The position numbers were made by a program, and so were the translations under genes. From the NCBI RefSeq assembly GCF_001613065.1, contig NZ_BDBQ01000002.1, positions 62,001 to 126,000 of the forward strand: a stretch of DNA of 64,000 nucleotides, in the 5' to 3' direction. The notes beneath the pieces were generated by a model. The model searched no databases. It was not told where the DNA came from and saw only the letters and a program-made list of their open reading frames with translations. Below, piece after piece: positions 1-64,000 of this stretch; position 1 is the stretch's first letter; every line of letters starts with the position of its first letter. Source of the DNA: Nocardia miyunensis NBRC 108239. GTDB taxonomy: Bacteria > Actinomycetota > Actinomycetes > Mycobacteriales > Mycobacteriaceae.

Positions 1-1
1 G

Positions 2-331
2 GTCATCGAGGGGTTCATGATTCAGGGCGGCGATCCGACCGGAACCGGCCGCGGTGGACCGGGGTACGAGTTCGGTGACGAATTCCACCCGGAGCTGCGT
101 TTCGACCGCGGCTACCTGCTGGCGATGGCGAATGCCGGGCCGGGCACCAACGGCTCGCAGTTCTTCATCACCGTCGGCCCGCAGCCGCATCTGAACCGCA
201 AGCACACCATCTTCGGCGAAGTGCTGGAGCCGGATTCGCGCAAGGTCGTGGACGCCATCGCCACCACCGCGGTGGATCGCAACGATCGGCCGAAGGAACC
301 GGTGACGATCTCCGGCATCACGATCGACTGA
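2..331 (+). CDS. ppiA: Peptidyl-prolyl cis-trans isomerase, cyclophilin type (5' end outside window)
   Basis: Only the C-terminal 109 residues are present; the reading frame is already open at base 2. The visible part carries the cyclophilin core: [12 protein letters not shown], the [18 protein letters not shown] stretch that lines the proline-binding active site, and [11 protein letters not shown]. The family catalyses cis-trans isomerisation of X-Pro bonds and assists folding. With no N-terminus visible, a cytoplasmic or exported location cannot be decided. In mycobacteria ppiA stands at the same place, ahead of a rhomboid/PH-protein/crgA stretch and the pknB operon, and that synteny supports the symbol. 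Confidence 0.93.
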
Positions 332-422
332 ATTTCTCCGCCCGGGATGAGCGGTCCGATTTGCGAGGGTAGCGTGCAGTTACCGCCCTCGCGCCGCTCA
401 CCGTCGATGAACACGGAGTTTC

Positions 423-1292
423 GTGAATCCCCAACCGCCCGCACCGACCTGTTTCCGCCATCACGATCGGACCACCGGTCTGGCATGCACTCGGTGCGGG
501 CGGCCGGCCTGTCCGGAATGCCTGCGCCAGGCCGCGGTCGGACAGCAGTGCGTGGAATGCGTGGCCCAGGGGCAACATGATGTGCGGCAGGCGCGCACGC
601 CGGTCGGCAGCCCGGCACCCACCCGGCCCACGCCGTACGTGACCTACGCGCTGATCGCGCTGAACGTCGCGGTATTCGCGATCACTGCCGTGCAGGCGCA
701 CAGCGTGGCCGCCAATAGTTCGTCGGCGCTGTTCCACGACTGGGTGCTCTGGCCGCAGGCGGTGGCCCACGGCCAGTGGATTCGCGTGGTCGGAGGTGCG
801 TTCCTGCACTACGGTCCGCTGCATCTGGCGGTCAACATGTTCGCGCTGTATCTGCTCGGGCGCGACGCGGAGACGGTGCTGGGCCGCTGGCGCTATCTGG
901 CGATCTATCTGACCTCGCTGTTCGGCGGTGCGGCCGCGGTGATGTGGCTGGCCCCGAATGCGCTCACCGCGGGGGCCTCGGGGGCCATCTTCGGACTGTT
1001 CGGCGCGTTGACCGTCGTGCTGCTGCGACTGCGGCGCAGTCCCACGCAGATGCTGGTCGTCATCGTGATCAACCTGATCATCAGCGTTTCGGTGCCGGGC
1101 ATCTCGCTCTGGGGGCACCTCGGCGGCCTGGCCGCGGGCACGCTGGCCACGGTCGGGCTGCTGTACGGGCCGCAGTGGTTGCGGGTCCGCACCCAGGAGA
1201 CGGGACTGCGCGTCGGGTGGGGCGCGGTGGCGCTGGTGGCGGTGCTGACGCTCCTGCTGATCGGTGCGGCCGCGGCCTCGCTCGGTTCCTGA
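423..1292 (+). CDS. Rhomboid family intramembrane serine protease with N-terminal zinc-binding domain
   Basis: A 289-residue membrane protein with a GTG start. Residues 10-46 are Cys/His rich (C10, H13/H14, C22, C25, C30, C33, C43, C46), which looks like a B-box or ribbon zinc site. From about residue 72 there are six or more hydrophobic segments. The rhomboid catalytic features are clear: H134 and N138 in HLAVNMF, the nucleophile S186 in GASGAIFG, and H232 in WGHLGG. Rhomboids cleave transmembrane substrates within the bilayer; the substrate here is unknown. It lies 91 bases after the cyclophilin gene on the same strand. Confidence 0.92.
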   Translation: MNPQPPAPTCFRHHDRTTGLACTRCGRPACPECLRQAAVGQQCVECVAQGQHDVRQARTPVGSPAPTRPTPYVTYALIALNVAVFAITAVQAHSVAANSSSALFHDWVLWPQAVAHGQWIRVVGGAFLHYGPLHLAVNMFALYLLGRDAETVLGRWRYLAIYLTSLFGGAAAVMWLAPNALTAGASGAIFGLFGALTVVLLRLRRSPTQMLVVIVINLIISVSVPGISLWGHLGGLAAGTLATVGLLYGPQWLRVRTQETGLRVGWGAVALVAVLTLLLIGAAAASLGS

Positions 1293-1304
1293 CCCGACAG
1301 CCGG

Positions 1305-1760
1305 TCACATGGCCAGGCCGTGTGCCACGAGCGCGTCCATGACGTCCTGGGGATGCGCGCCCAGATCCCAGCGGCCGAAGATGAGCAGCCGGTCCTCACC
1401 GTCGTGCTCGACGTCGATCTCCAGATTGGGCGATTTGCGCCCGAGCCGGCGGAAACTCACCACCCGGGCCCGCAGGATCCGCTCCCGGGGATACTCCACC
1501 GCGCCGAGCAGCCCGCGCACGACCAGCACAGGGCGTTGACCGGGCACGATGGTGATCCGCGGACGCTGCCGCAGCCCGAGTGCGGCCAGCCCGAGCAGCA
1601 GGATCGCCGCCAGTCCGACCAGCAGGCGGCTCGGCGCGTCGCCGGTGAACACGGCGGCCGCGGCCAGCACGATTCCGCCCACGGCGGCCGTCACGAGGGC
1701 CATGGGCGGTGTGGACCATTGCAGGCGGGACACCGGTTCGGATGCGGTCACGATCCCCAC
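1305..1760 (-). CDS. Membrane-anchored PH-domain (bPH type) protein, Rv0010c-like
   Basis: A 151-residue protein with a GTG start and a good GAGGAGCGA Shine-Dalgarno. Two hydrophobic segments lie near residues 20-38 and 46-62, followed by a soluble beta-rich domain (ITIVPGQRPVLVVRGLLG onward) typical of bacterial PH-like domains. The Mycobacterium counterpart in this slot, between ppiA and crgA, is an uncharacterised conserved membrane protein of similar size. The function is not established; the syntenic position suggests a link to cell envelope or division proteins. It ends 12 bases from the end of the rhomboid gene, on the opposite strand. Confidence 0.78.
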   Translation of the reverse strand: MGIVTASEPVSRLQWSTPPMALVTAAVGGIVLAAAAVFTGDAPSRLLVGLAAILLLGLAALGLRQRPRITIVPGQRPVLVVRGLLGAVEYPRERILRARVVSFRRLGRKSPNLEIDVEHDGEDRLLIFGRWDLGAHPQDVMDALVAHGLAM

Positions 1761-1772
1761 TCGCTCCTCAAG

Positions 1773-1793
1773 TTGTCCACAGGCTCATCCACA
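1773..1793. promoter_or_regulatory. Two adjacent DnaA-box-like 9-mers
   Basis: TTGTCCACA (1773-1781), the actinobacterial consensus DnaA box, is followed three bases later by TCATCCACA (1785-1793), one mismatch from TTATCCACA. They lie in the 76-base gap upstream of the PH-domain protein gene and downstream of crgA. A short direct repeat ACAGGTGT (1791-1798 and 1810-1817) overlaps the second box. The binding role is an inference. Confidence 0.5.
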
Positions 1794-1836
1794 GGTGTGC
1801 ATGAATAACACAGGTGTAAGAACACTCCGCGCCGGG

Positions 1837-2100
1837 TCAGCGCCACCGCATCGTCATGACCAGGCCGACGACCATGAGTCCGAACCCGATCAGGAAGTTC
1901 CAGGCGTTGAGGTTCGCCATCCAGGTCAGCTTGTCGCTGGCCAGGTAGTACACGATCAGCCAGGCCAGCCCGGCCAGCATGAAGCCGAGCATGATGCTGA
2001 CGTACCAGACCGAGGAGGGGCCGCCCTTGATCTTGACCGGGGTGCGACTGGCGGGGTTGATCGTATAATCGGTCTTCTTGCGGACCTTCGACTTGGGCAT
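1837..2100 (-). CDS. crgA: Cell division protein CrgA
   Basis: An 87-residue protein, the usual length for CrgA. A basic N-terminus ([14 protein letters not shown]) is followed by two transmembrane segments, near residues 31-52 and 63-85, joined by a short loop ending in [14 protein letters not shown]. CrgA is an actinobacterial divisome/elongasome coordinator that contacts FtsZ, FtsI and FtsQ in mycobacteria. Its position just upstream of the trpG/pknB block is conserved across the group. Confidence 0.93.
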
Positions 2101-2300
2101 GACGTCCTCGTATTCGGGTGCGGGTCGTACCGGCGGGGGCGTGCGCGCGACGCCCTGCGTCGCCGGTCTGCCTTCAGGCTATCCCAGCTGGGTGTACGTG
2201 CGTGGCTCGCGGTGCTCGCGCGCGGGCCGACCGGGTCGCGAGATGGCCGTGCGCGGGGTATTCACGCGACGTCGGGTTCGGCACCCCGTAGGCTTGCGCC

Positions 2301-2939
2301 ATGCGTGTACTGGTCGTCGACAACTACGACAGCTTCGTGTTCAACCTGGTGCAGTATCTGGGCCAGCTGGGCGTCGAGGCCACGGTGTGGCGCAACGACG
2401 ATCCGCATCTGGCGAATCCGGACGCGGTCGTCACCCAATTCGACGGCCTGTTGATCAGCCCGGGACCGGGGACGCCGGATCGCGCCGGGGCCAGTATCGA
2501 GCTGGTGCGCGCCTGCGCTCGGCATCGGGTTCCGCTGCTCGGGGTGTGCCTCGGGCATCAGGCGATCGGTGCGGCGTTCGGCGCGACGGTCACCCGCGCC
2601 GCCGAACTGCTGCACGGTAAGACCAGCTCGGTGTTCCACGTCGGCGCCGGTGTGCTGGCCGGGTTGCCGGATCCGTTCACCGCGACCCGCTACCACTCGC
2701 TCACCGTCCTCGAGGACACCCTCCCGGAGGAGATCGAGGTGCTCGGCCGCACCGAGAGCGGAATCGTGATGGCCGTGCGGCATCGCACCCTGCCCATTCA
2801 CGGCGTGCAGTTCCATCCCGAATCGGTGCTCACCCAGGGCGGGCATCGGATGCTCGCCAACTGGCTCGAGGTCTGCGGCGAGCGTCCGGCCGAAGCTCTG
2901 GTCGAGACGTTGGAGGCCGAGGTCGCGGCGCTGGTCTGA
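2301..2939 (+). CDS. trpG: Aminodeoxychorismate/anthranilate synthase component II (glutamine amidotransferase)
   Basis: A class I glutamine amidotransferase of 212 residues, the full family length. The triad is visible: C83 in LLGVCLGHQAIG, and H172 and E174 in VQFHPES. The oxyanion-side motif SPGPGTP is at about residues 53-59. It supplies ammonia to a chorismate-using partner (TrpE or PabB), giving anthranilate or 4-amino-4-deoxychorismate; the partner is not in this window. In mycobacteria the trpG/pabA gene occupies the same site upstream of pknB, but there it is next to the kinase operon; here two extra genes intervene. TrpG versus PabA cannot be settled from this sequence. Confidence 0.9.
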   Translation: MRVLVVDNYDSFVFNLVQYLGQLGVEATVWRNDDPHLANPDAVVTQFDGLLISPGPGTPDRAGASIELVRACARHRVPLLGVCLGHQAIGAAFGATVTRAAELLHGKTSSVFHVGAGVLAGLPDPFTATRYHSLTVLEDTLPEEIEVLGRTESGIVMAVRHRTLPIHGVQFHPESVLTQGGHRMLANWLEVCGERPAEALVETLEAEVAALV

Positions 2940-2997
2940 ACCGCGTCGTGATGTTGTCGTCCCGTGCGGTCGCGGCGGGGAGTCGGGAGGATGCGGC

Positions 2998-3705
2998 GTG
3001 AGCGGCAACGACGGACGGCGACCGTATGTGCTGCTGTCCGTGGCGGTCAGCGTCGACGGTTATCTCGACGATGCGAGTCCGGACCGGCTGCTGCTGTCCA
3101 ATCCGGTGGATTTCGATCGGGTCGACGCGGTGCGCGCGGATTCCGATGCGATCCTGGTCGGCGCGCAGACCCTGCGCAGCGACAATCCCCGGCTGCTGGT
3201 CACCGACGCGGATCGCCGTGCCCGGCGGATCGCCGCCGGGAAACCCGAATACCCGGTGAAGGTCACCGTCAGCGCGAGTGGTGACCTGGATCCGGCGCTG
3301 CGCGTCTGGCATCACGGCGGCGACAAACTCGTGTACACCACCGACGTCGGCGCGATCCGTCTCGGCGACCGTCTCTCCGGTCTCGCCGAGGTCGTATCCC
3401 TCGGCGCCGCAATAGATTTCGGCGCGCTGCTGGACGACCTCGGCCGCCGCGGCGTCACCCGTCTGATGGTCGAGGGCGGCGGCCGAATCCACACCGCCTT
3501 CCTGTCCGCCGACCTGGCCGACGAACTCCTCCTGGCCGTGGCCCCGATCCTGGTGGGCGACCCCGCCGCCCCCCGCTTCCTGCACCCTGCCGCCTATCCG
3601 GGCGGTTCCGCGCGCAGGATGGAACTCGCCGACCTGACCCGCGTCGGGGACATCGCGCTGCTGCGTTATCTGCCCAAGGCGCACAACACGGTCGGCGATG
3701 CCTGA
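2998..3705 (+). CDS. RibD C-terminal (DHFR-like) reductase domain protein
   Basis: A 235-residue stand-alone RibD_C domain. It opens with RPYVLLSVAVSVDGYLDD, has the NADPH-binding DAILVGAQTLRSDNPRL segment, and the C-terminal MVEGGG and DELLLAVAPILVGD motifs. Members reduce the ribosylamino ring of pyrimidine intermediates of riboflavin synthesis or related pterin-like compounds. The start is GTG; AGTCGGGAGG upstream is a usable ribosome site. The gene overlaps the deaminase gene that follows by 8 bases, so the two are very probably co-translated. The exact substrate is not known. Confidence 0.82.
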   Translation: MSGNDGRRPYVLLSVAVSVDGYLDDASPDRLLLSNPVDFDRVDAVRADSDAILVGAQTLRSDNPRLLVTDADRRARRIAAGKPEYPVKVTVSASGDLDPALRVWHHGGDKLVYTTDVGAIRLGDRLSGLAEVVSLGAAIDFGALLDDLGRRGVTRLMVEGGGRIHTAFLSADLADELLLAVAPILVGDPAAPRFLHPAAYPGGSARRMELADLTRVGDIALLRYLPKAHNTVGDA

Positions 3706-4267
3706 ACCGGTTCCCTTCCACAACGTCAGGGGTGCAGACTTGTCCACAGAAGCCGCCGAGCCACAGGGCAGCGAAAGGGGTACCGACGTGTCGGCAGAAG
3801 ACCCGGAGGATCGGGACAGTTCGGTCTTGCGGCAGCGCATGCGGCATGCGATCGAATTGGCTCGGTTGTGCCCCAAGAGCCCGGGGGCGTTCTCGGTCGG
3901 GGCGGTCATCGTCGACCAGGACGATGTCGAACTCGCGCACGGGTATTCGCGGGAGACCGACGCGAAGGTGCATGCCGAGGAGTCCGCGCTGGACAAACTC
4001 GGCGACGATCCCCGCCTCGCGCACGCCACGCTCTACAGCACCCTGGAGCCCTGTTCACAGCGCGCGTCCAAGGATCGCGCGCCGTGCACCGACCGCATCC
4101 TGGCCGCCGGGATCCGGCGGGTGGTCATCGCGTGGCGGGAGCCGTCCACCTTCGTCACGGACTGCGTCGGGGTCGAGAAACTGCGCGAACACGGCGTCGA
4201 GGTGATCGAGCTGGCCGATATGGCCGAGGAGGCGATGTCGATGAATCGCCACCTCGAGCTCGACTGA
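3698..4267 (+). CDS. Cytidine/deoxycytidylate-type deaminase (stand-alone RibD N-domain-like)
   Basis: A 189-residue zinc-dependent deaminase. The zinc and proton-shuttle residues are H92 and E94 in VHAEESAL, with C119 and C130 in the EPCSQRASKDRAPCT loop. That loop has ten residues between the cysteines, longer than in bifunctional RibD. The first 40 residues are polar and probably disordered, so the true start could be an internal codon. With the preceding reductase it gives the two activities of RibD as separate proteins, encoded in the reverse of the fused order. A riboflavin role is possible; a deaminase acting on another pyrimidine is equally possible. Confidence 0.78.
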   Translation: MPEPVPFHNVRGADLSTEAAEPQGSERGTDVSAEDPEDRDSSVLRQRMRHAIELARLCPKSPGAFSVGAVIVDQDDVELAHGYSRETDAKVHAEESALDKLGDDPRLAHATLYSTLEPCSQRASKDRAPCTDRILAAGIRRVVIAWREPSTFVTDCVGVEKLREHGVEVIELADMAEEAMSMNRHLELD

Positions 4268-4268
4268 A

Positions 4269-6152
4269 TCACGGCGGGCCGAGTACCCCCGTGACGATCG
4301 TTATCGTCGCGTCCTTGGAGATGGTCGAATTGGCCTTCGGCTGCTGATCGACGATCCGCCCGACGTTGCCGGCGTCGAAGGTGCCCTGGGTGGTCTGGGT
4401 GATCTGGCCTACGCTGCCGGTCCACCCGGCCGAACGCAGCTTGTCCAGGACCTGTGAGGTGGTCAGTCCTACCAGATTCGGCATGGTGATCTGATCGCTG
4501 GACACCTGCACGGTCACGGTCGAGCCCTTGTCCGCCATCGACCCGCCCGGCGGATCGGTGGCGATCACCTCGCCGCTGGGACGCGAGGAGGGCACCTTCT
4601 GCACGACGACCTTGAAACCACTGCTGTCGGTCAGATTCGGCTCGGCCACGGTGAGCGACTGGCCCACCACCTGCGGCACCCGCACCTGTTCCGGACCTTT
4701 GCCCAGGGAGATGGTGACCTTACTGCCCGCATCGGTCTTCGAGCCCTCGGGCGGATTCTGCTTCACCACCTTGTCCTTGTCATCGACGCTGGACGGATCG
4801 TGACCGATGTTCGGATCCAGTTGCAGGCCCAGCGCGCTGAGTTGCTGTTCGGCCTGCTGCTGGGTCAGCCGGGCCAGCCGGGGCACCGGAATCTGCGCCG
4901 GACCGGTGGACACCTGCACGGTGACGGTGCTGCCCTTGGGCGCGCGCGACCCGCCCAGCGGCTGCGTCTCGATGACGTTCCCGTTCGCGGTCCGGCTGTC
5001 GGACTTCTGCTGGATGGCCACCGAGAATCCGGCCTTCTGCAATTCGTCCTGCGCCTGCGCGGCGGGTTTGTTCGCCAGATCCGGGATGCCGATCTGATTG
5101 AAACTGCTGCCCGGACCGAGGAACACCCAGTACAGCGCGATCAACACCACCACGACACCGGCGGCGATCCCGCCGATCAGCATGTTGCGGCGCGGATCGC
5201 GCGGGCGTGGGGCCACGGCGTCGGCGGAATCCTCCTCCGAGCGCGGCGCGTCGACCGCGCCGAGGAACGTCGTGCGATCCTCCTCGGTCATCACCGTCGG
5301 CGCCTGCGGTTTCTGCCCGCCGAGCACCCGGATCAGATCCGAACGCATCTCCGCGGCCGTCTGATAGCGGTTCGCCGGATTCTTGCTCATCGCCTTGAGC
5401 ACGACCGAATCCAGCTCGCGCGGGACGCCCTCATGGACGTTGGACGGCAGCTTCGGATCCTCGCGAACGTGCTGATACGCCACCGCGATCGGCGAGTCGC
5501 CGGTGAAAGGCGGTTCGCCGGTGAGGATTTCGTACAGCACACAGCCGACCGAATAGACGTCCGAACGCGCGTCGACCTGCTCGCCGCGGGCCTGTTCGGG
5601 CGAAAGATATTGCGCGGTACCGATGACCGCCGCGGTCTGGGTCATCGGATTGGAGCTGTCGGCGATCGCGCGCGCGATGCCGAAGTCCATCACCTTCACC
5701 GCGCCCTGCCGGTTGATCATGATGTTGGCGGGCTTCATATCGCGGTGCACGATGCCGTTCTTGTGGCTGAAGTCCAGTGCCGCACAGACATCCGCGATGA
5801 TCTCCATCGCGCGTCGCGGGGCCAGCGGGCCGTTGCCGCGCACCATGTCGCGCAACGTATCGCCGTCCACGTACTCCATCACGATGTACGGCAGCGGACC
5901 GCCGTCCACCTCTGCCTCGCCGGTGTCGTAGACCGCGACGATGGCCGGATGATTCAGCGCGGCGGCGTTCTGCGCCTCGCGCTTGAACCGCAGATAGAAG
6001 GTGGGGTCCCGGGCCAGATCCGCGCGCAGCACCTTGATGGCGACATCGCGGCCCAGCCGTTCGTCCCGAGCCCTGTGGACCTCGGACATTCCGCCGAATC
6101 CGATGATCTCGCCCAGCTCATAGCGAGAAGACAGATTCTTCGGGGTGGTCAT
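4269..6152 (-). CDS. pknB: Ser/Thr protein kinase PknB with PASTA ectodomain
   Basis: A transmembrane kinase of 627 residues. The kinase domain spans about 11-275: glycine loop GFGGMSEV, K40, HRDMKPAN with D138, DFG at 156-158, and activation-loop Thr171/Thr173, at the same positions as in M. tuberculosis PknB. A single membrane segment lies near residues 324-345, followed by four PASTA repeats to the C-terminus, which in this family bind muropeptides and lipid II. It phosphorylates FHA and cell-wall proteins. It is the last gene of the operon; its ATG overlaps the pknA stop as ATGA. Confidence 0.97.
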
Positions 6153-7723
6153 GGCAGTCCTTGCGAGGAGGTGTCCGGCGGGCTGATGTCGGTGTACTGG
6201 CTGTGCGAGCGGCGGTCGGGATAGCTGTTCTGGCTGTATCCGTTGTGGTTGTACCCGTTCTGGCTGTATCCGTTGACTCCCGGAACACCCGGCAACGATG
6301 GTATGTCCACCGAGGGGTAAGTCGAGTCATCCGTGTCCCACGGCATCGATGAATGACGCCGACCGGTGGTCGTCGTGGTCCCTTCGGTGCTCGACGTCGT
6401 GTCGCTGGTCGAGGGCGGCGCGGTCGTCGTCGTGCTGGGCGGCGTCGTGGTGGTCTGCACCGGGGGCGCCACATACCTGGTCGTGGTCGGCTCCTCGGTG
6501 GTGGTCGGCGCCTCGGTCGTTGTCGTCGCCGGGGCGGTAGTGGAGTGGGTGGTCACCGGTGTGACCGACTGCTGCGGCGGACTGCCGGCGAGCAGCACGT
6601 ACGCCGCCGCGCCGCCCAGCACCAGCGCGCCGATGCCCAGGCCGAGCAGCCATTTGGTCGTGCGGCTCATGCCGGGCTCGTCCTCGTACGGCAGATCGTC
6701 GTCCGGGTGTCCGGGCATCGCGCTGGTCGCGTTGGCCGGACGTGCCCCCGCCCGATGGGCATTCGTGTAACGCCCGGAATCCTCGTAATCGCGCGGCAGG
6801 ACCGTCGTGGCGCCCGTCGGCGGCGGCAGCACCCGCGCCGCGCCGCCCTGCGGAGTGTTCGGACCACCCATGGCGCGCGGCATCGGGGGACGTCGCCCGG
6901 ACCGCACCGCGGCCACCGCGTCGGCGAACTCCCCGCCGCTGTGGTAACGCCGCGACGGATCCTTGGTCATGGTGATCTCGATCAACTCGCGCACATTCGG
7001 CGGCAGATCCGAGGGCATCGGCGGCGGGGTGTCGCGCACATGCTTCATCGCGACGGTCAACGCCCCGTCACCGCTGAACGGGCGATGTCCGGCCAGCGCC
7101 TCGTAGCCCACCACGCCCAGGGAGTACACGTCACTGGACGAGGTGGCGTCCTCGCCGGTGGCCTGCTCGGGCGCGATGTACTGGGCGGTGCCCATCACCA
7201 TGCCGGTTTTGGTCACCGGTGACGCGTCCACCGCCTTGGCGATGCCGAAGTCGGTGATCTTCACCTGACCGGTCGGGGTGACCAGGATGTTGCCGGGTTT
7301 CACGTCGCGGTGCACGACGCCCGCGGCATGCGCCACCTCGAGCGCGCGGCTGGTCTGTTCGAGCATGTCCAGGCCCTGCACCACGGACAGGCGGCCGAGC
7401 CGGTTGAGCACCGCGTTGAGCGGTTCGCCCTGCACGAGTTCCATGACCAGATAGGCGGTTTCGCCGCCCTGCGGGTCCAGGGTTTCGCCGTAGTCGTAGA
7501 TTCCCGCGATACCCGGGTGGTTGAGCTGCGCGGTCGTCTTCGCCTCGGTCCGGAACCGGTGCCGGAACGTCGGGTCGGCGGAGAATTCGGCCTTGAGCAC
7601 CTTGACCGCCACCCGGCGGTCCAGCCGGGTGTCCAGCGCCTCCCACACCTGGCCCATACCGCCGGTGGCGATCAGGCGTTGCAGTCGGTAGCGGTCCGCG
7701 ATCATCGCACCGTTGGTCAACAT
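6149..7723 (-). CDS. pknA: Ser/Thr protein kinase PknA with Thr/Pro-rich and Asn-Gly-Tyr tail
   Basis: A 524-residue kinase; the start [12 protein letters not shown] was chosen because the kinase fold begins there and the longer open frame upstream runs through pbpA. K41, HRDVKPGN with D140, DFG 158-160 and activation-loop Thr171/Thr173 are present. One membrane segment is at 357-379. The extracellular part has no PASTA repeat. It is a Thr/Pro-rich stretch (about 388-455), then a short NGYxxNGY repeat (about 484-501). This makes it longer than the 431-residue M. tuberculosis PknA. It phosphorylates division and elongation proteins and cooperates with PknB. Confidence 0.95.
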
Positions 7724-7761
7724 GGGAGCCCCCGTAGGACTTCGTACTTGGTCATCGTCGT

Positions 7762-9225
7762 TCAGCTCCCCTGCAGACCGGCCTCGAGCACGGCTCGTCC
7801 GACGGGGGATGCCACGAAACCTCCGGTGCCCTTCAGGCCCATGTTGCCGCCGTTCTCCACGACCACCGCGATGGCGATCTTCGGGTTCTGCGCGGGCGCG
7901 AATCCGATGTACCAGCAGTGCGCCGGTGTGCTGCCCGGATTGGCGCCGTGCTCGGCGGTGCCGGTCTTGGATGCGATCTGGAACGGGGTGGTGTTGCCCT
8001 GGAACGTGTTCTTCTCCGAGTCGATCATCATGCTCGTCAGCGTCGAGGCGACCTGGGGACTGATCGCCTGGCCGACCGACACCGGTTTGGTCTTGGACAG
8101 CTCGGACAGGTCCGGGCCCTGAGTCTGGTCCACCAGATGCGGTTCCATCCGGACGCCGCCGTTGGCGACGGTGGCCGCGATCACCGCGTCGTCGAGCGGG
8201 GTGATCGCCACGTCGCGCTGACCGATGCTGCTCTGGGCGAGGGACGCCTCGTCCGGGATCGTGCCGACGGTGCTGTCGGCCACCGGCAGCGGAATACCCG
8301 AATGCGTGCCGATGCCGAACGCCGCCGCGGTGTCCTTGAGTTTGGCCGCGCCCACCTTCATGCCGATCTGCGCGAACGCGGTGTTGCAGGACAGCGCGAA
8401 GGCCAGTTCCATCGTCGCGGTTGCGCCGTCGCCGCAGTGCTCGCCGTCGAAGTTCTCCAGCGTGGTGTTGGTGTCGGGCAACGTGATTCGCGGGTCGGCG
8501 GAGAACTGGTCGGTGGTCTGGATGCCCGAGGCCAGGGCCGCGGCCGAGGTGATCACCTTGAACGAGGAACCCGGCGGATAGGTCTGCGAGATGGCGCGGT
8601 TCAGCAGCGGCTGCTTTTGATCGGAGCTGAGCTGCTCCCACGCCTTGGTGCTGCTCGCACCGTCGTGCGAGGCCAGCTGATTCGGGTCGTAGCTCGGCGT
8701 GGAGACCATGGCCAGGATGCGGCCCGTGCTGGGTTCGATGGCGACCACCGAACCGGTGTACCCGTTCTTGGTCAGCTGGTCGTAGGCGACCTTCTGCATC
8801 ACCGGGTTGATGGTGGTGACGACGTTGCCGCCGCGCGGATCACGGCCGGAGATGAGGTCGATCAGGCGGCGGCCGAACAGCTTGCTGTCCGATCCGTTGA
8901 GCACCGAGTCCTCGGCGAGTTCGAGTTCGGTGCGGCCGTACTGCATCGAGTAGAAGCCGGTCACCGGCGCGTACGCCATCGGATCGGTCGGGTAGGTGCG
9001 CAGGTACTTGTACCGGTCGTCGGTGGAGACCGAACTGGCCAGCACCGTGCCCGAGGCCGAGATCTGCCCGCGCTGGCGGGAGTACTCGTCCAGCAGCACG
9101 CGCGAGTTGCGCGGATCGCTGCGCAGGCTGTCGGCCTTGATCACCTGGACGTAGGTCGCGTTGAGCAGCAGGGCGACGGTCATCAGCATCACGGCCATAG
9201 CGACGCGGCGCAGTGGAGTGTTCAT
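7762..9225 (-). CDS. pbpA: Class B penicillin-binding protein PbpA
   Basis: A D,D-transpeptidase of 487 residues with one N-terminal membrane anchor (about 8-28). The three active-site motifs are S220-S-F-K223, S279-C-N281 and K420-T-G. It cross-links peptidoglycan during growth or division, working with the RodA glycosyltransferase encoded just upstream. The start overlaps the rodA stop by 4 bases (ATGA). The gap to pknA is 38 bases. In mycobacteria PbpA is needed for normal septation and is a PknB target. Confidence 0.96.
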
Positions 9226-10739
9226 GCCGGTTCCCCCTTCGCCTTCCGGCTCGAGTCGGTGTTGTCCGTGCGGATGATCGCCGTTTCGGCCGGGCGCAAC
9301 GTCTCGGTGGGCGGGTTGCTGGTCGGCGCGGTTTCCTTCCTTCGGCTCGGCGCCGGTGCGCGGGCGGCATCGGAGATCCTTATCAACAATGCCAGCAGTG
9401 CGTACTCGGCCAGCAGCGCAGATCCCCCGTACGACAGAAAAGGCGTGCTCAGGCCGCCGCGCGGAATCAACTTGGTGACGCCGGCCACAACCACGAACAC
9501 CTGTGCGGCGATAGTGAAGGCGAGTCCGGCGGCGAGCAGTTTGCCGAAACTGTCCCGCACCGCCAGCGCCGTGCGCAGTCCGCGCACCACCAACACGGTG
9601 AACAGCACCAGCACCGCGGTCAGCCCGATCAGCCCGAGCTCCTCACCGACCGTGGCGATGATGAAATCGGTCTCGGCGAAGGGCACCTGATCGGGACGCC
9701 CGTTACCCAGCCCGGTACCGGCAAGCCCGCCGGTGGCCAGACCGAACAGCGACTGCGCGATCTGGAAACCGGTGTTGTTGTAGTCCGAGAAGGGATGCAG
9801 CCAGGTGTGCAACTGCGCTCGCATCGGTCCGAACGTGTTGTAGGCGAAGATCAATCCGATGATCAGAAGTACCCCGCCGACGACCAGCCAACCCACCCGC
9901 TCGGTCGCGATGTACAGCAGTGCCAGCACGGTGCCGAAGACCAGCAGGGACAGGCCCAGATCCCGCTCGAACACCAGCACCCCGACGCTGACGGCCCAGA
10001 CCAGCACGAGCGGGCCCAGATCGCGCAGCCGCGGCAGCTCGATACCGAACGCGTGCCGTCCGGCCGCGGTGAACCAGTCGCGTTTGGACACCAGCAGCGC
10101 CGCGACGAACACGACCAGCAGGACCTTCGCGAATTCGCCCGGCTGCACGGTGAATCCGGGCAGCCGCAGCCAGATCTTCGTGTGGTTCGTCGTGGCGAAC
10201 CGTTCCGGCAGCACCGCGGGCAGCAGCAGCGTCACCAGGCCCAGCGCCCCGATGGAGTAGTTGTAGCGGGCCAGGGCGCGATAGTCGCGCACCACCACCA
10301 GCACCGTGGCCAGGATCAGGATTCCGGCCGCGGTCCACAGCACCTGGCGGTCGGCGTCGGGGGAGGGGATCGGCCAGGAGTTGCTGCGCGCGGTCTGTGC
10401 CGCGGCCAGATCAAGGCGGTGGATCAGCACCAGGCCCAGGCCGTTCAGCAGCGCCGCGATCGGCAGCAGCAGCGGATCGGCGAACGGTGCGAAACGTCGC
10501 ACGGCCAGATGGGCGACCGCGAACAGCGCCAGATAGGCCAGCGCTAGTTCGGCGCATTCCCACCAGGCGCCCTGATCCTGAGCGGCCTCCACCAGAACCA
10601 GTGCGACGGTTGTCACGACGACCGCCGTCCCCAGCAGCAGAAGTTCGACGTTACGACGAGTCGAGGGCGGTGGCGCAGGGGCGAACCCGCCCGGAGGACT
10701 CGGGAAGGCCCCCGCAGACAGCGGTGCCGGAGCGGACAT
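9222..10739 (-). CDS. rodA: SEDS peptidoglycan glycosyltransferase RodA (FtsW/RodA/SpoVE family)
   Basis: A polytopic protein of 505 residues. The start MSAPAPLSAGAF was chosen because its ATG shares one base with the pstP stop (TGATG). After a proline-rich cytoplasmic tail there are about twelve hydrophobic helices. Family signatures include QPGEFAKV (around 207), FERDLGLSLLVFG and the C-terminal IPRGGLSTPFLSYGGSALL. SEDS proteins polymerise lipid II into glycan strands, paired with a class B PBP, here PbpA. The cytoplasmic C-tail is a plausible kinase target. Confidence 0.95.
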   Translation of the reverse strand: MSAPAPLSAGAFPSPPGGFAPAPPPSTRRNVELLLLGTAVVVTTVALVLVEAAQDQGAWWECAELALAYLALFAVAHLAVRRFAPFADPLLLPIAALLNGLGLVLIHRLDLAAAQTARSNSWPIPSPDADRQVLWTAAGILILATVLVVVRDYRALARYNYSIGALGLVTLLLPAVLPERFATTNHTKIWLRLPGFTVQPGEFAKVLLVVFVAALLVSKRDWFTAAGRHAFGIELPRLRDLGPLVLVWAVSVGVLVFERDLGLSLLVFGTVLALLYIATERVGWLVVGGVLLIIGLIFAYNTFGPMRAQLHTWLHPFSDYNNTGFQIAQSLFGLATGGLAGTGLGNGRPDQVPFAETDFIIATVGEELGLIGLTAVLVLFTVLVVRGLRTALAVRDSFGKLLAAGLAFTIAAQVFVVVAGVTKLIPRGGLSTPFLSYGGSALLAEYALLALLIRISDAARAPAPSRRKETAPTSNPPTETLRPAETAIIRTDNTDSSRKAKGEPA

Positions 10740-12208
10740 CAGTCCGCCTTCCTGCAGTTCTCTCCCGGAGTTTGCGGGGCCTGCGACGCGGTCGTCGGCG
10801 TGGCGGGCGCGGTGGTGGTGGGGGCGGGCGCGCCGGGATGTCCGTCGCCGCTGGCGGGCGCAGGCTGCGCCGGCGTGGGACCGGTCGGCGCGGCGGGGGT
10901 TGTCGTGGGTGCGGGATTCTGCGCCGGCTGCGGCGTCGCGGCCGGGGTGCTGCACGCGGGCAGCAGATCCTGCTGGGCGAGTTTGGCGAGCTGGCGGCGC
11001 GCGTCGTCGAGGGCGCCCGGCGGAAGTCCGTTGTTCACCTTGTCGCGGCCGGTCTGCTCGAGGTCGGCGACCTGCAACTGCTTGCAGCCCGACGGAAAGC
11101 CCTCACCCGGACTTGCCAGGCTGAGCTGTCCGTCGCGCTGCACGCACGCGATCTGGTCCACGTCGTGGATCGAATAGCCGAGCACCGATCCGGGTAACCC
11201 GCGCACGATCACGACGTTGCCGCCGTCCGCCCCGACGTAGTAGTTGTTGCGAATCATCTTGTAGCCCACCACGAGTCCTACCGCCACGGCCGCGATCAGC
11301 GCGAGCGACAGCAGGATCCAGCGCAGTTTGTGGCTCTTGCGTGGCTCGGGCTCCGCGGTCACGGGGGCGCGCCGGGGGGCCGCCCGCGGTGGGCGCATCG
11401 CCGCGGCCCGGCCGGCGGCGGTGTTGGGCGGCGGGGTGTCCTCGTCCTCACCGGAGGCGGCGCCGGCCACGATCGGATGGCTCTGGCCGTAGTCCAGATC
11501 GATGACGTCCGCGACGACGACGGTGACGTTGTCCGGGCCGCCGCTGCGCAGGGCGAGTTCGATGAGGCGATCGGCAGCCTCGTCGGTGCTGCCCTCCCGC
11601 AACGTATTTCCGATCGTCTCGTCGCTGACCACGTCGGACAGGCCGTCGGAGCAGAGCAGGTAGCGATCGCCCGCCCGCGCCTCCCGCATGATCAGTGTGG
11701 GATCGATCTCATTGCCGGTGAGCGCCCGCATGATCAGTGACCGCTGCGGATGGGTGTGTGCCTGTTCGGGCGTGATCCGGCCCTCGTCGACCAGCGACTG
11801 CACGAACGTGTCGTCGCGGGTGATCTGAGCCAGCTCGTTGTCGCGGAACAGGTACGCACGCGAATCGCCGATATGCGCCAGGCCGAGTTTCTTGCCCGCG
11901 AACAGGATCGCGGTGAGCGTGGTGCCCATGCCGTCCAGTTCGGGCTCTTCCTCGACCTGATCGGCGATGGCGGCGTTACCCGCGTGCACCGCGCGGTCCA
12001 GCTTGCCGAGCAGATCGTCGCCGGGCTCGTCATCGTCGAGATGCGCGAGTGCGGCGATCATCAGTTGGGAGGCGACTTCACCGGCGGCGTGGCCGCCCAT
12101 TCCGTCGGCCAGCGCCAGCAGGCGCGCACCGGCGTAGACGGAATCCTCGTTGTTGCCTCGGACGAGTCCGCGGTCGCTGCGCGCCGCGTAACGGAGAACA
12201 AGTGTCAC
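10739..12208 (-). CDS. pstP: PP2C-type Ser/Thr phosphatase PstP
   Basis: A PPM-family phosphatase of 489 residues. Metal-binding motifs are E21-D22 and D36-GMGGH; further signatures are GMGTTL, IGDSRAYL, LLCSDGLSD and GPDNVTVV. The catalytic domain ends near 240 and is followed by a basic linker, one membrane segment at about 297-318 and an extracellular domain ending in a Pro/Ala/Thr-rich tail. It reverses PknA/PknB phosphorylation. The start overlaps the fhaB stop by 4 bases (ATGA), so kinase antagonist and signal reader are produced together. Confidence 0.96.
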   Translation of the reverse strand: MTLVLRYAARSDRGLVRGNNEDSVYAGARLLALADGMGGHAAGEVASQLMIAALAHLDDDEPGDDLLGKLDRAVHAGNAAIADQVEEEPELDGMGTTLTAILFAGKKLGLAHIGDSRAYLFRDNELAQITRDDTFVQSLVDEGRITPEQAHTHPQRSLIMRALTGNEIDPTLIMREARAGDRYLLCSDGLSDVVSDETIGNTLREGSTDEAADRLIELALRSGGPDNVTVVVADVIDLDYGQSHPIVAGAASGEDEDTPPPNTAAGRAAAMRPPRAAPRRAPVTAEPEPRKSHKLRWILLSLALIAAVAVGLVVGYKMIRNNYYVGADGGNVVIVRGLPGSVLGYSIHDVDQIACVQRDGQLSLASPGEGFPSGCKQLQVADLEQTGRDKVNNGLPPGALDDARRQLAKLAQQDLLPACSTPAATPQPAQNPAPTTTPAAPTGPTPAQPAPASGDGHPGAPAPTTTAPATPTTASQAPQTPGENCRKAD

Positions 12209-12672
12209 GATCGCAGCTCGATCACTGTCTTACCGACACGGACGGGGGACCCGAGCGGAACCCGCACCGGGGTGGTGACCTTCGCGCGGTCGAGATAGGT
12301 CCCGTTGGTGGAACCCAGATCTTCGACGTACCAGTCCTCGCCTCGCGGCGAGAGTCGCGCATGCCTGGTCGAGGCATAGTCATCGGTGAGTACCAGCGTG
12401 GAATCGTCGGCGCGCCCGATGAGCACCGGTTGGGTACCCAGGGTGATGCGTGTGCCGGCGAGTGAACCTTGAGTCACCACTAGATACTTGGCGCCCTTCT
12501 GGCCACGGCTGAAGGATGGCAGCACCGCGGAACCGCGTGCGGCCCGGGGCTGGATCCGGATGCCGGATGCCGCGTAGATGTCGCTGCGCAGGGTTCGAAG
12601 CACCGCCCACACGAACAGCCACAACAGCAGTAGGAACCCCGCACGGGTCAATTGCAGGATCAGTCCCTGCAC
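12205..12672 (-). CDS. fhaB: FHA-domain protein FhaB (FipA)
   Basis: A 155-residue protein, exactly the length of M. tuberculosis FhaB when the GTG at 12672 (VQGLILQLTRAG) is used. One N-terminal membrane helix (about 8-27) precedes a C-terminal FHA domain with the phosphothreonine-binding motifs GRADDSTLVL, STRHARL and LGSTNGTYLD. FHA domains read pThr peptides made by PknA/PknB and recruit division or wall proteins. It is the first gene of the fhaB-pstP-rodA-pbpA-pknA-pknB series. Confidence 0.95.
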   Translation of the reverse strand: MQGLILQLTRAGFLLLLWLFVWAVLRTLRSDIYAASGIRIQPRAARGSAVLPSFSRGQKGAKYLVVTQGSLAGTRITLGTQPVLIGRADDSTLVLTDDYASTRHARLSPRGEDWYVEDLGSTNGTYLDRAKVTTPVRVPLGSPVRVGKTVIELRS

Positions 12673-12856
12673 GGTGCTCCACCTCCTGTTTCGGCCGATG
12701 TGGGTACGACGTTCGACCCCCAACCGGCTTGCTGGTCAGCACGGACCTGCCGCCGACCGAGGGTTGGCAGCATCATAGGGCCGATGACCGGTTGCGATCA
12801 CGATAAGGGCGAGTTTTTCGCGCCGCATCGTGACCTGCATCGGCGAGCTTACGGGA

Positions 12857-14251
12857 TCAGACGATTCGGATCAGGATCTCGGAATGTCCGGCGCGGATGA
12901 TATCGCCGTCGGCGAGCTGCCAATCCTGCACCGGCGAGCCGTTGACCAGCGTTCCGTTGGTGGAACCGAGGTCCGAGAGCATCGCGACCTGACCGTCCCA
13001 CCGGACCTCGATGTGACGGCGGGACACCCCGGTATCGGGGAGCCGGAAGTGCGCATCCTGGCCGCGGCCGATGATGTTGCTTCCCTCACGCAGCTGATAG
13101 GTCCGGCCGCTGCCGTCGTCGAGTTGCAGCGTGGCCGAGTACCCCGAACCGCCCGCGGGCGCCTGGCCGGGCGCGGCGTATCCGGGCTGCTGTCCGTAGC
13201 CGCCCTGCTCGTAGCCCTGCTGCTGTCCGTAGCCGCCCTGTTCGTACCCGGCCTGCTGCTGGCCGTAGCCCTGCTGGTAGCCCTGGTCGTAACCCTGCTG
13301 CTGCTGCCCGTAACCCTGGTCGTAGCCGCCCGGCGCCTGGCCGTATGCCTGCTGTTGGCCGTAGCCGCCCTGGTCCGCGTAACCCTGGTGTTGCCCGTAG
13401 GCCTGGTCGCTGTAGCCCTGGTGGCCCTGTTCGGCGTAACCCTGCTGGTCGTAGCCCTGCTGCTGGCCGTACCCGCCCTGGTCGTAGCCGCCGCGCTGGT
13501 CGTAGCCCTGGTCGTAGCCCGGCTGGCCGTAACCCGCGGCGCCGCCCTGCTGGTAGTCCTGACCGTTCTGGTAGTCGCCGTACCCGTGCTGCGCATCGGG
13601 TGCGGCATATTCGCCACCGGCCGGAGCCTGATAGTTACCACCCTGCGGCGCCTGATAGCCGCCACAGCCGTAGTCGTCGTAGCCCTGGGCGGGGCGGCCC
13701 GCCGGCGGCGGCGCGTACCCGCGGTTGCGTGGATCGGACTCCGCGGGCTCACGGCTCGGGTCGTAGCCTGAGTTCTGCGTCATGGGGCCAGCTCCTGGTT
13801 GCGGGTTTGCGGTTCTCTGTCGGGGGGGTCCAGGTCGGCCGGGTGAGGGGCCGCGGGCCGCCGGATTACGGCGATCCGCGTCGGGATCGACCCGACCGCG
13901 AGTCCTGAACTGCCCGGTGTGCAGCGTAGGGGATGGTTCGAATTCGACGTGCACATCACCGTAGGTCTGCCAACCCTGTTCGCGGATGTAATCCTGCAGG
14001 TGTTTGGCGAAGGCCCGGGTGGTGAGGTCGTGATCGGCATCGAGTTGCTGCAGGTCCGACGCGTTGATGGTGATGGTGTAGCTGTTGGGAGCCAGCAGAT
14101 GGCCACCCTCTAGTTCGGTGACCTGATCGGAAGCCTCACGCTGCAGCGCCGCCTCTACTTCCTGCGGGACGACGCTACCGCCGAAGACGCGCGCGAACGC
14201 GTCCCCGACCGCGCCCTGCAGGCGGCGTTCGAAGCGGGTCACGAACCCCAT
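12857..14251 (-). CDS. fhaA: FHA-domain protein FhaA with DUF3662 N-domain and Gly/Tyr/Gln repeat linker
   Basis: A 464-residue protein. The start MGFVTRFERRLQ has a strong GGAGGAGG site. Residues 1-130 form the FhaA N-terminal domain (DUF3662). About 150-360 is a low-complexity linker of GYxQ, GYGQQ and GGYDQG units. The C-terminal FHA domain (about 370-462) has IGRGQDAHFRLPD, VSRRHIEV and LGSTNGT. In mycobacteria FhaA binds phosphorylated MviN/FhaA partners and controls peptidoglycan precursor flipping. It is separated from fhaB by 184 bases, so it may have its own promoter. Confidence 0.95.
   Translation of the reverse strand: MGFVTRFERRLQGAVGDAFARVFGGSVVPQEVEAALQREASDQVTELEGGHLLAPNSYTITINASDLQQLDADHDLTTRAFAKHLQDYIREQGWQTYGDVHVEFEPSPTLHTGQFRTRGRVDPDADRRNPAARGPSPGRPGPPRQRTANPQPGAGPMTQNSGYDPSREPAESDPRNRGYAPPPAGRPAQGYDDYGCGGYQAPQGGNYQAPAGGEYAAPDAQHGYGDYQNGQDYQQGGAAGYGQPGYDQGYDQRGGYDQGGYGQQQGYDQQGYAEQGHQGYSDQAYGQHQGYADQGGYGQQQAYGQAPGGYDQGYGQQQQGYDQGYQQGYGQQQAGYEQGGYGQQQGYEQGGYGQQPGYAAPGQAPAGGSGYSATLQLDDGSGRTYQLREGSNIIGRGQDAHFRLPDTGVSRRHIEVRWDGQVAMLSDLGSTNGTLVNGSPVQDWQLADGDIIRAGHSEILIRIV
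13170..13560 (-). repeat. Imperfect in-frame tandem repeats encoding the FhaA linker
   Basis: The coding strand repeats short units that read as GYGQQQ, GYDQGYGQ and GGYGQQ. On the top strand this appears as recurring CTGCTGCTGGCCGTAGCC-like blocks at irregular 15-30 base spacing. Such arrays change length easily, so FhaA linker length is expected to vary between strains. Confidence 0.85.
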
Positions 14252-14478
14252 CTCGGCCTCCTCCGGTACATGCGTCGGTCGTCTGCTCAGGATTGACGAC
14301 ACGCCGATAGGGCGTGTCGACGTAGGGACACGGTCACTGCATGATATCCACGATCGTCCACACCTGTAACTCCCGATGCTTCCCCAGGGTTCCCGTTCCG
14401 CCGGAACACCCCGTGCAGGCCTGTGAACAGGCGATTTCTTCTCGCCCCCGCCCCCGTGCTACTGTCTTCCAGTCGCTC

Positions 14479-14564
14479 GGGCGAGTGGCGGAATGGCAGA
14501 CGCGCTGGCTTCAGGTGCCAGTGTCCTTCGGGACGTGGGGGTTCAAGTCCCCCTTCGCCCACCA
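14479..14564 (+). tRNA. tRNA-Leu (anticodon CAG), CCA encoded
   Basis: The acceptor arms GGGCGAG (14479-14485) and TTCGCCC pair. The anticodon arm is CTGGC-TTCAGGT-GCCAG, giving anticodon CAG for CUG codons. A long class II variable arm, then GGGGG-TTCAAGT-CCCCC as T arm, follow. Discriminator A is followed by encoded CCA. The same tRNA stands upstream of fhaA in mycobacteria, transcribed divergently from it. Confidence 0.96.
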
Positions 14565-14565
14565 G

Positions 14566-14607
14566 AACGAGGAAGGGTCGGAGTTCTAGCTCCGGCCCTT
14601 CCTCGTT
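14566..14607 (+). terminator. Rho-independent terminator of tRNA-Leu
   Basis: The arms at 14566-14583 and 14590-14607 form an 18-bp stem around a TTCTAG loop, with one G-T wobble, followed by a T-rich stretch. It begins two bases after the CCA end of the tRNA. Confidence 0.9.
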
Positions 14608-14843
14608 TCTCGTTCGACGAGCATCCGGTCCGGTCGGTCCGCCGCTGATTCCGGTCGAATCGGCTTGTCGGGAATTTCACAAACTTTCGTGGGGCGCGTT
14701 TGTCAGCTATGGCTATAGGTCCTTGCGCGGAACTGTCGGCGGACCGGAACTGATCATCCGACCAAGTTGGTTCGGTACGCTGCCTCGGTCGTGGATGATC
14801 GTGTCGCGGCTGGTCGGGAATGCGGAACAGGCAGGTGGCAGCC

Positions 14844-16184
14844 ATGAGACGAGCTTTCTCCGGACGTCGGCGCGGTGTGGGTCGTGCCTTCGCGGCGCTG
14901 TGTGCGGCCGGGGCGCTCGTCGCCGGGACGCCCGCACAGGCGGCGACGTTCTGGGGGCCGTTCGCCGCGCCGAGTCCGGCATTGGGGCCGCAGGGGAGCG
15001 CGACGATGCACGCCGATGCCGGATCCTCCGATGCCACGCCGCTCGCCGGCCCGGGTGCGCGCGCGGTGCGAACGACGGTGTATCCGCTCGCCGCGGCCTG
15101 TCCGACGTTGTTGCAAGGGTCCGATGGCATGGTGGTGGCGCTGTGCACCACGATCGCGGGGCGCACGCCCACGGTGGAGCTGATCGATCCGAATGCGACC
15201 GGGGCGCTCGCAAGCGCCTCGGCCACACTGCCTTTGGTGAAGGGCGGCCTGCTCGGCGGGGTGTACGCATATCTGGACAACGCGAACCGGCTGGTGCCCG
15301 CCGGGGACAGCGTCGTCGGGCTGGTTCCGGATCCGTCCGGCGGGGTGTGGTTCGCGACCGAACACGCGGTGGCCGGGCGGGTGGATCCGTCCGGACATGC
15401 GGCGGCGATCACGCTGGGCGGCGGGGAGATGGTGGAGAACAGCATCTCCGCGACGCCGGACGGCCGCATCGCCGTGGCCACCACGCATGCGCTGTACGAA
15501 CTGCGGTCCGTCGCGGCGGGACATCCGGAAGTATTGTGGCGCAAGGCTTACGACCGCGGCCCGGGTCGCAAGCCCGGTCAGCTCAGCTGGGGTACCGGAT
15601 CGACACCGGTGTACTTCGGCCCGGAGACCGGCGCGGACTACGTGGCCATCGTCGACAATGCGGCCGAGGCGGCGCACCTGCTGGTGTTCCGTTCCGGCAC
15701 AGGGCAGTTGGTGTGCGTGCAGCCGGTTCTCACCCGTGGCGGGCCCGGCAGCGAGAACGCTCCGATCGGGCTGGGCCGCACGGTGGTCGTGGCGAGCACC
15801 TACGGCTATCCGTATCCGACGCTGCCGCAGGGCGCCGGTCCGGCGGTGCCGCCGATGGCTCCGTTCACCGGGGGCATGACTCGTGTGGACGTCGGCGCGT
15901 CCGGCTGTCACACGGTCTGGGACAACGAGGTTCGCAGTTCGGCGGTGCCGATGCTGTCCGCCCCCGACGGCCTGATCTACACGGTGAACCGGATCGGCCC
16001 CGCGGCCACCACGCCGCTGGACGGTTTCGAATTCACCGCCGTGAACGCCGACACCGGTGCGATTGCCGCGCGCAGCCCGCTGCCCGGCACGATCGTGGCG
16101 GATCCGTTGCAGACCGCGCCGTTGATCACCCGGGATCGTCGGGTGCTGCAGGGCACTCTGAGCGGGATCGTGCGCATCGGATAA
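14844..16184 (+). CDS. Secreted hypothetical protein, probably beta-propeller-like
   Basis: A protein of 446 residues from the ATG at 14844 (GGTGG site upstream); an ATG at 14820 is the alternative. A typical signal peptide (MRRAFSGRRRG... ALVAGTPAQA-ATFW) directs export. The mature part repeats short blade-like segments such as GGVWFATEHAVAGRVDP and DGRIAVATTHALYEL, and later PDGLIYTVNRIGP. These resemble SMP30/YncE-type or PQQ-like propellers. No catalytic motif was recognised and no function is proposed. It stands alone, with AT-richer sequence downstream. Confidence 0.7.
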   Translation: MRRAFSGRRRGVGRAFAALCAAGALVAGTPAQAATFWGPFAAPSPALGPQGSATMHADAGSSDATPLAGPGARAVRTTVYPLAAACPTLLQGSDGMVVALCTTIAGRTPTVELIDPNATGALASASATLPLVKGGLLGGVYAYLDNANRLVPAGDSVVGLVPDPSGGVWFATEHAVAGRVDPSGHAAAITLGGGEMVENSISATPDGRIAVATTHALYELRSVAAGHPEVLWRKAYDRGPGRKPGQLSWGTGSTPVYFGPETGADYVAIVDNAAEAAHLLVFRSGTGQLVCVQPVLTRGGPGSENAPIGLGRTVVVASTYGYPYPTLPQGAGPAVPPMAPFTGGMTRVDVGASGCHTVWDNEVRSSAVPMLSAPDGLIYTVNRIGPAATTPLDGFEFTAVNADTGAIAARSPLPGTIVADPLQTAPLITRDRRVLQGTLSGIVRIG

Positions 16185-16844
16185 CGCGCTCAGCCGCCCT
16201 CGGCCCCGGCCTGTTCGCGGAGCGTACGGTGTGATCTTCGCCGCACTCCAGGCCGCTGATCAGGGGCTCCGTGGGCTCTTCGGGGTGATAGCGGGCTGAT
16301 CTGAAACGGTCGCAGATCAGTATCTGAGCTCGAATAATCGACTACATATGCGTCGATTGCCTGTTACTGCTGAACTGCTTTCCGGGACCCGCCGGAGATA
16401 ACAAACTTCAGGTTTGTTTACTGATTGGCTACCTTTTTGTCATCGCTTGGAGATCTAGAAAATGTCCAGGTTGACAGGCATTTTTAAGATGCATTGACAT
16501 CAAGTGAACAGAATTGGCAAACCTTACCTCGAGACTCATCGGGTGAATCCGTCTCGCCGATTCCGGGGAATGGGAGAGTTCGGGCAATGGTCGGATCAGT
16601 CGGTCCTGTCAACTGCATTTATGCCGACGCCACGCGTTTGCCGGAGGTGTCGGACACCCTGTCCGACATGCGGTTTTCGAGCCGCGGCCTATACGCCGGT
16701 CCCGCATGACGAGCATTGCGTCGCGATAACGATTGTGTAGAGTTGACGGTAACGCTGGCCGCAGCTGAGCTGGACTCGCTGCGGCCAGTGGCTCTCAAAT
16801 TTCCCGCCTGGATCGTCCGTCCGGACGCCGCGGATCCCCTCTTG
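16185..16844. other. 660-base gene-free region, AT-richer, with several inverted repeats
   Basis: The stretch between about 16320 and 16520 is visibly AT-richer than the flanks. Inverted repeats: TGATCTG/CAGATCA (16297-16319), AATCGAC/GTCGATT (16336-16358), ACAAAC/GTTTGT (16401-16417) and a perfect 9-bp stem with CCC loop (16648-16668). TTGACA occurs twice at about 16471 and 16494. Short open frames here have no recognisable product and poor codon bias. It could be a remnant of transferred DNA or an unannotated RNA. Confidence 0.5.
16755..16788 (-). terminator. Hairpin downstream of the SpoIIM-family gene
   Basis: A perfect 11-bp stem, CTGGCCGCAGC at 16755-16765 and GCTGCGGCCAG at 16778-16788, has a 12-base loop and lies 57 bases past the end of the minus-strand gene. 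There is no clear T-run, so termination is inferred. Confidence 0.5.
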
Positions 16845-17819
16845 TCAACCGGCTGTGCGCCCGCTGGTAGCTGCCGACTCCCGCACCGCGCGCCGGCCCA
16901 CGCCGAACACATAGGTCAGGAAGGCCAGCTCGGCCAGCACACCGATCCCGATCCGCACCGGGGCGGGCCAGCCGCTCGGCGTGATGAAGCCCTCGATCAT
17001 GCCCGATACGGCCAACACGCCCACCAGGCCCAGCGCCACCGTCGCCGAGGCCCTGCCCTGCCGGGCCAGCGCCTGCGCGCGGGAGAACCGGCCCGGGTCG
17101 ATCAGCGTCCAGCCCAACTTCAGACCCATGCCACCGGCCACGAAAACCGCTGTCAGTTCCAGCATTCCGTGCGGAAGGATGAATCCGAAGAAGGCGTCCA
17201 GGCGGCCCGCGTCGGCCATCAGACCCGCGGAGATGCCCAGATTGAGCGCGTTCATGAACAGCGCGTACACCGCCGGGATGATCAGCAGCCCCGTGAACAG
17301 GGCGACGGCGGAAACCCAGGCGTTGTGCGTCCACACCTGCGCGGCGAACGCCTCGTGCGGATGCTCGGAGTAGTAGGTCTCGAACTCGCCGCCCGGTCCG
17401 GTCAGATCGCGATTGTCATCGGACAGACCCAGAATCCTTCGGGCCGAACCGGATCCGGACACCCAGACGCCGAGTCCCAGGGTTACCGCCAGGAAGACCG
17501 CGGCCACGCCGAGCCACCACGCCCGGACGCGATACAGCGCCGCCGGGAAGGTGTGTGTGAAGAATCGCCCGACCGCGCGCCAAGCCTCGACCCTGGTGCC
17601 CAGCACCCGTCCACGCGCCCTGGTCAGCAGTGCGCTCAGGCCGCCGATCAACTCCGGATCCGGGGAATGCGACTGCAATCGGGACAGCTGCTGTGAGGTA
17701 CGGCGGTACAGCGCCATCAGCTCATCGGCCTCGGCGCCGGACAGGCGGCGCTGCCGGGTCAGCTGATCGAGCCGATCCCAGGCAGGCCGGTTGGTATACG
17801 CATACGCGTCCACGTCCAT
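16845..17819 (-). CDS. Stage II sporulation protein M (SpoIIM/DUF95) family membrane protein
   Basis: A 324-residue protein. The N-terminal 100 residues are soluble and helical; the rest has five or so membrane segments, including WWLGVAAVFLAVTLGLGVWV and VSAVALFTGLLIIPAVYALF. NALNLGISAG and PHGMLELTAVFVAGGMG are typical of the SpoIIM family. Non-sporulating actinobacteria keep this gene beside an RDD protein and a MoxR/DUF58 cluster; a membrane remodelling or chaperoning role is suspected but unproven. It is divergent from the RDD gene, with a 121-base shared upstream region. Confidence 0.88.
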   Translation of the reverse strand: MDVDAYAYTNRPAWDRLDQLTRQRRLSGAEADELMALYRRTSQQLSRLQSHSPDPELIGGLSALLTRARGRVLGTRVEAWRAVGRFFTHTFPAALYRVRAWWLGVAAVFLAVTLGLGVWVSGSGSARRILGLSDDNRDLTGPGGEFETYYSEHPHEAFAAQVWTHNAWVSAVALFTGLLIIPAVYALFMNALNLGISAGLMADAGRLDAFFGFILPHGMLELTAVFVAGGMGLKLGWTLIDPGRFSRAQALARQGRASATVALGLVGVLAVSGMIEGFITPSGWPAPVRIGIGVLAELAFLTYVFGVGRRAVRESAATSGRTAG

Positions 17820-17940
17820 CGGATACCTCCCGTACCGCCGATTCCGGCCGCTGATCGGATACGAGGCTAGCCTGTCGCACCGACAATCCGTTCCCGACCG
17901 GGACGACCCGGGCGCGCAACACGATTAGGCTGTCGAGATC

Positions 17941-18792
17941 ATGGCCGTATTCACCACCGGCGAGGCCGTCGCCCTCGACTTGCCCATCGCGCGAATTCCC
18001 ACGCGGGCCGCGGCGATGCTGATCGATCTGCTGTTCCAGGCGTCGCTGGGCGCGCTGCTGGTTCTGCTGATCGGCGCGGTCATGGCGGAGTTCGAGCCGG
18101 ACACCGCCTGGTTGCAGACCGTGGCGCTGGTCGTCTTCGTCGCCGTCCTGGTCGGATATCCGGTCACCTGCGAGACCCTGCTGCGCGGGCGCACCATCGG
18201 CAAGATCGCGCTGGGCCTGCGAGTGGTCCGCGGGGACGGCGGGCCGATCGATTTCCGCCACGCGCTCACCCGCGGCCTGACCTGGGTCATCGTCGACTTC
18301 TGGAGCCTGGGCGGATTCGGCGTGGTCGCGGTGCTCACCTCGCTGTGCTCCCCGCGCGGCCGCCGCGTCGGCGACGTACTCGCCGGCACCGTCGTCGTCC
18401 ACGATCGCGCGCGAATCCCCATGCCCGCCTTGGCCGTCGCCCCACCTTGGCTGCAGGACTGGGCACAGCACCTGGACCTGTCCGGCCTCACCGAGGACCT
18501 GGCCCTGCCCATCCGCCAATACCTCACCCGCTACCCGACCCTCACCTTCGAGGTCCAGTACACCCTGGGCACCACCCTGGTCAACGCGGTCTGCACCCAA
18601 CTCCGCGTCCCCGTCCCCAGCGCCTACCCACCCCTGCAAATCCTCGGCGCGCTGATCTCCGAACGCCAACGCCGCACCCTGACCCGTCCCCAAACCCGTA
18701 CGGCCACACCACTTCTCATCGGCGCCTCATCGTTCACCCCGACGCCGTTGGCCCCGGGACCTGCCGACACGTCCTGGACGCGTCCGGCCTGA
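17941..18792 (+). CDS. RDD family membrane protein
   Basis: A 283-residue protein with an RDD domain over residues 12-150. R19 in the first helix and the GRTIGKIALGLRVV motif (about 84-97) are typical of the family. The helices LLFQASLGALLVLLIGAVM and TVALVVFVAVLVGYPV are clear. RDD proteins are small multipass membrane proteins, some linked to ion or solute transport. The C-terminal 130 residues are soluble and unassigned. It ends 15 bases from the convergent HIT gene. Confidence 0.88.
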   Translation: MAVFTTGEAVALDLPIARIPTRAAAMLIDLLFQASLGALLVLLIGAVMAEFEPDTAWLQTVALVVFVAVLVGYPVTCETLLRGRTIGKIALGLRVVRGDGGPIDFRHALTRGLTWVIVDFWSLGGFGVVAVLTSLCSPRGRRVGDVLAGTVVVHDRARIPMPALAVAPPWLQDWAQHLDLSGLTEDLALPIRQYLTRYPTLTFEVQYTLGTTLVNAVCTQLRVPVPSAYPPLQILGALISERQRRTLTRPQTRTATPLLIGASSFTPTPLAPGPADTSWTRPA

Positions 18793-18807
18793 ACCCGCCG
18801 CCGACGA

Positions 18808-19152
18808 CTACCGACGAGAAACGAACCGCGCCACACCTTCTCCCGCGGCGACATGCAGGTGAAGGTGCCGGTTGTGCTGCTCATCGCCGAGAGTGGTCAG
18901 CACCTGGCAACCACCATGTGCATCGACGAAACCTCGCGTGACCTCCTGCACGACCTGCAGCAGGTCAGCGCTCAGTCCAGGCTCCAACTCCAGCAGCGAC
19001 CGAACATGCCGCTTCGGAACAACGATCACGTGATCGGTCCCGAACCCGCGAACCGGCGGGCGAAAGGCCAGCACCTGCTCGGTCTCTCGGACCACATCCA
19101 CATCGATCAGCTTCGGGACGACCTCATCGCAATACCAATCCGGCTCTCGCAT
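18808..19152 (-). CDS. HIT family nucleotide-binding protein
   Basis: A 114-residue protein from the ATG at 19152, with AGGG upstream. The histidine triad is complete: H96-L-H98-L-H100 in HNRHLHLHVAAG. The preceding HVIVVPKRHVRSLLEL segment is the usual HIT core. HIT proteins hydrolyse or transfer nucleoside monophosphates from Ap4A, NDP-hexoses or AMP-lysine-type substrates; the substrate cannot be told here. It sits downstream of a phosphotransferase gene, 65 bases away and possibly co-transcribed. Confidence 0.85.
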   Translation of the reverse strand: MREPDWYCDEVVPKLIDVDVVRETEQVLAFRPPVRGFGTDHVIVVPKRHVRSLLELEPGLSADLLQVVQEVTRGFVDAHGGCQVLTTLGDEQHNRHLHLHVAAGEGVARFVSRR

Positions 19153-19217
19153 CTCCGCAACCCTACGACCGGGACCGAGATCGATTGGGAGAGCCGACTT
19201 TCGGCCCGCACGGTCGT

Positions 19218-20183
19218 TCAATCGAGTCTGGTCGCGGTTGTGGGCCTGGAATGGGCTGCCGCGGGTTGCTCGGCACGGCTGCCGAAATCGCGGTGTTCGG
19301 CGAGGATTTCGTCGATCAGGCGCCGGGTTCGGGTCTCGGTGCCGGGGGCCGAGGTGTCATGTTCGGTCAGGGTCAGCAGTGCTTTCCAGAGCGCCCAGCC
19401 GCGGGCTCGTGCCCACGTGCCGGTGTCGTGGCGGACGGTTCGGCGGAAGGCTTCTCGGCTTCGTCCGGACAGTTTCGTCCAGGCGAGGACGAGGTCGCAG
19501 GCGGGGTCGCCGACTCCGCAGGTGCCGAAATCGATGACAGCTGTGAGCTTTCCGTTGTCGATCAGCAGGTTTCCGGGGGCGATATCGCCGTGGAACCATA
19601 CCGGACTTCGGTTCCATCGGCCGGCGACGGCGGTGTTCCAGACGGCGGTGGCCAGGGTGACGTCGATGCGATCGGTGAGAGAGTTCAGGCGGTCGCGGGT
19701 CTCCCGGTCGTAGTGGCTCAGTGAGCCGCCGCGATAGAAGCTGTGCGCGCCGGCCATCGGTGCACCGGCGGTGTCGCAGGCTTGCAGGGCACGGATGAAT
19801 TCGGCGACCGAGACGGCGAATTCGGTCGGGTTGTCGATGCGGGCATGGTCGGCCGACTCGCCGGGGATCCAACGGCGCACCGACCACGGGAACCGGTATC
19901 CGAGGTCGGGAACGCCGACGCCGACGATGGTCGGAACCGAGGCCGGCAGCATGGGGGCAAGGCGCGGTAACCAACGGCTTTCCTTCGAGACCGCGGGCGC
20001 GTAATCGGCGGCGGTAGGCAGTCGCACTGTCTTGGCTTCGCCGAGGCGGTAGGTCCGGTTGTCCCAACCGTCGCTCGCCACCGGTGTCACCGATAGGTGC
20101 CGCCATTGCGGAAACTGTGCTGCGATCAGGGCCGCGACGAGGTCGGCGGTGATCCCCGCCCGGCCGTCCGCTGAATCAGCCAT
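19218..20183 (-). CDS. Aminoglycoside phosphotransferase-family (APH) kinase
   Basis: A 321-residue protein from the ATG at 20183 (GAGGA site 7 bases upstream). The kinase-fold catalytic loop H198-G-D200-IAPGN205 and the metal-binding D218-F-G are present, after an N-lobe with the SDGWDNRTYRLG segment. Members phosphorylate aminoglycosides, macrolides, homoserine or other small alcohols. Nothing in the sequence shows that this one confers resistance. It probably belongs to a short insert with the HIT and DHFR-like genes between the RDD and DUF58 genes. Confidence 0.85.
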   Translation of the reverse strand: MADSADGRAGITADLVAALIAAQFPQWRHLSVTPVASDGWDNRTYRLGEAKTVRLPTAADYAPAVSKESRWLPRLAPMLPASVPTIVGVGVPDLGYRFPWSVRRWIPGESADHARIDNPTEFAVSVAEFIRALQACDTAGAPMAGAHSFYRGGSLSHYDRETRDRLNSLTDRIDVTLATAVWNTAVAGRWNRSPVWFHGDIAPGNLLIDNGKLTAVIDFGTCGVGDPACDLVLAWTKLSGRSREAFRRTVRHDTGTWARARGWALWKALLTLTEHDTSAPGTETRTRRLIDEILAEHRDFGSRAEQPAAAHSRPTTATRLD

Positions 20184-20457
20184 CGGGTCATCCTCGGGCC
20201 TGGTCGGCGGTCCCGGCAACCGATTTCCGACCGGACGGCGCGTGGCGTTGCGCGGTCTCTGCTTCGCACCTCAACGTGGTACCCGGCCGCACTGTCGCAT
20301 CGATTCTCGTCGGCCCGCTGGCTCCCATGCCGACTCCGTTGCTTCGTGGAGTGTTGATGACGCTCGGTGTCGCCCCTGTCGCCAATGGGGGTCCGCGTCG
20401 GGGAAGTGGTGTAAGGATCTGTGGAGCGGGCTGTCCGTCTTCGTCGAGGAGGAGTTC

Positions 20458-21018
20458 ATGTTGCGGGTGGTCTACTCGATGGGCGTGTCGGTGGATGGTT
20501 TCATCGCGGGGCCGGGGGACGACATCGGCTGGACCGCGCCTGATGCGGAGCAGTTTCGGTTTCATGTCGAGCAGACTCGGGAGATCGCCGCGCATCTGTG
20601 TGGGCGGGGGCTCTACGAGGCGATGCTGGTGTGGGAGACCGCTGAGGAGACGATGTCCGATGCGACGGAGTTGGAGTTCGCGCGGATCTGGCGGCCGATT
20701 CCGAAAGTGGTGTTCTCCCGGACGTTGACCTCGGTGGCGGGCAACGCTCGGCTGGCCACCGACGACATCACGACGGAGATCGATCGGCTCCGCGATCAGC
20801 CGGGCGAGGGCGTGGTGGCCATCGGCGGGGCGCACCTGGCCGCGGCGGCCATCGCCGAGGACCTGATCGACGAATACCGCCTGTTCGTCAACCCGATAGT
20901 GCTCGGTGGCGGGACCCCTTACTTCACGCCGTTCGCCGGATACCGCGATCTGCGGCTGATCGAATCCCAGACCTTCAACACCCACGTCGTCTACCTTCGC
21001 TACCAGCGCATACGCTGA
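20458..21018 (+). CDS. Dihydrofolate reductase family protein (RibD_C-like)
   Basis: A 186-residue protein with start MLRVVYSMGVSVDGFIAG after an excellent GAGGAGGAG site. It has the YxxxxSVDGFIAGP opening, a central LCGRGLYEAML segment and the C-terminal VVAIGGAHLAAAAIAEDLIDEYRLFVNPIVLGGGTPYF motif of the YyaP/YwjB-like branch. It probably binds NADPH; the substrate is unknown. It is divergent from the phosphotransferase gene. Confidence 0.85.
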   Translation: MLRVVYSMGVSVDGFIAGPGDDIGWTAPDAEQFRFHVEQTREIAAHLCGRGLYEAMLVWETAEETMSDATELEFARIWRPIPKVVFSRTLTSVAGNARLATDDITTEIDRLRDQPGEGVVAIGGAHLAAAAIAEDLIDEYRLFVNPIVLGGGTPYFTPFAGYRDLRLIESQTFNTHVVYLRYQRIR

Positions 21019-21198
21019 CCTCGGGCGTCGAGTCATACTTCCCGATATTTGCGCGCCCAGCCGTTCCAGCGGGAAGGTCGACGTCCGGGATCTGCCGCCA
21101 TCGTCGATCGCCTCAGCCCTGTTCACCGGGCAGCGATCGACCGCATCCGCGGGATGGACATCGGCCATGGTCCGGACCGGCGTATTACGCCCGGCGGG

Positions 21199-22515
21199 TT
21201 ACATGGCTCCGGATTTCTTCAGTTCGAGGTATTCGTCGGCCAGGGCTTCGGGGAGGCGGCTGGGTGAGGTGGCTACCACGTCTATTCCCTTGCGGCGCAA
21301 GGATTCCTGGACCAGGGCGCGTTCGGCGAGCAGGTTTTCGGCGGCGGCCGCGGTGTAGATCTCCGGGGTGCTGGCGCGGTGGGTGGCGGCGGTCGCTATA
21401 TCGGGGTCGGTGACCGAGACGAGCAGCACTCGATGACGCTGGGCCAGGACGGGCAGGACCGGGAGGAGATTCTCCTCGACCATCGCGCCGTCGAGACCGG
21501 TGAACCAGACGACCAGGCTGCGGCGGCGGGCGCGTTGGACCGCGGCGCGAACCATGGCCTCGGTGTCGGTGTCGACCAGGGCGGGCACGATGCCTGCCAG
21601 GGCGTGCATCAGTTTGGGTTGCAGGCCCCGGCCGCTGCCGGTGCGGACCTCGGCGCGGACCTGACGGTCGTAGGCGAGCAGGGCCACGGTGTCTCCGGCC
21701 GCGGCGGCCAGTCCGCCCAGCAGGAGCGCGGCCTCGATACTCGTTTCCAGACGGGTGGCCTCGGCGCTGCCGGAGGTGCCGCCGCCGACCAGTCCGGCGC
21801 TGTATCGGCCGGTATCGAGCAGCAGCAGGACGTGCCGATTGCGTTCCGGACGCCAGGTGCGCACCAGGACGTCACTGGCGCGGGCGGTGGCGCGCCAATC
21901 GATCGCGCGCACGTCGTCACCGGCGACATACTCACGGAAGGAATCGAATTCGGCTCCCTGACCGCGGATGTTCACCACATTGCGGCCCTCGAGCTGCTGT
22001 AGCTGGCGGACCTTCGAGGCGAGGACGCGTTCACTGCGGAACGGCGGCAGCGCGCGCACGCGAGCGGGGACCTGCTTGCGGATCTGCCGTCCGGCCAGGC
22101 CGAGTGGGCCCAGCAGGCGAACGGTTACCGGTCCGGCCGCGCGATCACCGCGACCAGCTGGGGTCAGGGCGGTGACGAGTCTGGTCCGGGTGTTCGGACC
22201 GAGCTTCAGCCGGTGAGTGCGGCGGTCGGCGCGGACGCTGTCGGGCCAGTCGTCCCACAGCATGCCGCGCGCGGTGCGGTGGCCGCGGTTGGTCACCGTG
22301 AGTTCCACCGCGGCCTCGTACCCGACGCGCACGGTGGTCAGATCCGCGCGGGCGAGTTCCAGATCCGCGCCGCGGGCCGACGCACTCGCATCGATCACGA
22401 TCAGCAGAGCCAGCAGCGCGGTCATCGCTACCACGCCCACCCACGAGGGCAGCACGACCATGACGAGCACCGCGGCGACCGCCGCGATCACGGCCAGTCG
22501 GCCGGTGACAACCAT
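21199..22515 (-). CDS. DUF58 (von Willebrand-like) membrane protein
   Basis: A 438-residue protein with two N-terminal membrane helices (about 4-40), a beta-sandwich region, and the DUF58 signature GAEFDSFREYVAGDDVRAIDWRATAR-type motif near 195-215, followed by a vWA-like fold (HVLLLLDTGRYSAG). DUF58 proteins are encoded with MoxR ATPases, which are thought to load metal or remodel them. The gene is the last of a four-gene set and starts 4 bases after moxR. Confidence 0.9.
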   Translation of the reverse strand: MVVTGRLAVIAAVAAVLVMVVLPSWVGVVAMTALLALLIVIDASASARGADLELARADLTTVRVGYEAAVELTVTNRGHRTARGMLWDDWPDSVRADRRTHRLKLGPNTRTRLVTALTPAGRGDRAAGPVTVRLLGPLGLAGRQIRKQVPARVRALPPFRSERVLASKVRQLQQLEGRNVVNIRGQGAEFDSFREYVAGDDVRAIDWRATARASDVLVRTWRPERNRHVLLLLDTGRYSAGLVGGGTSGSAEATRLETSIEAALLLGGLAAAAGDTVALLAYDRQVRAEVRTGSGRGLQPKLMHALAGIVPALVDTDTEAMVRAAVQRARRRSLVVWFTGLDGAMVEENLLPVLPVLAQRHRVLLVSVTDPDIATAATHRASTPEIYTAAAAENLLAERALVQESLRRKGIDVVATSPSRLPEALADEYLELKKSGAM

Positions 22516-22519
22516 TGCG

Positions 22520-23499
<980 letters not shown>

Positions 23500-23503
<4 letters not shown>

Positions 23504-24570
23504 GCGATCTCCGACTCGATTCGGTCCAGTTGTGCGGCAATCATTTCCAGGGTGGCGTCATCGGCCACCGGGCCGAACAGCACCGCACCCAGCAGGTTCG
23601 GGTCCGTGCGGGTGCGGGCGCCGACGGCCGCGATCACCCGATCCGGTGGTGCGTCGGCGGTCAGGCCCAGGATCGGGCGGATCCGGCGCATGGTGGCCGC
23701 GCGCAGTTTCGCCGCGGTGTGGTCACGATCGGACGATCTGCGGTACAGCGCGGCCTGACCGGCGAGCAGTTCGTTCGCCGCGACCTGGACCGGGCGTGGT
23801 TCGCCGACCAGCGCGCCGCGTCGGCGGGCCCGCCACCACACCACGATGGCGGCGCAGATCAGCCATTGCAGGCCGCCGTAGGCGAGCCAGTGCGGCAGCC
23901 GGTCGAAGATCGAATCATCGCCCGCGCCGCCCGGCCTAGGCGTCGGCGGTGGGGGCGGCGGTTCATCGGGGAACGGATTGTGCTGCGGCGGTGGGGGTGT
24001 CGGTGGGGCCTTCGGCGCGCCGGACAGGTGCAGCAGGACGTAGACGATCACCGCCAGAAGTACGACGCCCAGCACCGCGGCCCAGAACTTGGGGTTGCGC
24101 AGCAGTTCGGGCAGCGGCGGGATGCGCCATTGCCTCGGGCGGCTTTCGGGTGTGACCGTGTCGACCGGCTCGTCCGGTGGCGGTGGGGCGAGCGAGTAGC
24201 GGTCGGCGTGTTCCAGGAGACGGTATTCGGCCTCGGTGGCGGGACGGCCGCCGTAGACGACCTCGTCGAAATTGCGTGCCGCATCGGGAAGTTCGGTGGC
24301 CTGGGCGGTTGTCGCGGCATTCGCGGCGGTCTCCCGGGCGGTGCGGGAACGCTGGACCTCGAGCAGTCCGCCCTGTTCCAGACCGCGTACGACCGCGCGG
24401 AACCGCTCTCGCAACGCGGTGGTGAAATCGCTGTGCAGGGCGGCCTGTTCGGCGGCGCCGCGATGTGCGCCCGCCGGGCCGAGCTGCGGTGGCGGGGGCG
24501 CCGCGCCCGGATCCGGTTGTCCGGGAACGGATTCCGATTGCGGGAGGGGAGGCGGATCGTCGCGGCTCAC
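23500..24570 (-). CDS. DUF4129 domain membrane protein
   Basis: A 356-residue protein with a GTG start overlapping the preceding gene (GTGA). It has a Pro-rich N-tail, a soluble helical region, and membrane helices at FWAAVLGVVLLAVIVYVLL (about 175-195) and WLAYGGLQWLICAAIVVWW (about 235-253). The C-terminal domain with LLAGQAALYRRSSDRDHTAAKLR resembles the DUF4129 module often fused to transglutaminase-like proteins in MoxR operons. The function is unknown. Confidence 0.8.
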
Positions 24571-25490
24571 CGCGCAGTCTCCGTATTACGGTGTGCCGGA
24601 ACGGGAATGCGCACATCCCAAGCCTCGCGGCGGCAGCGCCGATCGATGTAGCCGACCACGCTGGTCGCCGAATCGACGACCTCGGCGAAGGCCGCGATCA
24701 GCAGGACGCTCGCGGTGGCCAGCACGATCACCGCCCAGCGGTGTGTACCGGAGAAATTCGAGACGAACAACGGCAGCCCGAGCAGCGGCACGGCGACCCC
24801 CAGCAGCAGCGCGCGCAGCGACGACCACAGCCCGGTGAGCCGCCATTCCGCCCCGGCGGCAAGGATTTTCGCCCTCCCCACGGCACCACCATACGATGCG
24901 GATTCCGCGAACAGCACCGGGACAACGCACATTCGCCGCGCCCGCAGCCAGCCCACCAGCGGTACCGCGCCGAGCACCCCGATGAACGCCAGGGCCAGGC
25001 CCACGGCCGGAACAAGCACGCCGATCACCGTATACAGCAGCCGATCGAGCACCAGCGGGCCGAACTTCTCGCCGAACCGGCGCAGCGCCGCACGCCAGGT
25101 GAGCGAACCACCCTGAATTCGCGCCACCCCGATCGGCACGGTGACTCCGCGCAGGAACAGCCGTAGCAGCCAGGCGGCGACGGCCGTGGAAAGGATTGCC
25201 GACCAGGCGGTTCCGGTATCCGAACCGTCGGTGAGGATGGAAAAGCCGGACGTTGTCGCGATGACCAGATCCTCGGCCAGCACCAGCCCGGCGACGACGA
25301 AGACGATCAGTTTCCGTACGTCCGCCTGAATCACCGCGAACGGCAGATCCACCGATTCCCGAAACGACAGCGGCCGCACCGGAATGGATTCGGCCCCGTC
25401 GAGCCCCGATATCGGCGCGCCGGACACCGCACTCGACCCGGTCCGACTCGGGGGCGGACCGGCGTGATCGGCGGCGGCAGCGGGAAACAC
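24567..25490 (-). CDS. Multipass membrane protein of the MoxR/DUF58 operon
   Basis: A 307-residue protein from the GTG at 25490; longer upstream readings begin in low-quality sequence. Several helices are visible: LIVFVVAGLVLAEDLVIATT, ILSTAVAAWLLRLFLRGV, VIGVLVPAVGLALAFIGVLGAVPLV and the C-terminal AVIVLATASVLLIAAFAEVVD. No catalytic motif was seen. In mycobacteria a conserved membrane protein also heads the DUF4129-moxR2-DUF58 set. It shares a 4-base overlap (GTGA) with the DUF4129 gene. Confidence 0.72.
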   Translation of the reverse strand: MFPAAAADHAGPPPSRTGSSAVSGAPISGLDGAESIPVRPLSFRESVDLPFAVIQADVRKLIVFVVAGLVLAEDLVIATTSGFSILTDGSDTGTAWSAILSTAVAAWLLRLFLRGVTVPIGVARIQGGSLTWRAALRRFGEKFGPLVLDRLLYTVIGVLVPAVGLALAFIGVLGAVPLVGWLRARRMCVVPVLFAESASYGGAVGRAKILAAGAEWRLTGLWSSLRALLLGVAVPLLGLPLFVSNFSGTHRWAVIVLATASVLLIAAFAEVVDSATSVVGYIDRRCRREAWDVRIPVPAHRNTETAR

Positions 25491-25636
25491 GGGCCCGAGT
25501 CTAACCGTGATTCGCCGCCTGAAAACCTTTCCGCCGTACCCGCACCCCTTGCACGAATTCGCACCCCTTCCAGCGCACAACCGCACCCTCTATATGGGTT
25601 CGCCGCACCCCGACTACGCCTTGGGCGCGGCGGCCG

Positions 25637-26287
25637 TCATCGCCTGGCGTGCTGCCAAACCCGGCCGCCGACCTCGATCCAGCCGTCCGGCCGCGGATCG
25701 GTCATGATCTGCGATCCGCGGCCCTGCGTGATGGTCAGCGACCGTCCCAGAGCCGCGGTGAGCTGGATCGCGGCCGCGCCGGTCGCCTCGTCCTCATCGA
25801 TGGCGTCACCGCGCCCCGGGAACGCGCGCGCCCGGACCCGCCCGGCCGCCTCGTCCTGCCAGGCCCACGCGTAGATCCACGCACCCGGCGGCGGCACCTC
25901 GAGCGCGTCCACCGCGGCGGCGGAATCGTATCGGCGCAGCGTGCGCGTAGGCGCCCACTCGGGACGTGCTGTGATCCAGGTGAATTCGCCGTCGTGCCGC
26001 ACCCCGACCCGCCCTGACCTGGTCACGAGTTCGGCCGCGTCGAGCAGCCAGGCCGTCCCGACACACGGATGCCCCGCGAACGGCAGCCGCATCGACGGCG
26101 TCCAGATATCCATGACACCTCGCGCGGCGTCATCGAGAAATACCGTCTCGCTGAATCCCAGCTCCCGCGCCACCTCGAGCCGCCCGGCATCCGCCGGGAC
26201 CACCGACCCGTCCCGAATCACCCCCAGCTCGTTCCCGAATTGCCCGCCGGGGCCACAGAACACGCGAACCACGTCGAAATCGATCAC
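25637..26287 (-). CDS. PhzF family isomerase-like protein
   Basis: A 216-residue protein from the GTG at 26287 (VIDFDVVRVF); a TTG at 26305 is an alternative. It has the PhzF opening with GPGGQFGNELGVI, FSETVFL and the strongly conserved MRLPFAGHPCVGTAWLL, then EDEATGAAAIQLTAALGRSLTITQGRGSQI near the C-terminus. It is shorter than usual PhzF (about 280), with the middle reduced. Relatives isomerise or epimerise small metabolites; no phenazine genes are nearby. Confidence 0.85.
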   Translation of the reverse strand: MIDFDVVRVFCGPGGQFGNELGVIRDGSVVPADAGRLEVARELGFSETVFLDDAARGVMDIWTPSMRLPFAGHPCVGTAWLLDAAELVTRSGRVGVRHDGEFTWITARPEWAPTRTLRRYDSAAAVDALEVPPPGAWIYAWAWQDEAAGRVRARAFPGRGDAIDEDEATGAAAIQLTAALGRSLTITQGRGSQIMTDPRPDGWIEVGGRVWQHARR

Positions 26288-26317
26288 CCGACCAGTGAAC
26301 CGCAAAACGAATGCCGA

Positions 26318-26586
26318 TCAGAGCGGAACGATCTCCACCGTGTCGTCCAAGCCGCGGAAATCCACGACATTTCGGGTGAACAGCGGCAGGGACCGTGCCG
26401 AAGCGATCGCGGGATCAGCAAATCCATCCGTCGCGGGCGTGGGTCACGCTCCGCCGCGATCGTCAGAGCGACCAGAGAGCCGCAGCGAATGGCGGCGGCT
26501 TCGTCGAAAGGAAGTGGATCCAACTCGACGAGGGCAGCGCCCAGTTGTTCGTCTCGGGCTGCACGGGTTGCGGCGTCCTTTGCCAT
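26318..26586 (-). pseudogene. Degenerate PIN-domain (VapC-like toxin) remnant, frameshifted
   Basis: In one frame (from about 26586) the protein reads LGAALVELDPLPFDEAAAIRCGSLVALTIAAE and then PRRMDLLI, typical of the middle of VapC-like PIN domains. Near base 26416 the frame is lost, and the following frame continues with PAIASARSLPLFTRNVVDF and RGLDDTVEIV to the TGA ending at 26318, the normal PIN C-terminus. The N-terminal part with the first catalytic Asp (LLDTN-like) and a recognisable antitoxin are missing. It is judged inactive. Confidence 0.75.
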
Positions 26587-26952
26587 GACTACACATTTCA
26601 GGATTCCGATCCACCTGGACAAGAGGCCGGACAGGCGTCGATCGAGCTGTCGACGATAGGGGGTCGAACTGGACCCCGATGTAGCTGTCATCCTCCGTTC
26701 GAGCGATCCGGGCCATCGTTCGTATCGGCTCGAGTGCGGGCAGGATTCGCCTGCTGACGCCTTCGGTCGACCAGGTTCGGGTATCCGTGGACGAGTCTGA
26801 ACGCACAACTCGAGATCCTGTCAGGGTGCGGCGAGGGTGATGCCGCGTCTGGTGCAGGAATGCGGGGTGGGTTCGCGTTGTATCACTTGGTTACGACGAT
26901 TACCTGATTTCAGCGGGTGGATTTCGGTCCATCGTGGGAAGGTGCTGGGCCG
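26587..26952. other. 366-base gap between the PIN remnant and the LysR gene
   Basis: No coding frame with recognisable product was found. It presumably includes lost 5' sequence of the toxin locus and the promoter of the LysR gene; I saw no clear -35/-10 pair and no convincing T-N11-A operator. Confidence 0.4.
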
Positions 26953-27909
26953 ATGACGCTTCGTCAGTACGAATACGCCCTGGCTGTTGCGGAGACGGGG
27001 TCGGTGACGGCGGCGGCGGAGTTGTTGCATGTCGCACAACCGTCGATGTCCCAGCAAATTCGGGGGTTGGAGCGGGAGCTCGGGGTGCAGTTGTTCGCGC
27101 GTACGCCAACGGGGCTGGTGCCGACCGTGGTCGGGCGGGCGTTTCTGCGGGAGGCGCAGGTCGCGGTGAGTGCATCGCGGCGGGCGCGGGCCACGGCGCG
27201 GGCGGCTGCCGACGAGCTCGAGGGAGAATTGCTGGTCGCGGTGCAGATGGGGTTGGGCACGCAGCAGTTGCCACGGGCGCTGGGGGCTTTGCGCAACCGG
27301 TTTCCCCGGTTGGAGGTGACCGTGTTCGAGGAGCCGAATCCGGCCGAGCTGGAACGCCTCGGGCGACGGGGTGTACTGGATCTGGTGCTGGTGGCCGCGC
27401 CGTGTGAGGAGGGTGCGGCGCAGGCTCACCACCTCGGTGACGAGGAATTCGTCGTGGTGCTCGGTGAGGGCCACCGGCTGCTCGCGGCGGAACGGGTCGA
27501 CCTGCGGGAGCTCGAGGGGGAACCGTGGGTGCGGTTCGATCGGGACGGTGCGCTGGACGGTGTGCTGCGAGACGCGTTGCGGGACAACGAAATCGCCCCG
27601 ATGACGGTCGCGCGGGTATCCCAGGCGGCGACGGCCGTGCGCTGGGCCTCGCACGGGATGGGGGTCACGCTCGTCCCGGCTTCCGCTGTGCCGCACGGAT
27701 ACTGCCATCTCGCGCGCCCGGTGTCGCCGGTCGTATCCCAGCCCGTCGTCGCCGCGGTCCGGCGCGATCCCGGCCCCGCGGAGCGGGCATTGCTGGAACT
27801 TCTGCTGCGCGAGGACTGGTGCCGAGCCGTCCCCGAAGACGTGCTGCGCGCCTCTTCGAGCGCCGTTGTCGAGCACGGGAATAACCGCGGCCCCGCCCGT
27901 GTCGGATGA
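26953..27909 (+). CDS. LysR family transcriptional regulator
   Basis: A 318-residue protein. The start MTLRQYEYALAVAETGSVT is at the normal LysR N-terminus. The winged HTH spans residues 1-60 (AAAELLHVAQPSMSQQIRGLERELG), followed by a linker helix and a substrate-binding domain (from about 90) with EPNPAELERLGRRGVLDLVLV. Such proteins usually activate a neighbouring gene in response to a small molecule. The alpha/beta hydrolase gene begins 3 bases after it on the same strand, and is a likely partner although LysR targets are more often divergent. Confidence 0.92.
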   Translation: MTLRQYEYALAVAETGSVTAAAELLHVAQPSMSQQIRGLERELGVQLFARTPTGLVPTVVGRAFLREAQVAVSASRRARATARAAADELEGELLVAVQMGLGTQQLPRALGALRNRFPRLEVTVFEEPNPAELERLGRRGVLDLVLVAAPCEEGAAQAHHLGDEEFVVVLGEGHRLLAAERVDLRELEGEPWVRFDRDGALDGVLRDALRDNEIAPMTVARVSQAATAVRWASHGMGVTLVPASAVPHGYCHLARPVSPVVSQPVVAAVRRDPGPAERALLELLLREDWCRAVPEDVLRASSSAVVEHGNNRGPARVG

Positions 27910-27912
27910 GCC

Positions 27913-28644
27913 ATGACCTTCGTACTCGTGCACGGCGGCTGGTTCGGCGGATGGTGGTACTCCGAGCTGGCATCCGAATTGCGCCGACACGGACACGACG
28001 CCTACGCGGTGAGCCTCACCGGAGTCGGTGAACGCAACCACTTGCTCACGGCAGCAACGAATTTGGACACCCATATCGAGGACGTCCGCGCGGTGCTCGA
28101 GTACGAGCGGATCGACGACGCGATCCTGGTCGGGCACAGCTACGGCGGCATGGTGATCACCGGCGTGGCCGATCGTGCCCCCGAACGGGTGGCGGCGCTG
28201 GTGTACTCCGATGCCTATGTCCCCGAGGACGGTCAGTCCTGCTTCGAGCTCACCTCCGAGATGTACCGGCGGAGGTTCCTCGAGGGGGCCGCCGCGGACG
28301 GTTTCGCCGTGCCGCCGGGCCCCGGGGCCGACCCGCGCGCGACCAGCCATCCGCTCGCCTCGTTCCTTCAGCGGATTCGGCTGGATGGTCGTGCGCGGGA
28401 GGACATTCCGCGCGAATACATCTATCTGTCCGGGTGGGAGGGCACGCCGTTCACGGAGGTGTACGAGCGGTTGCGCGACGACCCGAAGTGGCGTACCCAC
28501 ACGCTTCCCACCGGGCACAATGTTGTCGCGGAGGCGCCCGAGGAGTATCGGGAACTGTTGCTGGACATCGCTGTTCGGGTTAAGCAACCGCATGGGACCG
28601 GCGACGGGCCGGATCGCCCGGGCGTCCGGACCGGTGGAAAGTAG
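27913..28644 (+). CDS. Alpha/beta hydrolase (esterase/lyase-like)
   Basis: A 243-residue protein. The oxyanion motif LVHGGWFGGW is at residues 5-13, the nucleophile S76 in LVGHSYGGM, and the catalytic His in TLPTGHNVVAEAPEEY (about 203). The layout resembles hydroxynitrile lyase/salicylic-acid-binding esterase-like actinobacterial hydrolases. It is co-oriented with, and 3 bases after, the LysR gene. The substrate is unknown. Confidence 0.88.
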   Translation: MTFVLVHGGWFGGWWYSELASELRRHGHDAYAVSLTGVGERNHLLTAATNLDTHIEDVRAVLEYERIDDAILVGHSYGGMVITGVADRAPERVAALVYSDAYVPEDGQSCFELTSEMYRRRFLEGAAADGFAVPPGPGADPRATSHPLASFLQRIRLDGRAREDIPREYIYLSGWEGTPFTEVYERLRDDPKWRTHTLPTGHNVVAEAPEEYRELLLDIAVRVKQPHGTGDGPDRPGVRTGGK

Positions 28645-28665
28645 CGTCGCCGGGGTCGGTGTGGT

Positions 28666-29243
28666 TCAGAGTTGGGTCGCGCCTCCGTCCACGACGAGTT
28701 CCGCGCCGGTGGTGTAGGTAGCCTCGAAGGCGAGAAATGTTGCTGCCCTGGCAATTTCGTCGGATGTTCCGAAACGTCGCATGGGATTGGCGGCGACCAC
28801 CGGAGCCTTGAATCGCGCGGCGGCCTCCTCGGACACGCCGTTCTCCAGAATTCCCGTGTCGACGGGGCCGGGGCCGATCGCGTTGACACGGATGCGGCGC
28901 GGGAGCGGATCGGCGGCGAGAGTGCGCGCCATCGAGCGCACGGCCGCCTTGCCCGCCGAGTACACGCTGGTCGACGGAAGGCCTGTGACGTTCGCGTTCG
29001 AGGTGGTCAGGACGATGCCCGCGCCCGTTCTCAGCAGTGGGGCGAGCTTCTGCACGGTGAAGAACGCGCCCTTGACGTTGATCGCGAACAGTTCGTCGTA
29101 CTCCTGCTCGGTGGTCTCCTCGAGGGATGTGGCCCGCGCGATCCCCGCATTGACGAAAAGTGCTTGGAACGTGCTGAATTCGTGCTCGGCGCGGTCGGCC
29201 AGCCGCCGGTGATCACCACGTTCTTATCGCTGTATCTGCCCAT
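28666..29243 (-). pseudogene. Short-chain dehydrogenase with internal deletion and frameshift
   Basis: The 5' end reads MGRYSDKNVVITGG, the first strand and glycine loop of an SDR, and then jumps directly into ADRAEHEFSTFQALFVNAGI in another frame. About 45-60 residues (the rest of the cofactor loop and the next two strands) are missing. From there the frame runs intact to the end: NVKGAFFTVQKLAPLL, STSVYSAGKAAVRSMART (Tyr/Lys catalytic pair) and the C-terminal TTGAELVVDGGA. Without the NAD(P)-binding segment it should be inactive. It lies 37 bases downstream of the intact SDR gene. Confidence 0.8.
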
Positions 29244-29280
29244 GTCGGAATTCCTGCGTTCTTTCTTGTTCGATGACGCG

Positions 29281-30045
29281 CTATCGGTGGAATTCGCCGC
29301 CGTCCACGACGAGACTGCTTCCGGTCAGCCAGCTGGCGCGGTCGGACAGGAGGAACAGCACCGCGTCGGCGATATCGTCGGGGCGGCCGTCGCGGCCCAG
29401 CGGCACGCCGGACGTGTCGCTCTGACCGGGGGCGATGCGGGCCCATTGCTCGCGCGTCTGCTCGCCGCCCGGGGTCGCGGTCTTACCGGGGGAGACGGTG
29501 TTGACCCGAATTCCGAAGGGCGCCAATTCGGCCGACAGCCCACGGCTGTAATTCTCCAGCGCCGCCTTCGCGGCCGTGTAGTGCAGAAATGGCGCTACCG
29601 GCGCGGGCACCACGGCCGAGGATATGTGCACGATCATTCCCGAATGCCGTTCGCGCATCTCCGGTGTGAGAAGCGCGTCCAGACGAACCGCGGCCAGCAG
29701 GTTCAGATCCAGCGCATCGCGCCACTCCTCGTCGGGAATGCTCGAACTCCCCGGAAAAGGCCGCGCACCGCCGGCGTTGTGAACCAGAATGTCCACCCCG
29801 CCCAGTATTTCCCGCGCGGCTTCGGCGAGTGCCTCGGCCCCGGCCCGGGTCCGCACATCGGCCGCCACGAAACCGGCCCCTTCCGGCACCGAATTCGTCG
29901 CTGATCGCGCCGTGGTGAGCACCTCGGCTCCCGCGTTCAGCAATTGCCGCACCACGGCCGCCCCGATCCCACGAGAACCACCCGTCACCAGGGCCCGCTT
30001 TCCCGCGAGTTGTTTCGTCCCCGAACCGTTCTCGATTGTGGTCAT
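29281..30045 (-). CDS. Short-chain dehydrogenase/reductase
   Basis: A 254-residue SDR. The cofactor loop is TGGSRGIGAA (21-30), with HNAGGARP for the NAG motif, HISSAVV for the catalytic Ser region and YTAAKAALE for Tyr/Lys. The C-terminus ends WLTGSSLVVDGGEF. It is a classical SDR, often annotated as 3-oxoacyl reductase-like; the substrate cannot be told. It appears to be the first gene of an operon whose second member, also an SDR, has decayed. Confidence 0.9.
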   Translation of the reverse strand: MTTIENGSGTKQLAGKRALVTGGSRGIGAAVVRQLLNAGAEVLTTARSATNSVPEGAGFVAADVRTRAGAEALAEAAREILGGVDILVHNAGGARPFPGSSSIPDEEWRDALDLNLLAAVRLDALLTPEMRERHSGMIVHISSAVVPAPVAPFLHYTAAKAALENYSRGLSAELAPFGIRVNTVSPGKTATPGGEQTREQWARIAPGQSDTSGVPLGRDGRPDDIADAVLFLLSDRASWLTGSSLVVDGGEFHR

Positions 30046-30497
30046 GCCACGGATCCTCTCGATCGCATAGTCGTCCGTTCGACCGAAAAAGATGAATATG
30101 GCCCGTCGCGAATATTCGGATTTTCACGGTGGGTGTCTCGTCGAACCATTTCACGGTAAGTCCGGAAAGGAACCGAAGACAAAGACCAAATTTCAGTAGC
30201 GACCATAGGAAATCCCTATGCCGCCCACATCGCGGACCGAGATCGGCTACGCCGGTCCGGCGGTACACGAATTCCAGGGCAAGGAGTGCGCCATGGTGAT
30301 CAGCGGATTCGGAGCCTCAGGGAATCGCGGAAGTCGGATCGGCTTCGTGGCTGTTCCGGATCCAGGCTCTCGATTGTCGAAGCGCTGTCCGATTATCGTC
30401 GCAACGAGCATCGTTGGCGCACACCGTCAGACGGACGGGACGTCGCAGTGCACGGATTGTTGCCCGAGAAGTGTTGTGGCAGTTCAGGTTTACAAGG
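30046..30497. other. 452-base gap between the SDR gene and the DUF4407 gene
   Basis: The part at 30060-30200 is relatively AT-rich and probably holds the SDR promoter. A plus-strand open frame of about 110 codons (30218-30556) has atypical composition and no recognisable domain, so it is not called as a gene. Confidence 0.4.
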
Positions 30498-32273
30498 CTA
30501 GCGAGAGCTCGGGGGAAGTTGGCGGGAAGTCCGAGGGTCGAGTTCGGCGGGGGTGACGGCGCCGGTGACAGAGGGTAGGCGGTCGGCTCGAGGAGCTGGG
30601 GGCTGGGGGGTGGAATCTACGACGGTGGTGGGGAGTTGGGGGTTGGAGTCCGAGGAGTCGATGGTTACCTTGCGGGTGCGGCGGAGGGTGAAGGTTATTT
30701 CTTCGGTTTCCTCGAATACCTGGCGCACTGTGCGCAGGGGGTGGGTGGCGGTGTCGATGGCGTCGGTGACGAAAGAGGGGACCAGGGGGCGGATCCAGCG
30801 GGCGGCGGTGTCGGTGAAGGGGACGGTGCCGATGATGGGGAGTTCCAGGCCACCGGATGCGGGGGCGACCGCGTTGTGCGGTAGCGGGGCGGGGAGGTTC
30901 GACGGCTGAGACATGGTGTCCCCCTCGGAGTTCGACGTCGGGCTGGCCGGAAGTTCCGCCAGCGCTTCGAATTCGGCGACGGCGCGCTGCTGGGGTGCGG
31001 TGACGCCGATTTCCACCGCGCCGATCGAGGCGATGACGCGTCGGCGCTGATTCTCGCGATCGATGACGGTGTCGGCGTGGACGGCCAGGCGCGCACTCGC
31101 CAATTCCTGGTCGGCGCGCAGCTTTTCGGATTCGGCGCGGACCTCGGCGCGTTTGACCGCGATAACGGCCTCGGCATCCTGCTCGGCACGATCGGCGGCG
31201 GCCCGCGCCGAGACGCGGCGGTCGAAGGAGGTCTCCCCGCGCCACCACCGTGACAGCAGCGGCAGCAGGGCCAGGGCCACGGTGATCACCAGGGCCGCCA
31301 GGCGCAGCAGGAAGGCGCCCGCATGTCCGAAGGTGTAGCCGTTCAACGCGATCCAGCGTGCGCCGAGACCGCGATCACCGGTTCGGAAGGCGGCGGTGCG
31401 GGCCTGATCCAGGGCCTGCTGCCGCTGAGTGAGGCGATCCTGCGTGGGCCGCACCTGGGACTGCGCGGCGGCGAGACGGGCGCGGGCGTCGTCGAGCATG
31501 CTGTTGTCGGTGCGGGTCTCCGGGCCCTGACCGGGCACGCCGGTGATCATGTTCTGCGGGCATTCCGGGGTCGGGTTGTATTCGCAGCGAGCGATGATCA
31601 GGGCCTGCTGGATGTCCGACTGCGCGCCGGTGATCGTGCGATTCAGCGCGTCGCGGTCGGATTCGGCCTGGTCCAGAGCATTTCGAGCGGTGATGACAGT
31701 GGCCGCGGATTCCGCCTCGCGCCTGGCGTTGTCGTCCAGGCGGTGATCGATCGTGCCGCCGAGCAGGACGGTGCTCGCGAGTTCGGCGACGACCACACCC
31801 GCCAGCACGGCGACGGCGACGCGGCCGATCAGCTCACCGCCGAAGCGAATTCGCGAACCGTCGCGGCCGGGCAGCGGCGCGGTCGCCAGGGCCCGCGAGA
31901 TCGTGCCGATCAGCAGCGCCGCGAGCATCGCGACGATGATCACGACGATCGCGGCCCACTGCGCCGCCGCTGAGGCCAGCGCGACGACCGTGCCCGATAT
32001 CGCGGCGAACAGCAGCGCCATCGCGCCGGTCACCGCGTATCCGGATCGTTCGTGATCGTCGGCGACTCCCGTCCCCGCGCCGCCGAGCCAGGTCAGCAGG
32101 CTGATGGTCCGGTCACGCAGTGCACGGATGCCTACCGCGCCTCGGCTGTTCGTCCCGGTGGACCTGATCGAGGTTGTGCTGTCCTGTCGGTCCGAAGCGG
32201 CCGTCCGGGCTTCGACCGTGGCCGAGTCCGTCGGGTCGTGATCGATCGGTTCCGAGATGTGGGGGCTGGTCAA
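30498..32273 (-). CDS. DUF4407 domain membrane protein
   Basis: A 591-residue protein with a TTG start at 32273. The N-terminal 50 residues are polar. Membrane segments lie at GYAVTGAMALLFAAISGTVVALASAAAQWAAIVVIIVAMLAALLIG (a pair, about 77-120), GRVAVAVLAGVVVAELAST (about 150) and AFLLRLAALVITVALALLPLL (about 320). Between the last two is a long extracytoplasmic coiled coil with two Cys (CEYNPTPEC). A second coiled coil (AAADRAEQDAEAV) and a Pro-rich tail follow. This arrangement matches DUF4407. The function is unknown. Confidence 0.78.
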   Translation of the reverse strand: MTSPHISEPIDHDPTDSATVEARTAASDRQDSTTSIRSTGTNSRGAVGIRALRDRTISLLTWLGGAGTGVADDHERSGYAVTGAMALLFAAISGTVVALASAAAQWAAIVVIIVAMLAALLIGTISRALATAPLPGRDGSRIRFGGELIGRVAVAVLAGVVVAELASTVLLGGTIDHRLDDNARREAESAATVITARNALDQAESDRDALNRTITGAQSDIQQALIIARCEYNPTPECPQNMITGVPGQGPETRTDNSMLDDARARLAAAQSQVRPTQDRLTQRQQALDQARTAAFRTGDRGLGARWIALNGYTFGHAGAFLLRLAALVITVALALLPLLSRWWRGETSFDRRVSARAAADRAEQDAEAVIAVKRAEVRAESEKLRADQELASARLAVHADTVIDRENQRRRVIASIGAVEIGVTAPQQRAVAEFEALAELPASPTSNSEGDTMSQPSNLPAPLPHNAVAPASGGLELPIIGTVPFTDTAARWIRPLVPSFVTDAIDTATHPLRTVRQVFEETEEITFTLRRTRKVTIDSSDSNPQLPTTVVDSTPQPPAPRADRLPSVTGAVTPAELDPRTSRQLPPSSR

Positions 32274-32625
32274 GGGATCTCACATCCTCTGCATCCCAGG
32301 CGGTTCGCATTCGGCGAAGTCGTCGGTATTCGTGGTCGCCGCAGGTCGGTGGGGCGAGAAGACGGCCGGGTGAGCGGATCCGGTCGCACGAATCGGCTCC
32401 AGCGTGACAGGCCGACGGCGCTCGCGCCGAGTCGCGTCCGCAGGTTGTGGCCATCCTCACAGTGCCGACGCGGCAGACGCGAATCTCGGCCGGGGAAACG
32501 AAGATTCGCATCGGAAATCCGATACTCGCTCGTACCGTGGTGATGTGGCGCTCGTCTCCGCGATGGCGAGATGCGGGCGGCACACGTTCGCATTTCCGCA
32601 CAACAGCCCGTCAGGAGTGTTCCAG
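32274..32625. other. 352-base divergent intergenic region
   Basis: It separates the divergent DUF4407 and chorismate mutase genes and must contain both promoters. No recognisable gene, strong hairpin or operator was seen. Confidence 0.35.
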
Positions 32626-33237
32626 GTGCGTACGTCCGTGTTGATGATGGCGGCCGCGATCGGGCTGATGTCGCTCGAGGTGGTACCCATGACGATCGAT
32701 CCGGCGGTCTCGGCCGCTCGCGCTCAGGCCCCCGCCGATGCCGCCCCGGCGAGCCCCGATCCGCTGATCGATCTGTTGCTCGAGCGTCTGAACACCGCCG
32801 ACGCCGTGATCGCGGCCAAATGGGTGGGCGCGCGGGGGCAGTATCCGGCGATCGACGATCCGATCCGCGAACAGCAGGTCTACGACTCGATGAGCCGCGC
32901 GGGAGCCGCGCTGGGACTGCCGGAGGACTGGGTGCGGCAGGTCTTCGCCGGGCAGATCGAGGCCAACAAGATGGTGCAGCGCGGCCTGCTCGCGCGGTGG
33001 CGGCTCGATCCGGGCTCGGCGCCGCGGACCTCGCCGGATCTGGGCGCGGTCCGGCCGATCATCGATCGGGTGAACGCGCAGATCCTGCGGCAGCTCGCGC
33101 AGCGGCGGGCGGAATTGCGCGGACCGAACTGTGCCGAACAACTCTCGACAGGAGTGTTCGGGGTATTCGCCGGTGGGCGTTCGGATGCCCTGCATCAGGC
33201 GGCGTTGGTACGTGCCGCCGCTTCGGTGTGCGGGTGA
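32626..33237 (+). CDS. Secreted chorismate mutase (AroQ-gamma type)
   Basis: A 203-residue protein. The GTG start has an AGGAG site 8 bases upstream. A signal peptide (VRTSVLMMAAAIGLM...SAARAQA) precedes the all-helical mutase domain. It aligns by eye with the exported M. tuberculosis enzyme Rv1885c: LLERLNTADAVIAAKW, EQQVYDSM, VFAGQIEANKMVQ, LARWRLDPGSAP, and a C-terminal Cys pair (PNCAEQL and SVCG). It converts chorismate to prephenate outside the cytoplasm; its purpose there is unknown in the family. It stands alone. Confidence 0.9.
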   Translation: MRTSVLMMAAAIGLMSLEVVPMTIDPAVSAARAQAPADAAPASPDPLIDLLLERLNTADAVIAAKWVGARGQYPAIDDPIREQQVYDSMSRAGAALGLPEDWVRQVFAGQIEANKMVQRGLLARWRLDPGSAPRTSPDLGAVRPIIDRVNAQILRQLAQRRAELRGPNCAEQLSTGVFGVFAGGRSDALHQAALVRAAASVCG

Positions 33238-33345
33238 GGCATCCGCGGCGAATCCCGCCGTCAAGGCCCATTCCGATGTGGCCGCAGTGTGACATACCCA
33301 ACACGCGCGGTTTGCTGAGCGTATGCCAAAATGTGAGATTGCGAA

Positions 33346-33363
33346 TCAGACCGTACGGTCTGA
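33346..33363. promoter_or_regulatory. Perfect 18-bp palindrome, possible repressor operator
   Basis: TCAGACCGTACGGTCTGA is perfectly symmetric and flanked by ATTGC on the left and GCAAT on the right. It lies 108 bases past the chorismate mutase stop and about 220 bases before the putative gltB promoter. Size and symmetry fit a TetR-type operator; the cognate regulator is not identified. Confidence 0.5.
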
Positions 33364-33582
33364 ACATTGCAATGGCTCGTAGTCTCCGTGTCCGAGACAT
33401 CTCCGCCGTGTGTCCGGAAAGTTAGCCGCATAACAGTCGGTTTGTCCGGACGCGAGCCTGGGAATTCCTTATCGATGCAGGTTAGAGGGCACCTAGCAGC
33501 CTACTTGCGGGCTGCGCGTGCGCGGTCCGGGCGCAACGGGCAACAGTGGCATACACGACTGAGCGATCACCGATCTCTGCTT

Positions 33583-33588
33583 TACACT
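33583..33588 (+). promoter_or_regulatory. Candidate -10 element of the gltBD promoter
   Basis: TACACT within CTTTACACTGGAG resembles the actinobacterial sigma-A -10 hexamer. The hexamer 17 bases upstream, TGAGCG, is a weak -35. Transcription would begin near 33595, which gives a leader of about 400 nt for gltB. Confidence 0.4.
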
Positions 33589-33594
33589 GGAGAA

Positions 33595-33998
33595 CGCGTA
33601 GTTAGTGGAGGACCAATGGAGAAGCCCAGGTAGACGCTGTTCTTAGTGGAACCTAAGTTGGTTGGGCACGGGTCCTGACTTATCGTTTGCTCTTACGCTG
33701 GGCACGAAATGCCCGGTTGAATCGCCCGATTCGGTCACGAACCGATGGTCGTGGAGACCCTCGGTCCGCACAGCCGGACCGGTCGGGCGACCACGGGCGC
33801 GGCGAGTGGAACACGGAAGGGCTCCGCAACCGCCGAGCACCCGACTACGGAACCGGAGCGGGTGGACAACTGGAGAGTTGACTGCACGGTACGACCATCA
33901 GCGTCGCTGGTCTGACGGACCCCTCCGGGGCGCAGTCTAGACGGAGGCGTTCGACGAAGGCCATATTTCTTCGAAGGCCTGATTTTGAAGGCAGAGGC
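33595..33998 (+). promoter_or_regulatory. Long structured 5' leader of gltB
   Basis: About 400 gene-free bases precede gltB. They contain a five-codon ORF with a strong ribosome site (33616-33633) and a series of hairpins: CTTAG/CTAAG (33642-33657), GGGCA-CGAAA-TGCCC (33700-33714) and CGGTCCG-CACAGC-CGGACCG (33762-33781). Near the gltB start the 8-mer CGAAGGCC occurs twice (from about 33956 and 33972). The layout suggests translational or attenuation control of glutamate synthase. It matches no RNA family I know. Confidence 0.45.
33616..33633 (+). CDS. Putative leader peptide MEKPR upstream of gltB
   Basis: ATG-GAG-AAG-CCC-AGG-TAG follows GTGGAGGACCA, one of the better Shine-Dalgarno sequences in the window. 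Five codons cannot encode a folded protein, so if translated it would act through ribosome position on the leader RNA. Whether it is translated is unknown; it is called on the strength of the ribosome site and its place in the long leader. Confidence 0.4.
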   Translation: MEKPR

Positions 33999-38681
<4,683 letters not shown>

Positions 38682-38809
38682 GACGGCTGGGCCCGAAATG
38701 ACGTGGACGCCGCGCTGTGACTACTCGAGGCCGCGCGTGGATAGAACTTTGGTGCGACGCACCGGAATTGACAGGTGCGCCGAGGCGGCGCTGACGTGTG
38801 GAGTCGAGA

Positions 38810-40279
38810 ATGGGTGACGCACAGGGCTTCTTGAAGCACACCAAACGTGAGCTTCCGACGCGGCGGCCGGTGCCGCTGCGGCTGATGGACTGGAAAGAGG
38901 TCTACGAGGAGGGTTTCTCGCACGAAACCCTGCAGACCCAGGCCAGCCGCTGCATGGACTGCGGAATTCCGTTCTGCCACAACGGATGTCCACTCGGGAA
39001 CCTGATTCCCGAGTGGAACGACCTGGTCTACAAGGGCCAGTGGCGCGACGGTATCGACCGCCTGCACGCGACCAACAACTTCCCGGAGTTCACCGGGCGG
39101 CTGTGCCCCGCGCCGTGCGAGGCGTCCTGCGTGCTGGGCATCAACCAGGACGCGGTGACGATCAAGCAGGTCGAGGTCGAGCTCATCGAGAACGCCTTCG
39201 ACGAGGGCTGGGTGACTCCGGTCTACCCGACCCGGCTGACCGGTAAGAAGGTCGCCGTCGTGGGTTCGGGCCCGGCCGGACTGGCCGCGGCCCAGCAGCT
39301 CACCCGCGCCGGTCATACCGTGACGGTGTTCGAGCGCGACGACCGCATCGGCGGTCTGCTGCGCTACGGCATTCCGGAATTCAAGATGGAGAAGCGCTTC
39401 ATCGACCGTCGTCTGGCGCAGATGGAGGCCGAGGGCACCATCTTCCGGACCGGCGTGAACGTGGGCGTGGACATCACCGCCGAGCAGCTGCGCGAGCAGT
39501 TCCACGCGGTGGTGCTGGCGGGCGGTTCGACCATCGCGCGTGACCTGCCGGTGCCCGGCCGCGACCTGGACGGCATTCATCAGGCGATGGAATTCCTGCC
39601 GCTGTCCAACCGGGTGCAGCTCGGCGACCCGATCACCGACGAGAACGGTCTGCCGCCGATCCACGCCAAGGACAAGAAGGTCGTCATCATCGGCGGCGGC
39701 GACACCGGCGCGGACTGCCTGGGTACCTCGCACCGCCAGGGCGCGGCGAGTGTGCACCAGTTCGAGATCATGCCGCGTCCGCCGGAGGAGCGCGCGAGTT
39801 CGACCCCGTGGCCGACCTATCCGCTGATGTACCGGGTGTCCTCGGCGCACGAGGAGGGTGGCGAGCGGGTCTACTCGGTCAACACCGAGCGGTTCGTGGG
39901 TGAGGACGGCAAGGTCACCGGTCTGCAGGCGCACGAGGTGCAGATGGTGAACGGGCGTTTCGAGAAGATCGAGGGCACCGATTTCACGCTCGAGGCCGAT
40001 CTGGTGCTGCTGGCCATGGGCTTCACCGGCCCGCAGAAGCCGGGTCTGCTCGAGGATCTGGGCGTGGGCTATGACCAGCGCGGTAACGTCAAGCGGGACA
40101 AGGGTTTCCAGACCACGGTCCCCGGCGTGTTCGTCGCGGGCGATATGGGCCGCGGCCAGTCGCTGATCGTGTGGGCCATCGCCGAGGGCCGTTCCGCCGC
40201 GGCTTCGGTGGACAGCTTCCTCGAGGGCGAGTCGGCGCTGCCCACGCCGATCGAGCCGACGGCCGTTCCGCAGCGCTGA
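38810..40279 (+). CDS. gltD: Glutamate synthase small subunit
   Basis: A 489-residue protein. The start MGDAQGFLKHTKRE has GGAG six bases upstream. N-terminal cysteines for the [4Fe-4S] clusters are in CMDCGIPFCHNGCPLGN and CPAPCEASC. The FAD-binding dinucleotide fold begins VAVVGSGPAGLAAA (about 146), and the NADPH fold VVIIGGGDTGADC (about 292). It feeds electrons from NADPH to GltB. The 128-base spacer after gltB is unusually long for this pair and contains the tail duplication. Confidence 0.97.
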   Translation: MGDAQGFLKHTKRELPTRRPVPLRLMDWKEVYEEGFSHETLQTQASRCMDCGIPFCHNGCPLGNLIPEWNDLVYKGQWRDGIDRLHATNNFPEFTGRLCPAPCEASCVLGINQDAVTIKQVEVELIENAFDEGWVTPVYPTRLTGKKVAVVGSGPAGLAAAQQLTRAGHTVTVFERDDRIGGLLRYGIPEFKMEKRFIDRRLAQMEAEGTIFRTGVNVGVDITAEQLREQFHAVVLAGGSTIARDLPVPGRDLDGIHQAMEFLPLSNRVQLGDPITDENGLPPIHAKDKKVVIIGGGDTGADCLGTSHRQGAASVHQFEIMPRPPEERASSTPWPTYPLMYRVSSAHEEGGERVYSVNTERFVGEDGKVTGLQAHEVQMVNGRFEKIEGTDFTLEADLVLLAMGFTGPQKPGLLEDLGVGYDQRGNVKRDKGFQTTVPGVFVAGDMGRGQSLIVWAIAEGRSAAASVDSFLEGESALPTPIEPTAVPQR

Positions 40280-40310
40280 TCAGGCCGGACGGGTAGCTCG
40301 TACCCGAGGA

Positions 40311-40344
40311 GCGCCCGCGAACCCTGTTGTTCGCGGGCGCTTTT
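40311..40344 (+). terminator. Rho-independent terminator of gltBD
   Basis: GCGCCCGCGAA (40311-40321) pairs with TTCGCGGGCGC (40330-40340) around an 8-base loop and is followed by TTTT. It lies 31 bases after the gltD stop. The remaining sequence to 40598 holds the upstream region of the cutinase gene and no other gene. Confidence 0.92.
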
Positions 40345-40598
40345 CGCCCTTTCGCCCCGATCTCCGGCCGCTCCGGAACGGAAATCAGACGTCTTCGTGA
40401 CGTCGAATGGCAATGCCGAGCCCGCCCATCTATTCTTGATCACGGTGCGGTGTCGACGGGCAAACGGTCTGATTCCGGTCTCGCAAGAGTTCGGTAGTTT
40501 GTTCGCCCACGGTTAACCAAACTGCAATCCGGCTACCACACCATTGTCTGGAAGAAACTCGGGATGCCCGTGGCTGGGCAGGCTGGAACTGGAGCGGT

Positions 40599-41510
40599 AT
40601 GCGGTTGAAAAGGGTTGCTGCGGCTGCGGCTGCCGTTGCGCTGTCGGGGTTGTCGGGTGTGGTCTTCGGAAGTGGTTCCGCGGCAGCGGCTCCCGCTTGC
40701 CCGAATCTGTATGTCGTTGCGATTCCCGGTACCTGGGAAACCGGCCCGGACAAGGCCGAGCACATGCACGGTCCCGGCATGCTCGCGGGCGTTACCCGAA
40801 ATATGCCCAGCGGCACTCGGGTCGACTACGTCGACTACGCCGCGACCGCCTTCCCGTGGGAGGGCGATATCTACGGCAAATCGAAGGCGCAGGCGGTCAA
40901 CAAGGCCAACGGCATGATCAAGGCTGTGGCCGCCCGGTGCGCGGCGGCCAAGATCGCGATCGTCGGTTACAGCCAGGGTGCGGACGCGGCCGGTGACGTG
41001 GCCGCCGAGATCGGCACCGGCCTCGGCGTGGTGTCCCCGATCCGCATCGCGGGCGTCGGCCTGATCTCCGATCCTCGTCGTTCGCCCACCGACATCCAGG
41101 TCGGTCCGCATGCGGGCGGCGCGGGTGCGAGCGGTCCCCGCCCGGGTGGTTTCGGTTTCGTCAGCGACCGGGTGCGTACCATCTGCGATCCGCAGGATCT
41201 GTACTGCTCCACCAAGTCCGACGATTTCGTCACCCGTTTCGCGGGCTTCCTGGCGGAGACCTCGGATCCGAACCCGGCGAGCATCTGGCGCTACCAGCTC
41301 GAGGCCGGTTCCATCGTGGGCGATCTGATGTCCAGCGGCGGTATCGGGACGCTGGGAACCCAGTTGAGCGAGGGCGCGAACAAGAAGCGTGTGCAGCAGC
41401 TGGAGAAGTTCTACGGGTCCGGCGCGCACACCTCCTATGGCAGCTACCACGTCGGCGGCGGTCAGACCGCGCTGTCCTGGATGCACAGCTGGATCGCCGG
41501 AATGGCCTAG
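40599..41510 (+). CDS. Secreted cutinase family esterase
   Basis: A 303-residue protein. A signal peptide (MRLKRVAAAAAAVALSG...AAAA) is probably cleaved before APACPN. The serine hydrolase motif is GYSQGAD with S125; the likely acid is D197 or D200 in CDPQDLYC, and the His is H284 in SYHVGG. Cys pairs at 34/113 and 196/203 fit the disulfides of the cutinase/Culp fold. Actinobacterial members hydrolyse ester bonds of lipids or polyesters and are exported or wall-associated. It is monocistronic, with a convergent terminator downstream. Confidence 0.92.
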   Translation: MRLKRVAAAAAAVALSGLSGVVFGSGSAAAAPACPNLYVVAIPGTWETGPDKAEHMHGPGMLAGVTRNMPSGTRVDYVDYAATAFPWEGDIYGKSKAQAVNKANGMIKAVAARCAAAKIAIVGYSQGADAAGDVAAEIGTGLGVVSPIRIAGVGLISDPRRSPTDIQVGPHAGGAGASGPRPGGFGFVSDRVRTICDPQDLYCSTKSDDFVTRFAGFLAETSDPNPASIWRYQLEAGSIVGDLMSSGGIGTLGTQLSEGANKKRVQQLEKFYGSGAHTSYGSYHVGGGQTALSWMHSWIAGMA

Positions 41511-41547
41511 CGCCAACGTGATCCGGGCGGATTGATCCGTTTCAATC

Positions 41548-41588
41548 GGCGAGGGCCACATTCCCGTACCGGGGATGTGGCCCTCGCC
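41548..41588. terminator. Bidirectional hairpin between the cutinase gene and small secreted gene 1
   Basis: An 18-bp stem (41548-41565 with 41571-41588, one mismatch) contains the core GAGGGCCAC. It lies between convergent genes and can stop transcription from both sides. A hairpin with the same core follows the second small gene. Confidence 0.82.
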
Positions 41589-41603
41589 GCGTTCGGGATG
41601 CGA

Positions 41604-41861
41604 TCAGCCCGCGGAACCGGTCGGCGGACGCAGCGGTCCCGGTCCACCCGGCTGCCCGCCGCCGTGTCCACCCGGGCCACCCTGGTGTCCACCCGGGCCG
41701 CCGGGGCCGCCCTGGTTGTGCCAGTCGATGACGCTGGCGCTCGGGGCGGAGGCGAAAGCGGTCCCGGCGACAGCGGCGACGGGCAGCACGGCCAATGCCC
41801 CGGCAACGGCCACCCGGGTGACGATGCGGCGGGTGCGATGTGTCTTCACAGTGGCAGACAA
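41604..41861 (-). CDS. Small Gly/Pro-rich secreted protein, copy 1
   Basis: An 85-residue protein from the TTG at 41861, chosen because GGAAAGG stands upstream and the paralogue next door has the same GAAAGG...TCG-TTG arrangement. The signal peptide is RRIVTRVAVAGALAVLPVAAVAGTAFA. The mature protein begins near SAPSASVIDWHNQ, continues as GGPGGPGGHQGG-type repeats and ends PPTGSAG. No enzyme motif; it could be a wall-associated or structural peptide. It is short enough to be missed by gene callers. Confidence 0.68.
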   Translation of the reverse strand: MSATVKTHRTRRIVTRVAVAGALAVLPVAAVAGTAFASAPSASVIDWHNQGGPGGPGGHQGGPGGHGGGQPGGPGPLRPPTGSAG

Positions 41862-42094
41862 CGACTTACCTTTCCGTAGTTCCCGGCCACCTCTTCGGTG
41901 GCCATGGACTCCATCAAAACGTGTCGGACTAGGTCCGCCATAAGTCTCAGCTGGCAATTCCCTGGGACCGTGCTCTCGGCCGTCGTGAACAGGGTGGGCA
42001 TCGCTCGAATTGTCCTACGGCCGTGGTGAATTCGCGTCCGGCGGCGATGTCGAAGCGCGATCCGATCGGCCCGGTGCACCCGCGCACGGAAACG

Positions 42095-42129
42095 ACGAGG
42101 GCCACTCCCGGTGCGGGAGTGGCCCTCGT
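42095..42129 (-). terminator. Hairpin after small secreted gene 2
   Basis: ACGAGGGCCACTCCCG (42095-42110) pairs perfectly with 42114-42129 around GTG. Its GAGGGCCAC core matches the hairpin at 41548-41588. It lies 40 bases past the end of the gene. Confidence 0.85.
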
Positions 42130-42169
42130 TCACTCGGTGGCCGTGTCGTCGGCGGTCACCGAAGGATTA

Positions 42170-42508
42170 TCAGCCGGCGGAACCGGTGGGCGGGGCCCAC
42201 GGACCCGGGTTCCAGCCCGGACCACCGTGGTTCCAGCCGTGATCCCAACCGTGCGGGAAGCCGGGGCCCGGAAGGCCGCCGGGGAACCCACCGGGGCCGC
42301 CGGGGAACCTACCCGGGCCAGGGAGGCCGGGGCGATCCCAGTCGGGGCCGCCGTGCCAGTCGACCGCGGTGGCCGAGGGCACCGAGGTGGTGGTGCTGGC
42401 CAGCGCCGGGCCGGCGACTGCCGCGAGCGGAACCACGACGAGGGCGCCGGCGACGGCGACACGGGCCGCCATCCGCCGGGATTTGGTCGGTTTTCTCGTA
42501 GAGAGCAA
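42170..42508 (-). CDS. Small Gly/Pro/Trp-rich secreted protein, copy 2
   Basis: A 112-residue protein from the TTG at 42508 (AAAGG upstream). The signal peptide RRMAARVAVAGALVVVPLAAVAGPALA nearly matches that of copy 1. The mature start STTTSVPSATAVDWHGG shares the SA-x-(V/I)DWH motif with copy 1. The rest is Gly/Pro/Trp-rich (PGGFPGGLPGPGFPHGWDH) and ends in the same PPTGSAG. The pair clearly arose by duplication including the downstream hairpin. Function unknown. Confidence 0.7.
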   Translation of the reverse strand: MLSTRKPTKSRRMAARVAVAGALVVVPLAAVAGPALASTTTSVPSATAVDWHGGPDWDRPGLPGPGRFPGGPGGFPGGLPGPGFPHGWDHGWNHGGPGWNPGPWAPPTGSAG

Positions 42509-42917
42509 CGAACTGCCTTTCTCTTGGAACATGAACCACGCATCGCGGCGGCTCACGGTGTTCCATCGAACGGCCGTGCTCTGAGACGACCATCCGATAA
42601 ACCTCACAGTCGGCTGTGAATTTCGCGCCGACTGTTTCGCCGCAATCGTACGAGGGTAAATCCGGGAACCGACCGCTCGGGCCGTTCTGGCGCAAATGTG
42701 ACGGCCGCTGCGCGCGTGGAGAATTCGCGTGATCGAATATTAGCCGACGGTGCTTCCGGTCGCACATCGGTAATCGATCATCTTCCGCGCGCGGAACGCA
42801 TCGGGCCCAGATTACCTGCCGTGATCCGAATTCGACGCCAGCTGGATTGTGCGGCAATGGATTTCGTCCACTATGCTCGCCATCGAACTATTCGCCGTCA
42901 GGGGGGATCCCCGGTTC
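42509..42917. other. 409-base gap upstream of small secreted gene 2
   Basis: It holds the promoter of the minus-strand small gene and of the plus-strand hypothetical gene. The region 42590-42760 is richer in A/T than the genes. No recognisable gene or strong structure was seen. Confidence 0.4.
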
Positions 42918-43571
42918 ATGACCGATTCCGCGCCACCGTCCGAGTCGCCATGGGTTGTCCAATCCGTGCCGCCCGAGTGGCAGCCGCCACAGGACCTGGT
43001 CGCCGCCGCGGCGGCGAATGCCGGTGGATCGGTGGTCGACATCGATCCGGCCTGGGTCGACGATCCCACCGGATACGTACCGCCCGGCGCGGTTCGCGGG
43101 TTGTTCCCGGTGGACGAGCAGGGGCAGCTGGTCCGCGAATATCACAGCAACCCCACGCACACACCGCCGCGGGACGACTTCCGGAATCTGTATGTGGACA
43201 ACGAGATGCCGTTGCTGGTGCTCGGCGACGATCCCGAGGGCACGATCCGCGCATACCTGCTGAACACGCTGACCTCACAGGTCGAGGGGGCCGAGGCGGA
43301 CTGGATCTGGGTCTCGGACGCACCGGCCCATCAGGTCGCCGGGAAGCCCGTCGAGAACGACCGCGTCGTCGTCAGCCGGGTCGCCCTGGGCATTCCCTTC
43401 GCTAGTTCGGTAAGGGCTCCCGGACGTGACCGTGCGGTGATAGCGGGGACGTTCACCATCGTCTGGGGCGGCCTGGACGAATCCGAGCGCCGCGTGCGGC
43501 TGTGGCTGGATCTTGGGGAGTCCCTGGAATGGGCGGTGGAACAGTTCCCGACCCGCATGCACGAGGTGTAG
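42918..43571 (+). CDS. Hypothetical protein
   Basis: A 217-residue protein from the ATG at 42918; a longer frame starts at 42849 but its first residues are hydrophobic and irregular. It has no signal peptide or membrane helix. An acidic, Pro-rich start (MTDSAPPSESPWVVQSVPPEWQPP) is followed by a compact domain with YVPPGAVRGLFPVDEQGQLV and, at the end, WLDLGESLEWAVEQFPTRM. I do not recognise the family. It ends 9 bases from the convergent histidine phosphatase gene. Confidence 0.65.
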   Translation: MTDSAPPSESPWVVQSVPPEWQPPQDLVAAAAANAGGSVVDIDPAWVDDPTGYVPPGAVRGLFPVDEQGQLVREYHSNPTHTPPRDDFRNLYVDNEMPLLVLGDDPEGTIRAYLLNTLTSQVEGAEADWIWVSDAPAHQVAGKPVENDRVVVSRVALGIPFASSVRAPGRDRAVIAGTFTIVWGGLDESERRVRLWLDLGESLEWAVEQFPTRMHEV

Positions 43572-43580
43572 CGGGCGAAT

Positions 43581-44258
43581 TCAGCGACCGGGCAGATTGC
43601 GGGGCAGCAGATCCCAGACGTGGCCGTTCTCGTTGATCGTGGCCACCGTGCGATTGCCGGTGCGCGAGTAGAGGATTCGCGTGATCGAGCAATAATCGAT
43701 CGGAAAGGTCAACGGACGCTCCAGGTTCAGGATCTGCTGCGCCAGCATATTGATCACTCCGCCGTGCGCGAACGCCACCACGGTTTCGGAATGATCGGCC
43801 GCCGCGACGATCTCCTCGATCGCCCCGGAAACCCGCGCGAAGAATGCCGCGCCATCGATCTGCTCGGGCAGATATCCCGCCTTGATCCGCCGATAGACCG
43901 CGGCGAATTCCGCCTGCGCGGAATCGGATCCCTCCGCGGCCCGGCGGGCGTCCTCGATCGGCAGGTAAACCGGTAGCTCCCGGTCGTATTCGGCGAGCCC
44001 GTCGAAAATATCCACCGGCAGACCGAATTTCGCGGCGCTCGGCGCGGCGGTCGAGCGGGCCCGGCGCTGCGGACTCGACACGATGCGGGCGATGCGGTGA
44101 CCACCGGCCTCGAGCCGGGCCAGCGCGTCCGGGACGCGCGCGGCCTGTGCGCCGCCGATCTCGGTCAGATCCGGGTCGGCGGGACCGTCGGCGGTGACCA
44201 GACGCTCGGGTTGGGCGTGACGTACGAGTACCAGCTGCACGTCATCACTGTGCCGCAT
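43581..44258 (-). CDS. Histidine phosphatase (phosphoglycerate mutase fold) family protein
   Basis: A 225-residue protein. The catalytic R13-H14 is in VLVRHAQPE, with the second motif IVSSPQRRARSTA and the C-terminal FAHGGVINML. The start ATG at 44258 could be replaced by the GTG six codons later (VQLVLVRHAQ). Members remove phosphate from sugars, nucleotides or proteins; this one cannot be assigned. It lies 48 bases downstream of lysX on the same strand. Confidence 0.88.
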   Translation of the reverse strand: MRHSDDVQLVLVRHAQPERLVTADGPADPDLTEIGGAQAARVPDALARLEAGGHRIARIVSSPQRRARSTAAPSAAKFGLPVDIFDGLAEYDRELPVYLPIEDARRAAEGSDSAQAEFAAVYRRIKAGYLPEQIDGAAFFARVSGAIEEIVAAADHSETVVAFAHGGVINMLAQQILNLERPLTFPIDYCSITRILYSRTGNRTVATINENGHVWDLLPRNLPGR

Positions 44259-44306
44259 GCTCGATCACCGCCGCCATCCCGGCGGGGCCGGCGGCGGTGA
44301 CCGTGC

Positions 44307-47300
44307 TCAGGTACGCGGTTTGACCAGCGGGAACGGCAACGTCTCGCGGATACTGCGCCCGGTGATCAACATGACCACCCGGTCCACGCCGACGCCCAGG
44401 CCACCGGTCGGGGGCATGGCGTGCTCGAGGGACTGCAGGAAGTCCTCGTCCAGTTCCATCGCCTCCGGATCGCCGCCCGCGGCCAGCAGGGATTGTTCGG
44501 TGAGCCGCTTGCGCTGTTCGATCGGATTGGTCAGCTCGCTGTAGGCGGTGCCCAGTTCGACGCCCCACGCCACCAGATCCCAGCGTTCGGCCACGCCCTC
44601 GATGCTGCGGTGGGCGCGGGTCAGCGGGGAGACCGAGGTGGGGAAGTCGATGTAGAAGGTCGGCTCCTCGGTGCGGTCCTCGACCAGATGTTCGTACATC
44701 TCCAGCACGATCTGGCCCGCGTCCCAGCCGAACTGATAGGGCACCCCGGCTTTTTCGCACAGCGAGCGCAGCCGCTCGACGTCGGTTTCGGCGCTGATCG
44801 TCTCGCCCAGGGCCTGGGAGATCGCATCGTGCACCGTCTTGACCGGCCAGTCCCCGGAGATGTCGACCTCGGCCAGCGAACCATCCGGCTGCGGCCGCAT
44901 CGCGACCATCTTGCCGTTCGCGGCGAGGGCGGCGTCCTGGATGAGCTGACGGCAGGCGTGCATCATCCGCATGTAATCGCTGTGCGCCTCATAGGCTTCC
45001 AGGATCGTGAACTCGGGATTGTGGCTGTAGTCCACACCCTCGTTGCGGAACACCCGGCCCAGTTCGAACACCTTCTCCATACCGCCGACGCACAGCCGCT
45101 TGAGATACAGCTCGGGTGCGATGCGCAGATACAGGTCCAGGTCGTAGGCGTTGATGTGGGTCTGGAACGGGGTGGCGTTCGCGCCGCCGTGCACCTGCTG
45201 CAACACCGGGGTCTCCACCTCGAGGAAACCCCAGCCGTTGAGCGTGTCCCGCAGCGAGCGCACCACCGCGCTGCGCTTGGCCAGCACCTCGCGGGTGTCG
45301 ACGTTGATCGCCATGTCGACGTAGCGCTGCCGCACCCGGGCCTCGGGATCGGACAGGCCGCGCCACTTGTCCGGCAGCGGATGCAGGCATTTGCCGATCA
45401 TCCGCCAGTCCTGCGCCAGCAGGGACAACTCGCCGCGGCGGCTGTGGCCGATCTGGCCGCTGACCTCGATCAGATCGCCCAGATCGAAGAATTCGTCGAA
45501 TTCGTGCGCCCGGTCCGCGCCCACCCGGCCGCGGTCGATGACCAGCTGGATATCGCCGGACCAGTCCCGCAGCACCGCGAAGATCACCCCGCCGTAGTCG
45601 CGGATCCGCAGCAGCCGACCGCATACGCGCACGGTCGTGCCCTTGGGCGAGCGTCGCGCGTCCTTCACCGAATGGGTGGGCGGATAGGCGACCGGATACG
45701 AGTCGATCCCCGCAGCCTCGAGCCGGGCCACCTTGTCCATCCGCACCCGGACCTGTTCCGGACGTCGCGGACCGTTCTGCTCGAGTTCGTCCGGGGGCGG
45801 CTCCGGCGGGCTGCCGTCGGCGTGCAGACCGGTCATGGTAGACGGGACGGCCGAGCGAATTCCGGTGTGCTGCATGGGATCCGGCTGTTTGCCGAAGCGC
45901 GGCAGGAAGCCCTCGGCCAGGGCGCTGGCCAGGGCGACCCGGACCAGCTGGCGACGTTCCTCGAACAGCGAGAACCGTGGCACCCACTGCGGCTGATACT
46001 TCACGTTGGACCGGTACAGCGCCTCGAGCTGCCACCAGCGCGAGAAGAACATCAGCACGCCGCGCCACAGTCGCAGCACCGGACCGGCGCCGATCCGGCC
46101 GCCCTCCTCGAAGACCGCGCGGAACACCGCGAAGTTCAGCGAGACCCGGGTGATGCCGTACTGCTCCGAACTCAGCGCCAGCTGGGAGATCATCAGCTCC
46201 ATGACGCCGTTGGGGCCCTTGGGATCTCGCCGCATCAGCTCCAGCGAGACACCGGTGCGGCCCCACGGGACCAGCGAGAGCATGCCCAGGACGCGTTCGT
46301 CGGATTCGGACACGCCGGGGGAGACGGCCTCCACCAGCAGGCATTCGCCGTCCAGCGGATCGCCCAGACGGCCCAGCGCCATCGAGAATCCGCGTTCGGT
46401 CTCGGTGTCGCGCCAGGCGTCGGCGTTCGCGATGACCCGGGCGAATTCCTCGGTGGTGAGTTCGTTGTGCCGCCGGATGCGCACGGTGATGCCCTGTTTG
46501 CGCAGCCGGTTGGCGGCCTGACGCACCTGTTTCATCTCCGGGCCCGCCAGGGAGAACGTGCGAGTCTCCAGGATCGCCTCGTCACCCAGCCGCAATGCCG
46601 ACAGCCCGGCCCGGCGGTACGCGGTCGCGCCCAGTTCGCTCGCACCCATCACCGCCGGAGCCCAGCCGTACTGATCGGCCAGGTGCAACCAGGCGTCGAT
46701 GGCCTGCGACCAGGACTCCTTCGGTCCGATCGGATCGCCCGAGGCCAGACAGACGCCCAGTTCCACGCGATAGGTGACCGCGGCCTTGCCGTTGGGCGCG
46801 AACACGACCGCCTTGTCGCGCCGGGTGGCGAAATAACCCAGCGAATCCTCGACATCCGAACGTTCGAGCAGCCCGCGCAACGCCGATTCGTCCAGGCCGG
46901 TCAGCGCATTGGACGCGCGCTGGGAGCTGAACAGCACCATCGCGGCCGCCATCACCGCGAGGAAGCCGAAGAAGCCCAGCAGCAGATCCACGATGTGTCT
47001 CGGGTGACCGTCGAAATTGTCGGTGCTGACCAGGATCGCCGCGGTCACCTTGGACACCGCCCAGGCCGGGCGTTCCACGCCGCGCGGCAACGTCCCCGGC
47101 AGCAGCTCGACCAGTCCCCATCCGAGCAGGAAACCGGTGGTCAGGCCACCGGCCAGCACGCCGAGCGCCTTCCACACCGCCGCCCGGCGGACCTGGGTGT
47201 AGAACTCCGGCCAGGCCGCGATCAGCAGGCCGATCACCAGGACGTGGACGATCAGCGCGATCAGCGAGCTGATATCGCGTTCATCGCCGAATTCGACGGC

Positions 47301-47810
47301 GTTGGCCGCCGCGAACGACGCCATATAGGCCACCAGCAGCCACCACGCGATGCGTTTTCGGCTGGCGGTCGCGCCCGCGAGCAGGCCGATGATCAACGCC
47401 CACACCAGTGAGGTCTCGGGGGCGTCGAAGTAGTAGTCATCGATGTAGTGCCGCGGCACCTGCGTGATGAATCGCACGCCGGGAGAGATGCTCCACAGCA
47501 TGCACAGCACCGCGAAGGTGCCCAGGACCAGCCCGGCCAGGTGTGGAACCTCGCTGAGGCGTCCGTGCGCGCGGTGCGGGACCTCCGGAGATCGCCCAGC
47601 GCGCTCGGCCCGGTGCTGTCGGTCGGATTTGGTGCGCCGGCGCTCGGAGGGCGCTACGCCGGATGTCGATGTCACCGAACCAGTGTGAATGTTGACCTCG
47701 CTCGAATGCGGAACGTCGGCGTGCATGTCCGTGCCGCGCGCGGGCGCGCCGAGGTCGCCGCGGGGGGTGGATGCGCCGCCGCGGGCGCGAAAGGTGAAGA
47801 TGTTACCCAT
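44307..47810 (-). CDS. lysX: Bifunctional lysylphosphatidylglycerol synthase/lysyl-tRNA synthetase LysX
   Basis: A 1167-residue protein from [13 protein letters not shown]. tuberculosis LysX has 1172. After a polar tail come six to seven membrane helices (about 85-290). Next are the MprF-like lysyl transfer domain ([49 protein letters not shown]), an OB-fold ([21 protein letters not shown]) and a class II LysRS domain ([41 protein letters not shown]). It charges tRNA with lysine and transfers it to phosphatidylglycerol, lowering surface charge against cationic peptides. The exact start is uncertain. Confidence 0.95.
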
Positions 47811-48033
47811 GTCGGATCCAGTCGATGTGCCGATCGATGACGAGGTCATTCGACTCGGACAATTCTTGAAGCTGGCCAACCTGATCGATAGCGGCTCGGA
47901 AGCCAAGACCGTTATCGCCGCCGGTTTGGTGCGCGTTAACGACGAGGTCGAACTGCGGCGGGGCCGTCAACTGCAGGCAGGTGACGTGGTCACCATCGCC
48001 GGACACCGAGCCCGGGTCGGCAAGGGGGCCTGA
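47809..48033 (+). CDS. S4-domain RNA-binding protein
   Basis: A 74-residue protein from [12 protein letters not shown]; an ATG three codons upstream (47800) has the better-spaced AAAGG site. The whole protein is one S4 domain: [48 protein letters not shown]. Such small S4 proteins (YaaA/RqcP-like) bind structured rRNA or stalled ribosomes. Its start codon overlaps the proposed lysX start on the other strand (CATG). It ends 15 bases from the convergent rraA. Confidence 0.9.
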
Positions 48034-48048
48034 CACCGCGGCGCGGGC

Positions 48049-48534
48049 TCATTCGGCGCGCACGACGATCCCGTCGGCATCGCTGTAGAGCATCTCGCCG
48101 GGGACGAAGGTGACGCCGCCGAATTCGACGGGAACATCGCGTTCGCCGGAACCGGTCTGGGTGCTCTTGCGCGGATTGGTGCCCAGTGCCTCGACACCGA
48201 TGTCCAGGGTGCGCAGGATCGCCGAATCGCGGACCGCGCCGTTGACCACGACGCCGGCCCAGCCGTTGCTCACCCCGCGTCCGGCGATGACGTCCCCGAC
48301 CAGTGCGGTGTGTACGCTCGCACCGCCGTCGACCACCAGCACCCGGCCCTCGCCCGGTTCGCCGAGGGTCTGTTTGACCAGGAGGTTGTCCTGGAAACAG
48401 CGGATCGTGACGATGCGGCCGGCGAATGCCTCGCGACCGCCGAACTGCGTGAATTGTGTGTCACAACTACGGATCTCGGGACCGATCTCATCGGCGAGGT
48501 CTGCGGTGGCGACGGTGTTGGCTGATTCGGTCAC
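48049..48534 (-). CDS. rraA: RraA family protein (RNase E activity regulator or aldolase-like)
   Basis: A 161-residue protein from the GTG at 48534 ([16 protein letters not shown]), matching the usual RraA length. It carries [40 protein letters not shown] and [34 protein letters not shown], the core of the fold. RraA inhibits RNase E in proteobacteria; actinobacterial homologues may instead be aldolases (HMG/oxaloacetate). No strong ribosome site precedes this start. Confidence 0.9.
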
Positions 48535-48775
48535 GGCTGCAAGCTTGCCATGGGGCCCATCAGTTATTCCCTGAGACCTTTCTGCGAGCTTCGTTCGGGA
48601 TGGGTGGACGGCCGTGTGCCGGACCGACCGGATCCTGGCCGGGTCGTGTCCGGTGGCACGCACGGCCTGCGACGGACCCGGCCCGTACCCGGGCTCAGGT
48701 CGCACTGGGTGTGTTCGGCCGATGCTGGACCAGGTGCCGGGGGAGGCTGTTTCGGGAGGTGTCGAATCGGGGCGG

Positions 48776-49714
48776 TCAAGCAGTGACGGACAGTGTCGCG
48801 GCCAGACCGAACACCACTGCGATCACCACGACCTCGACGATCGCGCGTCGCAGGGAGGTGTCCGCGGACAGGCGATGGTCCGCGGCCGCGGGCACCCAGC
48901 TGCGCCGCCACCACCAGCCCAGGACCAGCAGTCCGCCCAGCAGGACCGCCTTGGCCAGCAGGATCCGCCCGTAGCCGGTGTCCACCAGCGGTGTCAGTCC
49001 GCCGATCTTGACCAGTCCGTCGATGACGCCGCTGACCGTGACCGCGGCCACCGCGGGCAGCGCCCAGGCCGAATATCTCGGCAGCACGAGCGCCCATTCC
49101 CCGCGTGAACGCAACACCAGGGCCAGGGCCAGCAGCAGTCCGAACCAGGCCGCCGCGGCCAGCACGTGCACAGCCGCGAAGACCGCGCCCAGCGGCTGCT
49201 GGGACATGTGTCCGGTGATCGGCCGCAGTTCCAGGGCCACCGCGGCGAACATCAGCACCAGATCGATCGCGGCCCGGTCCGGTTGCCGGTGGGCCAGGGC
49301 GCAGTACCCGGTCACCACGGCCGTCCCGATCAGGATCCCGACACCGATCTGTCCGCTGCTGACGTGGGCCAGATACGTGCCGAACTCCCCGATGCCCAAC
49401 CGCCGCACCGGCACCCCGACGACCTGGGCCCCGGCGCAGGCCAGCACCGCGAATTCCAGGATGGTCCAGATTCCGCCGGCCACGGCCAGCTGCCGCCACG
49501 GCGGATCGATCCGGCGGTGCAGCCGGGGCAGCGCGGCCAGGCCGACCACGGTGGCCCCGGCGCAGTCCGCCAGGGCGCGGACCGGCGCCTCGGACTGCAG
49601 CGGGTCCGGTGCGGCCAGGGCCCAGGCCAGGACCGTGCCCAGGACCGCGGCCGGGACGACCAGCAACACCGCCGACCGCAGGGCGGGCGCGCCGCCGGTC
49701 GTCTTCCCGCTCAC
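48776..49714 (-). CDS. Copper resistance D (CopD) family membrane protein
   Basis: A 312-residue protein with about eight hydrophobic helices, including [20 protein letters not shown] and [20 protein letters not shown]. The [11 protein letters not shown] segment corresponds to the conserved His/Trp helix of CopD. CopD proteins are thought to bring copper across the membrane with help from CopC. The start overlaps the copC stop by 4 bases (ATGA). It is the last gene of the copper operon. Confidence 0.88.
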
Positions 49715-50319
49715 CGCTTACTCGGCTGTCTCCGACGGCGCCGTACGCGGGGCCCTCCGTGGTTACGCACGCTGCCTCCTCCGGGCCCGTCGCTCCCGGC
49801 GCGCTTTCCGCCCAGCAGTGCGAACGCCAGTCCGCCGCCGAACAGCACGACCGCACCCACGATGAACACCCAGACCGGAACCCCGCCGGACCCGCCGCCG
49901 GAACTGCTTCCGGCGTTCGCCTTCGGTCCGGGCGTGCCGTGACCGGCCGTGGTGAGGGTGAAGCTGCGTGTCCCGCTGACCGGATGGCCGTCCGCGGAGG
50001 TCACCCGGTAGGCCATCGTGTACTTGCCCGCCGGACCGAGTTCGCGCACCGCGATGCTGACGCGCGGACCGTCGACGACGGGCTGTCCCTCGGACCACAG
50101 ATTGCCGTCCGGACCGACCACGGTCACCGACGGGAAACTGGGCTGCAGATTCTCGTTGAACGTGAACGTCACCCGGGCCGGGCCGGCGGACAGCTGTGCG
50201 CCGTCCGCCGGATCGACCGAGACGAGAATCGAATGCGCCGCGGCCGGACCGGCCCCCAGGACGGCCAGTCCGGCGGCCAGCAGCGCGATCGCGACCGCGC
50301 CGAACGTCCGGCGGATCAT
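49711..50319 (-). CDS. CopC-domain copper-binding protein, membrane anchored
   Basis: A 202-residue protein. The signal peptide ends in AAA before HSILVSVDPADGAQL, leaving an N-terminal histidine, the known copper ligand of CopC. The beta-barrel domain spans about 30-125 (VTFTFNENLQPSFPSVTVVGPDG, KYTMAYRVTSADGHPVSG). After a Gly/Ser linker one membrane helix (VWVFIVGAVVLFGGGLAFALL) anchors it. It overlaps both neighbours by 4 bases and should pass copper to CopD. Confidence 0.92.
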   Translation of the reverse strand: MIRRTFGAVAIALLAAGLAVLGAGPAAAHSILVSVDPADGAQLSAGPARVTFTFNENLQPSFPSVTVVGPDGNLWSEGQPVVDGPRVSIAVRELGPAGKYTMAYRVTSADGHPVSGTRSFTLTTAGHGTPGPKANAGSSSGGGSGGVPVWVFIVGAVVLFGGGLAFALLGGKRAGSDGPGGGSVRNHGGPRVRRRRRQPSKR

Positions 50320-50975
50320 GAGCGCCGGCTCCGGACCAGCGCGCCCAGACCCAGGGCCGCGCCGAACGCGCCCAGGACCAGTCCGACGCCGCCGAGCCAG
50401 CGGGCCGTGTCATCGGACTCGGACTCCGACGCGGGCGCCGCCTCGGTCGCGTCGCTCATGGCGTGCTCGTGGCCGGATCCGGCGGCGGCCAGGCTCAGCG
50501 TCGGGACCGGATTGTCCGGTTCCTTGCCGTCCGGGCCGGTCGGCTGATTCCAGCTGACGACCTTGCCGTCGCTGTAGGTCTGCACGGCCGGGAATTCGGC
50601 GTGATCCTGTTTCGGCAGCGGCGCGACCAGCACGATGAACTGCTGGAACTGATCGGGTGCGATACCCGGGGTGCCGGGATCGGCGGTCCAGGTGACGGTC
50701 GTGTACTGATTCTTGTCGTTCTTGTCCAGCTTCGCGGTCCAGCCCGGCAGCGGCTGGGTGCGAGCCTCGTCCACCGCGGGCAGGGTGACCGCGAGGCTGG
50801 TGGTGGACGCGGTCTCCGATTCGTCGGGGACGCGGAAGGTCAGGACGGCGTCACCGCCCTGTGTCGCGCCCGGCGAGGTGACGTGGACGTGGGCGTCGGC
50901 GGTTCCGGTGGCCAGCAGGGCCAGTCCGGCCACCGCGCCAGTCGTGAGGAGGGCGCGCGAAATTCCGATGGGCAT
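50316..50975 (-). CDS. YcnI-like copper-binding protein (DUF1775)
   Basis: A 219-residue protein. A signal peptide (LLTTGAVAGLALLATGTADA) precedes HVHVTSPGATQGGDAVLTFRVPDE; the N-terminal His and the later Trp in this domain bind Cu(II) in characterised YcnI. The domain runs to about 165, followed by an acidic linker and a C-terminal membrane helix (WLGGVGLVLGAFGAALGLGALV). Together with CopC and CopD it makes a standard actinobacterial copper-handling set. Confidence 0.9.
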   Translation of the reverse strand: MPIGISRALLTTGAVAGLALLATGTADAHVHVTSPGATQGGDAVLTFRVPDESETASTTSLAVTLPAVDEARTQPLPGWTAKLDKNDKNQYTTVTWTADPGTPGIAPDQFQQFIVLVAPLPKQDHAEFPAVQTYSDGKVVSWNQPTGPDGKEPDNPVPTLSLAAAGSGHEHAMSDATEAAPASESESDDTARWLGGVGLVLGAFGAALGLGALVRSRRS

Positions 50976-51013
50976 GAGTGTGTGCTTTCTGAGTGGAACG
51001 GGTGATGTCGGTT

Positions 51014-51607
51014 TCAGGCCGGCATCGGCGGCGCGCGCGAGCCGAGGGCTCCGGCACGCAGAAAGCGGTGCGCGTGGGAGGGGTCGGCGGGCCAGCGAGC
51101 CGCGCCTGCTCTCGGTAGCGGTCGCGCCGGACCGGTGATGGTCCGGACCGCCCGGGAGACAACGGTGTACAGCCGTTCGGCGATGACGATGAGCGTCGCG
51201 CAGACCAGCGTCGCGAGGGCATGCGCCGCGGCCATCGGACCGCTGGGCAGGCCCGCGGCGGCCAGGAATGTGCCTGCCGCGCCGCCGGATTCGCGGCCCA
51301 TGGCCATCGCGTCCGGTCCGGCCGGGACGGACAGCGCCAGGTGGGCGGCCAGCTGTCCGGCGGCCAGGGCAGCCGGAAGGGCTGCGCGGGAAGGGGTTCC
51401 GGCCGGAGCCGGGAGCAGGGTCGCGATCGCGCCGATTCCGGCGGCGGCGAAAAGCAGCAGGGTCAGCGGTGCGGAGCCGGGCCAGCCGCCCCCGGCCAAT
51501 CCGTGCGCGGCCACCGCGAGAGTGGCGACCGTCGCGCCGACCAGCACGCCGCGAAAAGGCCCGGCGGCCGTTCGGCCCCCGGACCCCGGAGCTGGCGTGC
51601 GGCGCAT
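51014..51607 (-). CDS. Small multipass membrane protein at the head of the copper operon
   Basis: A 197-residue protein with about four hydrophobic helices: FRGVLVGATVATLAVAAHGLAG, SAPLTLLLFAAAGIGAIATLL, ALPAALAAGQLAAHLALSV and MAAAHALATLVCATLIVIAE. His and Met residues in or near the helices (AAHGL, AAHLAL, DAMAMG, AAAHAL) could bind metal. Gap to the YcnI gene is 38 bases. Family not recognised; a role in copper handling is inferred from context. Confidence 0.65.
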   Translation of the reverse strand: MRRTPAPGSGGRTAAGPFRGVLVGATVATLAVAAHGLAGGGWPGSAPLTLLLFAAAGIGAIATLLPAPAGTPSRAALPAALAAGQLAAHLALSVPAGPDAMAMGRESGGAAGTFLAAAGLPSGPMAAAHALATLVCATLIVIAERLYTVVSRAVRTITGPARPLPRAGAARWPADPSHAHRFLRAGALGSRAPPMPA

Positions 51608-51633
51608 CGCCGGTCGATCGATCGGTCTGCGGG

Positions 51634-52275
51634 TCAGCGCACGCCCAGGCGCGCGAGCACGTCGGATTCGACGCCGGACAGTTCGTTGGAGATGGAGCTG
51701 TGCACCGCGCGACGGCGCGGGGCGGGCATCTGCTCGGCGGTGCGGACCGCGGCGGTCAGGCTGTTCAGCCGGTCCTGCGAGGCGGTGACGAACTGCTGGG
51801 TCTCGGCGTCCTTACCGGCCTTGTCGGCGATCTCGGACAGCGCCGACTCCGCACCGCTGATCCGCGCCTGCAGCCGCGCGCCGTGTCCGGAGTAGTCGCC
51901 GAGCTGGTCCAGGCCGATGCCAAGACGATGGGCGCGACGGGCATCGATCTGCCCGCGCAGGAAGGTCGCGGCCCGGTAGGCCAGCGGCGCCAGCACCGGA
52001 ATCAGCACCCGCGCCACGCCCAGATACTTCTTGACCTGCCCGGCGCTGAACAGGTCCCGCTCGGCCTTCTCGGCGGTCTTGAGCGCGGCCTTCTCCTCGG
52101 CCTTGAGCGTGGAGATCTGCTGTTTGGTCACCGCGCGCTGGTTGCGTTCCTCGGCCCGATGACGTTTGCGCTCGTTGCGCGCGGAGAGCTTGGCCTCCAG
52201 CCCGGCCTTGTGCTTGAGGGCCTTCGCCTCCGCTCGGCGGTCCGCGCGCCGCTTGCGCTTGGTGAACAACCCCAT
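51634..52275 (-). CDS. Conserved hypothetical protein, coiled-coil plus hydrophobic core (DUF6474-like)
   Basis: A 213-residue protein. Residues 1-75 are extremely basic and helical (KRKRRADRRAEAKALKHKAG, KAEEKAALKTAEKAERDLF), probably a coiled coil. About 82-105 is hydrophobic (LGVARVLIPVLAPLAYRAATFLRG), and the rest helical. Similar proteins are conserved in mycobacteria and nocardiae without known function. It lies 26 bases upstream of the copper operon on the same strand, so it may be co-transcribed. Confidence 0.72.
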   Translation of the reverse strand: MGLFTKRKRRADRRAEAKALKHKAGLEAKLSARNERKRHRAEERNQRAVTKQQISTLKAEEKAALKTAEKAERDLFSAGQVKKYLGVARVLIPVLAPLAYRAATFLRGQIDARRAHRLGIGLDQLGDYSGHGARLQARISGAESALSEIADKAGKDAETQQFVTASQDRLNSLTAAVRTAEQMPAPRRRAVHSSISNELSGVESDVLARLGVR

Positions 52276-52483
52276 TTGCAGCCTCCTGAATTTTTGGCTG
52301 TGTCCTCGGCCCCAGCCGCAAACCCGTTGTGGTCGCGCGGCGGGTTGCCGTTGGTTCGCGGTGGCCTACCGGCCAGTTCTGCGTGGTACGTACTCGGTGA
52401 AATTTATACCCGACTCGGGTCCCAGGAACACCACAGCATGCGAGTCGGCGTTCGCACGGCCGCTCGATGGACCGCAGGTCACC

Positions 52484-52740
52484 CAGTTCGCGCACCTCGC
52501 GAGGCCAGCACCGAGGTCATCCGGTTCGTTCACCTTCGATAACGCCGACTCCGAGGCCACGACCGGGTCGGTTCCGGCTGTCGGAGCGGGGAGGGCAGCC
52601 ACCGAGCCGTGGAGGAGGCCGGGAACAACCCAGTTCCGCCCGCCCCGGACAACGTCAACACCAAAGGCCGCGGCCCGGGTCGATTCTGGACTGACCGGAG
52701 CGGAGGAGCGAAGCGGAGGCCGAAAATACAGCTTGTCGGG
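52484..52740 (+). repeat. Dispersed intergenic repeat, copy A
   Basis: It lies in the 487-base gap before the RecB-like nuclease gene. It shares with 57955-58183 the blocks CCAGTTCGC-CACCTC, CCGCCCGCCCCGGACAACG, GGTCGATTCTGGACTGA, GGAGCGAAGCGGAGGC and, at the end, AAAAT-CAG-TGTCGG, in the same order. Copy A carries roughly 100 extra bases between the first and second blocks. No gene was seen in the rest of the gap (52276-52483). Confidence 0.75.
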
Positions 52741-52762
52741 GGTGGGGACCATACTGCTAGGT

Positions 52763-54529
52763 GTGGATTCGGGCAAGGGTGACCGAGATGGTCGCGAGGA
52801 CAACGGCAATCAGGCGCGGCGGCGATCGGCCTCGGTGCGCGATGCCGGGCCCGATTCGGGTGCGGGCGAACGGGAGCGGGTGGCCTTTCTGGACGCGCGG
52901 TCGCTGATCGGGTGCCGTCATCGGCTGCGTCTGACCGCTACGTATCCGGAGGTGCTGGCGGGAGTCGCCGAGGACACGGGTGTGCAGCAGCGGCGGGACG
53001 CTGCCGTCGCGCATCGGGAGCACGTGCGCGACACGCTGGTCGCGGCCCAGCCCGAGTGGTGGGTCGTGATCGATCCGGCGCAGCCGGCGGCGATCCGCGC
53101 CGAGGCGACGATGGAGGCGTGTTCGCAAGGGGCACAACGTATCTGGGGCGCGGTGCTGCCCCAGGAGTTCGATACCGGGCGGCGCGGGGGTTCGGAGATC
53201 CTGCTGCGGGACGAGATGCGCGGCGGTTATATCCCGGTGATCGTGGTCAATCACAAGGTGACCGACGCCCGCCAGCCCGATCCGGCCGACCATCACCCGG
53301 TGACTTCCGATCTCTACCAATGGAATCCGCAGCCGGACCGCCACGTGCGCTCCCGCCCGCAGCCGCGCGATCAGCAGCGCCTCACCCACCTGTATCGCAT
53401 GCTCCAGCGGCACGGCCTGGCCAGCCCTGCCCTGGTCGGCGGGGCGATCGGCCTGGCCTTCGACCGCATTCTGATCCACGATCTGACCGGGCTGCTGGAC
53501 GATTACGACCGCCGCTACGCCGACCGGATCGCGGTGATCCGCGGCGAGTTGCCGACGGTGCCGTCCAAGGTGCCCGAATGCCGTCAGTGCCCGTGGTGGT
53601 CCCGTTCGGGCACACCGGACGAGCCCAGCTGCGAGCGCTGGCTGACCGAACATCACGATGTCAGCCTGGTCGCGCCGGGTTCCCGCGCCGAACTGCTGCG
53701 CCGTCACGACGTGGAGACCGTCGAGGATCTGGCCGGGTGGACGGGCGAGGAGCCGGACGACTGGCAGTACGAGCCGTTCGCCGAGGCCGTGGTCACCGCC
53801 CGCGCCTGGATCTCCGGCGCGCCGCTGGTCCGGCGGGTCGAGCGGTTGCAGGTGCGGCGCGCGGACGTCGAGGTCGACGTGGACCTGGAGAGTTATCAGG
53901 AATTCGGCGCATACCTGTGGGGCACGCTGCTGGACGGGGTCTACCGCCCGTTCGCCACCTGGGATCCGGTCCCGACGACGGACGAGGCGCGCTCGTTCGC
54001 CGAATTCTGGACCTGGCTGATGGGCCGGCGCGCCGAGGCCGCCGTGGCCGGGAAAACCTTTGCCGCCTACTGCTATTCGCGTAACGCCGAGGACAAGTGG
54101 ATGTACGAGTCCGCGCGCCGGTTCGCGGGTATGCCGGGCGTGCCGACCGAGGATCAGGTGCGTGAATTCGTGGACAGCCCGGAGTGGGTGGACATGTTCC
54201 AGGCTGTTTCCGAACAGTTCATCTGCCCGAACGGCAAGGGCCTGAAGAAGGTCGCACCGGTCGCCGGATTCGCCTGGCGCGATGCCGAGGCCAGCGGTGA
54301 GGCGTCGATGAGCTGGTATCGCCTCGCGGTCGGCTACGACGGCGGTGAGGTCGATCTCACCCAGCGCACCCGATTGCTGGAGTACAACGAGGACGATGTG
54401 CGCGCGACGCTGGCGCTGCGCGACTGGATGGTTCCCTCGACGCCAGGCGGCCGCAGCGCCGAGGCCGAGGTGCCGAGCATGGCGGACTTTCGCGGCCCCG
54501 AGCACTCCCGTCGTACTATCGGCACGTGA
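52763..54529 (+). CDS. TM0106 family RecB-like nuclease
   Basis: A 588-residue protein from the GTG at 52763; a GTG at 52880 (VAFLDARSLIGC) would start right at the domain. The N-terminal RecB/PD-(D/E)XK-like part has CRHRLRLTATYPE, GYIPVIVVNHKVTD and a cysteine cluster (ECRQCPWW...SCERW) that may bind an Fe-S cluster. The C-terminal part is an RNase H-like exonuclease fold (VEVDVDLES, YCYSRNAEDKWM, EYNEDDVRATLALRDWM). Such proteins are predicted DNA repair nucleases. Its stop overlaps the htpG start. Confidence 0.85.
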   Translation: MDSGKGDRDGREDNGNQARRRSASVRDAGPDSGAGERERVAFLDARSLIGCRHRLRLTATYPEVLAGVAEDTGVQQRRDAAVAHREHVRDTLVAAQPEWWVVIDPAQPAAIRAEATMEACSQGAQRIWGAVLPQEFDTGRRGGSEILLRDEMRGGYIPVIVVNHKVTDARQPDPADHHPVTSDLYQWNPQPDRHVRSRPQPRDQQRLTHLYRMLQRHGLASPALVGGAIGLAFDRILIHDLTGLLDDYDRRYADRIAVIRGELPTVPSKVPECRQCPWWSRSGTPDEPSCERWLTEHHDVSLVAPGSRAELLRRHDVETVEDLAGWTGEEPDDWQYEPFAEAVVTARAWISGAPLVRRVERLQVRRADVEVDVDLESYQEFGAYLWGTLLDGVYRPFATWDPVPTTDEARSFAEFWTWLMGRRAEAAVAGKTFAAYCYSRNAEDKWMYESARRFAGMPGVPTEDQVREFVDSPEWVDMFQAVSEQFICPNGKGLKKVAPVAGFAWRDAEASGEASMSWYRLAVGYDGGEVDLTQRTRLLEYNEDDVRATLALRDWMVPSTPGGRSAEAEVPSMADFRGPEHSRRTIGT

Positions 54530-56484
54530 CTGAGCACGTCGAGAAACTCGAGTTTCAGGCCGAGACCCATCAGCTTCTGGAATTGATGATCCACTCGGTC
54601 TACTCGAACAAGGACACGTTCCTGCGGGAACTGATCTCCAACGCCTCCGATGCCCTGGACAAGCTGCGCCTGCTGTCCTATCAGGACAAGGATCTCGAGG
54701 TCGATACCTCCGATCTGCACATCGAGCTGGAGGTCGACAAGGACAACCGGATCCTGACCGTCCGCGACAACGGCATCGGCATGTCGCGCGCCGAGGTGGT
54801 GGATCTGATCGGCACGCTGGCCAAGTCCGGCACCGCCCAGCTGCGCAAACAGCTGCTCGAGGCCAAGCCCGATCAGGCCGCCGAGGAGCTGATCGGTCAG
54901 TTCGGCATCGGCTTCTATTCGACGTTCATGGTGGCCGACAAGGTCACCCTGACCACCCGCAAGGCCGGCGAATCCGAGGCGACCCGCTGGGAGTCCGAGG
55001 CTGGTTCGTCGGGTTACACCATCGAGACCCTGGAGTCCGCGCCGCAGGGTTCGTCGGTGTCGCTGCATCTGAAGCCCGCCGACGAGGACGATCACCTCTT
55101 CGATTACACGCAGGAGTGGAAGCTCCGCGAGATCGTCAAGAAGTACTCCGACTTCATCGCCTGGCCGATCCGCATGCAGGTCGAGCGGACCGTCACCGAG
55201 GGTGAGGGCGAGGAAAAAGAAGAGAAGACGATCCTCGAGGACCAGACGCTCAATTCGCAGAAGGCGCTGTGGACGCGCCCGCGCGGCGAGGTCTCCGACG
55301 AGGAGTACAAGGAGTTCTACAAGCACGTCTCGCACGCCTGGGACGATCCGCTGGAGATCATCCCGTTCAAGGCCGAGGGCACCTTCGAATATCAAGCGCT
55401 GCTGTTCATTCCGTCGCACGCGCCGTTCGATCTGTTCATGCGCGAACATCAGCGCGGTGTGCAGCTGTACGTGCGGCGGGTGTTCATCATGGACAACTGC
55501 GAAGAGTTGATGCCGGAGTACCTGCGCTTCGTCAAGGGCGTGGTCGACGCACAGGACCTGTCACTCAACGTCTCCCGCGAAATCCTGCAGCAGGACCGGC
55601 AGATCCAGGCGATCCGCAAACGTCTTGTGCGCAAGGTGCTTTCGACGGTCAAGGACTTGCAGCAGGCCGAGGACAAAACCTCGTACGAGACGTTCTGGAC
55701 CGAGTTCGGGCGAGTTCTCAAGGAGGGCTTGCTGTCCGACTTCGACAACCGCGAAACCCTCTTGCAGGTCTCGTCTTTCGCGTCCACGCATTCGGATGAC
55801 AAGCCGACCACCCTCGCGGACTACGTCTCGCGCATGGCCGAGGGCCAGGACAAGATCTACTACATGACCGGCGAATCGCGTCGGCAGATCGAATCCTCGC
55901 CGCATATGGAGGCATTCAAGGCCAAGGGCCTCGAGGTGCTGGTGCTCACCGATCCGGTGGACGAGATGTGGGTCGGCCAGGTCACCGAATTCGACGGCAA
56001 GGCGTTCCAGTCCATCGCCAAGGGCGAGGTCGACCTGGAGTCCGAGGAGGAGAAGAAGGCCTCCGAGCAGCTGCGCGAACAGCAGGACAAGGATTTCGGC
56101 GAGGTGTGCACCTGGTTGCAGCAGGCCCTGGGCGAGAGCGTCAAGCAGGTCCGGCTCAGCTCGCGTCTGACCACCTCGCCCGCGTGCCTGGTCGGGGACG
56201 TCTTCGATTTCACCCCGCAGCTCGAGCGCATGTATCGCGCGTCGGGGCAGGCGCTGCCGGAATCCAAGCGGATCCTGGAGCTGAACCCGACCCATCCGCT
56301 GGTCACCGGGCTGCGCGAGGCATATCTGAAGGACAAGGAGTCCGCCGACGCCGGTGACTCCGCCGAACTCACCGAGACCGCCGAATTGCTGTACGGCACA
56401 GCGGTTCTCGCCGAGGGAGGGGAGTTGAAGGACCCGGCGCACTTCGCCGGAATCCTCACCGATCGGCTGACCCGCACGCTGTAG
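54526..56484 (+). CDS. htpG: Molecular chaperone HtpG (bacterial Hsp90)
   Basis: A 652-residue protein of full length. The N-terminal GHKL ATPase has ELISNASDALDKLR with the catalytic Glu, DNGIGMS and GQFGIGFYSTFMVADKV. The middle domain includes RRVFIMDNCEELMPEYLRFVKGVVD and DLSLNVSREILQQ, and the C-terminal dimerisation domain follows. It is an ATP-driven chaperone for stressed proteins. It starts with a GTG that overlaps the stop of the nuclease gene (GTGA). Confidence 0.97.
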   Translation: MTEHVEKLEFQAETHQLLELMIHSVYSNKDTFLRELISNASDALDKLRLLSYQDKDLEVDTSDLHIELEVDKDNRILTVRDNGIGMSRAEVVDLIGTLAKSGTAQLRKQLLEAKPDQAAEELIGQFGIGFYSTFMVADKVTLTTRKAGESEATRWESEAGSSGYTIETLESAPQGSSVSLHLKPADEDDHLFDYTQEWKLREIVKKYSDFIAWPIRMQVERTVTEGEGEEKEEKTILEDQTLNSQKALWTRPRGEVSDEEYKEFYKHVSHAWDDPLEIIPFKAEGTFEYQALLFIPSHAPFDLFMREHQRGVQLYVRRVFIMDNCEELMPEYLRFVKGVVDAQDLSLNVSREILQQDRQIQAIRKRLVRKVLSTVKDLQQAEDKTSYETFWTEFGRVLKEGLLSDFDNRETLLQVSSFASTHSDDKPTTLADYVSRMAEGQDKIYYMTGESRRQIESSPHMEAFKAKGLEVLVLTDPVDEMWVGQVTEFDGKAFQSIAKGEVDLESEEEKKASEQLREQQDKDFGEVCTWLQQALGESVKQVRLSSRLTTSPACLVGDVFDFTPQLERMYRASGQALPESKRILELNPTHPLVTGLREAYLKDKESADAGDSAELTETAELLYGTAVLAEGGELKDPAHFAGILTDRLTRTL

Positions 56485-56757
56485 ATCCGCTGCTGTGCAC
56501 GGGTTCCGTCGCGCCGGCGGACCCGTGCACCCGGATAGTGATCCAGGTCACTGTCTCGGGTCCCGGGAACTCGGCTCGCGACCAGGCTGTTATACATATT
56601 GGTCGCAGTTTTTGTGTGCTCGTGTTTCAACATGCTCGCGCGGAACATTGTGCGGGCGTCGCTTCTCCTTGCCGGGCAAGTAGTAGTCGCCGTCTCGATG
56701 CGACCACTCGGTCACCGCGGTCCGCGGCGATCGGACAACACCTCGTCAGGAGAAACA
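56485..56757 (+). promoter_or_regulatory. Upstream region and leader of the cold-shock gene
   Basis: TTATACAT at about 56590 resembles a -10 element. If used, it gives a leader of roughly 160 nt before the cold-shock ORF. Long leaders are typical of cspA mRNAs, where folding changes with temperature. No strong -35 was seen. The segment 56580-56640 is AT-richer than its surroundings. Confidence 0.4.
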
Positions 56758-56958
56758 ATGGTTCAGGGAACCGTCAAGTGGTTCAACTCGGAGAAGGGCT
56801 ACGGCTTCATCTCCCACGACGGCGGCGCCGACGTGTTCGTGCACTACTCGGAGATCGAGGGCAACGGTTACCGTGCGCTCGAGGAGGGGCAGAACGTCAC
56901 CTTCGAGATCACCCAGGGCAAGAAGGGCCCGCAGGCTTCCGGCGTCCGCGCCCAGTAG
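56758..56958 (+). CDS. Cold-shock protein (CspA family)
   Basis: A 66-residue single cold-shock domain, with start [17 protein letters not shown] after CAGGAGAAACA. RNA-binding motifs are KGYGFI (RNP1) and VFVHYS (RNP2); the C-terminus is [10 protein letters not shown]. It binds single-stranded nucleic acid and melts RNA structure. It is monocistronic, with a long leader and a double hairpin directly after the stop codon. Confidence 0.97.
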
Positions 56959-57029
56959 TCGTCACGCGCGGAACCTACCGCGCGCGTGACGACCTCAGGC
57001 CCGCACCGATTACGGTGCGGGCCTGAGCT
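56958..57029. terminator. Double hairpin terminator between the csp and SDR genes
   Basis: The first stem is 14 bp (56958-56971 with 56978-56991). The second is a perfect 15-bp stem (56992-57006 with 57011-57025, loop ATTA) followed by CTTTT. They serve the plus-strand csp gene and probably the convergent SDR gene. Confidence 0.92.
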
Positions 57030-57044
57030 TTTCGATTCGGCAGC

Positions 57045-57812
57045 TCAGCGCGGCGCCATGCGCAGCGCGCCGTCCATGCGGAAGGTCTCGCCGTTGAGGT
57101 AGTCGTGCTCGGTGATGTACTGCGCCAGCTGCGCGTACTCGTCCGGGCGGCCGAGGCGCGAGGGGAACGGCACACCGGCCTCGAGGCCCTTGCGGTACTC
57201 CTCGGTGACACCGGCCAGCATCGGGGTGTCGATGATGCCGGGAGCGATCGTGTTCACCCGGATGCCGAACTGCGCCAGGTCGCGCGCGGCCGGAACGGTC
57301 ATTCCGGCGACGCCGCCCTTGGACGCGGAGTAGGCGATCTGGCCGATCTGCCCCTCGAACGCCGCCACCGACGCGGTGTTGATCACCACGCCGCGCTGAC
57401 CGTACTCGTCGAGCGGCTCGGTCTTGGAGATCGCGTCGGCGGCCACGCGCATCACGTTGAACGTGCCCAGCAGGTTCACCGTGATGACCGTGCGGAAGAG
57501 TTCCAGATCGTGTGGGCCGTTCTTGGACAGAATCCGGCCCGCCCAGCCGACCCCGGCGCAGTTGACCACCACGCGCAGCGGGACGCCGGACTCGACCACC
57601 GTCGCGACCGACGCGGTGACCTCGTCGCCACTGGTCACATCCGTCGGAAGCAGGATGACACCGGCGGGAACGCTGTCTCCGGCCCGTTCGATCGACTGCT
57701 GCAGGTCGAATCCGAATACGGTCGCGCCCTGGTCGGCGAACCGCTTGGCGGTCGCGGCGCCCAGGCCGGACGCAGCGCCGGTGATGATTGCGGCAGAGCC
57801 CGAAATCTCCAC
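57045..57812 (-). CDS. Short-chain dehydrogenase, 3-hydroxyacyl-CoA dehydrogenase-like
   Basis: A 255-residue SDR: TGAASGLGAATAKRF (11-25) for cofactor binding with an Asp after strand 2 (FGFDLQQ, favouring NAD), NCAGVG, INTASVAAFEGQ for the catalytic Ser and YSASKGG for Tyr/Lys. The EPLDEYGQRGVVINTASVAAFEGQ-like region is characteristic of type II/HSD10-like 3-hydroxyacyl-CoA dehydrogenases of fatty acid oxidation. It is divergent from the TetR gene, which may control it. Confidence 0.9.
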   Translation of the reverse strand: MEISGSAAIITGAASGLGAATAKRFADQGATVFGFDLQQSIERAGDSVPAGVILLPTDVTSGDEVTASVATVVESGVPLRVVVNCAGVGWAGRILSKNGPHDLELFRTVITVNLLGTFNVMRVAADAISKTEPLDEYGQRGVVINTASVAAFEGQIGQIAYSASKGGVAGMTVPAARDLAQFGIRVNTIAPGIIDTPMLAGVTEEYRKGLEAGVPFPSRLGRPDEYAQLAQYITEHDYLNGETFRMDGALRMAPR

Positions 57813-57954
57813 GGTGTTTGGTCCTCTCGTTGATGACGGCCCATGGCTGGCCTTCCGTCAAGACAGTAACCGCCTTACCCACAGCCGTGTCTTCGGCCTC
57901 CGCTCCGCCGGTCCGGAATTGCCCCGGCGCGCAAGGCCACAACCTCGAACTCGG

Positions 57955-58183
57955 CCAGTTCGCTCACCTCCGCGATCACCGGCTTCGAGGTCGCGTCCCG
58001 GGGCGGTCCCATGGACAACCCAGGCCCGCCCGCCCCGGACAACGCCAGCTCCGAGGTCGCGGCCCTGGTCGATTCTGGACTGACGGAGCGGGGGAGCGAA
58101 GCGGAGGCAGTAGGACACAGAATCGGCCCTTCGGGGGCCGAGGCCCGCCGGAGCGAAGCGTAGGCCAAAATTGCAGTATGTCG
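57955..58183 (+). repeat. Dispersed intergenic repeat, copy B
   Basis: It shares ordered blocks with 52484-52740, including about 100 bases of high identity (58014-58108 against 52624-52720). In this copy the GGAGCGAAGCG unit occurs twice (58093 and 58150), separated by about 50 extra bases with a CGGCCCTTCGGGGGCCG hairpin. It ends at the start codon of the TetR gene, as copy A ends just before the nuclease gene. It lies in the 365-base divergent gap with no other gene. Confidence 0.75.
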
Positions 58184-58837
58184 GATTCGGCTGTGCCCAG
58201 CCGTCAGTTGCCCCGGGGCCGTCACGGCCTGCCACGGGAGACGGTGGTCGCCTCGCAGCGTGACCGGATCCTGAGCGCGATGGCGCAGGCGATGACCGAA
58301 AACGGTTATGTCGGAACGTCTGTCGCGGCGATCATCAAACTTGCCGGAGTGTCGCGGGAGACGTTCTACGAGCAATTCCGTTCCAAGGAGGACTGTTTCG
58401 AGGCCGCCTACGAGCGCGCCGCGCAACTCCTGCTCGAACGGATCGTCGAGGCGACCGCGACGTTGCAGAATGCACCGGCCGCCCGTGAGCAGCGGATCGA
58501 GGCGATGCTCGGCGCTTATCTGGGCGGCCTGGCCGCCGAACCGGCCGACGCCCGGCTGTTCCTCATCGAGGTATACGCGGTCGGACCCGAGGCCATCGCC
58601 CGACGCGGCGAACTACAGGAATCCTTCGCCGCCATGGTCGCCGACATCCTCGAAGCCCGCACCGCCGAACAATATTTCGCCTGCCAGACCTTGGTCGCGG
58701 CGGTCAGCGCGATGGTCACCGCGCGGGTCGCCGCGGACGATCTGGACGGATTGCGCGCGTTGCGGGAGCCGCTGCTCGAGCTGTTACGCCGCAGCGGCGA
58801 TCTGTTCGGATCTGCCGAGCAGATCCCTTCCCGCTGA
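58178..58837 (+). CDS. TetR family transcriptional regulator
   Basis: A 219-residue protein. The N-terminal HTH is at about residues 28-72: RDRILSAMAQAMTENGYVGTSVAAIIKLAGVSRETFYEQFRSKEDCF. The ligand domain is all-helical. Such proteins usually repress a neighbouring operon; the divergent SDR gene is the most likely target. Its start codon lies at the edge of the dispersed repeat, so the repeat contributes its ribosome site region. Confidence 0.92.
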   Translation: MSDSAVPSRQLPRGRHGLPRETVVASQRDRILSAMAQAMTENGYVGTSVAAIIKLAGVSRETFYEQFRSKEDCFEAAYERAAQLLLERIVEATATLQNAPAAREQRIEAMLGAYLGGLAAEPADARLFLIEVYAVGPEAIARRGELQESFAAMVADILEARTAEQYFACQTLVAAVSAMVTARVAADDLDGLRALREPLLELLRRSGDLFGSAEQIPSR

Positions 58838-58858
58838 TCCGCGGGGGCGACCGGAACT

Positions 58859-59590
58859 TCAGTGGCTGTCGACCGGCTCGTCTTCCAGTTCCGCGCGCGG
58901 CGCCGACGCGACCGAACGGCGGCGCAGCGCCCACAGCGCCGCACCCGCCACCGCGGGGGCCAGCAGGGATATCGCGTATTCGGTCACCCGGCCCAGGCCG
59001 GGGGCGAAGGCCGAGAGCAGGGTGGCCGCGCCGATGTACAGGAACAGCAGGCCCGAGCCGATGGCGATGGCGCGTTCGGGGACGTGCTTGCCGAGCAGGA
59101 TGCCCAGGGCGATGGCCCCGGCGCCGGCGGCGACCATGCCCGCGACCGAGCCGAGCCACACCGCGACCCAGTTGTGGCTCGAGGCCAGGGCGATGATCGC
59201 GAACATGGTGCGGTCACCCAGTTCGGCCAGCAGGAATGCGGACAGGACCATGAAGAACACCCGCCACCGGGAGCGCGCGCCGGGATCCTTCTCGGCGACC
59301 TCGGTGTCCTCGTCGGTGTCGGTGCGGACCGTCTCACCCAGGGTCCACAGGCCGACCGCGAGCAGCACGACCGCGGTGATCGCGGCGATCACACTGGTCG
59401 GCAGTGCCGCACCCAGGAAATGTCCGACGCCGACGGCGATCAGGTTGACCGCGATGCTCGCGGTGGTGATCCCGGCGAGCACGACCCACCACCGATAGCG
59501 CAGCGCGAAGGTCAAGGCCATCAGCTGCGATTTGTCGCCGAGTTCGGCGAGGAACAGCACGCCGAAACTCAGCAATATCGTGGCGATCAT
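58859..59590 (-). CDS. TMEM165/GDT1 (UPF0016) family divalent cation transporter
   Basis: A 243-residue protein with two homologous three-helix halves, each with the family motif: E16-LGDK and E123-LGDR. A charged loop (about 88-108) separates them. Bacterial members such as MneA export Mn2+. The leader of this gene carries a yybP-ykoY manganese riboswitch, which supports the assignment to manganese homeostasis. GGGAG precedes the ATG at 59590. Confidence 0.93.
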   Translation of the reverse strand: MIATILLSFGVLFLAELGDKSQLMALTFALRYRWWVVLAGITTASIAVNLIAVGVGHFLGAALPTSVIAAITAVVLLAVGLWTLGETVRTDTDEDTEVAEKDPGARSRWRVFFMVLSAFLLAELGDRTMFAIIALASSHNWVAVWLGSVAGMVAAGAGAIALGILLGKHVPERAIAIGSGLLFLYIGAATLLSAFAPGLGRVTEYAISLLAPAVAGAALWALRRRSVASAPRAELEDEPVDSH

Positions 59591-59605
59591 CGTCTACGCT
59601 CCCAG

Positions 59606-59797
59606 GTCTGCGGCCTGTCGGCCGCAGACGGGGCGTCTCCGGCCGACAACGCACCCGAAATTTTCGGTCGGTTGGTTATCGGCCGAAGGTCTCGCCCACC
59701 GGGCGGGCGGATCCTGGTCCGCCGCGACGCCGGTTCACGTGGCCGGACCCGAGAGGATCAGTATGTCGACCACGCGATTGGGGGCTACTCCCCTTCG
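59606..59797 (-). promoter_or_regulatory. yybP-ykoY manganese riboswitch with expression platform
   Basis: On the minus strand the leader reads CGAAGGGGAGTAG (from 59797), GTCGACATACT (59770-59760) and GGGCGAGACCTTCG (ending 59684), the conserved L1, junction and L3 elements; CGAAGG pairs with CCTTCG as P1. Downstream, CGGCCGATAAC (59685-59675) can pair with GTTGTCGGCCG (59650-59640), and a perfect 10-bp hairpin (59606-59629) stands just before the GGGAG ribosome site. With no T-run, translational control is likely. TAGGCT at 59807-59817 may be the -10. Confidence 0.85.
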
Positions 59798-59903
59798 CTG
59801 TTACCAAGCCTAGCCTACGTTGCGTGCGATGCCAACCGCGTGTAATCGAAATCGCAATGCGCGCAATAAGTTTGGCGATCCTTCCGGGAGATTTCGGGTA
59901 CCC

Positions 59904-60431
59904 TCAAGCTGCGATCAACATGGCCAGAACCGCGGTATCGGGATCGCTGATCGGATCCACTCCCACCCGGCTGACCATCGAGGTCACCGTGCCGTCCGAT
60001 TCGGCCTCCACCCAGGCCGCGCGATGCTGCAAGCCCAGATGCGGCACTCCGGGCAGCAGCACGCAGCCCGAGGCCGCCCCACTGCATTCGGGCAGGGACG
60101 GGCGTGTTTCCGAGGGCGGATGCAGCATCATCAGCGCGGGCGGCACATGCCGGGCGAACCGTCCGGGCTCGAGCGCCTGCTCGCCCAGTACCGGGCCCTC
60201 GGCCAGAACCAGGCCGACCGTGCCGGGTTCGGGGTCGTCGGGTAGATCCTCGCGAGCGCCGAAAACCGTGGTCGTGGTGAGAATGCCCGGCAGCGTCGCC
60301 ACCCGTACGGCCAGGGCCAGCAGTTGCGCCCACTCCTTCGTGGTGTCCGGCCAGCGGCCTCCGATGAGAAATCCCCGCAGTGATCCGTGCGCCTGGAATG
60401 GCGTGACTCGAACCGGATCGTTCGTGTGCAT
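59904..60431 (-). CDS. Hypothetical protein
   Basis: A 175-residue protein. The start MHTNDPVRVTPFQAHG has GGGAGG six bases upstream. No signal peptide or membrane helix is obvious. Segments such as GSLRGFLIGGRWPDTTKEWAQLL, VLAEGPVLGEQALEPGRFARHVPP and EAESDGTVTSMVSRVGVDPISDPDTAVLAML suggest a soluble alpha/beta domain. I do not recognise the family. It lies between the riboswitch promoter and the sodA terminator. Confidence 0.7.
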   Translation of the reverse strand: MHTNDPVRVTPFQAHGSLRGFLIGGRWPDTTKEWAQLLALAVRVATLPGILTTTTVFGAREDLPDDPEPGTVGLVLAEGPVLGEQALEPGRFARHVPPALMMLHPPSETRPSLPECSGAASGCVLLPGVPHLGLQHRAAWVEAESDGTVTSMVSRVGVDPISDPDTAVLAMLIAA

Positions 60432-60575
60432 CGTGGCCTCCCGAATCGGTACCGGGATGGCTGCCGAGATAGCGAGCCGTCCTGAAGTTGTGAGTACCCG
60501 AGAATGGCCCGAACAATGTCTGGCACACAAGTACCAGAGAGTGCTAAAGCGCAGGTAACAGGCCTGAAACATGAA

Positions 60576-60609
60576 ACGGGCCCGCGAACCGTACGGTTCG
60601 CGGGCCCGT
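60576..60609. terminator. Terminator hairpin after sodA
   Basis: A perfect 34-bp palindrome, ACGGGCCCGCGAACCGT followed by its reverse complement. On the minus strand it is followed by a T-rich stretch (TTTCATGTTTC). It lies 35 bases past the sodA stop. Confidence 0.88.
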
Positions 60610-60643
60610 CAGCCGAGTGCGCCGGAGTTCCGGCGCGGGCGGA

Positions 60644-61267
60644 TCAGCCGAAGACCAGACCCTTGCCCTGGGCGGTCGCCCGAGCGAAACGCTCCTGCAC
60701 GTCGGCCCAGTTGACCACGTTCCAGAACGCCTTCACGTAGTCGGCCTTGACGTTCTTGTACTGCAGGTAGAACGCGTGCTCCCACATGTCGACCTGCAGC
60801 AGCGGGATGATGCCCAGCGGCACGTTGGCCTGCTGGTCGTACAGCTGGAAGGTCAGCAGCTTCTGGCCCAGCTGGTCGTAGCCCAGCACGGCCCAGCCCG
60901 AGCCCTGCAGACCGTTGGCCGCGGCGGTGAACTGCGCGCGGAACTTGTCGAACGAGCCGAACTGGTCGTCGATGGCCGCGGCCAGATCGCCGACCGGCTT
61001 GTCGCCGCCGTTCGGGGACAGGTTCTTCCACCAGATGGTGTGGTTGACGTGCCCACCCAGGTGGAAGGCCAGGTTCTTCTCGTTCAGGAAGATCGCGCCG
61101 TGGTCGCCGGACTCACGAGCCGCTTCCAGCTTCTCGAGTGCGGTGTTGGCGCCGGCGACATAAGCGGCGTGGTGCTTGGAATGGTGGAGTTCGTTGATCT
61201 GCCCGGAGATGTGCGGCTCCAGGGCGCCGTAGTCGTAATCCAGATCTGGCAGCGTGTACTCAGCCAC
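60644..61267 (-). CDS. sodA: Superoxide dismutase, Fe/Mn family
   Basis: A 207-residue protein from the GTG at 61267 ([14 protein letters not shown]), with AGGGAC upstream. Metal ligands are H28, H76, D160 and H164 ([11 protein letters not shown]), at the same positions as in mycobacterial SodA. The sequence closely resembles nocardial SodA, which is exported without a classical signal peptide. It converts superoxide to peroxide and oxygen. Fe versus Mn preference cannot be read reliably. It is monocistronic, with a strong terminator. Confidence 0.97.
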
Positions 61268-61415
61268 GATGTCCCTTCCGTCGTATGTCGTCTGCACCCG
61301 GACTTGCCGAGCGCATCAACCATCATTCGTACACCCGCTCCTGTGCAACCGGCGGTCGTGCCCCCGGAATTCCTGATGAACGGAAGATTCCCGATGATCG
61401 GAATCTTCTGCGGCC

Positions 61416-62027
61416 CTACATCGGTGGCGCGACGTCCGGCAACATGGTGCGCGGATCGCAGGCGTCGTGTGCCTTCCACCAGCGCGCACCGCCGTCGATG
61501 AACTCCGCGAGCACGATCTCGGCTCCCTCGGGGCTGGTGATCGAGACGTCCTCGAACCAGATCCGCACATCCAGTTCGCGCGGATCGATGCCCTCCTGCT
61601 GGGAGAACTCCAGCAGATGGGTGCCCGGCTCGGCGCTGACGATGGTGTCGAAGCTCAGCAGCTCGCGCCACAGCGCCCAGCCGCTGTCGTCGGCGTCGAT
61701 GAAATCCCAGCCGTGCAGGGCGCCGCCGCCGAACCCGTCGATGGCCTCGCCGAGGGTTTCCAGGGTGAGCGGGAAGACCTGCGGTTCGGCATCGTCCCAG
61801 CGCTGCATGCGCAGCGAGGCGGCCACTCGGCTGACGCCGGTCAGGGTCAGGTGCACCCGGCGATCCGTGGGCGGCGGCCCATCGGTGGGTAGGGTCAGCG
61901 CTTCGAGTTCGATCCGAACTCGTGCGGCCCCGACGTCGGGCACGAGGCCCAGACAGGTGCCTTCGGCAAGCGCTGTGTTGAGTCCGGCCGTATCCAATCC
62001 GTCGAGTAACCCGCGGGTCGCGTCCAT
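61416..62027 (-). CDS. Hypothetical protein
   Basis: A 203-residue protein from the ATG at 62027 (MDATRGLLDGLDTAG); an ATG at 62057 is an alternative. It is acidic, soluble, without signal peptide. The middle has VHLTLTGVSRVAASLRMQRWDD and GWDFIDADDSGWALWRELLSFD, the end LDVRIWFEDVSITSPEGAEIVLAEF, suggesting a beta-rich fold. No family recognised. It lies upstream of sodA on the same strand, 148 bases away. Confidence 0.68.
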   Translation of the reverse strand: MDATRGLLDGLDTAGLNTALAEGTCLGLVPDVGAARVRIELEALTLPTDGPPPTDRRVHLTLTGVSRVAASLRMQRWDDAEPQVFPLTLETLGEAIDGFGGGALHGWDFIDADDSGWALWRELLSFDTIVSAEPGTHLLEFSQQEGIDPRELDVRIWFEDVSITSPEGAEIVLAEFIDGGARWWKAHDACDPRTMLPDVAPPM

Positions 62028-62319
62028 GGCGTCCAGGCTACCGATCACCGTGGACATGTCGGGGATTTCGCTTCGCGCTAGGTGTCGCCCGGGATTTTTC
62101 GAAACCGAGGGAACCGAACGCCCGCGCGCTCCGTCCAAGTAGTTGTCGGGATCCCCCGCCGCAGTTCCGCCAGCCGGTGCTGCAGCCCGCGGCGGACCCC
62201 GTAGAAGGCGGTGGGCGACCGCTCCGGCATGAGGAGGGGAGTTTCGGATCGGTCGCCCACATGCGCTTCTTACTGGTCAGGGGGTTCCGAATCGTTCGAT
62301 CGCCGCAACACTCTCGACC

Positions 62320-62368
62320 TGTGGATGAGGCTGTGGATATGTGGATAACTCGGCGCAAGTTATCCACA
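62320..62368. promoter_or_regulatory. Cluster of four DnaA-box-like 9-mers
   Basis: TGTGGATGA (62320-62328), TGTGGATAT (62332-62340), TGTGGATAA (62340-62348) and TTATCCACA (62360-62368). The last two are perfect consensus boxes in inverted orientation, 11 bases apart. The cluster sits 39 bases upstream of the rhodanese GTG, in a gene-free gap (62028-62406) that otherwise shows no recognisable gene. Confidence 0.65.
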
Positions 62369-62406
62369 CTCTCCGTCGGCGGGGCTGCCGTGGCAGGATC
62401 GAACAC

Positions 62407-62763
62407 GTGACGAGCCCCGAAATTCCATCGGTGCCGGTGGATGCCGTACCTGCCGAATTCGATGATGCCGGGACCACACCGGCCATGCTGCTCGACGTCC
62501 GGGAGGACGACGAGTGGCAGCTCGGGCACGCGCCGGGCGCCGTGCACATCCCCATGGCCGACATTCCCGCGCGTGCCGAGGAACTGGACTATGACCGGGA
62601 GATCTACGTCGTCTGCCGCCAGGGCGGGCGATCGCTGCAGGTCGTGCGGTATCTGACGCATATCGGATTCGATGCGGTCAACGTCTCCGGCGGCATGGTG
62701 GCCTGGCAGAAGGCAGGTCGCCCGCTGGCCGCCGAGGGCGATCATGAGGCGAAGATCTACTGA
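62407..62763 (+). CDS. Rhodanese-like domain protein
   Basis: A 118-residue single-domain rhodanese. The GTG start has AGGA eight bases upstream. The active-site loop is C70-RQGGR in YVVCRQGGRSLQVV, with LLDVREDDEWQLGHAPGAVHIPM before and NVSGGMVAWQKAGRPL after it. It probably transfers sulfane sulfur; the acceptor is unknown. Its promoter region contains the DnaA-box cluster. Sixteen bases separate it from the DUF4328 gene. Confidence 0.93.
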   Translation: MTSPEIPSVPVDAVPAEFDDAGTTPAMLLDVREDDEWQLGHAPGAVHIPMADIPARAEELDYDREIYVVCRQGGRSLQVVRYLTHIGFDAVNVSGGMVAWQKAGRPLAAEGDHEAKIY

Positions 62764-62779
62764 TGAGAGGGGGACAGGC

Positions 62780-63907
62780 ATGGCGGTGAGTACGGTCGTG
62801 CAGCCCTGTGCCCGCTGCGGTGCGCGATGGGCGGTGCAGGGCAGACCCATGCACTGGTGCCCGCGCTGCCACGGCGTGTTGCTGTCCCCGGCTCCGGTCG
62901 ACGCCCCGCCGCAGCGCCGCAACTACCGCTGGGTCGCCCGGCCTCCCGGACATCGTCGGCCGCGTGACACCCGCTCGTCGTCGGTGGCTGCCGCACCCGT
63001 TCCGACACCCCGCTACACCGAGATTCCGCGCTGGGGCCTGCGCGATCGGCCCGCACAGCCGATCCCGGCTCCCCGTTCGCGGCTGGATCGGCTGACCGAT
63101 CGTCTCGTTCGGCTGCTGACGACCACGGCCGTGCTGTTCATCGCGTCGGCGGCCGCCGAATTCGGGCGGTATCTGCTGCTCATGTGGAACCGGACGCGGT
63201 TGATCGAACCGGTCGTGGTCTACCTGTCCGACTGGTCGGTGCGGGTTTTCGCCGTGCTGGCCCTGGTGTTCGCGCTGTTGAGCGCGGTCGCGCTGGTCGG
63301 CTGGCTGATCGAGGCCCGGCGCCGGGTCTACACCGCCGACGGGCAGCGCGATCCGCGCGGGATGTGGGCGCTGCTGCTGGGTTGTGTCGTTCCGGTGGCG
63401 AATCTGCTCTGGCCGGGGGTGTTCCTGACCGAGCTGGCACGTCGTCACGACGATCCGCGCATGCTGCAGGTCGTGCGGATCTGGTGGGCGGTCTGGGTGG
63501 TCAACGGTGTGATGGCCGTTGTGGCGCTGAGCTTTCGGACAACCGACACGTTGCAGGCCCAGGCCAACGGCGTGATCTTCACCGTCTACACCGATCTGGT
63601 GGCGACGGCGGTCGCGGTGCTGTCGCTCTGGGTGGTGCGGTCGTGCGAGGGGCTGGACCTGCGCGGTCGTCGGCGGCTGCCCAAGCGCTGGGTGGCCACC
63701 GGCGGTCCGGTCGTCCCGGTCATCGAACCGGTGCATCCGGCGAGCGCGGAAGCCGCCGGATCCGGTGGTGCGGATTCCGCCGCGGCCGCGAGCGATTCGT
63801 CCGGTGCGGCAGTTGAGCGCGCAGTCGATCCGGAGGTCGTGCAGGATGTGCGTGCGGAGGCCGTATCGGGTGCGGAATCCGAGCAGGAGGAGGTCATGGC
63901 GAAGTGA
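62780..63907 (+). CDS. DUF4328 domain membrane protein with N-terminal zinc ribbon
   Basis: A 375-residue protein with start MAVSTVVQPCARCGARW. Two CxxC pairs (CARC and CPRC, residues 10-35) form a zinc ribbon. After a Pro/Arg-rich linker come about six hydrophobic helices: LLTTTAVLFIASAAAEF, FAVLALVFALLSAVALVGWLIEA, MWALLLGCVVPVANLLWPGVFL and others. The C-tail is Ala/Glu-rich. The mycobacterial relative (Rv3843c) also sits next to glpQ1. Its TGA overlaps the start of the GDPD gene. Confidence 0.85.
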   Translation: MAVSTVVQPCARCGARWAVQGRPMHWCPRCHGVLLSPAPVDAPPQRRNYRWVARPPGHRRPRDTRSSSVAAAPVPTPRYTEIPRWGLRDRPAQPIPAPRSRLDRLTDRLVRLLTTTAVLFIASAAAEFGRYLLLMWNRTRLIEPVVVYLSDWSVRVFAVLALVFALLSAVALVGWLIEARRRVYTADGQRDPRGMWALLLGCVVPVANLLWPGVFLTELARRHDDPRMLQVVRIWWAVWVVNGVMAVVALSFRTTDTLQAQANGVIFTVYTDLVATAVAVLSLWVVRSCEGLDLRGRRRLPKRWVATGGPVVPVIEPVHPASAEAAGSGGADSAAAASDSSGAAVERAVDPEVVQDVRAEAVSGAESEQEEVMAK

Positions 63908-64000
63908 ACCAGGACAGTCGTGCGCCGTTCGTCGTCGCGCACCGGGGCGCCTCGGCGGCACGTCCGGAACACACTCTCGCCGCATACGAACTCGCCCTGC
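63904..64000 (+). CDS. glpQ1: Glycerophosphodiester phosphodiesterase (3' end outside window)
   Basis: Only 32 codons are present. The GTG start overlaps the DUF4328 stop (GTGA). The visible VVAHRGASAARPEHTLAAYELAL is the N-terminal catalytic motif of GDPD enzymes (HRG with the Pro-Glu-His/Asn-Thr turn). They cleave glycerophosphodiesters to glycerol-3-phosphate and an alcohol. The symbol is by analogy with the mycobacterial neighbour order. Confidence 0.85.
   Translation, partial: MNQDSRAPFVVAHRGASAARPEHTLAAYELAL

Follow-up and report, generated by a model that had tools for sequence, protein, structure and literature searches.

The window analysed here is a 64,000-nucleotide stretch of the Nocardia miyunensis NBRC 108239 genome (contig C2, positions 62001-126000; coordinates without a contig or locus prefix refer to the window). 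It ends in a forward-strand operon whose first gene encodes a rhodanese-domain protein of 118 aa (62407-62763; Pfam PF00581, E 1.2e-18, for the open frame 62341-62760), followed by a DUF4328 protein (62780-63907; Pfam PF14219, E 1.1e-37) and a glycerophosphodiester phosphodiesterase, GDPD (63904-64000, continuing past the window end; Pfam PF03009, E 2.3e-54; 264 aa long in locus L317). The intergenic region in front of the operon is bordered on its other side by a divergent conserved gene on the reverse strand (61416-62057). Of the 80 named Nocardia loci (the best 80 of 185), 79 have this gene, and searches of Pfam and NCBIfam at E ≤ 0.01 returned nothing for it. The sole match to an RNA family in 55000-64000 is cspA at 56646-57028, far below its cut-off. 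Within the intergenic region, four DnaA-like 9-mers lie in 49 bases (62320-62368), two of them perfect and inverted to each other, as the first-pass annotation had it. Box 1 (TCATCCACA, 62320-62328) and box 2 (ATATCCACA, 62332-62340) carry one mismatch each and lie on the reverse strand 12 bp apart, box 1 being the outer and box 2 the middle box of what turns out to be a conserved same-strand array. Box 3, a perfect TTATCCACA on the same strand (62340-62348), follows 8 bp from box 2 and overlaps it by one base, and box 4, also a perfect TTATCCACA, is inverted onto the forward strand (62360-62368).

Several box matches in a short stretch, beyond chance, are what would mark an extra-origin cluster, and this is what is found at 62320-62368: the window holds ten sites within one mismatch of TTATCCACA, four of them in the cluster, and a rough Poisson estimate puts the chance that four sites fall within 49 bp somewhere in the window at ~1e-5. 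Single boxes mean little, since the perfect TTATCCACA, at 37 copies in the genome (10.52 Mb, 208 contigs), is barely enriched over the reversed control word with its 26. Five of these 37 lie on the 128-kb contig C2, two of them in the array, where 0.45 would be expected (P ~1e-4). The first-pass annotation had asked whether a genome-wide count would turn up similar clusters by chance; it did not. The three-core pattern TGTGGATN{0,30}TGTGGATN{0,30}ATCCACA has the array as its sole place in 10.52 Mb (two overlapping readings, counted as one place), and the control gave 0. Two multi-box places elsewhere in the genome, C5:161500 and C31:82874, were considered as origins and rejected, as by eye they lie in Tyr-Pro-Gln-rich reading frames whose codons spell the box. 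Perfect-box runs at L031:9501-9608 and L032:8875-9207 fall in Tyr-Pro-Gln-rich frames and are an artefact of G-Y-P-Q codons, a trap for scans of box density. We also observed a pair of perfect boxes with 18-bp spacing at L033:8320-8346 (C57:74319-74345); the gene downstream of it has an AbiEi antitoxin-like match that is weak and falls short of the Pfam cut-off. Similar pairs spaced by 17-18 bp occur at C39:96710, C51:122640 and C12:39708, with no relative of the AbiEi-like gene found in the surrounding stretch, and such pairs are possibly a second kind of element. A long palindrome at L078:3574-3591 (contig C8) includes a pair of directly abutting TTGTCCACA boxes (GGGGAGTTGTCCACATGTGGACAACTCCCC).

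Conservation upstream of rhodanese orthologues, the other check proposed at the outset, came out in favour of the cluster: of 148 Nocardia genomes, 108 carry a three-box array, each in a single copy (control 0), and in all seven of the 108 that have rhodanese coordinates among the matches listed it lies at this locus. A closer view comes from the best 80 of 185 Nocardia loci, a named set that leans to close relatives and includes a species represented by several strains, so that its counts are not independent. Box rates were taken from 78 of them, after L172, in which no rhodanese gene was found, and L193, whose upstream DNA was too short, were dropped. In these 78 loci, the 450 bp before the rhodanese gene (35.1 kb in all) hold 67 perfect TTATCCACA boxes and the other 658.6 kb hold none; at least one perfect box precedes the rhodanese gene in 62 loci, and boxes within one mismatch of TTRTCCACA number at least two in 58 and at least three in 54. 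Filtering at 75% identity left 40 non-redundant loci of the 62 that have a perfect box; aligned on that box, these 40 give the consensus ACCTGTGGATcAgGTTGTGGATTaTGTGGATAACT. The nine anchor columns are conserved by the selection of loci; the 21 unanchored columns to their left, taken apart, carry 1.48 bits per column, compared with 0.12 and 0.15 in the flanks and at most 0.26 in flank stretches of the same length. A same-strand box lies 21 bp from another in 52 of the 80 named loci (best 80 of 185) and 20 bp in the closest relatives of this strain. The spacing between boxes 2 and 3 is 8 bp here and 9 bp in most relatives. Box 2 commonly reads TAATCCACA in other Nocardia, and the inverted box 4 (at most two mismatches) is found at offset +20 in 14 and at +19 in two of the 40 non-redundant loci. 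The expectation that every lineage would keep the array failed, as 16 of the 78 named loci (best 80 of 185) have no perfect box before the rhodanese gene: 15 of these keep stray two-mismatch matches or none, L191 keeps a degenerate array, and in the N. carnea/testacea and N. alba/salmonicida groups the array is nearly or wholly gone. Genome-wide, the three-box pattern is unmatched in 40 of 148 Nocardia genomes, some of which carry near variants.

The array reaches well beyond the genus. Its core, TGTGGAN6TGTGGAN3TGTGGA (12 + 9 bp), was found in 114 of 201 family genomes and 21 of 31 genera, once in each genome, and the control gave 0. The present genome falls outside the 114, its second gap being one base shorter (12 + 8 bp), and is thus one of the near variants found among the 87 genomes in which the core is unmatched. 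The placement of the cluster in front of the rhodanese/DUF4328/GDPD operon, noted from this one stretch, is borne out across the family, with 109 of the 114 core arrays adjoining a rhodanese or DUF4328 gene. Gene coordinates, taken from the matches listed, were at hand for 94 of the 114, and in 90 of these the array lies 55-251 bp upstream of the rhodanese (82) or DUF4328 (8) gene; among the remaining 20 genomes, DUF4328 is next to the array in 19 and G093 is without a match. Four arrays lie away from the operon: that of G073 near a luciferase-like oxidoreductase frame, that of G027 just after recF and beside dnaN (gene names by eye), and those of G089 and G176 at places where neither rhodanese nor DUF4328 was found. 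G027 (L309) and G176 (L310) both belong to genus g27, in which the 12 + 9 array sits elsewhere than the rhodanese locus and has possibly been relocated. A rhodanese match at E ≤ 1e-15 is present in 163 of the 201 genomes, and DUF4328 is kept without the array in six genomes of genera g31, g28, g18, g14 and g4. Given these absences, in Nocardia and across the family, the array is dispensable, if useful. With both sequence and spacing conserved across species, comparison of the genomes marks the cluster as old and conserved; a chance origin is ruled out by its uniqueness in the genome, its single-copy conservation and the Poisson estimate.

Given this attachment to one set of genes, the array might mainly be a transcriptional operator, through which DnaA would couple the rhodanese-DUF4328-GDPD operon, perhaps engaged in membrane-lipid turnover and sulfur chemistry, to the DnaA level or the replication state. 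The array stays beside the operon in 109 of 114 genomes and remains where the rhodanese gene has been lost and DUF4328 is the next gene; in genus g3 it is absent from 15 of 15 genomes, and DUF4328 from the three of three tested. Such strict attachment also fits regulation in cis and to that extent argues against titration of DnaA as the main role. However, the distance to the gene varies over the 55-251 bp given above, and six of the 90 genomes, all of genus g9, have the array in reversed orientation with respect to the gene, so that no fixed promoter geometry is kept, which speaks for titration. In addition, a crude scan of 62040-62420 for promoters of the sigma-70-like type and for terminators found neither, several clades retain the operon while lacking the array, and at a mycobacterial sister site, Rv0010c-Rv0011c, both flanking genes are unaltered in dnaA mutants, as far as the accessible text of that study goes (PMC7738170). 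We consider it possible, though on the doubtful side, that operon control is what the array is mainly for; as a second role next to titration such control is plausible, and both may hold.

Direct evidence on DnaA binding comes from the mycobacteria. Hicks et al. (2020) applied IDAP-seq with M. tuberculosis DnaA and, in the part of the report available to us, list five regions bound in vitro (oriC, rpmH-dnaA, Rv0010c-Rv0011c, a region upstream of dnaB, and Rv3843c-RVnc0040), with ChIP-seq in M. smegmatis returning the homologues of the same five (PMC7738170). The present genome offers candidate counterparts for the four outside oriC. The perfect box that lies 80 bp before dnaA, at C2:21085, would correspond to the rpmH-dnaA site, and another at C77:7815, ~310 bp before the dnaB open frame, to the dnaB site. 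The window's second box pair (1773-1793, forward strand), with TTGTCCACA at 1773 and TCATCCACA at 1785, lies between crgA (1840-2100, reverse strand) and a PH-domain gene (1314-1748, reverse strand), overlaps none of the matched part of the latter and, judged by gene order, would stand for Rv0010c-Rv0011c. By gene order, the array at 62320-62368 before rhodanese-DUF4328-GDPD would be the counterpart of Rv3843c-RVnc0040. Here we take DUF4328 to be Rv3843c and GDPD to be Rv3842c, which is supported by the same gene order, DUF4328 then GDPD, in seven of seven genomes of genus g23 examined, that GDPD being 76-80% identical to the one here. The boxes indeed lie upstream of DUF4328 and then GDPD, and their assignment to the Rv3843c site draws on the g23 gene order together with these assumed gene identities. 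Genus g23 is taken as Mycobacterium because a 40-bp box palindrome common to six of its genomes lies, in the one locus examined (L138), with crgA on one side and the PH-domain gene on the other, in agreement with the accessible description of the mycobacterial site (PMC7738170); its CrgA matches solved CrgA chains, a match that does not settle the genus.

The correspondence between the sites is close in place and looser in detail. Like the array, the Rv3843c-RVnc0040 site adjoins the DUF4328 gene, followed by GDPD, and the g23 loci have cores at 12 + 9 bp, strict in three of seven and with a first-core mismatch in four. In contrast, the Nocardia array is separated from DUF4328 by the rhodanese gene, which was not found at that place in the seven g23 loci, and the present strain differs by its 12 + 8 spacing and its perfect inverted fourth box. 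The crgA site resembles the array in that its counterpart at 1773-1793 is a 12-bp tandem pair of TTGTCCACA and TCATCCACA, but in the six g23 genomes it is the 40-bp palindrome and not a 12 + 9 array. Between Rv3843c and Rv3844, the M. tuberculosis small RNA MTS2975 is listed in the accessible portion of another report (PMC3207917).

These data also bear on whether 62320-62368 is a DnaA site at all. The TGTGGA core is short and DnaA binding in Nocardia is a prediction, and so the repeats might form a conserved operator of another regulator or a functionless leftover. We regard this as very improbable, given that the perfect TTATCCACA is kept in 62 of 78 named Nocardia loci (best 80 of 185), that the array is single-copy in 114 genomes with a control of 0, and that DnaA binds the matching mycobacterial place in vitro and its homologue in vivo, according to what is accessible of the study (PMC7738170). 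The cluster is thus very probably a real DnaA site, and its conservation, together with the published binding at the matching mycobacterial place, strongly supports the prediction that the boxes in front of the rhodanese/DUF4328/GDPD operon form a working DnaA-binding cluster. The first-pass annotation knew of no description of such a locus in nocardiae. For Nocardia this was not contradicted: the titles and abstract beginnings of the literature found on Nocardia DnaA boxes, Rv3843c and M. smegmatis extra-origin sites describe no such array there. A 2020 study, however, had already reported the counterpart in mycobacteria (PMC7738170). Binding at that counterpart is therefore known, while the family-wide conservation and the architecture appear to be new. 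In the accessible text, the discoverers noted no obvious correspondence of the Rv3843c-RVnc0040 site in other bacterial species (PMC7738170), so that a binding peak they could not relate to other species now becomes a conserved locus. The available text also reports that mutations in dnaA and at the Rv0010c-Rv0011c site raise isoniazid resistance in M. tuberculosis (PMC7738170), and the isoniazid candidate genes of a separate study, again from its accessible part, include dnaA, Rv0010c and Rv3843c (PMC8613195).

The position of the array adds a further element to the argument. The claim that it lies far from any visible origin is misleading; that no dnaA is in view is correct for the window itself, but the contig also carries dnaA (C2:21165-23042), followed by dnaN from C2:23916, and the end of dnaA is ~101 kb from the array. 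In 33 relatives the distance between the locus and dnaA is 72-537 kb (median 143 kb; below 250 kb in 28 of 33), and the locus is on the dnaN side in 31 of the 33 genomes with both coordinates. This set comprises 33 of 36 genomes, including ones without the array, after omission of G175 (no locus coordinate) and of G029 and G148 (wrap-around needed). At ~101 kb from oriC, the locus is copied early, shortly after initiation. Nearness is weak evidence for timing, however, since genes around oriC generally keep their order. The gap between dnaA and dnaN (C2:23043-23915) contains 13 boxes within two mismatches of TTRTCCACA, none of them perfect, where the contig average is 3 per kb. We also considered the array as a second oriC and rejected it: an origin would combine a box cluster with an AT-rich unwinding element, and would be expected here between dnaA and dnaN, and the GC content around the array never falls below 45% (20-base windows, step 10, 62100-62390).

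The reading we prefer, with a probability of about one half, is that of a conserved extra-origin DnaA-binding array whose main role is titration. Beyond the established geometry, uniqueness, conservation and location of the boxes, we infer DnaA binding in Nocardia, its cooperativity and the titration itself. The outer two of the three same-strand boxes (12 + 8 bp here, 12 + 9 in most relatives) would sit about two helical turns apart, and together with the inverted fourth box they could seat several DnaA molecules side by side. Duplicated early, such an array would hold DnaA away from an oriC of weak boxes and so damp early re-initiation. Titration is favoured over operon control by the variable distance and orientation, by the nearness to oriC and by the unaltered genes at the sister site as reported in the accessible text (PMC7738170), and the 13 weak boxes of the oriC gap, none perfect, point the same way. 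To our knowledge, little is understood of the way in which DnaA is prevented from re-firing the origin in mycobacteria and nocardiae, and an element of ~30-50 bp, single-copy where found and present in 21 of the 31 genera sampled, makes this question of DnaA control testable.

How does the array compare with extra-origin systems known from other bacteria? In E. coli, two types of site alter the nucleotide state of DnaA, by reactivation (DARS) or by hydrolysis (datA), and a compact multi-box array of conserved spacing near oriC could be thought to do either. The E. coli DARS1 region (L286) also has three boxes, including a same-strand pair 12 bp apart; we located these boxes in the E. coli record via the DARS1 primer arm, and their assignment to the DARS1 core is our own. 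The order of the DARS1 boxes is > < <, however, with the inverted box facing the tandem pair, whereas that of the array is < < < >, with the inverted box on the other side, and a DARS1 topology was rejected on this ground. E. coli datA shares with the array dense high-affinity boxes in an origin-proximal place, as far as can be told from the accessible descriptions (PMC5295017, PMC4585315), but it consists of five boxes over ~1 kb and depends on IHF (PMC5295017, from its accessible part), compared with four boxes in 49 bp here. Taken together, a role in the nucleotide state of DnaA seems unlikely. Titration by the array would have a likeness in the extra-origin DnaA-box clusters near oriC of B. 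subtilis and Streptomyces, as judged from their available descriptions: these restrain initiation, and their removal is reported to lead to early or untimely initiation (PMC5295017, PMC4585315), the effect in B. subtilis being strong only with six clusters removed (PMC5295017). Their roles, in the same descriptions, rest on deletion data, whereas the array is known from its sequence. It is tempting to speculate, with a little less than even confidence, that the single-copy, position-fixed 12 + 9-bp array is an ancient, dedicated DnaA control locus of the Mycobacteriaceae, standing in for datA or the B. subtilis clusters on a different plan and forming, with the crgA, dnaA and dnaB sites, a four-site network around oriC.
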